A stretch of DNA of 37,322 bases, taken from a virus. The notes under the pieces are model-generated. The model was not told where the DNA came from. It saw nothing but the letters and a program-made list of their open reading frames with translations, and made no database searches. Position 1 is the stretch's first letter, and each line of letters begins with the position of its first letter. Positions 1 through 37,322 of this stretch are shown one piece after another. Location: IMG/VR virus record IMGVR_UViG_3300048834_000269, positions 1-37,322 of that record; one strand, written 5' to 3'. Position numbers and translations under genes: made by a program.

Positions 1-2
1 AT

Positions 3-533
3 GAGGATAGCGGGATTGCGGGTATTAATGATGCTTTGAAAATAAAGTACCCCTTTATTAATTGGATTGAACCAGCGCAGCGCACCGGTCAGATAGTAGC
101 ACTTGATACGCTTTGGAGCTGCGTGGAAACGGAATATGCTTATCAAGGAGAGGATGATTGGGAGCATTATAGGGGCGGTTTCATTGAAGATAGTATTTCC
201 ATACTTGAAAAGCACCCTAAAATAATTCAGGTATGGTTACGCGAATTAGAGGACACAAATCAACATCCAGTAGAATGGCGGCCTGGTTATGATTTTGGTT
301 TTATGAAAAGAGATCATGGTATGTGGGCGGGATTTAGCTTTAACCCTTCTGTTAAAAGAAAATGCGACTATGACCTGATAAGATCATTTGGCAAACACAC
401 GCAATTTAATAGAAAGCAGCCGTGGAAAAGCGAGGCTGTTATTGCGCAACTGTACAACCGATTGGGATTTCAGGCAGCGATTACAAAAAAAGGTTACCTA
501 AAACACATAGGCTGGGAACGCCACGTATTTTAA
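3..533 (+). CDS. Glycosyltransferase-like protein, 5' truncated by window edge
   Basis: The reading frame is open to the left edge, so the N-terminus lies outside the window and the first in-frame TTG at 36 is probably not the start. The acidic stretch GEDDW, followed by a basic and aromatic C-terminal part with the end ERHVF, resembles the catalytic region of phage and bacterial GT2-type glycosyltransferases, in which an ExDDW acidic cluster binds the metal and nucleotide sugar. It begins a co-oriented cluster of glycan-modifying genes, and the next gene starts 2 nt after its stop. The donor sugar and acceptor cannot be read from the sequence. An unrelated acidic-motif enzyme is possible. 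Confidence 0.55.
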   Translation, partial: EDSGIAGINDALKIKYPFINWIEPAQRTGQIVALDTLWSCVETEYAYQGEDDWEHYRGGFIEDSISILEKHPKIIQVWLRELEDTNQHPVEWRPGYDFGFMKRDHGMWAGFSFNPSVKRKCDYDLIRSFGKHTQFNRKQPWKSEAVIAQLYNRLGFQAAITKKGYLKHIGWERHVF

Positions 534-535
534 TT

Positions 536-1060
536 ATGGGACGACTACACGACATTGGCCTGAAACACGGCACCGACAAGGCTACGGCGCACAAGTATCT
601 TGATTTTTATGAGGCGCGTATTGGAACGCCTAAAATAATCTACGAATTTGGTGTACTTAATGGGGCATCTCTGCGCATGTGGCATGAGGCTTTCCCTGAT
701 GCTACTATTATTGGGTTTGATATTAACCCTGTTGTACAGCCAGAAGGCACCTTTGTTGTTAAAATGGATGCAAGTAAAAGAAATTACATAACAGACTTTA
801 AACCATCCGTTGACCTCATCGTCGATGATGCCAGCCACATAACGCAGGAGCAAATCGACACATTCAACCTTTGGTGGCCTTTCATTGCGCCGGGTGGTTG
901 CTATATCATCGAGGATATACACACCATGCACTACACCGGTTACAATCCAACCGGCATCGACCTGAAAAAATGGATTTCTGACCTGGGCATCCGACATGAA
1001 TACTATACCCGCGTACCGGGAGATGAATCTGATTCAATGACAGTAATACTATACAAATGA
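536..1060 (+). CDS. Class I SAM-dependent methyltransferase
   Basis: The product is 174 aa with a Rossmann-type SAM fold. Motif I is EFGVLNGAS (residues 37-45), the motif II acid is in GFDI (residue 62), the motif IV-like VDDASH is at 96-101, and PGGCYIIEDIHT is at 119-130. The N-terminal LKHGTDKATAHKYLDFYE resembles macrolide and sugar O-methyltransferases of the macrocin/mycinamicin type. I chose ATG 536, just after the upstream stop. An in-frame start at 422 would add residues that only mirror the upstream gene. Sitting among glycosyltransferases, it probably methylates a sugar. The substrate is unknown. Confidence 0.8.
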   Translation: MGRLHDIGLKHGTDKATAHKYLDFYEARIGTPKIIYEFGVLNGASLRMWHEAFPDATIIGFDINPVVQPEGTFVVKMDASKRNYITDFKPSVDLIVDDASHITQEQIDTFNLWWPFIAPGGCYIIEDIHTMHYTGYNPTGIDLKKWISDLGIRHEYYTRVPGDESDSMTVILYK

Positions 1061-1302
1061 CACAAGAGCAAATTAAACAAGCATCGCAAATATTCCATGA
1101 ATTAAGGATATACAAAAGTGATGCCGCAACATTAAAGAGAATGATAAACGAATCTTGGGGCGTTATGCAGGTTGATTCTCTTAATTACGTAGAAGTGCCA
1201 AAACTTCCTAAAGCTCCATGGCTTATTCGTGGTCTTGAGCATTCTCTCTCAATAGTTGAACGTCGTATAATTGAATTAGAATCTCAACTGGAGCATCTAT
1301 GA
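1057..1302 (+). CDS. Hypothetical protein, 81 aa
   Basis: A short, mostly helical, charged protein with no recognised domain. It overlaps the methyltransferase stop by ATGA and its own stop overlaps the next start by 4 nt, so it is translationally coupled to the cluster. The C-terminal half, with SIVERRIIELESQLEHL, looks like a short amphipathic helix or coiled coil. The conserved junctions support a real gene, but the function is unknown. Confidence 0.7.
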   Translation: MTQEQIKQASQIFHELRIYKSDAATLKRMINESWGVMQVDSLNYVEVPKLPKAPWLIRGLEHSLSIVERRIIELESQLEHL

Positions 1303-1916
1303 ATTTTACCATCTACACCCGTTCCTATCACTCTGACCTGTTCACCATGATGTGTGAATTCATCCCGGATGGCGTTGAAGTTGAGCGGCTAACCGGTTAC
1401 AACGACTGGCAGGATGCTGACAGGTTCCTACGCGATGTGATTAAAGAGTGCAACCATTACGCGGTGATACTTGATGAGGACTGCTTTCTCTACCGGTTCG
1501 ATGCCATCCCGCAGATGATCGCGCACATGGCCGCGCACGGGTACACCCACGCGGGTATGCCTGATCGCGGCGTATCCCCACACAGAACTCTGCAATGGAC
1601 CACCCTTAACCCCTTCTTCAATATCATCGACTGCCCGGCTATTCGTATGCGCGGGGGGTTGGATAAGATTGATAAACCAGACTTCCTGGCTTGTAATACC
1701 TTCGAGATATTCGATGACCTGTACCTACAAATGTGGAAGGTAGGTAAGCCGCTTTATCTCAATGCCGCCACTACCAGCGATAACCTGACCACCCATCTGC
1801 GCGACCACAACAACCAGTACTTCGCCCTGCACACATGGATGAGCCGGGAATGGAAGAATGGGCATCGGGAGCGCATACTTTCAGTTTACAATACCGCGAA
1901 AGAATGGAGAAAATGA
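1299..1916 (+). CDS. Glycosyltransferase-like protein
   Basis: The product is 205 aa. After an N-terminal beta-alpha unit (MNFTIYTRSYHSDLF), the segment YAVILDEDCFLYR (about residues 54-66) carries a DED acidic motif after a hydrophobic strand, as in GT-A enzymes where a DxD-type motif binds metal and nucleotide sugar. Later parts (HAGMPDRG, NTFEIFDDLY) also fit a nucleotide-sugar transferase. It has 4-nt overlaps with genes on both sides and lies directly before a GT7-like gene, which suggests stepwise building of one glycan. The family assignment is by motif only. Confidence 0.6.
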   Translation: MNFTIYTRSYHSDLFTMMCEFIPDGVEVERLTGYNDWQDADRFLRDVIKECNHYAVILDEDCFLYRFDAIPQMIAHMAAHGYTHAGMPDRGVSPHRTLQWTTLNPFFNIIDCPAIRMRGGLDKIDKPDFLACNTFEIFDDLYLQMWKVGKPLYLNAATTSDNLTTHLRDHNNQYFALHTWMSREWKNGHRERILSVYNTAKEWRK

Positions 1917-2509
1917 CCATCGTCATCCCGTACCGAGACAGGGAGAACCACCTTACTAAATTCCGTTCCTACATGCAGCCGCGTTACCCTGATGCGCGGA
2001 TAGTCGTTATTGAGCAGACCGTTGGCAAACCGTTCAATCGGGGTAAGTTACTTAACATCGGCGTGCTTGAGTTCCCCGCTGATTACTACGCCCTGCATGA
2101 CGTGGACATGCTCCCGGTAACAGCCGATTATTCCTTCCCATTGGTGCCAACATTACTGGCCACTAAGGCGCAGCAATTTAATTACAAGATGCCCTATGAA
2201 GGTTATTTTGGCGGCGTGGTGGTGATCTCCGATAAACACATGAAGCAGTGCAATGGCTTTGATAACGATTTCTGGGGATGGGGTGCTGAAGATGATAACT
2301 TCCGGGCGCGCATACTGGCCACCGTGGGCAAGGTTGATTACCGGGAAGGCGTTTACAATTCACTTCCTCACCCGCGCAAGTGGGACGCTGCGCAGCATCA
2401 GCGCAATGTTAAGCGCTGGCGTATGGGTGGCGACCCGGATAATGGCCTATCTTCGTGCCAGTACACCGTTGTTGAACGAAGGGATAACCATTTAATAGTC
2501 GATATATGA
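1913..2509 (+). CDS. Beta-1,4-galactosyltransferase-like (GT7-type) glycosyltransferase
   Basis: The product is 198 aa. Motifs of the GT7 / beta-1,4-galactosyltransferase fold appear in order: VIPYRDRENHL (4-14), NRGKLLNIG (42-50), the metal-binding HDVDM (62-66), YEGYFGGVVVIS (95-106) and the signature WGWGAEDDNFRARI (121-134). In known members this binds Mn2+ and UDP-sugar and transfers Gal or GalNAc. ATG 1913 gives an ATGA overlap with the upstream stop. ATG 1904 is an alternative, and still longer starts read into the upstream gene. There is no signal peptide, so it probably acts in the cytoplasm on a phage component or a host glycan precursor. Confidence 0.8.
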   Translation: MTIVIPYRDRENHLTKFRSYMQPRYPDARIVVIEQTVGKPFNRGKLLNIGVLEFPADYYALHDVDMLPVTADYSFPLVPTLLATKAQQFNYKMPYEGYFGGVVVISDKHMKQCNGFDNDFWGWGAEDDNFRARILATVGKVDYREGVYNSLPHPRKWDAAQHQRNVKRWRMGGDPDNGLSSCQYTVVERRDNHLIVDI

Positions 2510-2751
2510 CACAAATAACGCTCACCTATTACCGCACTGCGCCGCCGGAAAAAGCAACCGGGGTTAAACATGTGCTTTGGGAGATAACCACTGATAAAGG
2601 TGCAAAGGTGTACGATTGGGGGTTCAGCGAATGGAATGGATCTGAATGGAGCGCGGTTGATGTTCCTGAAGGCTATACCGCTACAGTGTTTGCATGGGCG
2701 CATACAGTTAATCCCTCCTATGTTACCTCTCCTCTTATGCATATTAATTAG
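2506..2751 (+). CDS. Hypothetical protein, 81 aa
   Basis: A small protein rich in Trp, Tyr and Thr (LTYYRTAPPEKATGVKHVLW), predicted to be largely beta. It starts in an ATGA overlap with the GT7-like gene, and the last base of its TAG stop is the first base of the tRNA-Cys. No family was recognised. By position it may belong to the glycan cluster or be a small structural or adaptor protein. Confidence 0.6.
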   Translation: MTQITLTYYRTAPPEKATGVKHVLWEITTDKGAKVYDWGFSEWNGSEWSAVDVPEGYTATVFAWAHTVNPSYVTSPLMHIN

Positions 2752-2821
2752 CGCAGTTGGATGAGTGGTCAGTCACCGGTCTGCAAAACCGGGTACAGCG
2801 GTTCGATCCCGCTACTGCGCT
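2751..2821 (+). tRNA. tRNA-Cys (GCA anticodon)
   Basis: A complete cloverleaf can be folded. The acceptor stem GCGCAGT/ACTGCGC has 7 perfect pairs and discriminator T (U73, as expected for tRNA-Cys). The D arm has a short GAT/GTC stem. The anticodon arm is CCGGT-CTGCAAA-ACCGG with anticodon GCA at 2783-2785. The variable region is 4 nt, and the T arm AGCGG-TTCGATC-CCGCT carries the canonical TTCGA. No CCA is encoded. It lies where rightward and leftward transcription converge, overlapping the upstream stop by 1 nt and the convergent head gene by 10 nt. Confidence 0.93.
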
Positions 2822-3765
2822 CTGGCCCACCGCTTATAGGCGGCTGTAGCGTACACGGCCTCCCGGGTGGCTACTGGCACCTGCCTTTCTGCTATCGGGT
2901 TAATACTATGGCCACAGTTCCATCCGCCGGCATTGGTGAAAAAATTATCAACATTGGTGCCGGCAATGAAGCCATCCGGCAGGCCGGTCTTGGCATACAG
3001 CTCAACCGTCTTTTCTTCCCCGGTCTTATTATCCTTATACCGCATCCGCTGTCCCAGGTACTTTCCCTCCAATAGCTCTGGCACCTGACTAATGTGGAAG
3101 TAGCGGTGGTTCTCCACCATTGCCTGGCAGAAGGGGCGGGAGGTATTGATCTCCGTGTTGGCATACAGAAACCACACGTAGCCGAGGTCGCTGGCCACAA
3201 TATTGGTGTATTGCCGGTTGTATTGATTGATGGAGGTCTGAGTTACGGTACGCACGCTGCGATCCAATATGCCCTTTGTCTCCGGCGTATTGGTAAGCGC
3301 CTCCCGCATCTGCCCTACGAGGTCGGCGTAGCTGCCCCCTGCGGTGATGTTGGTTCGTAGTATGCTGGTAAGCTGATCCGATATAGTAGCCGATACCCCT
3401 GTAGTCATATTACGCACCACGTCATCAATAGCCTGATTGCGGATGGCCTTCAGTAGTGGGCGCGGCTTAAACTGCGGTTCAATGGTTCGCCAGTATTCGT
3501 TTTGTAACTTGGTAATCTCATTGAACGCCCGCGCGAACTCACGCACCTGCGCCTTGTATTCATCATTGAGTATAAGCCGATTCAGCTTCCGCTTAATCGA
3601 ATCGACAATAGAAAGATTACGGACGGTAACGGCAATGCGGCCTGACCTCACGTCCAGTCGTTTCAATTCAGCGAGTATCTCCTCGTACATTACCCGCTGC
3701 ATGGCCGGGATGGATTTGTCAAATCTTGACAACTGTCGCCGGATATAATCAGCTATCTTCTTCAT
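2812..3765 (-). CDS. Minor head / head morphogenesis protein
   Basis: The product is 317 aa of the Mu gpF / SPP1 gp7-like minor head protein type. It has a helical, basic N-terminal half and a C-terminal module with TSRPFCQAM, a GTNVDNFFTNAGGWNCGHSI stretch (Cys284, His286) and a following P...R. In this family the Cys/His-containing C-terminal module is characteristic, and the protein usually sits beside the portal and helps capsid assembly or DNA retention. Its start overlaps the portal stop by 17 nt. It is the last gene of the structural operon, and its 3' end lies inside the tRNA-Cys gene. Confidence 0.85.
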   Translation of the reverse strand: MKKIADYIRRQLSRFDKSIPAMQRVMYEEILAELKRLDVRSGRIAVTVRNLSIVDSIKRKLNRLILNDEYKAQVREFARAFNEITKLQNEYWRTIEPQFKPRPLLKAIRNQAIDDVVRNMTTGVSATISDQLTSILRTNITAGGSYADLVGQMREALTNTPETKGILDRSVRTVTQTSINQYNRQYTNIVASDLGYVWFLYANTEINTSRPFCQAMVENHRYFHISQVPELLEGKYLGQRMRYKDNKTGEEKTVELYAKTGLPDGFIAGTNVDNFFTNAGGWNCGHSINPIAERQVPVATREAVYATAAYKRWARAQ

Positions 3766-5497
3766 CCGGCATTGGCGGTATTAATGATTGAGTAGCTGCA
3801 TCCATCTGCGCCTGCCCTTTGGCATAGATAATCTCACGCTGCCGGTTAATAGGAAGGTCTTTAAAATTAGCGTTCTCGATCATCGCCTCATTGACAAACT
3901 TATTGATATTGCTGGACACAACATAGTCAAGCTGAGTGATCCCTTTGTTGCTGAGACGGCTCATCTTGTCATCTTCGCTGATACCACCCAACGGGTCAAG
4001 CGATAAAACAAGGTTTACATGCTCAGCGATCTCCAAATCATTATTAAACGCCTTCGTAGCATAAGCCACCTCCATCGCCGTGATGATAGCAGGGGATAAC
4101 TTGTTATTTTTCGCCGACGTGATCTGCTCGTCGAAATACTTTGTAGAAAGTATATCGTATTTCTCAGGCACGGCCACCATTGGCAACATTTCGATAATCT
4201 GCTCCGTGGTGTACTGCACCGAATAACGGTAGCGTGCAGTCAGGTAATAAACCTTATCAATAATCCGAACCAAGTCCTCGGCTACGGCGTGTACCGTTGT
4301 ATTCAGCTCATCCTTATCAACTTCCTTCGCGGTCCCGGATTGATTAAGGGGTGTAGCTGCCAAGAACTCAAAGTTGATCGATGCCAAACCCTGCACGATA
4401 TGATCGTTGATCGACTGCTCCTGCACCTTGATAATCTCTACGTCCTTCTCCACGAACCCGGCGGGAGGTGTTGGAACTTGCAAGGCATCTGCGGCGGCAG
4501 GCTTCACCAGTATCTTACTGTACGGCCCCGATGCCACATACCCTGCACCGGCGCAGGTATTACACGTTACCTGGCAGGTTTCGTTATTCACCACCTCAGT
4601 ACGCTTACCAGTCCCCTTACAATTGGTACATTCGTTCTGTGTGTACTCCCACCGCTCAGGGTACAGATGCAGCACCTTAGCCGCTTGCAAATCGCTGTAT
4701 TCACGGAGGGCTTCATTGAACTCGGGCAATATGCCGGCAATACGGGACTCGTACAGGGTATGCAGCCCGTAATTATCCACCACCACGCCGCCAAGCTGAA
4801 ATGCAGGCAGCTCACCGAGCTGGTGGTTATATTCAAACATCACGGCGAACTCCTTGCGGGAATTAATCTGATCGTACCGGTGGATATACTCGGTAGTAAT
4901 TACATAGTAACTTTCTCCCTTTACATTACGCCCGTATATCGCGCCTTTTTTATTTCGCAGCACCGCGTAATCGTCCTCCACAAAATCAATCACATCCTCG
5001 GAGTTGAAGATCGTAACCACCGGGCGCGTGTACTCATTCTCCAGTTCTGGAAGTTCAACCGGTGCTACTACGGCCACCGCATTGGCATCAATCAGGTAGT
5101 TGCGCAGTAGAACCGAGAATGCCCAGTTGGTAACACTGTCAAATGTGGGGTATTTCTTTTCGGCGTAATCAAACATCTTCTCCCCATCAACTACACGATC
5201 AAAAGAACCGTTCGGGTATTTTATCGACCAATCCGATGAGCGGCGTATCTTCTGGAGTGTTGATTCAATCTTGGTGGTGTAGGGCTTCGTTTTGGGTATA
5301 AAAATCTTCTTACGGTACTCCATAACCTCCTCCGATTCATTCGGTCGGCGCTCGTCGATAAGGTCTGTTGGGTAGATGCCGTCGAAATGAACGCGCATCT
5401 GCTTCTCCTTTTGGATAGATTCAGCACGGTAGTAGTGCGCGCGGCGGTCGCTGAAATATTGTTTTAATTCGTCGGGGGTAAATTCAAGTTTCGGCAT
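3749..5497 (-). CDS. Portal protein with zinc-binding insertion
   Basis: The product is 582 aa. Its length, the N-terminal region rich in YRKKIFIPKTKPYTTKIESTLQKI, the mid-protein helices and the acidic C-terminus (PPMPDEEDS) fit a siphovirus SPP1/HK97-type portal, the dodecameric DNA channel at the capsid vertex. The adjacent minor head gene supports this. An unusual insertion at residues 290-319 carries two CxxCxGxG motifs. The GT8-like gene stop lies 3 nt upstream of its start. The portal is far downstream of terminase, after the tail genes, which is not the usual order. Confidence 0.85.
   Translation of the reverse strand: MPKLEFTPDELKQYFSDRRAHYYRAESIQKEKQMRVHFDGIYPTDLIDERRPNESEEVMEYRKKIFIPKTKPYTTKIESTLQKIRRSSDWSIKYPNGSFDRVVDGEKMFDYAEKKYPTFDSVTNWAFSVLLRNYLIDANAVAVVAPVELPELENEYTRPVVTIFNSEDVIDFVEDDYAVLRNKKGAIYGRNVKGESYYVITTEYIHRYDQINSRKEFAVMFEYNHQLGELPAFQLGGVVVDNYGLHTLYESRIAGILPEFNEALREYSDLQAAKVLHLYPERWEYTQNECTNCKGTGKRTEVVNNETCQVTCNTCAGAGYVASGPYSKILVKPAAADALQVPTPPAGFVEKDVEIIKVQEQSINDHIVQGLASINFEFLAATPLNQSGTAKEVDKDELNTTVHAVAEDLVRIIDKVYYLTARYRYSVQYTTEQIIEMLPMVAVPEKYDILSTKYFDEQITSAKNNKLSPAIITAMEVAYATKAFNNDLEIAEHVNLVLSLDPLGGISEDDKMSRLSNKGITQLDYVVSSNINKFVNEAMIENANFKDLPINRQREIIYAKGQAQMDAATQSLIPPMPDEEDS
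4541..4630 (-). other. DnaJ-type CxxCxGxG zinc-binding insertion in portal
   Basis: Codons for portal residues 290-319. CTNCKGTG and CNTCAGAG flank a 14-residue hairpin that holds one more Cys (308). Two CxxCxGxG motifs make one four-cysteine zinc site in DnaJ. Here they could bind one Zn2+ and rigidify an exposed portal loop. Zinc binding is inferred from the motif. Confidence 0.75.
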
Positions 5498-5500
5498 GGC

Positions 5501-6331
5501 TTACATTTTTTGGCGGCCAGGAGCCCAGTTTTTTTTGCTTTGTATCTTGTACAAAAATGGAGTTCCAAGCCGGTAGCATATCGCCGTCATAAATTTATCA
5601 TGCTGCTTTTGCATGACGGACGGAATAAAATTGCTGCCGAAACTTAGCAGGTAATAATCTTTGCGAAGGTCGCGAATTTCCGGGTAACCTTTATTGACTA
5701 ATCTTGGCCAGTAGGCGGGTGTGAAGGCGCGGGGGCGTATATCCAACTGAGCCAACGCAATGTTGAAGTATAACTCATCTGGCGTCTGCCCCGCGAACTC
5801 ACGAATAGATAGCAGCTTACGCTCAGGCTTCGATGCGCGCGCCTTCTCGAATACCTTCGTTCCTTTCTTCCAGTACATCACCTCGCTGCGCGTCTGCGGC
5901 ACCCATTCCACTTTATACCGGTTCATTATCTCCTGTTCGGATGCCCAAAAATAATAGGCAGGGTTGAAAGCATCGGTGCTGCCCTCCGCAATCATCCAGA
6001 AATCATCGGCCGCGAACTGCTCAAATAATGCCGCCACCGGATGCTGGTTGATCCAGAGCATATCGGCGTCGAAATATATCGTTTCGTCGAATGGCGTCAA
6101 CTGGTCGAGGTGCAGCTTCGCACGCACCCCGGTTGCATAGGTATCGGGTAGCGCAATCAGATGGTCGAATACTGCGCGCTCGGTAGGGCGAAGGCTTTTG
6201 ATGCCTTCTTCATCGTACACGAGCGCAACACTGGCCGCGCCTGCTGCCCTGATGCTCAGTGCCAGGTTATAGGCCATCTTGCCATAATTAGCATGCCCCG
6301 TCGCGATTAATATAATGCCTTGTTTTATCAT
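5501..6331 (-). CDS. GT8-like glycosyltransferase
   Basis: The product is 276 aa from ATG 6331, which forms an ATGA overlap with the upstream FnIII gene. A longer in-frame start at 6376 would overlap that gene more without any motif. The strand-DxD pattern ETIYFDADMLWI (residues 83-94) is the metal-binding signature of GT-A enzymes such as GT8. The N-terminal GIILIATGHANYGKMAYNLA fits the nucleotide-binding Rossmann-like start. Its place between tail and portal genes, with coupled translation, suggests it glycosylates a virion protein or is expressed late. The sugar is unknown. Confidence 0.65.
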   Translation of the reverse strand: MIKQGIILIATGHANYGKMAYNLALSIRAAGAASVALVYDEEGIKSLRPTERAVFDHLIALPDTYATGVRAKLHLDQLTPFDETIYFDADMLWINQHPVAALFEQFAADDFWMIAEGSTDAFNPAYYFWASEQEIMNRYKVEWVPQTRSEVMYWKKGTKVFEKARASKPERKLLSIREFAGQTPDELYFNIALAQLDIRPRAFTPAYWPRLVNKGYPEIRDLRKDYYLLSFGSNFIPSVMQKQHDKFMTAICYRLGTPFLYKIQSKKNWAPGRQKM

Positions 6332-7566
6332 GGTATAACTGCTACATCGGTTACAACCCCGTTTATTTCCCCGCAATACGAGGGGAATGAAACACTGGTG
6401 TTTTCATTGGCCACCGTGGCGCCAACCTCAAAAGTATATTCCACCTCGATCGTCGGGTCCATCACGTCGTTACTGTACACAATTGTTATCTTACACCTTG
6501 CACCTGCCAGCACTGAATCGGCAGCAGCATCCGCCGTGCGTACTGCCGAAGTGGTGAACAGGTCGCATACCCCGGTGATACCAGAAGTAGGCTGATAGCT
6601 GTAATTATCCGGGTCAAGATGCGCCGTGGGTACATCGGTCGTGGCATTGATGCTGATCTCATCGGATATGCTGTACACGTTACAGATAGACCATACCCTA
6701 ACCACGTATGCGGTATCGGGGTCAAGTCCTGTGATAACAATACCTTCCGCGTACACTACACCCGATTGCAGCACCGTATTAGGGTCTGCCTGCGTCGCTA
6801 TCTCCCATCCGTACTCGCCAACCGTTCCTGACCATGATACAGCCAGCGTGGAAGCTGAAGCATTGGACAGCACGCCATCGGTTGGGGCTTCGCATACTTC
6901 GCCGCTACCTGTAACGGTCTGCACATAGATATTCGCCTCATCATAGCTACCATCCGGGCAGCTTACTCGGTAGGTGGCCACCAATACGTTGCTGGCATTA
7001 GGTACGGGGTTATTAAGCGTCGCGCTGAAGGTTCCATCCGGGTTGATGGTAACTGATGAGAAGAAAAAAGTATTGAATGATCGAAGCGATACCGTCGAAG
7101 GATAGCAGCATACGGCATCGTTCAATAGTACGCTCGCACCGTTATAGGTATTCCCTTCCTCCCACGTTTCTTCCACCGTGTCATTATTAGCCACCACCTG
7201 CGCCAGTTCCTCGCAGGTCTGGCAGTTGCTATTGGTAGCACTGAAGGGGGTTACCTGCGCTGTGAACCGTGCCTGAGCCAAAGGATAATTTAGGAAGTCC
7301 TGCCATTCGATGCCGTAGTCTCCATCCAATGCCACGCCTGTCAGTAGCCGGGTATCTTCAATCGTCACCTCATCATGGCTGAGCGCAACCACCAGTTTTT
7401 GGTGCCATTCCTCGGGCAATTGATCCGTAACCCCTTCCACGGTCTTACTGATAACGACACTCAACACCTTGCGCTCGCCATTGGCTTTGCGGAAGATATT
7501 GCGCTCAATAGGGAACTGTGCTTTTCCCAGCGTGATCGGTAGTCGTATGCGGTTTTTGAAGGCCAT
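6328..7566 (-). CDS. Tail-associated protein with fibronectin type III domain
   Basis: The product is 412 aa. Residues 1-105 form a unique N-terminal domain with a charged, beta-rich pattern. A cysteine-containing segment follows (CQTCEEL, CCYP). Residues 226-310 form an FnIII domain (EAPTDGV...LAVSWSG...GLDPDTAYVVRVWSIC), and the C-terminus is beta-rich. FnIII domains are common on phage tail proteins, where they often aid weak surface binding. It is 1 nt from the upstream gene and overlaps the downstream glycosyltransferase by ATGA. I assign it to the distal tail on context. Confidence 0.65.
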   Translation of the reverse strand: MAFKNRIRLPITLGKAQFPIERNIFRKANGERKVLSVVISKTVEGVTDQLPEEWHQKLVVALSHDEVTIEDTRLLTGVALDGDYGIEWQDFLNYPLAQARFTAQVTPFSATNSNCQTCEELAQVVANNDTVEETWEEGNTYNGASVLLNDAVCCYPSTVSLRSFNTFFFSSVTINPDGTFSATLNNPVPNASNVLVATYRVSCPDGSYDEANIYVQTVTGSGEVCEAPTDGVLSNASASTLAVSWSGTVGEYGWEIATQADPNTVLQSGVVYAEGIVITGLDPDTAYVVRVWSICNVYSISDEISINATTDVPTAHLDPDNYSYQPTSGITGVCDLFTTSAVRTADAAADSVLAGARCKITIVYSNDVMDPTIEVEYTFEVGATVANENTSVSFPSYCGEINGVVTDVAVIP

Positions 7567-7567
7567 G

Positions 7568-8305
7568 TTATCTGATTACCACTACCCCTGAAGCCGTGCC
7601 ACCAAAGTCAAGGTTTATGACCGTTGGCGGGTTCGCATCAAAGGATATAGTTATTCCAAAATTAGTTAAGTTCCCGGCACCGTCGTCAATCCAGGCCTGA
7701 ACTGTAGGGAAGTTCCCGTATAGGTCGCGCATGGACGAAGTGTAGGGTATGGTCAACGTTGCAACATCTGTGAACGTGGCCAAGGTAGGTTCACAAGTTC
7801 CCGCCGGACTGGGTACTTCGCCGCCATTGCAATACTTGAATCCGAAACCATCCTCCTCGCTGCCGTATTCCACTACTGCCGTGTAGCAGTCCTCTGCTAT
7901 ACGTTGCAGGCAATTGCTGCACCACTCAGCGCCTTCCACGGTCACGCGGATATAGAAACACTCCTCCACATCGATCACGCTGGTGAAGTTGGGCAGGCCA
8001 TGCGCCCAATTAAATAGCACCTGATATTCACCGATCAGAAACCGGTCGGGTAGCTCATCAAATACCAGTATATCCTCGCCATCGCACTCACGAACCAGCG
8101 ACACGGTTGCCCCGGCAGTGTAGGGGTTACAAAGGGCGCTGATCTCCTCCGATGTGGTTCCCTGAACAATGAATTGAAACGCAATATCACCCTGCGCATA
8201 TACCGGGAGGCAGAAATTAATATCGCCCCACAGGCAATGCGGAGGCGTAGCCGATTCGTTGAATTGAACGAATGAATTAGGGGGTGATATGATCGTTAAG
8301 GCCAT
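7568..8305 (-). CDS. Cysteine-rich tail structural protein
   Basis: The product is 245 aa, beta-rich and acidic. It has many cysteines (CLWGDINFC, CNPY, ECDGED, EECFY, EWCSNCLQRIAEDC, YCNGG), probably forming disulphides outside the cell or binding metal. No catalytic motif was seen. The start overlaps the upstream tail gene by 10 nt. I infer a tail-tip or accessory tail role from position in the tail block. Confidence 0.55.
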   Translation of the reverse strand: MALTIISPPNSFVQFNESATPPHCLWGDINFCLPVYAQGDIAFQFIVQGTTSEEISALCNPYTAGATVSLVRECDGEDILVFDELPDRFLIGEYQVLFNWAHGLPNFTSVIDVEECFYIRVTVEGAEWCSNCLQRIAEDCYTAVVEYGSEEDGFGFKYCNGGEVPSPAGTCEPTLATFTDVATLTIPYTSSMRDLYGNFPTVQAWIDDGAGNLTNFGITISFDANPPTVINLDFGGTASGVVVIR

Positions 8306-10419
8306 TTAGGAAGTAAATTGAAGGTTGCCTCACCACGTGCCGGCTGAAATTCAATGCTACGAATATACGCAGGAATAAATTCACCGTCGCCGCATTGCAC
8401 AGAAATATATCCATACTTGTTCGCCTTTACAGCATTGTATTCAGCCACGCTCATCGGCGCATCGAATATAAGCAGATCGGTTGTGAGGATCGGGTCAGTC
8501 TCGCCCTTGAAAAATGTAGCATCAATATCACTGTTCTCGCCCACCGGCTTACTCTCCAGGCTGCAATCGTCGCTGATCATGCCCTTTGCCTCATAGTTAC
8601 CCTGTCCGGCAGAAAACTGAAGGCTGCGGCCTATCCACCTGAACCAGCGCATCAGGTTATAGGCCGGACGTATGCGCCAGTTGTATGCAGTTGGTGGCGA
8701 GAAGAAACCCGATGCTGCCGATAAACCGCCCTGCTCTACTTCGTAGTCAACATAGGCGCCCCGCTTAACTTGCACAATGAATATATCGTTGTCGTAGTTA
8801 CTATCCTTGTCGCCGGAGTTCACCAGGGTGGTACTACGCAAGTCTTCGATGATATACCCGGAAGCAATAAACTTAGCCCGTATATTCAGCGCATTAGATA
8901 CGGCCTTCACCTGCGTTCGGTACTCCTTCTGCGAGTTGAACTCATCAATGCCCTTGATGCTTCGCACCTCCCATTTCTCGTACCCTCCCTGTATGTTGCT
9001 GTATATCCTTGATTCATCAAGGCGGGTATTCACTTTCGGCAGGCTGTCGATCTGCATGATTTCACTGTCCCGGTAGAACCAATCTATCGGCTCCATGCGC
9101 AGGACATTATCTGATATATCGAATCCAACCGCATCAATCGCACGCAGTCCTTCCATTAGTTCCTTTGGACTGGCAAAAAACTGCTTGTTTTCTGCCTGCC
9201 TGATCTTTAGTCCATTCATCAGCACCCGCAGCGACCCGCAGCCATCTTCAGACGCCATGACCGGCAGGCTATCGGTACGACCGTAGTAGTCAGAGCGGAA
9301 GGTTAGGCATTTATCCGTCACAGATTCAATGGCCCGTGCCAGGGTCTCATTCACCATATACGCCTGCACGTCCGTAGGCGGGCATGACTTAGTATTGCTG
9401 ATGTTCCAGGAAGTTGCGCGCTCAAAGTTGTACTCGATCTCCATATCAGGGATAACCCCAACTCCTCCTGTTATTTCAACCAGAATATAGGCATACAGCC
9501 CTTCGCCCTCATTAAGCTGAAGGGTGCTGCTGTAGGTTTCATCAAAAGCGTATGGCGTGCCTGAACTGGCTCCGCTCACAATAACATCGCTGTGAATCGT
9601 TGTACGTGTAGGATCAACCCCATTCCACCTATCCACAATCAGGGTAATATCTACCCCTAACGCGCCGAATGTTCCCGATACCGTTACCGTACCTTTCATT
9701 CGAATGTTATACTGGAAGTCGTCAAACGTACAGGCTTGTATATCTTCAAAAAGCAATTGTGGTGTGAGGAAAAAGAAAGCATCCGGGTCTTGAAAAAAAT
9801 TAGCCACCTGATCGAGATTTCCGGTCATGATAGAGTTATCAATGACATTCCCATAAACAGGCCGTATTAGAATTTGATCCCCCGGGGTAAGTAACCCCGG
9901 CGGTTCCAACGTCGTCCCATCGCCCGCCTCCACAACATACGCCTCACCGGAGATAGGGATCTCCTGCGTGGCCAGTTGCATCGGGAAACCAAGCGCCGCA
10001 TAGTTGGTAAGCGCTTCCCCGCCTACCGATACAGCACTGTCAATATCGACTTTCTGATCCCACCTGCTGGTAAATAGCGTAGCGCAACCTTCCTGCTCGA
10101 CGTTCATGCGGATGATACACTCGTCGCCGCAGGATTCGTCGTAGCTGCGGAAGTTGAGGCGTCCACTGATACCCTCCTGGTAATCCTGCTGCCCGTCACA
10201 TTTGACCTCAGCGATAAAGTCGGCCACGGCATCCACCCCGTCGGATTCTTTAAGCGCTTTGAGTATCGTAAACGCCTCACCATAGAACCCAAGCGTGGAA
10301 GTGGTAGCCTCGAAGATGATACCGTGCCAGTTAGGGTCGCGTGTGATGCGAAAGGTAATATCGGCGAAGCCCATGGGCTCGTCGATCTCGGTGCCGTTTA
10401 TGTAGAATCGCCAAAGCAT
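8296..10419 (-). CDS. Large tail protein (distal tail / tail-tip candidate)
   Basis: The product is 707 aa and starts one base inside the tape-measure stop (TAATG). The start LWRFYINGTEIDEPMGFADI and the later INGLKI, SLPKVNTRL and GEATFNLLPKWP segments give a long beta-rich protein without a transmembrane span. The first gene after the tape measure in siphoviruses usually encodes the distal tail protein or tail-tip hub, so this is the likely role. Cysteines cluster at residues 90-115 (DESCGDECIIRM). No protease or lytic motif was seen. Confidence 0.6.
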   Translation of the reverse strand: MLWRFYINGTEIDEPMGFADITFRITRDPNWHGIIFEATTSTLGFYGEAFTILKALKESDGVDAVADFIAEVKCDGQQDYQEGISGRLNFRSYDESCGDECIIRMNVEQEGCATLFTSRWDQKVDIDSAVSVGGEALTNYAALGFPMQLATQEIPISGEAYVVEAGDGTTLEPPGLLTPGDQILIRPVYGNVIDNSIMTGNLDQVANFFQDPDAFFFLTPQLLFEDIQACTFDDFQYNIRMKGTVTVSGTFGALGVDITLIVDRWNGVDPTRTTIHSDVIVSGASSGTPYAFDETYSSTLQLNEGEGLYAYILVEITGGVGVIPDMEIEYNFERATSWNISNTKSCPPTDVQAYMVNETLARAIESVTDKCLTFRSDYYGRTDSLPVMASEDGCGSLRVLMNGLKIRQAENKQFFASPKELMEGLRAIDAVGFDISDNVLRMEPIDWFYRDSEIMQIDSLPKVNTRLDESRIYSNIQGGYEKWEVRSIKGIDEFNSQKEYRTQVKAVSNALNIRAKFIASGYIIEDLRSTTLVNSGDKDSNYDNDIFIVQVKRGAYVDYEVEQGGLSAASGFFSPPTAYNWRIRPAYNLMRWFRWIGRSLQFSAGQGNYEAKGMISDDCSLESKPVGENSDIDATFFKGETDPILTTDLLIFDAPMSVAEYNAVKANKYGYISVQCGDGEFIPAYIRSIEFQPARGEATFNLLPKWP

Positions 10420-13160
10420 TAGAGGCTATACCATTTGTCGTAATACCGGTTCTTCGCCAGCCCATTGGCCACCGATTCCTCGATAAAATCCTTGTCGATG
10501 TTCACACTAAAATTACTGGCCGGGATAGCCTTCGCCAGCCGGTCGTAGTCAATCCGCTCAACGGGTTGCCCCTGTTGTACTGTTACAGCCGCCTTCTCAT
10601 TGTGCAGCATCCTACGCGTCTCGGCGGCCGTATAAACCTTATCCGTCCGGGAAAGGTAGGTTTCCGTGGGCTTTGTGTACAGGTACATCCGGCCACCACG
10701 CTCTACCAACTCAGCGCCCATATCAGCCACCATACCATGGCCTTCGTAGCTGTCGCGCTTACCTCTGAAGAACTTAGGCACGGGTCGGGCTGCTATGATA
10801 GCTGCCTGCGCTGCCGCAAGGCCGGCATAGATGGCGCCAAGTATCGGACCACCCGTAGTAAGGCCTTGGAGGTAAGCCTCTGGTATAGCCAGCACAGCGC
10901 GGAAGATAGCCTCCCGCTTCTCACGCTCGGCCTGCGCCTGCTTGGCCTTCTTCTCCAATATCTCAATCTCTTTGGCACGTTTCTCGGCTTCCTTCTGGCT
11001 GATGGCACCGGCCTCAATCAATGCCTCCAGTTGCGTACGCTGCGCTTCGATCTGCTGGTTCTCGCGTTCGCTGGTGAGTGCGGATAGGTTGGCGAAGAAG
11101 TCGGCCACTTGACCGGCTATTTCCAAAGCCACCTGAGCGGCCTGCCTGAGCGCCTCTTCCCTTTTCTCAGCTTCCTCTTTGTAAATATCCTCCCGACGGT
11201 CGGCTGCAGCCTGCTCCACCTGCTGTATCTCATCAAGTATCGCCCGGCGCTTATTCAGATAGTCCTCATCGGACTGCTCCAGTTGCTCATTGGCCTGCAG
11301 TTGAGCGTACAGGCCACGCAGCGAAGCCTCGGTGATCTTATCGAGTGCAGCCACACGCTCATCAACTGACCGGTTGGCATCCGAAACAATGCGCTCCTGT
11401 ATGCGGGATATAGCGGCAGCATTGCGCTGCTCGGTGGCCAGTGTAACCGCCAGTCCGCGCTCAATCTCAGCATTACGCGCCCGCGATATATCGGCATCGC
11501 GCTTCGCATTGATAGCCGCTATCTTCTCCGCATTACCCTCGGCGGCATTAACCTCCTGCTGGGCGGCCAGTTGTATCTGTTGTATTTGCAAGTCGAGACG
11601 CTCGGCATAGCTGAGGCGGATATTCTCCAATGCGGCTGCGTTGCCATCAATGGCGGCCTGTAGCTCCTTATCTCGTAGCGACTTGAAGTAAGCCTCGTCC
11701 AAATCCTGTCGTTCCTTGATCGCTTGGGCGCGTATAAGATTTGCCTGTTCTTGCGTAACACCCTCCTGCGCAAGTTCTACATCACGCTTGGCCAGTGCCA
11801 GTTTCTTCCGCAATTCCAATTCGGCCTGCGTGCCGGCTTCAACCGAAAGCAGTTGCCGCTCGATAAAAAACACCACATCCTGCAACTCGCGAATACGGGC
11901 ATCGCGGGCGTCCTTCAAGGCTTTATCCCGGCGCTCTTTGGCATCTTTGGCGGCTGTTTCGGCTTCGTCTTTGACAGCCTTTTGGCCTTGCAGGTTCAAT
12001 ATCTCTATCTGGTTGGCAAGCTTCGCCCTCCGGTCGATATTATCCTCAATCGCGTCATTCAGCGCAAACCACTGGGCAGATGTAGCGTCCACCGCGTCTC
12101 GCTCGGCCTTCAACCGGTCAAGGGTGGCAGTGAGGAGATTATATTGAACTACTAACCCCTGCACCTGTATGCGCTGCAAATCGCTTTCGGCCTTCCCTAA
12201 CAGATTCGCGCGGGCAACGGCCAGATTAGTTTGCCTTTCAAGTAGTGATATGGAACTATCGAGCGCGGTATTGTAATCATCAATCCTTTTATTCACCTCC
12301 TCCAGGCTGTCGCTCTGATCGTCGAGCGCACTCACTAATGCCAATACTGCCACCACGGCAACCCCGATACCGGTAGCAGCCAATGCCACCTTGAACGCAA
12401 CCGTGGCGGCCGTTGATTTACCCGTGGCCAGGGTGTATAGCTTCTGAACGGCTACCTGTGCATTGGTAGCCACCACATCGGCCAGTTTCGTTAGGGCCCC
12501 TTCCTTCTGTGTGGCATTCAGTATCTGCTGGACCCCGGTGGATATGGCCATTGCGGCATTCACCTTCAGTAGTGCTTTTTGCAAGTCTTCGCTCTCATCC
12601 CCAAATAACGCAGCCGCACCTTGTACTGCCGAAAAAGCACCGGCCGCAGCACCAATGGAGCCGACAAGATTGTCCACATTCCGCGTATCACTGGCCACAT
12701 TAGCGACCTCAGCATTGGCATCCGCCACCGCGTCGGCCATTGCCCCGGCCTCATCACGCAGCCTTCTGAACTCATCGGTATTATCTTTCCCTTCCAGCTT
12801 CAACTGCGCTAATTGTTCGCGCAGTTCACGCATCCGTGTGCGGAAGTTTACTGCCGGTTGATTGGCTTGCTGTAAGGCTGCCGCAAACTCTTCGGCGCTA
12901 ACGCCTGCCTCATCCAGCGCATCCTGCACGCCCTGGCCAAAGGCATTTTCCACCGACTTCCCCAGTTGCGTGGCAGTGGTAGCCACCCGCTTGAACTCGG
13001 CAATTAGGCCTTTGGTGTCTTGCGTTCCCGCCTTAAGTTTCAGATTAAATTGATCGAGCATCTTGCTGTCGATCTTGCCGGCTTTGGCCAGTTGCTCCTG
13101 AGCCGTTACCAGCTCCTCGTCATTTACCCGGAAGTTTATGAGTACATCCTGCGTGGCCAT
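10419..13160 (-). CDS. Tail tape-measure protein
   Basis: The product is 913 aa. A helical N-terminal part (1-240) is followed by an Ala/Val-rich hydrophobic span at about 251-279. Long heptad-type coiled coil covers about 285-770 (many E/K/Q/R-rich helices such as KEAEKRAKEIEILEKKAKQA). A second Gly/Ala-rich hydrophobic segment lies at about 785-820. The C-terminus contains YLSRTDKVYTAAETRRML. Length and composition are those of a tape-measure protein, which sets tail length and is ejected with DNA. The gene follows a frameshifted chaperone pair, as in lambda-like tails. At about 0.15 nm per residue it predicts a tail near 130-140 nm (inference). Confidence 0.88.
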   Translation of the reverse strand: MATQDVLINFRVNDEELVTAQEQLAKAGKIDSKMLDQFNLKLKAGTQDTKGLIAEFKRVATTATQLGKSVENAFGQGVQDALDEAGVSAEEFAAALQQANQPAVNFRTRMRELREQLAQLKLEGKDNTDEFRRLRDEAGAMADAVADANAEVANVASDTRNVDNLVGSIGAAAGAFSAVQGAAALFGDESEDLQKALLKVNAAMAISTGVQQILNATQKEGALTKLADVVATNAQVAVQKLYTLATGKSTAATVAFKVALAATGIGVAVVAVLALVSALDDQSDSLEEVNKRIDDYNTALDSSISLLERQTNLAVARANLLGKAESDLQRIQVQGLVVQYNLLTATLDRLKAERDAVDATSAQWFALNDAIEDNIDRRAKLANQIEILNLQGQKAVKDEAETAAKDAKERRDKALKDARDARIRELQDVVFFIERQLLSVEAGTQAELELRKKLALAKRDVELAQEGVTQEQANLIRAQAIKERQDLDEAYFKSLRDKELQAAIDGNAAALENIRLSYAERLDLQIQQIQLAAQQEVNAAEGNAEKIAAINAKRDADISRARNAEIERGLAVTLATEQRNAAAISRIQERIVSDANRSVDERVAALDKITEASLRGLYAQLQANEQLEQSDEDYLNKRRAILDEIQQVEQAAADRREDIYKEEAEKREEALRQAAQVALEIAGQVADFFANLSALTSERENQQIEAQRTQLEALIEAGAISQKEAEKRAKEIEILEKKAKQAQAEREKREAIFRAVLAIPEAYLQGLTTGGPILGAIYAGLAAAQAAIIAARPVPKFFRGKRDSYEGHGMVADMGAELVERGGRMYLYTKPTETYLSRTDKVYTAAETRRMLHNEKAAVTVQQGQPVERIDYDRLAKAIPASNFSVNIDKDFIEESVANGLAKNRYYDKWYSL

Positions 13161-13454
13161 TTATTTGCGGGACCGTTTTTTTGAGGCCTTAACGGCCTGT
13201 ACGCGGCTGTTCAAAAGTAAGTAATAATTCAATATCGGCGTCGCCTCTAATTTGGCGATCCTGTCCGGGTCGTAATCTGCCAGCCCACATAACTGGTTGA
13301 ACCTATCATTTACCTGCCTTCCGACAATATATCGGTATGAAGCCGACGGTGTGTTTCGTCGATCATTTTTGTTACCGTCAAATAGGTCTGGGTATCGCGC
13401 TCGGGCAGTTTTAAAGACGGAATCAATTCGACCAACGGCGTCTTTAAAAAAAAA
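13161..13454 (-). CDS. Frameshift extension of tail-assembly chaperone (gpT-like)
   Basis: This frame is open for 98 codons, starts right after a TGA and contains no ATG or GTG. The only TTG (13230-13232) lies near its 3' end. It can only be translated by entry from the chaperone gene. After a -1 slip, 95 codons are read, giving an about 252-residue fusion. The peptide is clearly protein-like (NQLCGLADYDPDRIAKLEA; a basic tail KASKKRSRK). It ends directly at the tape-measure start. The layout equals lambda gpG/gpGT, where the T domain recruits tail subunits to the tape measure. Confidence 0.8.
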   Translation of the reverse strand, partial: FFFKDAVGRIDSVFKTARARYPDLFDGNKNDRRNTPSASYRYIVGRQVNDRFNQLCGLADYDPDRIAKLEATPILNYYLLLNSRVQAVKASKKRSRK

Positions 13455-13918
13455 TCAAGCGTACCCCCGGCCGCTTTCCATCTTGCTATTTTTTGCGCAT
13501 TGTAATCGTAGTCGTAAGCGTACAGCGATTCGGAAGCATCGAAGAATATCACGCTGGCCAGCTTGTAGATGAAATCCGGCATCGGCATCAGTTCCAGCCG
13601 CTCCTTGAGATTGATATTGAGCTGCGCAATGTACTGGATAGATATTTTTTTCGGGTCGCTGAGTATCTTCTCCATCGCTTTGGTATGCGCTTCCAGGTAC
13701 TTCTTATCGCAGTTCATCTCCATCTCCGCGTATATGCCCATTGCTGCAAAGAACCTGCCTGTCGGCACCTCCGTCGTCGATTCAAACATGAAGTAGTCCG
13801 TGCCGCCAATACTGAAGGCAGGTATTACCTTGTACTTGCCATCGACAAGGTAAGGTTTAATTGCCGGCTTAAAGATTCTTCCGATACGTTTAATCCAAGA
13901 TTGTTTACGTAGCTGCAT
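13310..13918 (-). CDS. Tail-assembly chaperone (gpG-like, zero frame)
   Basis: The zero-frame product is 202 aa, basic at the N-terminus and helical after it. It lies directly upstream of the tape measure, the place of gpG-type tail-assembly chaperones. At codons 156-158 (DFFLK region) it reads through a T TTT TTA slip site, giving two C-termini: LKTPLVELIP... in frame, or the extension frame after slipping. The start ATG 13918 overlaps the upstream small gene by 94 nt. ATG at residue 44 would avoid the overlap but would drop conserved-looking sequence. Confidence 0.75.
   Translation of the reverse strand: MQLRKQSWIKRIGRIFKPAIKPYLVDGKYKVIPAFSIGGTDYFMFESTTEVPTGRFFAAMGIYAEMEMNCDKKYLEAHTKAMEKILSDPKKISIQYIAQLNINLKERLELMPMPDFIYKLASVIFFDASESLYAYDYDYNAQKIARWKAAGGTLDFFLKTPLVELIPSLKLPERDTQTYLTVTKMIDETHRRLHTDILSEGR
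13445..13451 (-). promoter_or_regulatory. Programmed -1 frameshift slippery heptamer T_TTT_TTA
   Basis: Read on the minus strand in the chaperone frame, GAT TTT TTT TTA AAG holds the heptamer T TTT TTA (X XXY YYZ), the same as the HIV-1 gag-pol slip site. A -1 shift here opens the downstream frame. A 7-bp inverted repeat, AAAGACG/CGTCTTT (13439-13445 and 13413-13419), follows at once. It could form a stimulatory stem, though its spacing to the heptamer is shorter than usual. The nine-T run could also cause transcriptional slippage. Confidence 0.8.
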
Positions 13919-14079
13919 AATGTATGAATGGGTTGATATTTGGCGAGATAACTGTTATCGTGTTTCATGTGAAATAGCCCTTTACGCCGCATCAGGTAGA
14001 TGATGTAGCGCCCATGCTGGTACTTCTCATTGCGCATGCCGTTGCAATTACAATATCCTATATAGGTGAACTCAGTCAT
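13825..14079 (-). CDS. Small hypothetical protein, 84 aa
   Basis: ATG 14079 overlaps the stop of the upstream membrane gene by 8 nt. A longer in-frame start at 14163 only mirrors that gene. The product has a Cys pair, YCNCNGMRNEKYQHGRY, then IYLMRRKGLFHMKHDN and a helical end, which looks like a compact phage protein. Its last 94 nt overlap the chaperone gene in another frame, so its C-terminus is the less certain part. Function unknown. Confidence 0.5.
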   Translation of the reverse strand: MTEFTYIGYCNCNGMRNEKYQHGRYIIYLMRRKGLFHMKHDNSYLAKYQPIHTLCSYVNNLGLNVSEESLSRQLNLTLSMASTR

Positions 14080-14332
14080 TTTGAAATAGCGATATAACCG
14101 CAGATAACCCCATTGCAGGAAGAGCCAACCATACTGGCCATGCAAGGATAAGGCACGCGGCAATAGAGACCCAGAACGTCGTGCAGATGTAGCATTTACC
14201 TAATGGCTTTGCCCACCATTCGCCTAACCTGCGCTCTATCCAGTCCCCCACCCGGTCGAATATCATATCGTGCCACATCGTGCAGCAGATGCCAATAGAG
14301 GTGAGCGTAAGTATAACAACCTTCTCAATCAT
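14072..14332 (-). CDS. Small membrane protein with CxxC motif
   Basis: The product is 86 aa with two hydrophobic spans (about 5-20 and 50-80). Between them is the motif GKCYICTTFWVS, a CxxC with aromatic residues as in DUF1360-like small membrane proteins of phages. The start overlaps the upstream gene by ATGA. Its place between terminase and tail genes is conserved-looking, but no role is known. Confidence 0.6.
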   Translation of the reverse strand: MIEKVVILTLTSIGICCTMWHDMIFDRVGDWIERRLGEWWAKPLGKCYICTTFWVSIAACLILAWPVWLALPAMGLSAVISLFQND

Positions 14333-14544
14333 TGAGTCAATTTTACAAACCCGGTAGCCGGTCCCCCGTGGCTGATAACCACCGATGAAGCGCCCAGCAC
14401 CTTCTGCACCATGAAGTCCTCCCGGTAGCTACCATCCGGCTGCACGTAGTACACGTTCACCGTCGGCTCATCACCCGTGTACGGTACAGTCGTCGTCACC
14501 TCATTGGTGAACTCCTGGGTCGTTATTGTGCAGCACAAGGACAT
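14329..14544 (-). CDS. Small hypothetical structural protein, 71 aa
   Basis: A short beta-rich protein (TTVPYTGDEPTVNVYYVQPDG) with an N-terminal Cys pair LCCT. It overlaps the upstream gene by 22 nt and the downstream gene by 4 nt. It lies in the late operon just after terminase, so a minor virion component is plausible. No family recognised. Confidence 0.6.
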   Translation of the reverse strand: MSLCCTITTQEFTNEVTTTVPYTGDEPTVNVYYVQPDGSYREDFMVQKVLGASSVVISHGGPATGFVKLTQ

Positions 14545-14849
14545 TCAATAGTCGATTTACCCGATCCGTTGCGGACGGTGAAGGTTAGGGTTTCATATTG
14601 TCCGCAGAAATTATGGTAACAACCCATGCTGACCACGAATTCGCCTGCATAAGGGTTAAACCAGCCCGACGGGAAGACTGAGCGCGGAAGCACCAGGTTG
14701 CCTTCGGTGATCTGCGCCTCAATAACCTCTGATCGGTCTTTGTTGGTGACAACAACCGTCAACTCCTGATCGTCCAGGCCGGTCGCAATCAGTATATCGC
14801 CCTCGTCATCGCAGCTCACCCAATCGCAATAGTTCGTTTCGCAGCTCAT
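14523..14849 (-). CDS. Small cysteine-rich hypothetical structural protein, 108 aa
   Basis: Beta-rich, with seven cysteines (SCETNYCDWVSC, GCYHNFC, ECPC), similar in style to the cysteine-rich tail proteins downstream. The start overlaps the terminase stop by ATGA. It could be a tail or head-tail component. It is too short for a typical major capsid protein, and I see no catalytic motif. Confidence 0.6.
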   Translation of the reverse strand: MSCETNYCDWVSCDDEGDILIATGLDDQELTVVVTNKDRSEVIEAQITEGNLVLPRSVFPSGWFNPYAGEFVVSMGCYHNFCGQYETLTFTVRNGSGKSTIECPCAAQ

Positions 14850-16090
14850 TGTTTGAGTATTTGCTTGAAAAAAGTATTGAGATAATAACGCCAGCAGTCC
14901 AGGGCATCGAGTTGCTTCGTCGGATCGTTTCGGTCTGTCTTATCCAGTGACCCGTCCGGTAGGACTGCTGCGTGCTCCAGATCAAAGATAAGCCCTTTGC
15001 AATTCACTGGGTCAATCGAAATTTTAAGGTGGTGGAATGCCGCATTAACCAGCACCCGGTTCTCTATAACAGGCGGGTTGCTGGCCGGCTGTCTCATCTG
15101 TCGGTCGCCGAGGCCTAACTGCGCTTTAATCACGCGGAAGTAGTTCAGGTTATCACGGCTGAGGGCGGTTGTGGCACGCCCTGTAGCATCACCTGTAACC
15201 AGCATTAGGCTTCGACCGTACTTTGCCTTGATATAATCGCACAGTTCGTAGATATTACTATTCGGAAGTTTAATCTGCTCAATGCAGTTGATCGTATCAA
15301 ATCCGTTATCCTGCACCACCAGGCAGGTGATCGGGTCCCGGTTGAAGTCAAAGGAAAGTTTTACCTCCCAGTTGGGGTTGATGGTGGTGGGTCGTACGTG
15401 CTTATCTGCTGAATATGTATAAGCAAAGGCGTTATTATTCTCGGTTACAAAACTGGCCAGATACTCCTGCGCGAATGTTAGCGGATCAAGCATACCACGC
15501 GCCTCCTCAACCTCTGCCGGGTCAATATGAGGGTTGCTGACCGTCGGCATCTGCCAACTCTTCCAGTCATCGTGCGCCTTCTCGTTTTCGAAAAGATTGT
15601 AAAAATAATTATTCTTACCTTTCGGCGTAGAAAGGAACCATCCATCACCTTTCAGGTCGGTAAGCGTTGGCCTGATAACCTTTGTCCAGGCATCTTTCAT
15701 GTACAGCACCGTTGCGGCCTCATCAATAACCGCCCGCTTATACTTCCTACCCCTGATGCTATCCGGGGCATCCAGTGACCAAAAGTCAATCACACCTCCG
15801 CCGTATAACTCAATGCGTTTCTCCTGCTCGTATCTTTTTTTTGTGATTGGTAGTGTCGTATTCGACAATGTACGCCAAACCTCAGCCAACATCTTGTAGG
15901 TGGGTGCGAAGTAAGAAACCGGATTGCCTGTTAATGCACCATTATCACCATCGGGGTCAAGTAGCAGCTCCTCTGCCAGTGTAGTCTTACCCCACCTCCT
16001 TCCACAGCATAACACATTGAAACGCCTTGCTTCGCTGAGCGCCTGCTGCTGACCTGTATGCAGCTCATTCAGTTTCAGTGTTAGAACCAC
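14846..16090 (-). CDS. terL: Terminase large subunit
   Basis: The product is 414 aa. The packaging ATPase has Walker A CGRRWGKTT (29-37) and Walker B AVIDEAA (120-126), with a coupling STPKG at 154-158. The C-terminal RNase H-like nuclease shows its acids in SFDFNRDP (Asp248), TGDATGR (Asp301) and QLDALDCWRYY (Asp395/398). It drives DNA into the capsid and cuts concatemers. The start overlaps terS by 26 nt. All key residues are present, so it should be active. Confidence 0.95.
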   Translation of the reverse strand: MVLTLKLNELHTGQQQALSEARRFNVLCCGRRWGKTTLAEELLLDPDGDNGALTGNPVSYFAPTYKMLAEVWRTLSNTTLPITKKRYEQEKRIELYGGGVIDFWSLDAPDSIRGRKYKRAVIDEAATVLYMKDAWTKVIRPTLTDLKGDGWFLSTPKGKNNYFYNLFENEKAHDDWKSWQMPTVSNPHIDPAEVEEARGMLDPLTFAQEYLASFVTENNNAFAYTYSADKHVRPTTINPNWEVKLSFDFNRDPITCLVVQDNGFDTINCIEQIKLPNSNIYELCDYIKAKYGRSLMLVTGDATGRATTALSRDNLNYFRVIKAQLGLGDRQMRQPASNPPVIENRVLVNAAFHHLKISIDPVNCKGLIFDLEHAAVLPDGSLDKTDRNDPTKQLDALDCWRYYLNTFFKQILKQ

Positions 16091-16433
16091 GAACTATTTT
16101 TAAAGTTACTTCACCCGACACCGGCCCCCCGTCCTTGCCGGTGAGTTCGGTTTGGGTCTTGTCGGACCATCCCATGTTTTTGAGGGGGAATATCACTGAC
16201 ATTTGCCCATCCCAGACCAGCCGCTCCTCATAGATTGCCTCGACCCTGGCTTGAGCGTTTTTTATAATGTCGAAAAATCCGTCCCTTTCCTTGTAGTTGT
16301 AGAGGCTTGTGCGGTCCATACCAATGTGCAGGGCCAGCCCTGATAAGGTAGGTCGCATCGTCGATGCAAAGTAGGCATCCACGGCTGTCTGTAGTGCTCC
16401 AGGGTCGTCGTATATCAAGGGTCTCCCTGCCAT
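16065..16433 (-). CDS. terS: Terminase small subunit
   Basis: The product is 122 aa. An N-terminal HTH-like region (PTLSGLALHIGMDRTSLYNYKERD) is followed by helices and the end LKNMGWSDKTQTELTGKDGGPV, typical of small terminase subunits that recognise the packaging site. It overlaps terL and is the first gene of the late operon. The upstream 300 nt hold the repeat region and a parS-like palindrome only 16 nt before the start. Confidence 0.88.
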   Translation of the reverse strand: MAGRPLIYDDPGALQTAVDAYFASTMRPTLSGLALHIGMDRTSLYNYKERDGFFDIIKNAQARVEAIYEERLVWDGQMSVIFPLKNMGWSDKTQTELTGKDGGPVSGEVTLKIVRGSNTETE

Positions 16434-16448
16434 GCTGCTAAGTTACGG

Positions 16449-16462
16449 GTTTCACGTGGAAC
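16449..16462. promoter_or_regulatory. parS-like ParB-binding palindrome
   Basis: The plus strand reads GTTTCACGTGGAAC. The minus strand, AGTTCCACGTGAAACC with flanks, matches 14 of 16 positions of the bacterial parS consensus TGTTNCACGTGAAACA (the N position counted as a match), with the whole 14-bp core intact. A chance match of this core in 37 kb is unlikely (of order 0.001). No ParB gene is visible, so host ParB would have to bind. An operator for the terminase operon is the alternative. Confidence 0.6.
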
Positions 16463-16479
16463 TTACCAAATTTGAAACG

Positions 16480-16727
16480 GTTACAGGAGTTACAGGAGGT
16501 TACAGGATGAAAATTTTTATAAGTTTATGATATTCAACGTGGTTACAGGAGTTACAGGATTTTATTGATTTTATAAGATAATCTATATTTATATATATTT
16601 ATATATAGAAAGGGGGTAAAGATGTAAAAACTGTAACCACCCCCAAAACTCGTGTAACCGTGTAACCTTCTTGGTTGTCAAGGATTTACCTGTAACTTTT
16701 CCTGTAACCGGTTACACGTCGTGTAAC
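16480..16727. repeat. Iteron-like TGTAAC/GTTACA repeats around an A/T-rich core; candidate origin or control region
   Basis: This makes up most of the 303-nt gene-free stretch 16434-16736. Six GTTACA (starts 16480, 16489, 16499, 16542, 16551, 16711) and six TGTAAC (16632, 16653, 16661, 16691, 16703, 16722) occur, with 8-10 nt spacing inside clusters. The left cluster points one way, the right mostly the other, and 16703-16716 is a perfect palindrome TGTAACCGGTTACA. Between them, 16557-16610 is almost pure A/T. The primase-helicase ends just to the right and terS starts to the left. It fits a replication origin or a multi-site operator. Confidence 0.65.
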
Positions 16728-16736
16728 CTTTTTGGC

Positions 16737-19043
16737 CTAAAATGGGTCCTGATCTGGCGGTAAACCTAATTCTTGGTTGATAGTGGTTGCAGGTGGTTTT
16801 TGCTTTTCCGGCTCTTTATCAGGGTCTGAAAACACATTCACAAGCCAGTAGCCCCTGGAAGGTTTGCCATTTATTTTAACGATTGAGGATTCAATGCCGT
16901 AAACGGCGGCGATTGTTTTGCCGATGTTATTGGGGTTTATGCGCAGGCTTGGGCTTACATTATTGAGAATAGTAGCAATCTCTGTACTGCTGAAAAACTT
17001 GCACATTTCTTTATTTTCATTTGGCTTAAAGTAACGAACCAGTAGTTCCTCCTCCGGCCTTCGATACCGGTAATCGTCGTTTATCAGGTCCCGATTTTCC
17101 CTGTCTTTGTCGCTGAGTTCAAAATCAAAGCCGTTGTTGAATAAATGCCAGGCTTGCCCCCAAACCTGATGAATGTTAATATCTGCCTTGTACGCCCAAT
17201 TAATAGCGTTTATATCGAAAATAAGCCAGCGGGTATTCTCCTCGTCATGCAGAAATTCCCGCTGATTGGTAGATGCCCAAAAGTTGCACCGCCTCGGGGC
17301 AGATGTTTCAAACATTGCATATGCCCGGCGCTCTTTGATGATGCTTTTACTAATGTCTGCCTTTAGTTTATTAACGTCAACCCGGCTAAGCCCGGCGAGT
17401 TCTTCCAGGTTATAGATAAAATTCTCGCTGAACCGGATCTCGGTGTCTTTCTGGTTGCCGCCAATGATAGGGGATTCTGTAAAGTATTTTCCATCCTTCC
17501 AGGGGGAAAGGAATCGAATGAAAGTTGATTTACCGGTTTCCTGCTTGCGGCCATAAAGGACCATTACGATCCTATTTTCTTTAATGCCTAAGCCGCAGGC
17601 AATAGATCGGACAAGTGATTTTTTAAACATTTGCTCCCAAAATGTCTGGTTCGTCGTTTGGATATAGCCTGCCAGTTTACCGATATGATCGGTTTTACCA
17701 TCGTAGCTCGTGGAATTAAAGTATTCGCGGATCGGGTCGTAAGGCTTCACGAAAGCCGAGCGCATAAGTGATTTAACATTGTTGAGATTGTACTTTAACC
17801 CGTTTAGTTCAAGCTGGCGATAAACCTCATCGACGTTCACTTGGTCGATCGTATCGGCGCCGATCTCCTTTAACTCCGGTTGCCCGGTAACTTTATTAAA
17901 TCTAAATTCCCAGCGCTTAGAAAGCCAGACCTCCACTTTCTTAATCTTCGGGAAATGTTTGTACCCAAGTTCTTCCTGGTATTCGTTAAAAAGTCGGGAC
18001 CATAGATATTGAACACGGTCTGGGTTGGCATCATGCTCTTTTGCAATGTTGATAATGTCTTCCGCGTTCGGTTTATTACCCTCATGCAGCCAGTCGTTAA
18101 TGAGGTAACGCTTTACCTTCCAGTTTAGGCGGTCGAAGGCGGCCTCAATATCGTAGGTCCCGTGCTGTGATTTGTATAGTTTGTAAACGCCCTCTATAGG
18201 CCGTTTCAATTGCTCATCCGTTGCATCTGATTTGCCGGAGAAACGTTTCAGCGTTTGAGCGATGCAATATTGTAGCGACATACCCATGATGTTACAGGAC
18301 CCGGCCACAGATACAAGGAAATTCCATTTTTGCCCCTGCTGAAAGGCATAGCTGTATTCGGCTTTTTTTACCGCTTCATTATAGTTATGCTCACTATCCG
18401 CTTCATCGGAAGGCTCCAGGGAAAAATCAGATGACCCGAAATTCTTTTTACTTTGGAGGTAATGCCGAGATGGCCCGAGTATCGGAAGGCTGTTAAAGTC
18501 ATAGCGTATGCAGCAGTTAGGATCGTAGGAAACGAAACGCAGCCTGGTTACATCGTTTACGCCGGCATCAGCGTTGATTCCCATGTGAACCTTCAGCTCA
18601 TCCACGATAGAATAAAATGTGTCCTTGTGCTGCTCAGGATTAACGCGAACCACAAACGTTACACCTCGCCCGCTGACAGATAGGAAACAGGCTACCACGC
18701 CATTTAATTCAAAAAGCTGATCCCTTAGCTGCTCGAAGTCGGTTATATGTGGGTTGCTTTTTGCGTCAATGTCAATATTGAGTAAGCCGGTATGGCTTAC
18801 GACGTTTTCCAGCTTACGCCATTGCCGGCAGACGGCTGATATAGTCAGCGAAGGCAGGTATGATACCTTATATTTTTTACGCTCCTCCTCATCGGTTATC
18901 TCCCTGCACTTATCGACCACATCCTTATAGGCGCCGTTTTTAATGCGCTCCATCTCGGAGTAAAAATCTGTATCATATGGTTTACATCCTGGCCGGTTTT
19001 TCCATGCCTTATAAGCGGAAATTTTGATGATGGGATGGCTCAT
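16737..19043 (-). CDS. Primase-helicase, BT4734-like N-terminus plus VirE/VapE helicase
   Basis: The product is 768 aa. The N-terminal primase-like half has an acidic motif LNIDIDAK (Asp91, Asp93) and SVSGRGVTFVVRV (122-134), as in BT4734-like / archaeo-eukaryotic-type primases. The C-terminal SF3-like VapE helicase has Walker A GRKQETGKST (498-507), Walker B-like FIYNLEEL (542-549) and FWASTN (588-593), then TRWLIFDI (604-611). It would unwind and prime phage DNA. The nuclease gene upstream overlaps by ATGA, and the putative origin follows its stop. Confidence 0.88.
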   Translation of the reverse strand: MSHPIIKISAYKAWKNRPGCKPYDTDFYSEMERIKNGAYKDVVDKCREITDEEERKKYKVSYLPSLTISAVCRQWRKLENVVSHTGLLNIDIDAKSNPHITDFEQLRDQLFELNGVVACFLSVSGRGVTFVVRVNPEQHKDTFYSIVDELKVHMGINADAGVNDVTRLRFVSYDPNCCIRYDFNSLPILGPSRHYLQSKKNFGSSDFSLEPSDEADSEHNYNEAVKKAEYSYAFQQGQKWNFLVSVAGSCNIMGMSLQYCIAQTLKRFSGKSDATDEQLKRPIEGVYKLYKSQHGTYDIEAAFDRLNWKVKRYLINDWLHEGNKPNAEDIINIAKEHDANPDRVQYLWSRLFNEYQEELGYKHFPKIKKVEVWLSKRWEFRFNKVTGQPELKEIGADTIDQVNVDEVYRQLELNGLKYNLNNVKSLMRSAFVKPYDPIREYFNSTSYDGKTDHIGKLAGYIQTTNQTFWEQMFKKSLVRSIACGLGIKENRIVMVLYGRKQETGKSTFIRFLSPWKDGKYFTESPIIGGNQKDTEIRFSENFIYNLEELAGLSRVDVNKLKADISKSIIKERRAYAMFETSAPRRCNFWASTNQREFLHDEENTRWLIFDINAINWAYKADINIHQVWGQAWHLFNNGFDFELSDKDRENRDLINDDYRYRRPEEELLVRYFKPNENKEMCKFFSSTEIATILNNVSPSLRINPNNIGKTIAAVYGIESSIVKINGKPSRGYWLVNVFSDPDKEPEKQKPPATTINQELGLPPDQDPF

Positions 19044-19576
19044 AGTTTATCAAGTATTTCGGTATTAAACGTATATGGTTTAGTGCTGTTCCATATCTCT
19101 TTGGTGTTCATAGTTAGTCTAAAAGCATCAGCATTTTTTCTTAAATCCCGCTTATACTTTTGGAGTTCTCCTATACCAAATGAACGATAGAGGAATGAAT
19201 TTATATTATGCTGGCAGCCTAAACTACCAAAAGGCTCAACGTTATGTTTTTTGACAAACTGCCCCTCATCTAAATACCACCCACTTATTTGTGGGGCAAT
19301 AAAGATATGGGCTTTCTTTTCAAAGAACAGCACATCCCTGTACTCTCTCGCCTGGTTGCACCATTTGGCTATGTCGGCTCCCTTTTTGACATGCCCCTTC
19401 TTGATTTCAATGCCAATAGGGTATTCCCGCGCTTTATCAGAGCAGTGAAATAAAATCAAGTCGATCCGCTTTGTTCGACATAAAGACCACTCCTCAAAAT
19501 ATACATCAAACCATTTCCCAAACCAATTGGTGAGCCTGTCCTGTAAAACGGCTTCGGACATTTCGTGTAGTTGCAT
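19040..19576 (-). CDS. PD-(D/E)XK-type nuclease-like protein
   Basis: The product is 178 aa. RIDLILFHCSD (Asp39) followed by PIGIEIKKGH (Glu57, Lys59) gives the D...ExK core of the PD-(D/E)XK nuclease fold, with a helix WCNQAREYRDVLFF after it. Such small enzymes in replication operons usually resolve or trim DNA. It is coupled to the primase-helicase by ATGA. ATG 19576 lies 14 nt after a terminator-like hairpin. A second in-frame ATG at 19561 is possible. Exact substrate unknown. Confidence 0.65.
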   Translation of the reverse strand: MQLHEMSEAVLQDRLTNWFGKWFDVYFEEWSLCRTKRIDLILFHCSDKAREYPIGIEIKKGHVKKGADIAKWCNQAREYRDVLFFEKKAHIFIAPQISGWYLDEGQFVKKHNVEPFGSLGCQHNINSFLYRSFGIGELQKYKRDLRKNADAFRLTMNTKEIWNSTKPYTFNTEILDKL

Positions 19577-19589
19577 ATAGAAAAAGAAA

Positions 19590-19672
19590 ACCCCACGAGT
19601 ACCAGTCGCGGGGTGTGTTTTGCATTAAGTAATGCAATGAGTTCTTAGTCGGCTGGTACTACGCCTAAGAAC
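19590..19672 (-). ncRNA. Three-hairpin structured RNA with loop-loop complementarity
   Basis: Read on the minus strand: hairpin 1 has stem GTTCTTAG/CTAAGAAC (19665-19672/19641-19648, 8 bp) and a 16-nt loop. Hairpin 2 is an 8-bp stem (19630-19637/19620-19627). Hairpin 3 has a 9-bp stem (19606-19614/19590-19598) with one G-U pair, a 7-nt loop CTGGTAC, then TTTTCTTTTT. The whole loop of hairpin 3 is complementary to GTACCAG in loop 1, so a kissing interaction or pseudoknot is possible. The G-U pair would be a C-A mismatch on the plus strand, which supports minus-strand RNA. It is either a small RNA with its own terminator or an attenuator leader of the nuclease and primase genes. No known family recognised. 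Confidence 0.7.
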
Positions 19673-19674
19673 CG

Positions 19675-20349
19675 TTACGCAAATATACTACCCTGTTTTG
19701 GTTTTACGACCATCAGTTTATCATATTGTCGGAGAAAATCTTCAATAGACCAAACGACCGAATAAACCCCTCCAGTTTTCTGCACCATCTCTCCGTATTC
19801 AATCTGATTCTTTTTATGCGTATCTCCTGGCGCTTTTACTTCAATCTTCCACGGTATGCCGAAAGGGTGATCTGGGTGTTTAAGGTTTGTATCAATATCC
19901 TGCATCCCATTCTTGCTACTGGACGGAATACGCTTAGGCTTACCATCGACTATAATAACACGTCCTTCATTTCCGGTACGGTTGGCGAAATGCCCGGACC
20001 ATGTAAGAAAGTCGATGATATAGTTCTGTATGCCGTTGGCGGTCGAGTTGTCCGGCTTGTCGGGTTCTATAAAATGCCCGTCCCTGACCCAGTGAGGATA
20101 TTCTATTGTTTGATAAGCCAGTTTCGCCTCACGCAGCCGCCTAAACGCCTCCTCTGAAACCATTACTTTACGTTTCGCCGGCTTGCGCATCTTGCGCAGT
20201 ATCTTCTCAGCGTCGCCCACAGAGGCCACAGGGAGTTTTACAGAGGCTTTATCGGCGGCAGCCTGTACTTTACCCAGGTCTTGCCCGGCTATCTGCCAAA
20301 TCTGCTGTTTAAGGGCTTGTAGGGTGTTATCGTATTCAATATGGTTCAC
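19675..20349 (-). CDS. VRR-NUC-like nuclease
   Basis: The product is 224 aa. The C-terminal half has GIQNYIIDFLTWSGH, then GMQDID (Asp151), PWKIEVKAPGD (Glu170, Lys172), KNQIEYGEMV (Gln182) and YSVVWSIEDF. This order is the VRR-NUC / PD-(D/E)XK pattern of phage Holliday-junction-type nucleases. The N-terminal 80 residues are helical and basic and may bind DNA. The start is GTG 20349, 15 nt after a terminator-like hairpin. Its stop lies 2 nt before the structured RNA. Confidence 0.75.
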   Translation of the reverse strand: MNHIEYDNTLQALKQQIWQIAGQDLGKVQAAADKASVKLPVASVGDAEKILRKMRKPAKRKVMVSEEAFRRLREAKLAYQTIEYPHWVRDGHFIEPDKPDNSTANGIQNYIIDFLTWSGHFANRTGNEGRVIIVDGKPKRIPSSSKNGMQDIDTNLKHPDHPFGIPWKIEVKAPGDTHKKNQIEYGEMVQKTGGVYSVVWSIEDFLRQYDKLMVVKPKQGSIFA

Positions 20350-20364
20350 GAGGTGTAAAGATAA

Positions 20365-20390
20365 AGGAGCCCGCTATTTTGCGGACTCCT
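20365..20390 (-). terminator. Terminator-like hairpin after ssb
   Basis: On the minus strand AGGAGTCCGC-AAAATA-GCGGGCTCCT forms ten pairs with one T-G wobble, followed by TTATCTTTA. The wobble is a C-A mismatch on the plus strand, so the minus-strand RNA is favoured. The U-tract is weak, so it may attenuate rather than stop transcription into the nuclease gene, whose start is only 15 nt away. Confidence 0.6.
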
Positions 20391-20396
20391 CAATGC

Positions 20397-20750
20397 TCAA
20401 AATGGCAAGTCAGACGATGCTTGCTCCGGCGCCGCTGCCGCGCTGTCCCCCTGCTGCTTCGACCCGGCAGACCCGATCAGCTCCAGCGTTGCCACGCGCA
20501 GCGTCATGGTTGCGCCGCCCTCCCATTTGCGGATGCCAGGTTCACCGGATAGGGCTACCTGCTGGCCTTTCTTCAGGTAGGCTGCTACCCCGGTTTTCTC
20601 GCCCCACTTTGCACAGTCGATCCATAGTGTTTCCTTCTTGTCGCCATAGCCGACATCAACGGCCACGGAAAAATTGATAACGGTGCCGCCTTGTAGTTGT
20701 TTTACTTCGGCATCTTTGCCGAGGCGGCCTACGATTGCTGCGGTGATCAT
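20397..20750 (-). CDS. ssb: Single-stranded DNA-binding protein
   Basis: The product is 117 aa. It has an OB fold with the SSB pattern AAIVGRLGKDAEVKQL...VINFSVAVD...LWIDCAKWGEKT...YLKKGQQVALSGE, then a short disordered Ala/Gln linker and the acidic-hydrophobic tip SSDLPF, the partner-binding tail (DDIPF in E. coli). It coats ssDNA during replication and recruits partners. It overlaps the upstream small gene by ATGA and is followed by a terminator-like hairpin. Confidence 0.93.
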   Translation of the reverse strand: MITAAIVGRLGKDAEVKQLQGGTVINFSVAVDVGYGDKKETLWIDCAKWGEKTGVAAYLKKGQQVALSGEPGIRKWEGGATMTLRVATLELIGSAGSKQQGDSAAAAPEQASSDLPF

Positions 20751-20974
20751 TCCTGTACCTCCTTTTCCGGCGCATTCACCGCCGCGATGTGCGTGCCTGC
20801 GTAGCTGTCGGCCGATCCGTACACGCTGCCAGAGGCATCCTTGAATTGGTGCATCACCCCCTCGGGGGTGGTGGTGCTGGCCGCCAGGGTAACCAGTACC
20901 GGGGTTGGGTCTGTTGCCAGCAGGTACAGTTGGGAAAACTTAGGCTTTGCCTTCTTAATTTCTATCCATTTCAT
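20747..20974 (-). CDS. Hypothetical protein, 75 aa
   Basis: A small beta-rich protein beginning MKWIEIKKAKPKFSQLYLL, with no recognised domain. It overlaps the ssb start by ATGA, so it may act in the same replication step or regulate ssb expression by coupling. The 32 nt before it carry a TAACCG/CGGTTA inverted repeat. Confidence 0.6.
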   Translation of the reverse strand: MKWIEIKKAKPKFSQLYLLATDPTPVLVTLAASTTTPEGVMHQFKDASGSVYGSADSYAGTHIAAVNAPEKEVQE

Positions 20975-21006
20975 TGTTATTGCGCGGTAACCGTAGCCGC
21001 GTGCGG

Positions 21007-21354
21007 TTAAAAGAGTTTCTCCATCACCTGCCGGTATCTTGGCATCAGGAGTTGATCGTCTGTAAATATAAGATTGTTGATATTCCGCCTCGCATGGATG
21101 ACAGCAGTATGGTCTTTCTGGTTAAAATAAGTAATGATTTTTGAATAGGATAGCCCCGTCTCAGATGCCATTAAATACATGCAAAGATGGCGCGCTAAAA
21201 CAATGTTTCGTACCCTTGATTTTGATTGCAGCTTCGCAATCGATACGTCAAATTCACTGGACACAACCTTTATGATCTCCAACGGTGTTACTATGTTGCG
21301 GCCTTTCAGTTCATCCGGCACCACACACGGCTGGCAGTAGTTTGATGTAGTCAT
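21007..21354 (-). CDS. Stand-alone DnaA domain IV-like DNA-binding protein
   Basis: The product is 115 aa. Residues 24-115 match the DnaA C-terminal domain: VSSEFDVSIAKLQSKSR, RNIVLARHLCMYL (49-61) and the DnaA-box recognition signature DHTAVIHARRNI (81-92; DHTTVLHA in E. coli). The AAA+ domain is absent. A Cys pair (CQPC, 7-10) precedes it. ATG 21354 was chosen; a start at 21423 lacks support. It overlaps the upstream gene by 44 nt. It could bind host DnaA boxes or the phage origin and compete with or recruit DnaA. Confidence 0.8.
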   Translation of the reverse strand: MTTSNYCQPCVVPDELKGRNIVTPLEIIKVVSSEFDVSIAKLQSKSRVRNIVLARHLCMYLMASETGLSYSKIITYFNQKDHTAVIHARRNINNLIFTDDQLLMPRYRQVMEKLF

Positions 21355-21622
21355 GTAGTATGTTTTTGAAGTCAGGTTTATGAGCTGCGGCGAAATACTT
21401 ACGATCCTCCTCGGTCGCCTCACCCGGGTACTTCCCCAGCGGCGGGACTTGCACCGCCTGCATCAGTTCCACGGACACCCGGTGATGACGCTCCTCCCAG
21501 ATGTTGCCCTCCGCGTAGCCCTGACAGCTCGTTAGAATCCACTGTAGTTGCATCCTGTACTCCCTCGCCTGCGTCTCGTACCGGTTGGTTAGCCAGGTGG
21601 AGAAGGTAATTGAGTTCTTCAT
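21311..21622 (-). CDS. Hypothetical protein, 103 aa
   Basis: A soluble, mixed-charge protein (TWLTNRYETQAREYRMQLQWIL; DFKNILHDYIKLL). It follows a GGGAGG purine stretch 9 nt before ATG 21622. It overlaps the DnaA-like gene by 44 nt. Another frame (21420-21662) is open across the same DNA, but its second half is Gly/Ser-rich low-complexity peptide, so I prefer this frame. Function unknown. Confidence 0.55.
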   Translation of the reverse strand: MKNSITFSTWLTNRYETQAREYRMQLQWILTSCQGYAEGNIWEERHHRVSVELMQAVQVPPLGKYPGEATEEDRKYFAAAHKPDFKNILHDYIKLLPAVCGAG

Positions 21623-21636
21623 CGGTCATTTCCTCC

Positions 21637-21867
21637 CTATATGTCTCGAAACTTCTGCTCATGTTTGAATTTTTTCTCGTCCTCCAATAGCTCCGCCTGC
21701 CGCTCAGGTGTCAGCGTTGCCCACCACGCTTCGAAGGCAGCGTCCTGCTCCCGCTCCCACTGCCGGCGGTTAACCGGCCTGCGGAAGAACCGGGGACCGG
21801 ACCTGGCCAGTCCCTCGGCTAACTGCGGTTCGATTTGCGCGTCGAGCCACGCTTGGTAGGCACTCAT
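21637..21867 (-). CDS. Hypothetical protein, 76 aa
   Basis: A very polar, helical protein (RRQWEREQDAAFEAWWATLT, then PERQAELLEDEKKFKHEQKF). It overlaps the RecT-like stop by ATGA, so it is part of the recombination operon. No family recognised. A DNA or protein-binding role is only a guess from its charge. Confidence 0.6.
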   Translation of the reverse strand: MSAYQAWLDAQIEPQLAEGLARSGPRFFRRPVNRRQWEREQDAAFEAWWATLTPERQAELLEDEKKFKHEQKFRDI

Positions 21868-22547
21868 GCGGAGACGGGGGTTTGAACCTCTCTGAGGCGG
21901 TTAACAACGCGTGTCCAGCCGGCTTGGTTAGTAGCTTCGCTCAGCTTCGTTGATGCGGCATCGCGCTTATCCTGATCCAGCGTGGAGTTATTCAGCAGTT
22001 CATTCGCTTCAGCCCATTGTTCATCGGTGGGCTTCCAGGTTTCTACCGATACAGGCGTGGCATCTTCGGTAACCTGTGTCATCTCTTCGGGTACGTAAAC
22101 CGGACCGGAGAACACGTCGGGCGTGAACCATTTAACGCCGTTGCTCATGGCGCGGGCAAAGAGCATGTTTCTGGCGAACTTATCAAGGTTCTTCGTGCCG
22201 GCCTTCTTAGCATCTTCAATGGTGAAGGTACTGGTTCCGATCTTGTCCTTGCCCTGATAAAAGTCGATGATACAAGCCTTTTCATCCTGCTGGAGGACGC
22301 GGTAATCGTACTTACCACTGCCCTTTACGGCTGCGGCCATGATGCCGGCGCCGATGGTTGGCTTCCCCTGAATAATGTGAATACCGGACATGGCAGCGAA
22401 TGGCGGGATCCCGATTTCGGAGCCTGCCTGGATTTTTACAATGGCCTGTGCGGCGGATTTGATGTCAGGAAACATACCTGATTCATGGAACTGCTTACCC
22501 AATGCTATCGCTTCGGTTGCAGACACTTTCATGATTTCGTGTGACAT
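21864..22547 (-). CDS. RecT-like ssDNA-annealing protein (tentative)
   Basis: The product is 227 aa. The segment ALGKQFHESGMFPDIKSAAQAIVKIQAGSEIGIPPFAAM and later GAGIMAAAVKGSGKYDYRV and KFARNMLFARAMSNG resemble distant RecT-type phage recombinases in which KxxAGxExG and the R/A-rich helix recur. A C-terminal helical tail follows residue 160. Neighbouring SSB and nucleases fit a recombination module. Remote homology is read by eye, so a different phage family is possible. Confidence 0.55.
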   Translation of the reverse strand: MSHEIMKVSATEAIALGKQFHESGMFPDIKSAAQAIVKIQAGSEIGIPPFAAMSGIHIIQGKPTIGAGIMAAAVKGSGKYDYRVLQQDEKACIIDFYQGKDKIGTSTFTIEDAKKAGTKNLDKFARNMLFARAMSNGVKWFTPDVFSGPVYVPEEMTQVTEDATPVSVETWKPTDEQWAEANELLNNSTLDQDKRDAASTKLSEATNQAGWTRVVNRLREVQTPVSA

Positions 22548-22567
22548 AGTGATTGTGTTTGATTAGC

Positions 22568-22606
22568 CCCCCTGTCCGGTTCGACCGACGCCGTGAGCGC
22601 AGGGGG
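22568..22606 (-). other. Stable intergenic hairpin upstream of RecT-like gene
   Basis: CCCCCTG (22568-22574) pairs with CAGGGGG (22600-22606), and an inner CGGT/ACCG hairpin (22577-22587) stacks inside. It lies in the 64-nt gap between two leftward genes. There is no U-tract, so a 5'-leader stabiliser or translation control is more likely than a terminator. Confidence 0.5.
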
Positions 22607-22611
22607 TGGGG

Positions 22612-22977
22612 TTAGTTAGCAACGGGGGTGGGTACGGGCGCAACCTTCTCAGGTGTGTTAATCAGCTCCTGTGCCTGCTCAATAATCGCCTCATCGATTT
22701 CCACGTCCTGATGGCGGGGTTCGATGGGGGCGAAGCAATATGCTTCAGCTCCATTGTTCGGAATAGCGGATAGGGGTTCATTGATTGATCCGCATTCGGC
22801 GCACGTAAACACACCTAAAAAAGCACTTTTAGATTCCTCTACAGACACATGCCATACACCGCATGCACATTGAGATATTGCAGCTACCGTGTATATCTGG
22901 CCCTTTTTTATATCAATAAGTTCCTTCAAAGCAACCACCCGTTGCCCGACATAGAAGGGCGCATTGTTGTTATTCAT
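22612..22977 (-). CDS. Hypothetical protein with zinc-ribbon-like cysteines
   Basis: The product is 121 aa. PFYVGQRVVALKELIDIKKGQIYTV is an SH3-like beta-barrel start. CACGVW and CAECGS (Cys pairs about 30 residues apart) suggest one zinc site, and a Pro-rich tail ends the protein. Similar small proteins occur in Bacteroidota phages, but I know of no function. It has a structured leader (hairpin 23000-23037) upstream. Confidence 0.6.
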   Translation of the reverse strand: MNNNNAPFYVGQRVVALKELIDIKKGQIYTVAAISQCACGVWHVSVEESKSAFLGVFTCAECGSINEPLSAIPNNGAEAYCFAPIEPRHQDVEIDEAIIEQAQELINTPEKVAPVPTPVAN

Positions 22978-22999
22978 GATATTACTGTTTATTAGTTAA

Positions 23000-23037
23000 G
23001 CGGGAAGGCTACCAGTGGATTTCCGCCACGTTCCCGC
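23000..23037 (-). other. Nested hairpin in 5' leader of 22612-22977 gene
   Basis: GCGGGAA/TTCCCGC (7 bp, 23000-23006 and 23031-23037) encloses GTGG/CCAC with a 7-nt loop (23015-23029). It lies in a 130-nt non-coding leader (22978-23107) that also holds a C-rich/G-rich pair farther upstream. It may control translation of the downstream gene. No known riboswitch recognised. Confidence 0.45.
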
Positions 23038-23107
23038 AGGTGGGTTCAAAACATCCCCCCTTACGCCTCGACAGGCCAGGGGTTACCACCAAAACCTTAA
23101 CCACAAA

Positions 23108-23266
23108 CTATTTTTTCCACTTCACCCGCCAGATGGCGACGGTTAATCCTTCTAATGGATAGGGCGAAGAATGGTAAAATGTAAAAATTGATTTTCCTGG
23201 GCCGAAGTTTTCTTGCATAATATATGCAAAATCCCAACCGTAGGGCCCGTACTTAATTATTCTCAT
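23108..23266 (-). CDS. Small hypothetical protein, 52 aa
   Basis: ATG 23266 starts 1 nt after the upstream stop. The product begins MRIIKYGPYGWDFAYIM and ends with IWRVKWKK; it is aromatic, basic at the end and looks like a real small fold. The protein-like composition and tight junction support translation. No family recognised. Confidence 0.5.
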   Translation of the reverse strand: MRIIKYGPYGWDFAYIMQENFGPGKSIFTFYHSSPYPLEGLTVAIWRVKWKK

Positions 23267-23267
23267 A

Positions 23268-23405
23268 TCAATTCAAATTTATATCATCCCACCCTTCCCG
23301 TGTTGCGTCGGGTAGCCTGTCCACGCCGGTTGCCTTGCGCAGCATCCTTGGTACGACGAATATAACGATGAAGAGCAGTGGCACCGCGATCAAGATAGTC
23401 AACAT
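23268..23405 (-). CDS. Small single-span membrane protein, 45 aa
   Basis: ATG 23405. A hydrophobic N-terminal span, LTILIAVPLLFIVIFVV, is followed by a basic patch PRMLRK and a polar tail (RLPDATREGWDDINLN). A competing frame (23284-23451) starts with an ATGA overlap on the upstream gene but ends in Arg/Gly-rich low-complexity peptide. I favour this frame because its tail looks like normal protein. Function unknown. Confidence 0.45.
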   Translation of the reverse strand: MLTILIAVPLLFIVIFVVPRMLRKATGVDRLPDATREGWDDINLN

Positions 23406-23447
23406 ATGGCATGAAGGTTAGGTGGAATAATATGGTGATGATGATGT

Positions 23448-23687
23448 TCATACGTGGTTAGCGATGATCCATGCGGCTTCCTTGCCAAAAATGTCTTCGA
23501 TCATATCAGGGTTGTCGCCATACTGATCTTTCAGCATCTTACGCAGCTCCGGCCACATTGGATCGTTGTAGGCGTTCGCCTGACAGGTCTGGGCAAATAC
23601 ACTGTGGTGGGTGTTCAGGCTAAGCAGCTCCCGGAGGCGTAGTTGCTGGAACGCTGAGCCGAGGTCGGGGAATGTTTGGAGGTTCAT
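23448..23687 (-). CDS. Hypothetical protein, first gene after operator O1
   Basis: The product is 79 aa from ATG 23687. The longer in-frame start at 23750 (TTG) runs through the operator. The protein is helical (FQQLRLRELLSLNTHHSVF), with DPMWPELRKMLKDQYGD and GKEAAWIIANHV. It follows O1 by about 35 nt and so is probably repressed by the same regulator. Function unknown; by position it may be an early regulatory protein. Confidence 0.6.
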   Translation of the reverse strand: MNLQTFPDLGSAFQQLRLRELLSLNTHHSVFAQTCQANAYNDPMWPELRKMLKDQYGDNPDMIEDIFGKEAAWIIANHV

Positions 23688-23722
23688 GGTGATAGTGTTT
23701 GATAGCGCGAAGGTATTATCTA

Positions 23723-23738
23723 TTTGCCATTCGGCAAA
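23723..23738. promoter_or_regulatory. Operator O1, perfect 6-4-6 palindrome
   Basis: TTTGCC-ATTC-GGCAAA. It overlaps the TTTG of a possible minus-strand -7 element (AATGTTTG, 19 nt after a TTG) ahead of the 23448-23687 gene, between that gene and the HTH gene. It shares its half-sites with O2 and O3. Confidence 0.75.
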
Positions 23739-23742
23739 CATT

Positions 23743-23928
23743 TTAACCAACTTTATTTTTGCAACGACGTTTCACTTTCTTTGCAACGTGCAGGATATGC
23801 CGCCCGGCAATCGTTTCGACCTGCACCACGCCGGGGAGCTGATTGATGGACCCGCGTTTAATATGATATAGCACGTTCTGTTTTGTCATGCCCGCCATGA
23901 GTGCGTACTGTATTGTGGATAGTCTCAT
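23743..23928 (-). CDS. Small helix-turn-helix regulator
   Basis: The product is 61 aa. STIQYALMAGMTKQNVLYHI (4-23) is a helix-turn-helix of the excisionase/MerR-like type, followed by KRGSI, a short wing PGVVQVETIAGRHILHV and a basic tail. It lies between O1 (after its stop) and O2/O3 (before its start), so it is a natural candidate to bind them, as a Cro- or repressor-like switch protein. Another repressor elsewhere could also use these sites. Confidence 0.7.
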   Translation of the reverse strand: MRLSTIQYALMAGMTKQNVLYHIKRGSINQLPGVVQVETIAGRHILHVAKKVKRRCKNKVG

Positions 23929-23937
23929 TCATTAAAT

Positions 23938-23953
23938 TTTGCCGAAAGGTAAA
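23938..23953. promoter_or_regulatory. Operator O2 (leftward promoter)
   Basis: TTTGCC-GAAA-GGTAAA, one mismatch from a perfect palindrome. It covers the minus-strand -7 element TACCTTTC before the HTH gene. Its centre is 45 bp from O3, and it is nearly the exact reverse complement of O3 (15 of 16 positions). Confidence 0.75.
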
Positions 23954-23973
23954 GATTTTTTTGGTAATACAAA
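23944..23973 (-). promoter_or_regulatory. Leftward promoter PL, Bacteroidota type
   Basis: On the minus strand TTTG (23970-23973) is followed, after 18 nt, by TACCTTTC (23944-23951), one mismatch from the Bacteroidota -7 consensus TAnnTTTG. It would drive the HTH gene and the leftward operon. O2 covers its -7 element, so binding there should block it. Confidence 0.55.
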
Positions 23974-23992
23974 AACTTTTTATTTACCTTTG
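23960..23992 (+). promoter_or_regulatory. Rightward promoter PR, Bacteroidota type
   Basis: TTTG (23960-23963) and a perfect TAnnTTTG element, TACCTTTG (23985-23992), are 21 nt apart, as in Bacteroidota sigma-ABfr promoters. O3 covers the -7 element. A start site 5-7 nt downstream would fall at the ATG at 23998, so the first message could be leaderless. Confidence 0.65.
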
Positions 23993-23998
23993 GGCAAA
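23983..23998. promoter_or_regulatory. Operator O3 (rightward promoter)
   Basis: TTTACC-TTTG-GGCAAA, one mismatch from a perfect palindrome. It covers the -7 element of PR and reaches the A of the first rightward start codon. It is nearly the reverse complement of O2. Confidence 0.75.
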
Positions 23999-24093
23999 TG
24001 AACACGATCCTCACCATCCTCGCCGTGTGTATAGCCTGCCGGATACTCGACTACCTGGCGGAGATGGGGCAGGATATTTATCATGAAAAATGA
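23998..24093 (+). CDS. Small membrane/leader peptide, 31 aa
   Basis: ATG 23998, directly after the PR -7 element and touching O3. A short hydrophobic N-terminus, NTILTILAVCIAC, is followed by a polar tail (RILDYLAEMGQDIYHEK). The next gene starts 6 nt after the stop. It could be a leader peptide or a small membrane protein. Its length makes the call uncertain. Confidence 0.5.
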   Translation: MNTILTILAVCIACRILDYLAEMGQDIYHEK

Positions 24094-24099
24094 GACACG

Positions 24100-24330
24100 A
24101 TGAACAGCTACATGATACGAATAGACTACCAGACATTGTACGAACAGGGGATTGACTACCATCCCATCAATGTTAGAAATGACCTGCGCGACAATGGTCT
24201 GACTATTATAAAATCAGTCTACAGCTCTTACGGGTCATGCTGGTTTGTCGAAGTTACTGGAGAATATACCGGCAGGATGCCCTTTGATATATTGGAAACT
24301 AAACCCGAATCTTTTAATTGGTCAATTTAA
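24100..24330 (+). CDS. Hypothetical protein, 76 aa
   Basis: A soluble protein starting MNSYMIRIDYQTLYEQGI, with a beta strand SSYGSCWFVEVTGEY. It is the first full-length gene of the rightward operon. No family recognised. Position next to the switch suggests an early accessory or host-takeover role (inference). Confidence 0.6.
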   Translation: MNSYMIRIDYQTLYEQGIDYHPINVRNDLRDNGLTIIKSVYSSYGSCWFVEVTGEYTGRMPFDILETKPESFNWSI

Positions 24331-24335
24331 GCATT

Positions 24336-24605
24336 ATGTACTACGTAATCCACTGCACCGACCCTTACCTGTTAGCCCGCTTCAGCACCTGCCTACAGAT
24401 GGCGGGGGTACCTGTTGATTTGCCTTGGTGTGAAGAACGTAACCCATTTACTAAAGATTATTATTGGGCTAAGGTATCGAATTTTGGGTTACAGTTTTTT
24501 CTTCACGATTGCTCGCTTACTGTTATGTTGCTTGGTGCCACCCGCTTCACCCTCACGGAGCGCAATTTTGAAACCGTATTATTCACCATAATTGATCAGA
24601 AATGA
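24336..24605 (+). CDS. Hypothetical protein, 89 aa
   Basis: ATG 24336, 5 nt after the upstream stop; a TTG at 24318 would extend it into that gene. It begins MYYVIHCTDPYLLARFSTCL, with repeated aromatic strands and four cysteines. The stop overlaps the next start by ATGA. No family recognised. Confidence 0.6.
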   Translation: MYYVIHCTDPYLLARFSTCLQMAGVPVDLPWCEERNPFTKDYYWAKVSNFGLQFFLHDCSLTVMLLGATRFTLTERNFETVLFTIIDQK

Positions 24606-24919
24606 AAGAGTTGACAAGACAACAAGTTTTTGAAGTGCTGAAATCAGCCCTTCAGGATTTTCACTTGGAAGAAGATGACATAGACGGAATTAGCGATGAT
24701 GATATGGCCATTGCTAATGCCTGTTACCGCCTCGGCCAGCATGAGGCGCAGCCATCGGAGCCGGACAGGTGGAAGATAGCCAGCCAGCAGATGGCGGGAT
24801 TATTAGCGAACCCTGAAGCTATTGCAAGCCCCGATAGAATCGCTAAGGACGCAATAGCGTACACCGACGCCCTTATCGCCGAACTCAACCGCACTGCGGA
24901 AAAGGGAGGGGAGGGATGA
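24602..24919 (+). CDS. Hypothetical protein, 105 aa
   Basis: A helical, acidic protein beginning MKELTRQQVFEVLKSALQDF, with acidic EEDDIDGISDDD (23-34) and an Ala-rich C-terminal helix. It overlaps both neighbours by ATGA. Its C-terminal part (ADALIAEL-type helix before a Gly tail) resembles small phage accessory proteins of no known function. Confidence 0.6.
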   Translation: MKELTRQQVFEVLKSALQDFHLEEDDIDGISDDDMAIANACYRLGQHEAQPSEPDRWKIASQQMAGLLANPEAIASPDRIAKDAIAYTDALIAELNRTAEKGGEG

Positions 24920-25182
24920 GCGCACCTGTAGGGCATACTTGCAAAAGCATCGACAACGCTATTGATAAGGCGAGACGATTGCTAAAATTAGCGGAGGATA
25001 TGAAAGATATATCCAGAGAGATAATAGGTCTTTCTGAAGATTTGGAGAACGATTTGGAGGACTTGAGAACTGATAACTCACGCTTGCGTGATTGGGGCGA
25101 GCAAAGCGAAGAAGAAATTGATAAACTTAACGAAGAAATTGAGAGGATTGAAACATTGTTAAAAGAAACTATTAACCCATGA
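24916..25182 (+). CDS. Coiled-coil hypothetical protein, 88 aa
   Basis: From residue 12 on, the protein is one long amphipathic helix with heptad-like spacing (LLKLAEDMKDISREI; DLENDLEDLR; EIDKLNEEIERIETLL). It probably forms a coiled-coil oligomer. It is coupled by ATGA to both neighbours. No function can be named. Confidence 0.65.
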   Translation: MSAPVGHTCKSIDNAIDKARRLLKLAEDMKDISREIIGLSEDLENDLEDLRTDNSRLRDWGEQSEEEIDKLNEEIERIETLLKETINP

Positions 25183-25619
25183 CCCCAACAACCTGGAACG
25201 AAGTTGCGCACCTGTATATAGGGTGCAAGTATCGAATGACATATTTAGATTATGAACCCGGACAATGGACGGTTCCATCTCAACTTACACTTAGCCGATT
25301 GGAGGCATTGAAAAATGACGCATCTGTGGAAGATATCCAGTTGTTTCTGCGCCCGCTCAGCAGCATGACGGAGGAGGAGTTTAATGCAATTGCTCCGTCT
25401 TTATCATCCGATATAGTACTTGCGTATCGACAACCGAAAAATTTTACGGATAGACCGTGGCATGTTATTATTTTAGAAAACAGGCTACATACTAATACGC
25501 TTACTTTTAATGACGGAATGGTCTTGCTTTCCCGCCACTTCGACCTATTCGGGCTGATTGAATCCGGCCAAGCCCTCGACGCAACAACATTCCCTAACCA
25601 AACCGCCCCGGAGTTATGA
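25179..25619 (+). CDS. Phage accessory protein, 146 aa
   Basis: It begins MTPTTWNEVAHLYIGCKYRM and has IQLFLRPLSSMTEEEF (54-69), RPWHVI, and the ending LLSRHFDLFGLIESGQALD (119-137). This pattern is familiar from small accessory proteins in Bacteroidota phages, but it has no characterised function. It overlaps both neighbours by ATGA. Confidence 0.65.
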   Translation: MTPTTWNEVAHLYIGCKYRMTYLDYEPGQWTVPSQLTLSRLEALKNDASVEDIQLFLRPLSSMTEEEFNAIAPSLSSDIVLAYRQPKNFTDRPWHVIILENRLHTNTLTFNDGMVLLSRHFDLFGLIESGQALDATTFPNQTAPEL

Positions 25620-25927
25620 AATACGGAGAAAAATCACTGAAGGACTACAACGCCCCAAAATCATTGCCAGAATTGTGGTCATTAGGAATACTAATGGGTC
25701 GAGTTGAATTTTGGTCAAACAAATACGACATATCCATACAGTTCTGGGGAACTGGGAACGTGAATGTTTTTATAGAAAATGGTTCTGTAGAACTGTACAG
25801 TTTTGGAGGTTGCGAAACAATCTTAGATGCCGCCATTGAAATAATTAGGTGGTGCGAGAAGGCAAACCCACGGGTTAAATACCCGACTTTTCTTGCACCG
25901 CCATCAGGAGACATTGTTGACGATTAA
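25616..25927 (+). CDS. Hypothetical protein, 103 aa
   Basis: A mixed alpha/beta protein with VEFWSNKYDISIQFWGTGNVN and a following helix DAAIEIIRWCEKAN. It starts in an ATGA overlap and ends before a gap that holds a GC-rich palindrome. No domain recognised. Confidence 0.6.
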   Translation: MKYGEKSLKDYNAPKSLPELWSLGILMGRVEFWSNKYDISIQFWGTGNVNVFIENGSVELYSFGGCETILDAAIEIIRWCEKANPRVKYPTFLAPPSGDIVDD

Positions 25928-25942
25928 TAACGATTTAAACCG

Positions 25943-25953
25943 CCCCGGAGGGG
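25943..25953. repeat. GC-rich palindrome at gene junction (a)
   Basis: CCCC-GGA-GGGG within a 38-nt gap between two rightward genes, 12 nt before the next ATG. One of four GC-rich hairpin sequences at the only larger gaps of this operon. Confidence 0.5.
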
Positions 25954-25965
25954 GAGTAGAAAAGT

Positions 25966-26238
25966 ATGAAAAGGATATTTAAGTACAAATTAGAGACAAC
26001 TGATCTTCAGTCAATAGATATGCCGCAGGGTGCTGAAATCTTGTGCTTACAAGTTCAAAACGGAGAGCCATGTATCTGGGCATTAGTAAATGATGCCGCA
26101 ACAGTAACCAAAAGGCACTTTGAAATATACGGCACAGGCCACAATATCCCGAACGCAAACAGAAAGTATATCGGGACTTATCAGCTACGTGGTGGTGCTT
26201 TGGTATATCATTGTTTTGAACTCATAAACCTTGTATAA
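25966..26238 (+). CDS. DUF7352-like phage protein, 90 aa
   Basis: The pattern MKRIFKYKLETTDLQSIDMP, then GAEILCLQVQNGEPCIWALVN, IYGTGHNIP, YIGTYQLRGGALVYHCFE matches a small, widespread phage family (DUF7352) with no known function. It begins after a 38-nt gap holding a GC-rich palindrome. Confidence 0.7.
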   Translation: MKRIFKYKLETTDLQSIDMPQGAEILCLQVQNGEPCIWALVNDAATVTKRHFEIYGTGHNIPNANRKYIGTYQLRGGALVYHCFELINLV

Positions 26239-26240
26239 CC

Positions 26241-26618
26241 ATGAACCGCATCTACATCGAAACGCCCATCGACCAGACGGAGGGGCTGGAGGATGGACGT
26301 TATACAGTAACCAATGGAGTTGCCTTCTTTGATGTCCAGTACGACAAGCATTATGGATTCTACGAGGAGTTCACCGACTGTTCGACCTTGGTATCCTACC
26401 TGCGCTCTGCCCCGGATAACAGCGTGGTGGTGTCGGCGACCGACTTTGAGAATCTGATTGAGTATGTAATTGATCATTACGAGCGGGAGATTCACAATGG
26501 ACGGCGAACGAACCTATGGCTTAAGAATGAGGACGGACTTGAATACACTACCAAAGAGATAGTCAACCAATTCATCCAAACCAAACTGGCCCAGATGGGC
26601 GGAAAGGAGGGAGTATGA
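26241..26618 (+). CDS. Hypothetical protein, 125 aa
   Basis: An acidic, soluble protein starting MNRIYIETPIDQTEGLEDG, with SVVVSATDFENLIEYVIDH and a C-terminal helix. It starts 2 nt after the previous stop and overlaps the next start by ATGA. No family recognised. Confidence 0.6.
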   Translation: MNRIYIETPIDQTEGLEDGRYTVTNGVAFFDVQYDKHYGFYEEFTDCSTLVSYLRSAPDNSVVVSATDFENLIEYVIDHYEREIHNGRRTNLWLKNEDGLEYTTKEIVNQFIQTKLAQMGGKEGV

Positions 26619-26818
26619 TACGCAAGTTTTTAAAGGCAATTGGAGTTCTGCAAGAAAAAAGAATTAAGCACGGGTTTAAAAGGAAAAGACTTAACCCATA
26701 TAACCCTTTAAGCTACATTACGATAATAGTATGTGTTTTGATTGGTATCGTATTGTTTGGCTTTGTCGGGATAACGAAGGAAATGGACTTTAGCGAAAAC
26801 CCGTTTAAATATCAATAA
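26615..26818 (+). CDS. Small membrane protein, 67 aa
   Basis: A basic N-terminal half (QEKRIKHGFKRKRLN) is followed by one transmembrane span YITIIVCVLIGIVLFGFVG (34-52) and an acidic tail. Positive-inside rule places the N-terminus in the cytoplasm. Function unknown. Confidence 0.65.
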   Translation: MIRKFLKAIGVLQEKRIKHGFKRKRLNPYNPLSYITIIVCVLIGIVLFGFVGITKEMDFSENPFKYQ

Positions 26819-26820
26819 CA

Positions 26821-26833
26821 CCCGCCAGGCGGG
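26821..26833. repeat. GC-rich palindrome at gene junction (b)
   Basis: CCCGCC-A-GGCGGG, a perfect 13-nt palindrome (as RNA, a 5-bp stem with a CAG loop), 2 nt after a stop and 9 nt before the next ATG. Confidence 0.6.
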
Positions 26834-26842
26834 GAAAATGAA

Positions 26843-27019
26843 ATGAATATGGAAGAAGAAATGGAGATTACAGATGTTCAAGTGACGCTGAAAACAGCAA
26901 ACGGGAAAGAGTTTTTATTGAATCTTAACACAGAAGAAAAGAAAATTATTTTTTCTGCAATAATGAACTCTCTTAAAGAAATTGACACAATAGAGGTCAT
27001 TCATTCAATTGATAAATAA
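26843..27019 (+). CDS. Small hypothetical protein, 58 aa
   Basis: ATG 26843. An acidic, Lys-rich protein: EEMEITDVQVTLKTANGKE then LNLNTEEKKIIFSAIMNSLK and a beta-like end. Base and residue composition look coding. A purine-rich start region precedes it. The next gene starts 6 nt after the stop. No family recognised. Confidence 0.55.
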   Translation: MNMEEEMEITDVQVTLKTANGKEFLLNLNTEEKKIIFSAIMNSLKEIDTIEVIHSIDK

Positions 27020-27025
27020 ACACAC

Positions 27026-27919
27026 ATGACTACACAACTCGAATACTGGAAGCAACGCTGCGAGGCGGCGGAGAATTACATTGATAAAAGTCCCTGCGAT
27101 CCTGATATTACAGGAGATCAAATAAAGGCTTATGCTGAATGGAGAGACATTTCACGTACCGAACCACCCGCCCCCGAAGCGGTGGGGGAGGCTGATGAAG
27201 AATCATATGGATTTAAGGCTATGGCAGAGTATAGAAGTTGTTTCCCTGAAGGACACAATGCTGAACGTTTTAATGGGTTTTACGATGGCTTTATTACAGG
27301 CTCCCGCTGGCGTGGGGAGCAGGGGGCATGTGTTAGCGGGTCATTGCTGCTTCATATTTTACTTCAAAAAGCAGATATAGTCAATGAAGATGGGATGCCA
27401 GTTATTAAATATGTAGAAAAGCCAAATGGTGGTAGCGTCGCTTACGTAAGACATGATTCAATGGTTAAGACCCTAAACTCTATTATCAAAGATAAGCACC
27501 CATGTTGCGGCGCAAGGTGGGATGAATCACAGATACTTGATGCTGTGAGGCGCGAGTTAATTGCAACCAATCAAGAGTTGGGTATTTGCGAAGGACTACA
27601 AGAGAATGATTACATGTTTATTGGTGTAGTGAGTGAGGCGATTAAGAGAAGGCTGCAACCCGACGAATCCCCCTGCACCTGCCAGTCATTGCCGACAAGG
27701 GAGGATGCGGAGAAGTGGGCCACCGATCGCTATGCTGGACATCCGGCAAAGGCAGCCGGGGCCGTCGCCATGTACGACTGGCTCGCCTCCCATCAGAAAC
27801 CCATCCCCACTCGCTCCCAGGTCAACGAATGGTGCAATGCTCATTCATCCATGATCGCAGCCAATCCGATGTATGCGATCAGGAAGTTTTACAACTGGAT
27901 TTTTAACAACAAAAAATAA
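27026..27919 (+). CDS. Hypothetical phage protein, 297 aa
   Basis: The largest gene of the rightward operon. It starts MTTQLEYWKQRCEAAENYID (a helix common at the start of phage accessory proteins). It has a GFYDGFITGSRWRGEQ segment, Cys-containing motifs (HPCCGARW; CTCQS) and a C-terminal helix-rich part. It looks like a mosaic of short modules. GC-rich segments at about 27165-27190 resemble the junction palindromes. No enzymatic motif was seen. Confidence 0.6.
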   Translation: MTTQLEYWKQRCEAAENYIDKSPCDPDITGDQIKAYAEWRDISRTEPPAPEAVGEADEESYGFKAMAEYRSCFPEGHNAERFNGFYDGFITGSRWRGEQGACVSGSLLLHILLQKADIVNEDGMPVIKYVEKPNGGSVAYVRHDSMVKTLNSIIKDKHPCCGARWDESQILDAVRRELIATNQELGICEGLQENDYMFIGVVSEAIKRRLQPDESPCTCQSLPTREDAEKWATDRYAGHPAKAAGAVAMYDWLASHQKPIPTRSQVNEWCNAHSSMIAANPMYAIRKFYNWIFNNKK

Positions 27920-27924
27920 AGAAG

Positions 27925-28191
27925 ATGGCAGAATTTAAACAGTACAGACGTACACAAATTGCCGAAATGCGGCCTGTAACAGAATGGGATATTAAAGCCT
28001 ATCAGGTTGACCGGGAAATTCACTCTACAATAGAGAGTGAAATTAAGGTATCAATCAGCGATGTTGACAAGCAGAATGGTAGCCCGAAAATTGGCGACAT
28101 GATTGCCCGGAATCCGAAAAACCATAAAGATCAATGGCTGGTTGCAGAGAAGTATTTCAAGGATAATTTTGAAGAAATCCCCACCCCATGA
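27925..28191 (+). CDS. Hypothetical protein, 88 aa
   Basis: Begins MAEFKQYRRTQIAEMRPVTE and carries GSPKIGDMIARNPKNHKDQWLVAEKYFKDNF, a pattern seen in small phage proteins of unknown role that accompany DNA metabolism genes. It overlaps the next start by ATGA. Confidence 0.65.
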   Translation: MAEFKQYRRTQIAEMRPVTEWDIKAYQVDREIHSTIESEIKVSISDVDKQNGSPKIGDMIARNPKNHKDQWLVAEKYFKDNFEEIPTP

Positions 28192-28547
28192 CCCAGCACG
28201 AAAACATACTATTCCGGGAGCTGAAGGATGGCGAAGGCTCCCCGGAGATCAGCAAGGATGGCCGCAAGCTGGTGTTATGGGATAAAGCGGGTAGCATTGA
28301 ACAGGCACTCCCTCCCGGCTCCTGGCGCATCGTCGGAACGACTGACACGATGGGGGAGGATGAGTGGGGGGAGGTGGTGGAACCTGTTGAAGTTGCTGGC
28401 GGAAATGAAGGCCGACATTTCGGCTATGTAAATTACGATGAAGATAGGCAGCACGACTTTAATACCGCTACAGAGTCCGGCCACTCACTATTACAATCAC
28501 TCGGCATCACCGATAAGTGCGTGGTGCTTAAAAATGAAATGGAATGA
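28188..28547 (+). CDS. Hypothetical protein, 119 aa
   Basis: Acidic protein starting MTQHENILFRELKDGEGSPE, with LPPGSWRIVGTTD and a C-terminal YDEDRQHDFNTATESGHSLL. G-rich codons around 28355-28380 stand out from the A/T-rich neighbours. It overlaps both neighbours by ATGA. No family recognised. Confidence 0.55.
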   Translation: MTQHENILFRELKDGEGSPEISKDGRKLVLWDKAGSIEQALPPGSWRIVGTTDTMGEDEWGEVVEPVEVAGGNEGRHFGYVNYDEDRQHDFNTATESGHSLLQSLGITDKCVVLKNEME

Positions 28548-28969
28548 ATATCTACGAACTAATTACACCAAGTGATCCAATTACATTTAAGGCCATCAAT
28601 GACAAAGTCGCTTTTATCTGCGCTTTACTGTTAGGTAATGGGAAAGCAGGGTGCAAAAACGCTTTAACTGGTGAAAATATCCCAACTATGTTGGCATTTT
28701 CAAGCGACCCAGAAAAGGAAATGATTTCTTTTATTGGTGGCGACGTGAGTGAATTTATTGAATCAAATAAGAAAGACATTTCAAAATGCTTTCTTTCCTT
28801 CGCTTACGGTTCAGTATCAGATCGACAAACATACGATTCCGCTATTGAAGCAATTACAGAGCCGGAAAAGCTGAAAGAATTTAAAGAAAAACATGAAGAT
28901 CAAAACAGATCATCACTGTCAAAATGGGTACAGCACGCTTGGAATTACGGAGAAAAATTCAAACTCTAA
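28544..28969 (+). CDS. Hypothetical protein, 141 aa
   Basis: An alpha/beta protein beginning MNIYELITPSDPITFKAIND, with ALLLGNGKAGCKN, GGDVSEFI and SFAYGSVSDRQTYDSAIEAI, resembling phage proteins of unknown function. It starts in an ATGA overlap and is followed by a GC-rich palindrome before the SPOUT methyltransferase. Confidence 0.6.
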   Translation: MNIYELITPSDPITFKAINDKVAFICALLLGNGKAGCKNALTGENIPTMLAFSSDPEKEMISFIGGDVSEFIESNKKDISKCFLSFAYGSVSDRQTYDSAIEAITEPEKLKEFKEKHEDQNRSSLSKWVQHAWNYGEKFKL

Positions 28970-28972
28970 CCC

Positions 28973-28991
28973 CCGCCGCCGGGTAGGGCGG
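28973..28991. repeat. GC-rich palindrome at gene junction (c)
   Basis: CCGCC-(9 nt)-GGCGG, directly after a stop and 5 nt before the start of the SPOUT methyltransferase gene. Confidence 0.5.
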
Positions 28992-28996
28992 TATGA

Positions 28997-29446
28997 ATGA
29001 GTATGAGAGGATATTTTGGAATCGGGATATTAGACCCAAAAACGACAGATAACATTGGTACTCTTTGGCGGTCGGCTAATCTGTTTGGCGCAGCTTTTAT
29101 ATTTACGATTGGTGGAAGATATAAGAAGCAGCCGACCGACACTATGCAGACATGGAGGCATATACCTCTACACAATTACGCAACCTTTGAGTTGTTTTAT
29201 AATTCAATGCCGTATAACTGCAAATTAATTGGTGTTGAGTTGGACGAAAAATCTGTGCCTATATCAAAATTCGTTCACCCGGAAAGAGCAATCTATTTAC
29301 TTGGTGCGGAAGATCACGGATTAACAAAAGAAGCAATTACCTGTTGCCATCATATCATACAACTTCCGGGAGAATATTCAATGAATGTTGCTGTAGCTGG
29401 TAGTATTGCTCTTTATGACCGGATAAACAAACTAACCACCCCTTAA
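28997..29446 (+). CDS. SPOUT-type RNA 2'-O-methyltransferase (TrmH/SpoU-like)
   Basis: The product is 149 aa. All three motifs of the SpoU/TrmH knot are present: motif 1 NIGTLWRSANLFGAA (19-33, Asn19 and Arg25), motif 2 YLLGAEDHGLT (100-110) and motif 3 MNVAVAGSIALYDR (129-142). It would methylate a ribose of tRNA or rRNA. The size is that of a minimal TrmL-like domain. ATG 28997 or 29003 may be the start. It is isolated in a GC-palindrome-flanked slot, so it may be a later acquisition. Confidence 0.85.
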   Translation: MSMRGYFGIGILDPKTTDNIGTLWRSANLFGAAFIFTIGGRYKKQPTDTMQTWRHIPLHNYATFELFYNSMPYNCKLIGVELDEKSVPISKFVHPERAIYLLGAEDHGLTKEAITCCHHIIQLPGEYSMNVAVAGSIALYDRINKLTTP

Positions 29447-29451
29447 CGCCT

Positions 29452-29469
29452 CCCGCAGCGTAAGGCGGG
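29452..29469. repeat. GC-rich palindrome at gene junction (d)
   Basis: CCCGC-(8 nt)-GCGGG, in the 32-nt gap between the methyltransferase and a membrane protein gene, 9 nt before the next ATG. Confidence 0.5.
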
Positions 29470-29478
29470 GTAGTAGGT

Positions 29479-29661
29479 ATGAAGCAAATAGCACCACTTA
29501 TCATCATCATTTTTGCTGTCTATTTAGGCGCATCATTTATCATTCTAAACATGAACCCTGCGATATGGTCAAGACAGGAGAGGGGTATAACAGTCGCTTT
29601 GTGTGTAGTGTTATACATGATGTACGTAGCTTGGGTTGACATACATAAGGAGGAGAACTAA
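29479..29661 (+). CDS. Small membrane protein, 60 aa
   Basis: Two hydrophobic spans, APLIIIIFAVYLGASFIIL (5-23) and ITVALCVVLYMMYVAWV (36-53), with an acidic end KEEN. It shares one base with the next gene. Function unknown. Confidence 0.65.
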   Translation: MKQIAPLIIIIFAVYLGASFIILNMNPAIWSRQERGITVALCVVLYMMYVAWVDIHKEEN

Positions 29662-29987
29662 TGCTCACCCTCCTCCCCATCCTCATCACCTTCACCCTCG
29701 ACATCCTCACCGACGTGAGGCAGTGGGGACGTATCAAGCACGTCAGGGGCGCACTGCTGAGGGTGCCGGGGATTGCGCTGACTATCTGGCTTGACCCGAT
29801 GAACGCGATCTTGGTGCCAGCCTACTGGGGATTATTCGATATTACCATCGCACTCGCGAAAGGACTGCCGTGGTACTACATCGGCACCACGTCCTGGCTG
29901 GATCGGTTGCAGCGACGGTACCGATGGCTGATGTGGGTGAAGTGGGGGCTGGTGCCGATTTGTTTAACTTTAAGGATTGTATTATGA
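29661..29987 (+). CDS. Membrane protein, 108 aa
   Basis: At least two hydrophobic segments (LTLLPILITFTLDILTDV; NAILVPAYWGLFDITIALA) and a Trp/Tyr-rich middle (KGLPWYYIGTTSWLDR) as in small membrane proteins of Bacteroidota phages. It overlaps both neighbours. Function unknown. Confidence 0.6.
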   Translation: MLTLLPILITFTLDILTDVRQWGRIKHVRGALLRVPGIALTIWLDPMNAILVPAYWGLFDITIALAKGLPWYYIGTTSWLDRLQRRYRWLMWVKWGLVPICLTLRIVL

Positions 29988-30538
29988 AAGTACTTGTTGC
30001 CTGTGAGGAAAGCCAGGCGGTAACCATTGCATTCCGCAACCGCGGACACGAAGCGTATAGCTGCGATCTGCTGCCATGTAGCGGCGGACATCCTGAATGG
30101 CATATACAGGGGGATGCGATAGAGCAATTAAAACGGGAGTGGGACCTGGTTGTCGCCTTCCCGCCATGCACTGATCTTGCCGTAAGTGGTGCGCGGTGGT
30201 TTCCGCAAAAAAGAGCTGATGGGAGGCAGCAGCGAAGCATTGAATTTTTCATGCACTTCGCAAACTATTCCGGCAGGATAGCGATTGAGAATCCCATAGG
30301 AATAATGAGTAGTGTCTGGCGCAAGCCGGATCAGATTATACAGCCCTGGCAATTCGGCCACGGCGAAACAAAAGCCACCTGCCTTTGGCTGAAAGGTCTG
30401 CCACTACTGAAGCCTACCAATATTGTTGAGGGCCGTGAAGGGCGTATATGGAAAATGCCCCCATCGGCAGACAGGGGCAAACTTCGTTCAAAGACGTATG
30501 AGGGTATCGCCCGCGCGATGGCGGAACAATGGGGTTAA
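29984..30538 (+). CDS. DNA C5-cytosine-methyltransferase-like protein
   Basis: The product is 184 aa from ATG 29984 (ATGA overlap); a longer start at 29870 has no support. VLVACEESQAVTIAFRNRGH is motif I-like, AFPPCTDLAVSG (58-69) matches the catalytic PPC loop, and AIENPIG (100-106) matches the ENV-type motif. There is no target-recognition domain and it is half the usual length, so it is a minimal phage member whose activity is uncertain. It is the last rightward gene and ends tail-to-tail with the endolysin. Confidence 0.7.
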   Translation: MKVLVACEESQAVTIAFRNRGHEAYSCDLLPCSGGHPEWHIQGDAIEQLKREWDLVVAFPPCTDLAVSGARWFPQKRADGRQQRSIEFFMHFANYSGRIAIENPIGIMSSVWRKPDQIIQPWQFGHGETKATCLWLKGLPLLKPTNIVEGREGRIWKMPPSADRGKLRSKTYEGIARAMAEQWG

Positions 30539-31008
30539 ACATATTTTGCATCCAGCTCAAAGTGCATCCCATCTTTCCGCTTAAACGTCCCACCCCACAC
30601 GAACCCGCTATCGGTAAAGCATTTTACGAATGCGGCAGACAGGGCGGGTTCTTGCCCCAGCCGGTTCCAGGCGGCGTTAACATCAATCGCCAGGCCCCAC
30701 GCATGGGTGGATAGGTACTTCGCCTTCACGGCCGGATCGGTGGCCGCTTCATACCGCCTCTCATAGCCACGTATCGGGCGATTGTTGTACAGTCCGTCCC
30801 ATGTCTTAAGCTCCTTTGTTTTACCACGAATGATAAGGTTGCGCAGGGAGTTATCGAGCGGCTCTATCAGCAGCTTATTGAGGTACAGGCGGCGCGGGAT
30901 AACCGGTAGCGCATCCTGAATATCCTGGGGCACGTCCCACAGTACGCACCACTTTTTCAGGTACTTGGCATCCGGCAAGCCGAATCGGTTGTATAGGGCG
31001 ATGCTCAT
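30535..31008 (-). CDS. Peptidase M15-type endolysin
   Basis: The product is 157 aa. STHAWGLAIDVN (100-111: His102, Asp109) and GMHFEL (147-152: His149) are the zinc-binding motifs of M15 (VanY / L-alanyl-D-glutamate) peptidases that cut peptidoglycan cross-links. There is no signal peptide, so a holin should release it. It overlaps the spanin candidate upstream by ATGA. Its stop shares bases with the stop of the rightward methyltransferase. Confidence 0.88.
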   Translation of the reverse strand: MSIALYNRFGLPDAKYLKKWCVLWDVPQDIQDALPVIPRRLYLNKLLIEPLDNSLRNLIIRGKTKELKTWDGLYNNRPIRGYERRYEAATDPAVKAKYLSTHAWGLAIDVNAAWNRLGQEPALSAAFVKCFTDSGFVWGGTFKRKDGMHFELDAKYV

Positions 31009-31775
31009 GCCTCACTGATTATATACCCCACCACAAACAGGATCGCCGCAAACAGCAGCACCACACCGTACCAGAACTGCCCTATCTTGGTGTAGGGGAT
31101 CGGGTCGTTGCCGGTGGATACGTGCCCGGTAACGGGATCGGTGCGCTTCCAGCCACTCTTATGGGCGAGATACGCCTGACGACCGAATACAATGGCGCCA
31201 AGCAGGAATAGGGCCGGGATAGGCCACAGCCCACCGAGGAAAACAAGTAAGTTCATATTGAGTGTATTTTGTTTGAATAGTGATCTGATTCGCGGCCAGT
31301 AGCCACGTAGCACCCAGCCGAGTATAAAGGCCAGTGCCATCGGCCACAACGGGTATCGTCGCTCCACCTCCTTCTCCTTCACCACACGCTCCACCTGCTT
31401 CACAGTCGCCAGCGAATCCCGCACCCGGTTGCTGATGGCCAGCGAATCCTTTAATAACCGGTTCTCCTCGACTATACGGGTGTTGGTTACACGGATATAA
31501 CGAATGGGCTGCGTAGTGGTGATGGTCCCGCCGTCGATGGTCGTTTCCCGGGGTATGGTATCGCAGTCCACCGGGTAGTACTCGACATGCACGGCCAGGC
31601 TGTCCTGGCTTTTCTTCTGCTCCTGCGCCAGTTGCTCACGCAGCATCTCAGCGTCGAGTTCCAGCGCACGAATAGCCGTGGAATCGACGACCACACGCTC
31701 CTTGAAGATGGTCTTAGTGCCACCGCAGGAGGCGAGGGAAAGGGCAAGTATAGTAATAATAATCAGGCGCACCAC
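31005..31775 (-). CDS. Lipoprotein with coiled coil and transmembrane segments; u-spanin candidate
   Basis: The product is 256 aa. A signal peptide MVRLIIITILALSLASC has a lipobox (LASC; Cys17). A periplasmic region follows, with coiled-coil-like heptads (40-60, 100-140). Then come three hydrophobic segments at 142-160, 174-197 and 233-253. Outer-membrane lipid anchor plus inner-membrane segment on one chain is the layout of unimolecular spanins, which fuse the membranes at lysis. It overlaps the endolysin. Known u-spanins have one C-terminal span, so three is unusual. Confidence 0.6.
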   Translation of the reverse strand: MVRLIIITILALSLASCGGTKTIFKERVVVDSTAIRALELDAEMLREQLAQEQKKSQDSLAVHVEYYPVDCDTIPRETTIDGGTITTTQPIRYIRVTNTRIVEENRLLKDSLAISNRVRDSLATVKQVERVVKEKEVERRYPLWPMALAFILGWVLRGYWPRIRSLFKQNTLNMNLLVFLGGLWPIPALFLLGAIVFGRQAYLAHKSGWKRTDPVTGHVSTGNDPIPYTKIGQFWYGVVLLFAAILFVVGYIISEA

Positions 31776-31858
31776 ATGTAGATGATTAGCAAGGTAACGA
31801 ATCCGATGAACAGATACACCGGGATGTTATCCTTGTGATGATTTTTAACGATGTTCAT
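31763..31858 (-). CDS. Small membrane peptide, 31 aa
   Basis: ATG 31858 overlaps the upstream stop by ATGA. A basic start NIVKNHHKDN precedes one span, PVYLFIGFVTLLIIYMW, and the end is CA. Its 3' end overlaps the spanin candidate by 13 nt. Overlaps on both sides favour a real gene, possibly a lysis regulator. Confidence 0.55.
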   Translation of the reverse strand: MNIVKNHHKDNIPVYLFIGFVTLLIIYMWCA

Positions 31859-32112
31859 TTGCGATCTGCTTTTCGTTCGAGGTTAATCAGGATTTGGCGG
31901 GTGTCGGATTGTATATCGGATAGTTGCCTGTCTATCTTATCAAACTTCTTTTCGTTACCGGCTACCTGTTCATTTAATCGCTCCTGCAAAATCAACACCT
32001 GCTCTTCGAGTTTCGATACCTTGCTATTCTGCGTGATCCATCCGGTCGCAAGGGCAATGATGACTGTTACTGCTACGCTAACCAGTTGCCCGAGTGTTAT
32101 TTCCTTTTTCAT
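31855..32112 (-). CDS. Membrane-anchored coiled-coil protein, 85 aa
   Basis: One span near the N-terminus (LVSVAVTVIIALATGWI, 10-26) is followed by a coiled coil (KVSKLEEQVLILQERLNEQV; KIDRQLSDIQSD). It resembles small inner-membrane components of phage lysis cassettes. It overlaps upstream by 35 nt. Confidence 0.65.
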   Translation of the reverse strand: MKKEITLGQLVSVAVTVIIALATGWITQNSKVSKLEEQVLILQERLNEQVAGNEKKFDKIDRQLSDIQSDTRQILINLERKADRK

Positions 32113-32470
32113 TTCGCCGAAAAAATATTGCTGTTAAAAATACCATCGCACATAGCAGATATACTACAGAGTAACCGCTCCCTTTGTAGTTGTAAAAATA
32201 TAAAATAGTATCCAATATTGTGTATGTCGTAAACATTAACCACGCCGCCCGGTTCACGTTGTTGAATCTTCGCCCGGTAAAGTACCCGGCCAGTGCAACA
32301 AGCATCCACTGTAGCTGCCCTTCGGCGTACTTGATATTCCAGGAAAGCCACATCGGCACTTCACGGGCGTATATCCAGTTCACATCCGGTCGGTCGTAGC
32401 GGTCAAACCACGCATGCACTTCACCGACGGCAAGGGCAGTTACCAGTAGTATCGTAGGCAGGTATCTCAT
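32078..32470 (-). CDS. Membrane protein, 130 aa
   Basis: Three to four hydrophobic segments (LPTILLVTALAVG; LQWMLVALAGYF; WLMFTTYTILDTILYFY; VVYLLCAMVFLTAIFF) and a basic tail. By position in the lysis cassette it may be a holin or antiholin, but no specific motif was seen. It overlaps upstream by ATGA. Confidence 0.55.
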   Translation of the reverse strand: MRYLPTILLVTALAVGEVHAWFDRYDRPDVNWIYAREVPMWLSWNIKYAEGQLQWMLVALAGYFTGRRFNNVNRAAWLMFTTYTILDTILYFYNYKGSGYSVVYLLCAMVFLTAIFFRRNEKGNNTRATG

Positions 32471-32856
32471 GGGCCGGGAGGAGGCGGTGGTGGGTTAGTA
32501 GGGTTGGAGCCGGGGCCTCCATCGTCATCATCTTCGCCGTCCCTATACGCTGGTCCTGCCAGCTTCGGGAAAATGCTTTCAATGTACTCGAATAATCGCT
32601 TAAAGAGAAGCTGATAGAAGGTATTCACAAACAGGAAAGTAATCAGAAAATTGGTAGCCCTGCCCATGAATGTCCCGCCATCCAGCACGGTGGCCGCAAT
32701 ATAGAGCGCCCCCATAATCAGGGAGAACAGGAGGAACTTGGTGCGCCGGGATTTCAACCTGGCGAAGTGGTAGCCCGATATGATCCGTCCACCCAGCAGC
32801 ATGACGGCTGCGAGGATAAAATCTATCGAGTTGATAAATTCCAGTAGCTTTTCCAT
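32467..32856 (-). CDS. Three-span membrane protein, holin candidate
   Basis: The product is 129 aa. Hydrophobic segments lie at about 10-26 (DFILAAVMLLGGRIISG), 40-57 (KFLLFSLIMGALYIAATV) and 67-88 (TNFLITFLFVNTFYQLL). A charged region and an acidic, Pro-rich tail (DGEDDDDGG; NPPPPPPGP) follow. Three spans with a soluble tail next to an endolysin fit a class I holin. The 96-nt gap before it holds a plus-strand terminator. Confidence 0.55.
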   Translation of the reverse strand: MEKLLEFINSIDFILAAVMLLGGRIISGYHFARLKSRRTKFLLFSLIMGALYIAATVLDGGTFMGRATNFLITFLFVNTFYQLLFKRLFEYIESIFPKLAGPAYRDGEDDDDGGPGSNPTNPPPPPPGP

Positions 32857-32928
32857 TTTTTTTGTATTTTAGTACCGGCGAAAAGCAGTTGTAATACTTT
32901 CTCTGAATGAGTGGATCAAGCAGTACCG

Positions 32929-32954
32929 GCCTCGGTTTCTACCGGGGCTTTTTT
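32929..32954 (+). terminator. Rho-independent terminator on the plus strand
   Basis: GCCTCGGT-TTCT-ACCGGGGC (8 bp, one T-G wobble) is followed by TTTTTT. On the minus strand the wobble becomes a C-A mismatch and there is no U-tract, so it works for rightward RNA, against the direction of both flanking genes. The source transcript is unknown. Confidence 0.6.
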
Positions 32955-34692
32955 ATAGCTTAATATCCCCCACCTTACTCCCCACTATCCCCAGCGGGTA
33001 TGCCCGCTGCTCATTCTTAACAAATATATGCAATTCATACGACCCGGAGGGCAGGCCGGTCAGAGTCTCGATCTGCTGGGTAGCCCCGGGCATGACCCAC
33101 GGTAACGGCCTGGTTGCACTATAGCGCACCTGCGAACCCTGCCGCAGCTCAATCACCACGTTGAACACTTCATATATCGGCGTTAGGCCATCATTGCGCC
33201 AGTTGATGACCAGTTTACCGCTCTCGAAGTAGCCGGAGGATATGGTCAGCTTATGGCCTGCCGCACGGGCGGCCTCCTGTACATTGGAGGCGGTTACACT
33301 GCCGTAGTTGCCATTGCCGAAGCTCACGGCGTGGTACTGGCTGACTTGTGTCGGCAATGCCCCGTAGCCGCTATTGCAGCACGGCTCCCCGAGTACCGGG
33401 GCGTACTTCCACCGCTCCAGCGCGCGAGGGTCAGACAGGTACTGAGTGATATACGAATCGGTGGCACCCCAATTATCGCGGCGCCAGCCGAGTAGCCCCT
33501 TCTCATTTCGCACGGTAAGCAGGTAGTCCCGGATGCCCGGCGGGTTCATGGTGTTCTGCAGGCGGTTGCCATCGAATCCGCTGATCATCGCTACCAGCCA
33601 CAGGTCAGGGAACGCGCGGATATGTGCATCCACTATGCGCTTCATACTGGCCTCTGTCGGGCGGGTACCGGACGGGAAGGCGCTCATCTGCTGCGCGTAG
33701 GGGTAGTGGTGCCATTCACCGAATGAACCTACACCGCGCACGTCCACGGTATTCACCCATCCCAGCCAGCCCTTATCTTTCAAATGCTGATAGACTGCCT
33801 TGTGGAAGTCTTCCAGGTTCTTCCAATACGACGGGGCATTGTAATTCGGAATCCAGCCGCTGTTGGAGCTGCGCCAGCCGGGCATTCCATCGGCCTGCAT
33901 ATCCTCAAACCAGAAACCGGGAACGGCACTGTAGGAGCCGGAGTAGCTTATACGGCGGTCGGAGGGCGGCGAAGGGTAAACGGTCATGAAGCCGAATGAT
34001 AACTTTTGCCCTCTCGATACGGCACGGGTGAACCAGCGGTCGAACTTACTCCAGTTATACACGCCCCTGCCTGTCTGCACTTCGCAGACGGACAAGCGGA
34101 AGTAAACATCGGCCGGGGTGTATGGGATGTTAACAATATTCTGATCATGCCAATATTCAATACCCCCGAATGGGCGGGCAATGTTATCAAGTGATCGCTG
34201 CTGCACAGTAAAGTCAAACCGGTCGGTTGTCGGTGGCGGATCGGTAGGTCCCGGATCAACTGGCCCTGGATCATTCGGCTCGCTCGACTGCACGCATGTA
34301 TCCTTGTACGTGATGTTGTAGATGAGTGTATCGCGGTATGCGATTCGCAAGATGGTAGTATCCTTTGGAACCACATTCAGCACAACAGTATCCTTGGGGA
34401 TAACATTGAGCACGGTTGTGTCCTTGGTTATGAAGTTGTACACCACGCTGTCCATGTAGCGATAGTTAGGCCGCAGCTTGATGAAGCCAGACTGGTCAAC
34501 ATAGATCGGCGGTAAAGTATCCAGCACTATTACCCCGCCGTCTTTAGGGATGAACATTTTGCTCATTACTGTATCTTGCCAAGAGCATCTGCCATCTATA
34601 TGATAGACAGCGCAAGCTCTGGTTGACGGTAATGACACCTGCGCCCCTGCCAGTACGGGGAGGAGAAGGAGAATAAAGAGTAGTTTTTTCAT
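32953..34692 (-). CDS. Secreted glycosidase-like fibre protein (DUF4832-type) with decapeptide stalk
   Basis: The product is 579 aa. A signal peptide MKKLLFILLLLPVLAGAQ is followed by an N-terminal region with five tandem decapeptides DTxxxNxxxK and a Pro-rich linker (SEPNDPGPVDPGPTDPPPTTD). A large domain from about residue 157 has FGGIEYWHDQNIVNIPYTP, GRGVYNWSKFDRWF and GSFGEWHHYPY, as in GH42-like TIM-barrel proteins with DUF4832/DUF4874. A C-terminal beta-sandwich begins at about 465 (GHKLTISSGYFESGKLVINWRNDG). It could bind or degrade host surface glycans. ATG 34692 gives a clean signal peptide. Confidence 0.65.
   Translation of the reverse strand: MKKLLFILLLLPVLAGAQVSLPSTRACAVYHIDGRCSWQDTVMSKMFIPKDGGVIVLDTLPPIYVDQSGFIKLRPNYRYMDSVVYNFITKDTTVLNVIPKDTVVLNVVPKDTTILRIAYRDTLIYNITYKDTCVQSSEPNDPGPVDPGPTDPPPTTDRFDFTVQQRSLDNIARPFGGIEYWHDQNIVNIPYTPADVYFRLSVCEVQTGRGVYNWSKFDRWFTRAVSRGQKLSFGFMTVYPSPPSDRRISYSGSYSAVPGFWFEDMQADGMPGWRSSNSGWIPNYNAPSYWKNLEDFHKAVYQHLKDKGWLGWVNTVDVRGVGSFGEWHHYPYAQQMSAFPSGTRPTEASMKRIVDAHIRAFPDLWLVAMISGFDGNRLQNTMNPPGIRDYLLTVRNEKGLLGWRRDNWGATDSYITQYLSDPRALERWKYAPVLGEPCCNSGYGALPTQVSQYHAVSFGNGNYGSVTASNVQEAARAAGHKLTISSGYFESGKLVINWRNDGLTPIYEVFNVVIELRQGSQVRYSATRPLPWVMPGATQQIETLTGLPSGSYELHIFVKNEQRAYPLGIVGSKVGDIKL
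34303..34452 (-). repeat. Five tandem 30-nt units encoding a decapeptide repeat
   Basis: Units are DSVVYNFITK, DTTVLNVIPK, DTVVLNVVPK, DTTILRIAYR and DTLIYNITYK. Protein is conserved while DNA varies between units, so the repeat is selected at protein level. It probably forms a beta stalk ahead of the Pro-rich linker and catalytic-like domain. Confidence 0.8.
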
Positions 34693-34696
34693 ATTA

Positions 34697-34837
34697 TTAA
34701 TTTTCAAATTCAAAGTGTTTTTGTTTTAACTCTGCCTCCCTTTTATCATAACCATCCGCAGTGCCGATGTAGTAGCCTACCCAGCAGACAACTAATGTAT
34801 AAATCCACAACACTATGAATAGCCCCAGAGTTGTCAT
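34697..34837 (-). CDS. Small membrane protein, 46 aa
   Basis: ATG 34837 overlaps the upstream stop by ATGA, and its own stop is 4 nt before the fibre start. One span, LGLFIVLWIYTLVVCWVGYY, is followed by a charged tail (DKREAELKQKHFEFEN). Function unknown; tight packing supports a real gene. Confidence 0.6.
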   Translation of the reverse strand: MTTLGLFIVLWIYTLVVCWVGYYIGTADGYDKREAELKQKHFEFEN

Positions 34838-35067
34838 TTCGATTCTGTTTTAGGTTTATAGTCCGCAATCGCGCGCCGGAACAGGGCATCGATGAACGCA
34901 TTAATGATCTTGTACTCCTTCACCGTTACCTTGTCCTCGATCTGCGCCAGAACCGCTTTCACGTCCTGAATCCTCACCACCCGCACGCTGTCGGGTATCA
35001 CCGTTGTATCGCTTTGCGCCTTCAATGTCAGCGGGAAGGCAACCGCTATTAATATGCGTTTTATCAT
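34834..35067 (-). CDS. Small secreted protein with signal peptide, 77 aa
   Basis: From ATG 35067 (ATGA overlap with the upstream fibre gene), a signal peptide MIKRILIAVAFPLTLKAQ is followed by DTTVIPDSVRVVRIQDVKAV and a helical domain. A start at 35130 would read antisense to the upstream gene. Its coupling between two large fibre-type genes suggests a secreted chaperone or fibre component. Confidence 0.6.
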   Translation of the reverse strand: MIKRILIAVAFPLTLKAQSDTTVIPDSVRVVRIQDVKAVLAQIEDKVTVKEYKIINAFIDALFRRAIADYKPKTESK

Positions 35068-37322
35068 GGTGTTGAAATTACGTAAGCAGGGATGCCGTAC
35101 AGTGTACCGGCCACATTCACCCGCAGCCAAGCATCAGGGGTGAACAATGCATAGCTTGTGCTCGACCCGATATAGTTAGTCGGTGCTGCATACGTTGTCG
35201 TTCCCGGTACTTCGGTTGCCGTCGCATTCCACCGGAATGTCGAAGCCTCAGTACCCGGCACGTCAAGCATACCGTTCACCGTTACCTTGCTGCCCGATGT
35301 TATGGTGGCCGTACCGAATCCAACGCCTTCCGCCGACGCATCGGCAAATATCAGGTTAGCATCCGTGTCGCCTTGAACATTGAAATCAAAGTTTAGGCCG
35401 CCCGGATTGACAATAAACGAAGTACCTATATCCGCTTTGGAGGAGGCCGACGTTATCAGGCTGATGACGTTTGTGGAAGATGAGCCGATACCTGTGGTAG
35501 TACCCGCTCTATTGGGGATAATACCGGGAGATGTTCCAGTAGAAGCAGTCGAAGTTATTAGCGGCCCTTGTGCATTATCCGCCCCTATGCCCGCATTGGA
35601 GAAAAATATTCTCCGCACGCCGTTTGTTGCAAAACCAATCACATTAGTGCTTGAACTGTACATACCCGTTTGGGGGTTGCCACCGAATGAGTAGGTAGGG
35701 GAAGCCGCCGAACCCGCCAGCATTAATAACTGTGAGCCGTCAAAGGTAAAGTTGGCCGAATAGTCAAAACCAGTTCCTGCGCTGTTGGTATAGGGAACCT
35801 GGTTATCGGTGCCGAAGCTAACCGAACCGCCGCCAGCCAAAGCCCCCGCACGTATATGAACGATGCCGCCGCCGGGTGTTTGAGCGACCACAAGTGCGCC
35901 TGTAGTATCTGTTCTTAACCCAACGCCATCAAGTTCAAGGCTATCAGATGATACGACGAATCTTAATGCAGACCTGCCTAATGCGGCTCTTCCTGCGGCC
36001 CCTTGTATATCAAGCAAAGGTTCTGCACTGAATGACCCGCTTCCGAATACCTGAAATTCATCGGAGTTTGTCCATTGTATGTCGTTGCCGTCAATATCGA
36101 ATGTGCGCAACGCATCATCCTGCGTTAGGTCGGTATTGCCGAGGTTCACGGAGCCGCCGCCTGACGGTATTGGCCGCTTCCCATACATCTTATCCGTCTC
36201 ATTCCACACTACCATGCTGTCATCTGCGGCATTGCTGCTGCGAAGGTTGAAGTGCTTGAAGTTTCCGAATAGTTCAAATTGTTCTGTCGGGCCTGAATTA
36301 TTACCACCAAATGCAACTGGCCCATTGTGATAAAAACGGGGTTGCGTATATCGACTGAAGAATGACCATGTACTGTCAACCCTGCTATCAGAATATGATC
36401 CCCCGCCTGCCCAGTAGTCTATATATTTCAGAACCCTATTATTACTATTTAGTCGGCTCATGCTGGTATGGCCTATCCACATATCCACTGTGTCAGCGGT
36501 GTTATTGCGCATAATCAGATACGCACTTACCCCTGCATAGCCGCCCCTTGACCGCTGCGATGCGCTATGCCCGGCAGGTCTTTGGTGGACATCCCATGCG
36601 ATGAAATTAGGGACAGCCTCCCAGTCAATGCTGCTGCCTGTTGTGTTATTCCACACACTTCGGCTATCATCATCATCAGGCCGGGTAAACACACGGCCCG
36701 ATTTAACACTATATCCGAAATCACCGCCCACCGAATAAAGGCGTGTGCTATCTGCGGTCATCAGGATATTTCTGAACTCAAACCCACGGTGATAATCCCT
36801 TCTGTTTGTGTTGAAAAAAACATCTCTCCCAAAGTAAGAGGCAGAGCCGCCATCAGCGTAAGTATTATTGCTTATTGTATCGGATGTTTTAAAAACAAAC
36901 CACGGCGGCTTCTGATTATCTAACATATATCCATTCGCCCCATTGGCCAGCAATCTGAATCGTGTTGCCTGTGGGATATTAATATCGGTCGTGTCCGTCA
37001 GCGCCCCCCCCATCCTCACCGTACTATCATTCACATTACTCACCCCATTTGTCCCCACCACCTGGCCGATGCCGGAGGAGCCGGAGCCACCAACAACAAT
37101 AAAACTATCCAGCCCTATAAACAGGGTGTCCCCCACCTGCCGGGGCTTCAACCACTGCCCCCAACCATTGCCGACGTTGGTGAATATGCCACCAACGCTG
37201 TCTTTGGTTGAGTTCTGAATCTTGACCTCATTGAACCCACCTACTTTCAAAAATTTGGTAGTATCATACCGAAACTGCCCCACGGTGGTCTGGGCAGATG
37301 CAAAAAAACCTGCGGTCAGTAG
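35064..37322 (-). CDS. Long tail-fibre-like protein, N-terminus cut by window edge
   Basis: The frame is open to the right edge. Its first visible residues, LLTAGFFASAQ, look like the end of a signal peptide, so only about ten residues are missing; a GTG at 37283 is not the start. The visible 752 aa are beta-rich, with Gly/Ser/Asn/Thr-rich stretches (NVNDSTVRMGGALTDTTDIN; GGIVHIRAGALAGGGSVSFG) typical of fibre shafts, and a C-terminal head ending LRVNVAGTLYGIPAYVISTP. No catalytic motif seen. Probably a host-binding fibre; a secreted adhesin is the alternative. Confidence 0.65.
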   Translation of the reverse strand, partial: LLTAGFFASAQTTVGQFRYDTTKFLKVGGFNEVKIQNSTKDSVGGIFTNVGNGWGQWLKPRQVGDTLFIGLDSFIVVGGSGSSGIGQVVGTNGVSNVNDSTVRMGGALTDTTDINIPQATRFRLLANGANGYMLDNQKPPWFVFKTSDTISNNTYADGGSASYFGRDVFFNTNRRDYHRGFEFRNILMTADSTRLYSVGGDFGYSVKSGRVFTRPDDDDSRSVWNNTTGSSIDWEAVPNFIAWDVHQRPAGHSASQRSRGGYAGVSAYLIMRNNTADTVDMWIGHTSMSRLNSNNRVLKYIDYWAGGGSYSDSRVDSTWSFFSRYTQPRFYHNGPVAFGGNNSGPTEQFELFGNFKHFNLRSSNAADDSMVVWNETDKMYGKRPIPSGGGSVNLGNTDLTQDDALRTFDIDGNDIQWTNSDEFQVFGSGSFSAEPLLDIQGAAGRAALGRSALRFVVSSDSLELDGVGLRTDTTGALVVAQTPGGGIVHIRAGALAGGGSVSFGTDNQVPYTNSAGTGFDYSANFTFDGSQLLMLAGSAASPTYSFGGNPQTGMYSSSTNVIGFATNGVRRIFFSNAGIGADNAQGPLITSTASTGTSPGIIPNRAGTTTGIGSSSTNVISLITSASSKADIGTSFIVNPGGLNFDFNVQGDTDANLIFADASAEGVGFGTATITSGSKVTVNGMLDVPGTEASTFRWNATATEVPGTTTYAAPTNYIGSSTSYALFTPDAWLRVNVAGTLYGIPAYVISTP

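Follow-up and report, generated by a model that had tools for sequence, protein, structure and literature searches.

What lies in the short gap between an endonuclease-like gene and the replication genes of the virus IMGVR_UViG_3300048834_000269, and what could it do there? In the window, that is, the whole stretch of 37,322 nucleotides that was analysed (positions 1–37,322 of the record), hairpin arms occupy this gap from the stop of the upstream gene at 19675 to the next ATG at 19576. The preliminary description had read the gap as a structured minus-strand RNA filled by three hairpins, and the predicted fold bears this out: the three hairpins are the fold of the minus strand at 19680–19580, with an energy of −31.5 kcal/mol compared with −21.1 ± 3.0 kcal/mol for shuffled sequences (z = −3.4; 1 of 200 shuffles was equally good). 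The features of the region are as follows.

19687–19680, minus strand: −7 box for sigma-ABfr, TATATTTG, a perfect TAnnTTTG (consensus match; recurs before H1 in relatives).
19673–19640, minus strand: hairpin H1, 5′-terminal in the predicted RNA (fold, loop complementarity, architecture in relatives).
19660–19653, minus strand: H1 loop segment AGTACCAG, which pairs with the T loop (complementarity).
19637–19620, minus strand: hairpin H2 in the linker, TTGCATTACTTAATGCAA, specific to the window (fold).
19614–19590, minus strand: terminator hairpin T, with its loop at 19605–19599 (terminator scan, fold, relatives).
19589–19580, minus strand: U-run of T, TTTCTTTTTC, ending just 5′ of the start codon at 19576 (sequence; equal layout in relatives).
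20349–19675, minus strand: upstream endonuclease-like gene (weak phrog_93 endonuclease match, E = 5e-7).
19576–16737, minus strand: operon led by the RNA, encoding a 178-aa protein and a primase-helicase.
19576–19040, minus strand: the 178-aa protein, first gene downstream.
19043–16737, minus strand: VapE/BT4734-type primase-helicase (Pfam VapE-like, E = 3e-29; BT4734-like_N, E = 3e-15).

Both flanking genes had been taken for nucleases. The upstream assignment stands on its weak profile match; the downstream one is unproven, as Pfam and PHROG gave no match for the 178-aa protein. Shortly before the nuclease start at 20349, the minus strand carries a strong terminator-like hairpin at 20391–20364 (GGAGTCCGC..GCGGGCTCC), after which comes a TATCTTTA box. 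A kissing partner was looked for and none was found for this hairpin, so the operons of the window seem to be individually bounded. Further upstream of the replication region (21423–21007, minus strand) is a small protein made up mostly of the C-terminal DNA-binding domain of DnaA (Pfam E = 9e-22), possibly an origin-binding protein, and a SpoU-type RNA methylase is encoded on the plus strand at 28997–29446 (Pfam E = 5e-20).

As the preliminary description had observed, the complete 7-nt loop of T, CTGGTAC, has its perfect complement in the H1-loop sequence GTACCAG (19659–19653), and the match extends to 8 nt when the closing A-U is counted (AGTACCAG/CTGGTACT). None of 200 dinucleotide shuffles of the window gap contained a kissing H1/T pair. 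The window holds one extra copy of AGTACCAG, at 14017, which is about what chance would give as a second loop target. The pattern AGTACCAG-N-GCATTACTTAATGC has seven matches in IMG/VR, in two unrelated groups, apparently coding and without the architecture, and these were dismissed as chance. The strand had been identified from a G-U pair; this pair in T is the only wobble of the window element and is weak evidence. The minus-strand assignment itself is supported by a comparison of 19 elements, in which folding of the sense strand is on average 5.6 kcal/mol more favourable than that of the complement (Wilcoxon p = 5e-4). In the window and its relatives, T has the sequence form of an intrinsic terminator, a G+C-rich hairpin followed by a U-run, typically with 5–7 U among the first 8 nt past the stem. 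The middle hairpin H2 was rejected as a conserved part, since most relatives have no equivalent of it in their linkers of 12–29 nt.

The preliminary description had allowed for absence of the element from all relatives. A nuclease profile search retrieved 43 loci, and all 21 non-redundant gaps behind the nuclease (window included) contain H1 and a terminator-like hairpin with complementary loops; 16 were detected by our scanner and 5 by eye (L014, L016, L031, L044 and L045). The element is absent where the next gene directly adjoins the nuclease. The relatives are metagenomic contigs, some of them fragments. Four viral contigs (L002, L010, L011 and L012) have the upstream nuclease or the downstream primase in common with the window, and their gaps hold H1 and a terminator whose loops are complementary in letters unlike those of the window (CCACGAC/GTCGTGG, TAGCCG/CGGCTA and CCGCGAC/GTCGCGG). 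Element sequences are mostly wholly different, with nothing in common outside close pairs, and the match between an element's own H1 and T loops spans 6–11 nt. Geometry is not uniform: T loops are larger in six members (L016, L028, L031, L037, L044 and L045), where some enclose an inner hairpin and the complementarity spans 8–13 nt; variant coordinates are L028:6540–6671, L031:760–880, L044:2570–2680, L045:6460–6590 and L016:1768–1880.

The T hairpins of L017, L030:2106–2183, L040, L043 and L051 have in common a GGGGA/GAAC-type internal loop below the kissing loop; in L014 the internal loop is AGTA/GAA and resembles loop E. Internal loops of this sort may determine at what angle the kissing loop projects. 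One contig, L030, carries two elements with different loops (586–670 and 2106–2183). Searches of cultured phages with the nucleases, at the DNA level and by tblastn, gave no matches or only marginal partial ones, and a single genome scan for prophage relatives yielded one remote match with no convincing element in it. The cultured Flavobacterium phage FPSV-S1 (L021:12950–13037) has an AT-rich candidate of similar layout between VapE and VRR-NUC genes, which is doubtful because its kissing segment is self-complementary.

Could an ordinary terminator have met a matching loop by chance? Intrinsic terminators are common, and the loci examined contain 85 strong ones, but only six of these have a kissing partner and five of the six are the element described here; kissing as a general trait of the terminators of these phages was rejected on the same count. 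Shuffling of 17 gaps produced a kissing pair in 0–2.5% of cases per gap. The composite of a kissing H1/T pair, a −7 box and an ATG within 30 nt occurs 17 times in 966 kb of element-bearing and comparison phages, compared with 0.25 times per shuffled set; these 17 matches are not fully independent, as the element is identical in L058 and L063 and another match is the reverse strand of an L030 element. When loop pairings were shuffled, none of 100,000 trials reached the observed total, in a test that is biased upward because most elements were chosen for complementarity and some are related.

The least biased support is covariation in close relatives, a check that the preliminary description had named and that turns out positive in stems and loops. 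L040 and L051 share 95.5% identity across 1.1 kb, and their T hairpins, stem ends aside, differ by one base, located in the loop (TGGCAG to TGCCAG); the H1 loop shows the matching compensatory change (CTGCCA to CTGGCA), and the H1 stems contain two more compensatory pairs. Between L002 and L011, an A-U pair of the kissing helix is replaced by G-C, and L010 and L012 show compensatory changes in their stems. A chance match is thus highly improbable, and the comparative evidence would already contradict it unless the relatives are a selection artefact. Judged from sequence, the RNA is structurally of the kissing-loop kind, having two loops with selected complementarity.

The primary promoter of Bacteroidota has the form TTTG/TANNTTTG, and its RNA starts 4–5 nt past the −7 box (PMC6847099). 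In the window, the TAnnTTTG box lies just ahead of H1, and the RNA is therefore predicted to start at H1, at about 19675–19674, one or two bases ahead of the hairpin. Of 23 elements, 14 have a perfect −7 box ahead of H1 (0.6 expected) and 22 have one with at least a 5/6 match (6.6 expected), usually at a distance of 4–12 nt; the −33 box is often weak. With a promoter directly before H1, the RNA would be a leader transcript in its own right, and more than a 3′ end on the nuclease mRNA. The promoter type and gene families, rather than host records, suggest that the hosts are Bacteroidota.

In nearly all elements (L016 is ambiguous), the end of the T stem is separated from the next clear ATG by 6–31 nt, which leaves no space for a promoter, so that every mRNA of the next gene must have T in its leader. 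The next operon, where identified, is almost always a replication module, and at least five unrelated primase/helicase kinds are represented:

VapE-type primases: the window and L010–L012.
PrimPol: L002.
DnaG/Toprim with or without DnaB: L014, L035, L045 and the second element of L030.
DUF3987: L016, L032, L037, L040, L043, L044 and L057, with L051 as a near copy of L040.
DnaB with DnaD-like or Lin1244-type initiators: L017, L028 and L031.
BT4734+DUF5906: L058.

One or two small genes stand between the element and the primase/helicase gene in some loci; the L027 contig ends before the downstream module could be read, and in L030 the genes behind the first element encode a homing endonuclease and a methylase. 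The endonuclease-like gene is not a consistent part of the system: in L058, the element lies before the primase and the nuclease behind it. This locus and the second element of L030, which precedes a DnaG-type primase, led us to reject the nuclease as the functional partner. In four pairs (window/L002, L010/L017, L014/L017 and L044/L057), the nuclease and promoter DNA is 88–95% identical, and this homology stops 1–20 bases ahead of H1, where the RNA would start; the same break is seen in two further pairings inside the L010 group. As upstream homology ends close to H1, the RNA belongs to the exchangeable replication module, and from these alignments its start region appears to mark the seam of module exchange. 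The promoter at H1, the terminator abutting the start codon and the replication module, not nucleases, as the partner all go beyond the preliminary description.

Two alternatives bear on this arrangement. The pre-primer RNA II of ColE1 primes replication, and the transcript described here could similarly be part of a replication origin, priming or activating DNA synthesis under the control of its hairpins. Such a role would suit an element that always adjoins the replication module and is exchanged with it, but a primer needs no strong terminator with a U-run and the module's own primase should suffice, which makes this reading very unlikely. The second alternative is a stable structural RNA or 3′ end, whose kissing fold gives protection from RNases or a shape for a protein, with replication control being incidental. 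Hairpins at both ends, a predicted 5′ end that falls at H1 and conservation of shape alone, not sequence, would all fit. Nevertheless, the strict placement directly before replication operons and the U-run abutting the start codon would be left unexplained, and we consider this reading unlikely.

The preliminary description recognised no known RNA family, in agreement with our Rfam search: at the gathering score, no family (RF01695 included) matched the window or its relatives, and RF01695 was not matched in a permissive search of the window stretch either. Permissive matches to the ClpQY promoter (E = 0.3) and iscRS (E = 1.3) were far below gathering score and were rejected. We found no description of the element in the open-licence literature. 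In ColE1 replication control, RNA I and RNA II kiss through loops of about 7 nt; that contact joins two RNAs, whereas the kissing described here is within one RNA. The put RNA of HK022 is a promoter-proximal hairpin pair that acts on termination in cis; its sequence is conserved and its terminators are distant, whereas our element is free in sequence and its second hairpin is the terminator.

Phage P4 blocks its replication genes by premature termination, with the CI RNA pairing to complementary sites in the same leader (PMC4825925). Like this RNA and the c4 RNA of P1 and P7 (RF01695), the element places complementary segments in one phage leader before replication genes, an arrangement linked to premature termination of transcription. 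Unlike them, it forms its complementary segments from the loops of neighbouring hairpins, of which one is the terminator; it measures about 85 nt, its sequence is not conserved, and most carriers lack signs of lysogeny. Plasmid pT181 combines kissing hairpins with attenuation (PMC3753616), and kissing initiates antisense binding in several plasmid replication controls (PMC4485353). The element is like the pT181 and pIP501 attenuators in having termination and kissing hairpins in the leader of replication genes (PMC3753616, PMC4485353), but the plasmid systems depend on an antisense RNA that is transcribed separately from the other strand. For the element, no enrichment of antisense −7 boxes was seen (3 of 20 versus 2.5 expected, a count of promoter boxes and not of transcription), and an antisense regulator was therefore rejected. 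The element thus resembles the P4 and plasmid controls in outline but is not a member of either.

The pairing could also act in trans, with a terminated, loop-addressed RNA of about 95 nt accumulating and binding the loops of further nascent leaders from the same phage and thereby limiting replication genes or excluding co-infecting relatives, much as plasmid copy-number RNAs and the P4 CI RNA do. The loop letters change from one relative to the next but stay complementary, as specificity addresses would, and the placement before replication genes parallels the leader pairing of P4 (PMC4825925). Drift with compensation accounts equally well for the loop diversity, however, and pairing in cis would hide both loops. 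A role in lysogenic immunity looks less likely because an integrase was detected in only 1 of 18 records searched (some of them fragments), and that record lacks the element. Overall, we regard an RNA acting in trans as a tentative and rather unlikely alternative.

Predicted folds indicate how pairing in cis might work. A pT181-type pre-emptor was looked for: when the RNA is cut just past the T loop, a state that would arise briefly during transcription, this loop already pairs to the H1 region in 13 of 17 folds predicted without pseudoknots, and the predictions show this transient helix only as long as T is unfinished. In the predictions for the full length, H1 and T are both present and no alternative antiterminator helix is evident. 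A kissing helix of 6–8 bp is compatible with both stems, which makes the pairing look like a lock, or a device that orders folding, rather than a mutually exclusive switch. The loop–loop switch first proposed therefore survives in spirit, as a gate between termination and read-through, and not as a choice between exclusive structures. That T alone resembles a strong terminator counts against the kissing lock.

We favour, at a probability of roughly 0.55, a promoter-proximal leader or attenuator of the replication operon with a kissing-locked terminator, which can also release an RNA of about 95 nt. Host RNA polymerase with sigma-ABfr would start from the TAnnTTTG box, located where the preceding gene ends, and the RNA would begin at H1, which would fold first and present its loop. 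As the ascending arm and loop of T emerge from the polymerase, the two loops would pair over 6–8 bp. T would then close and, together with the U-run, end most transcripts, leaving the short RNA bounded by hairpins on both sides. Read-through into the start codon 6–31 nt further on would be confined to a limited or regulated fraction, allowing the primase/helicase to be made, and the loop–loop helix would tune how T forms or holds. As T adjoins the ribosome loading site, it would hold back translation too. The terminated product is possibly a small phage RNA, as first suggested. The structure and location in this model are strongly supported, comparison of sequences pointing to the RNA strand, the two hairpins, selected loop complementarity, the promoter box, the terminator form and the position; termination in vivo, the read-through fraction, the direction of control and any regulator are what we infer. 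A broader proposal, which we hold to be doubtful, is a sequence-free RNA class in which each module owns a self-kissing leader, the terminated RNA signals dosage or exclusion specifically for its replicon and the RNA start is the recombination seam for module swaps.

The element appears to be an undescribed class of structured RNA in many phages that appear to infect Bacteroidota, and sequence-based RNA searches would miss it because only shape and loop complementarity are kept. It marks the site at which replication modules are exchanged. Found with primase/helicase systems of at least five unrelated kinds, it points to a shared RNA checkpoint ahead of phage DNA replication, and the leader RNA probably represents a new RNA-based switch or limiter that acts on the start of phage replication.
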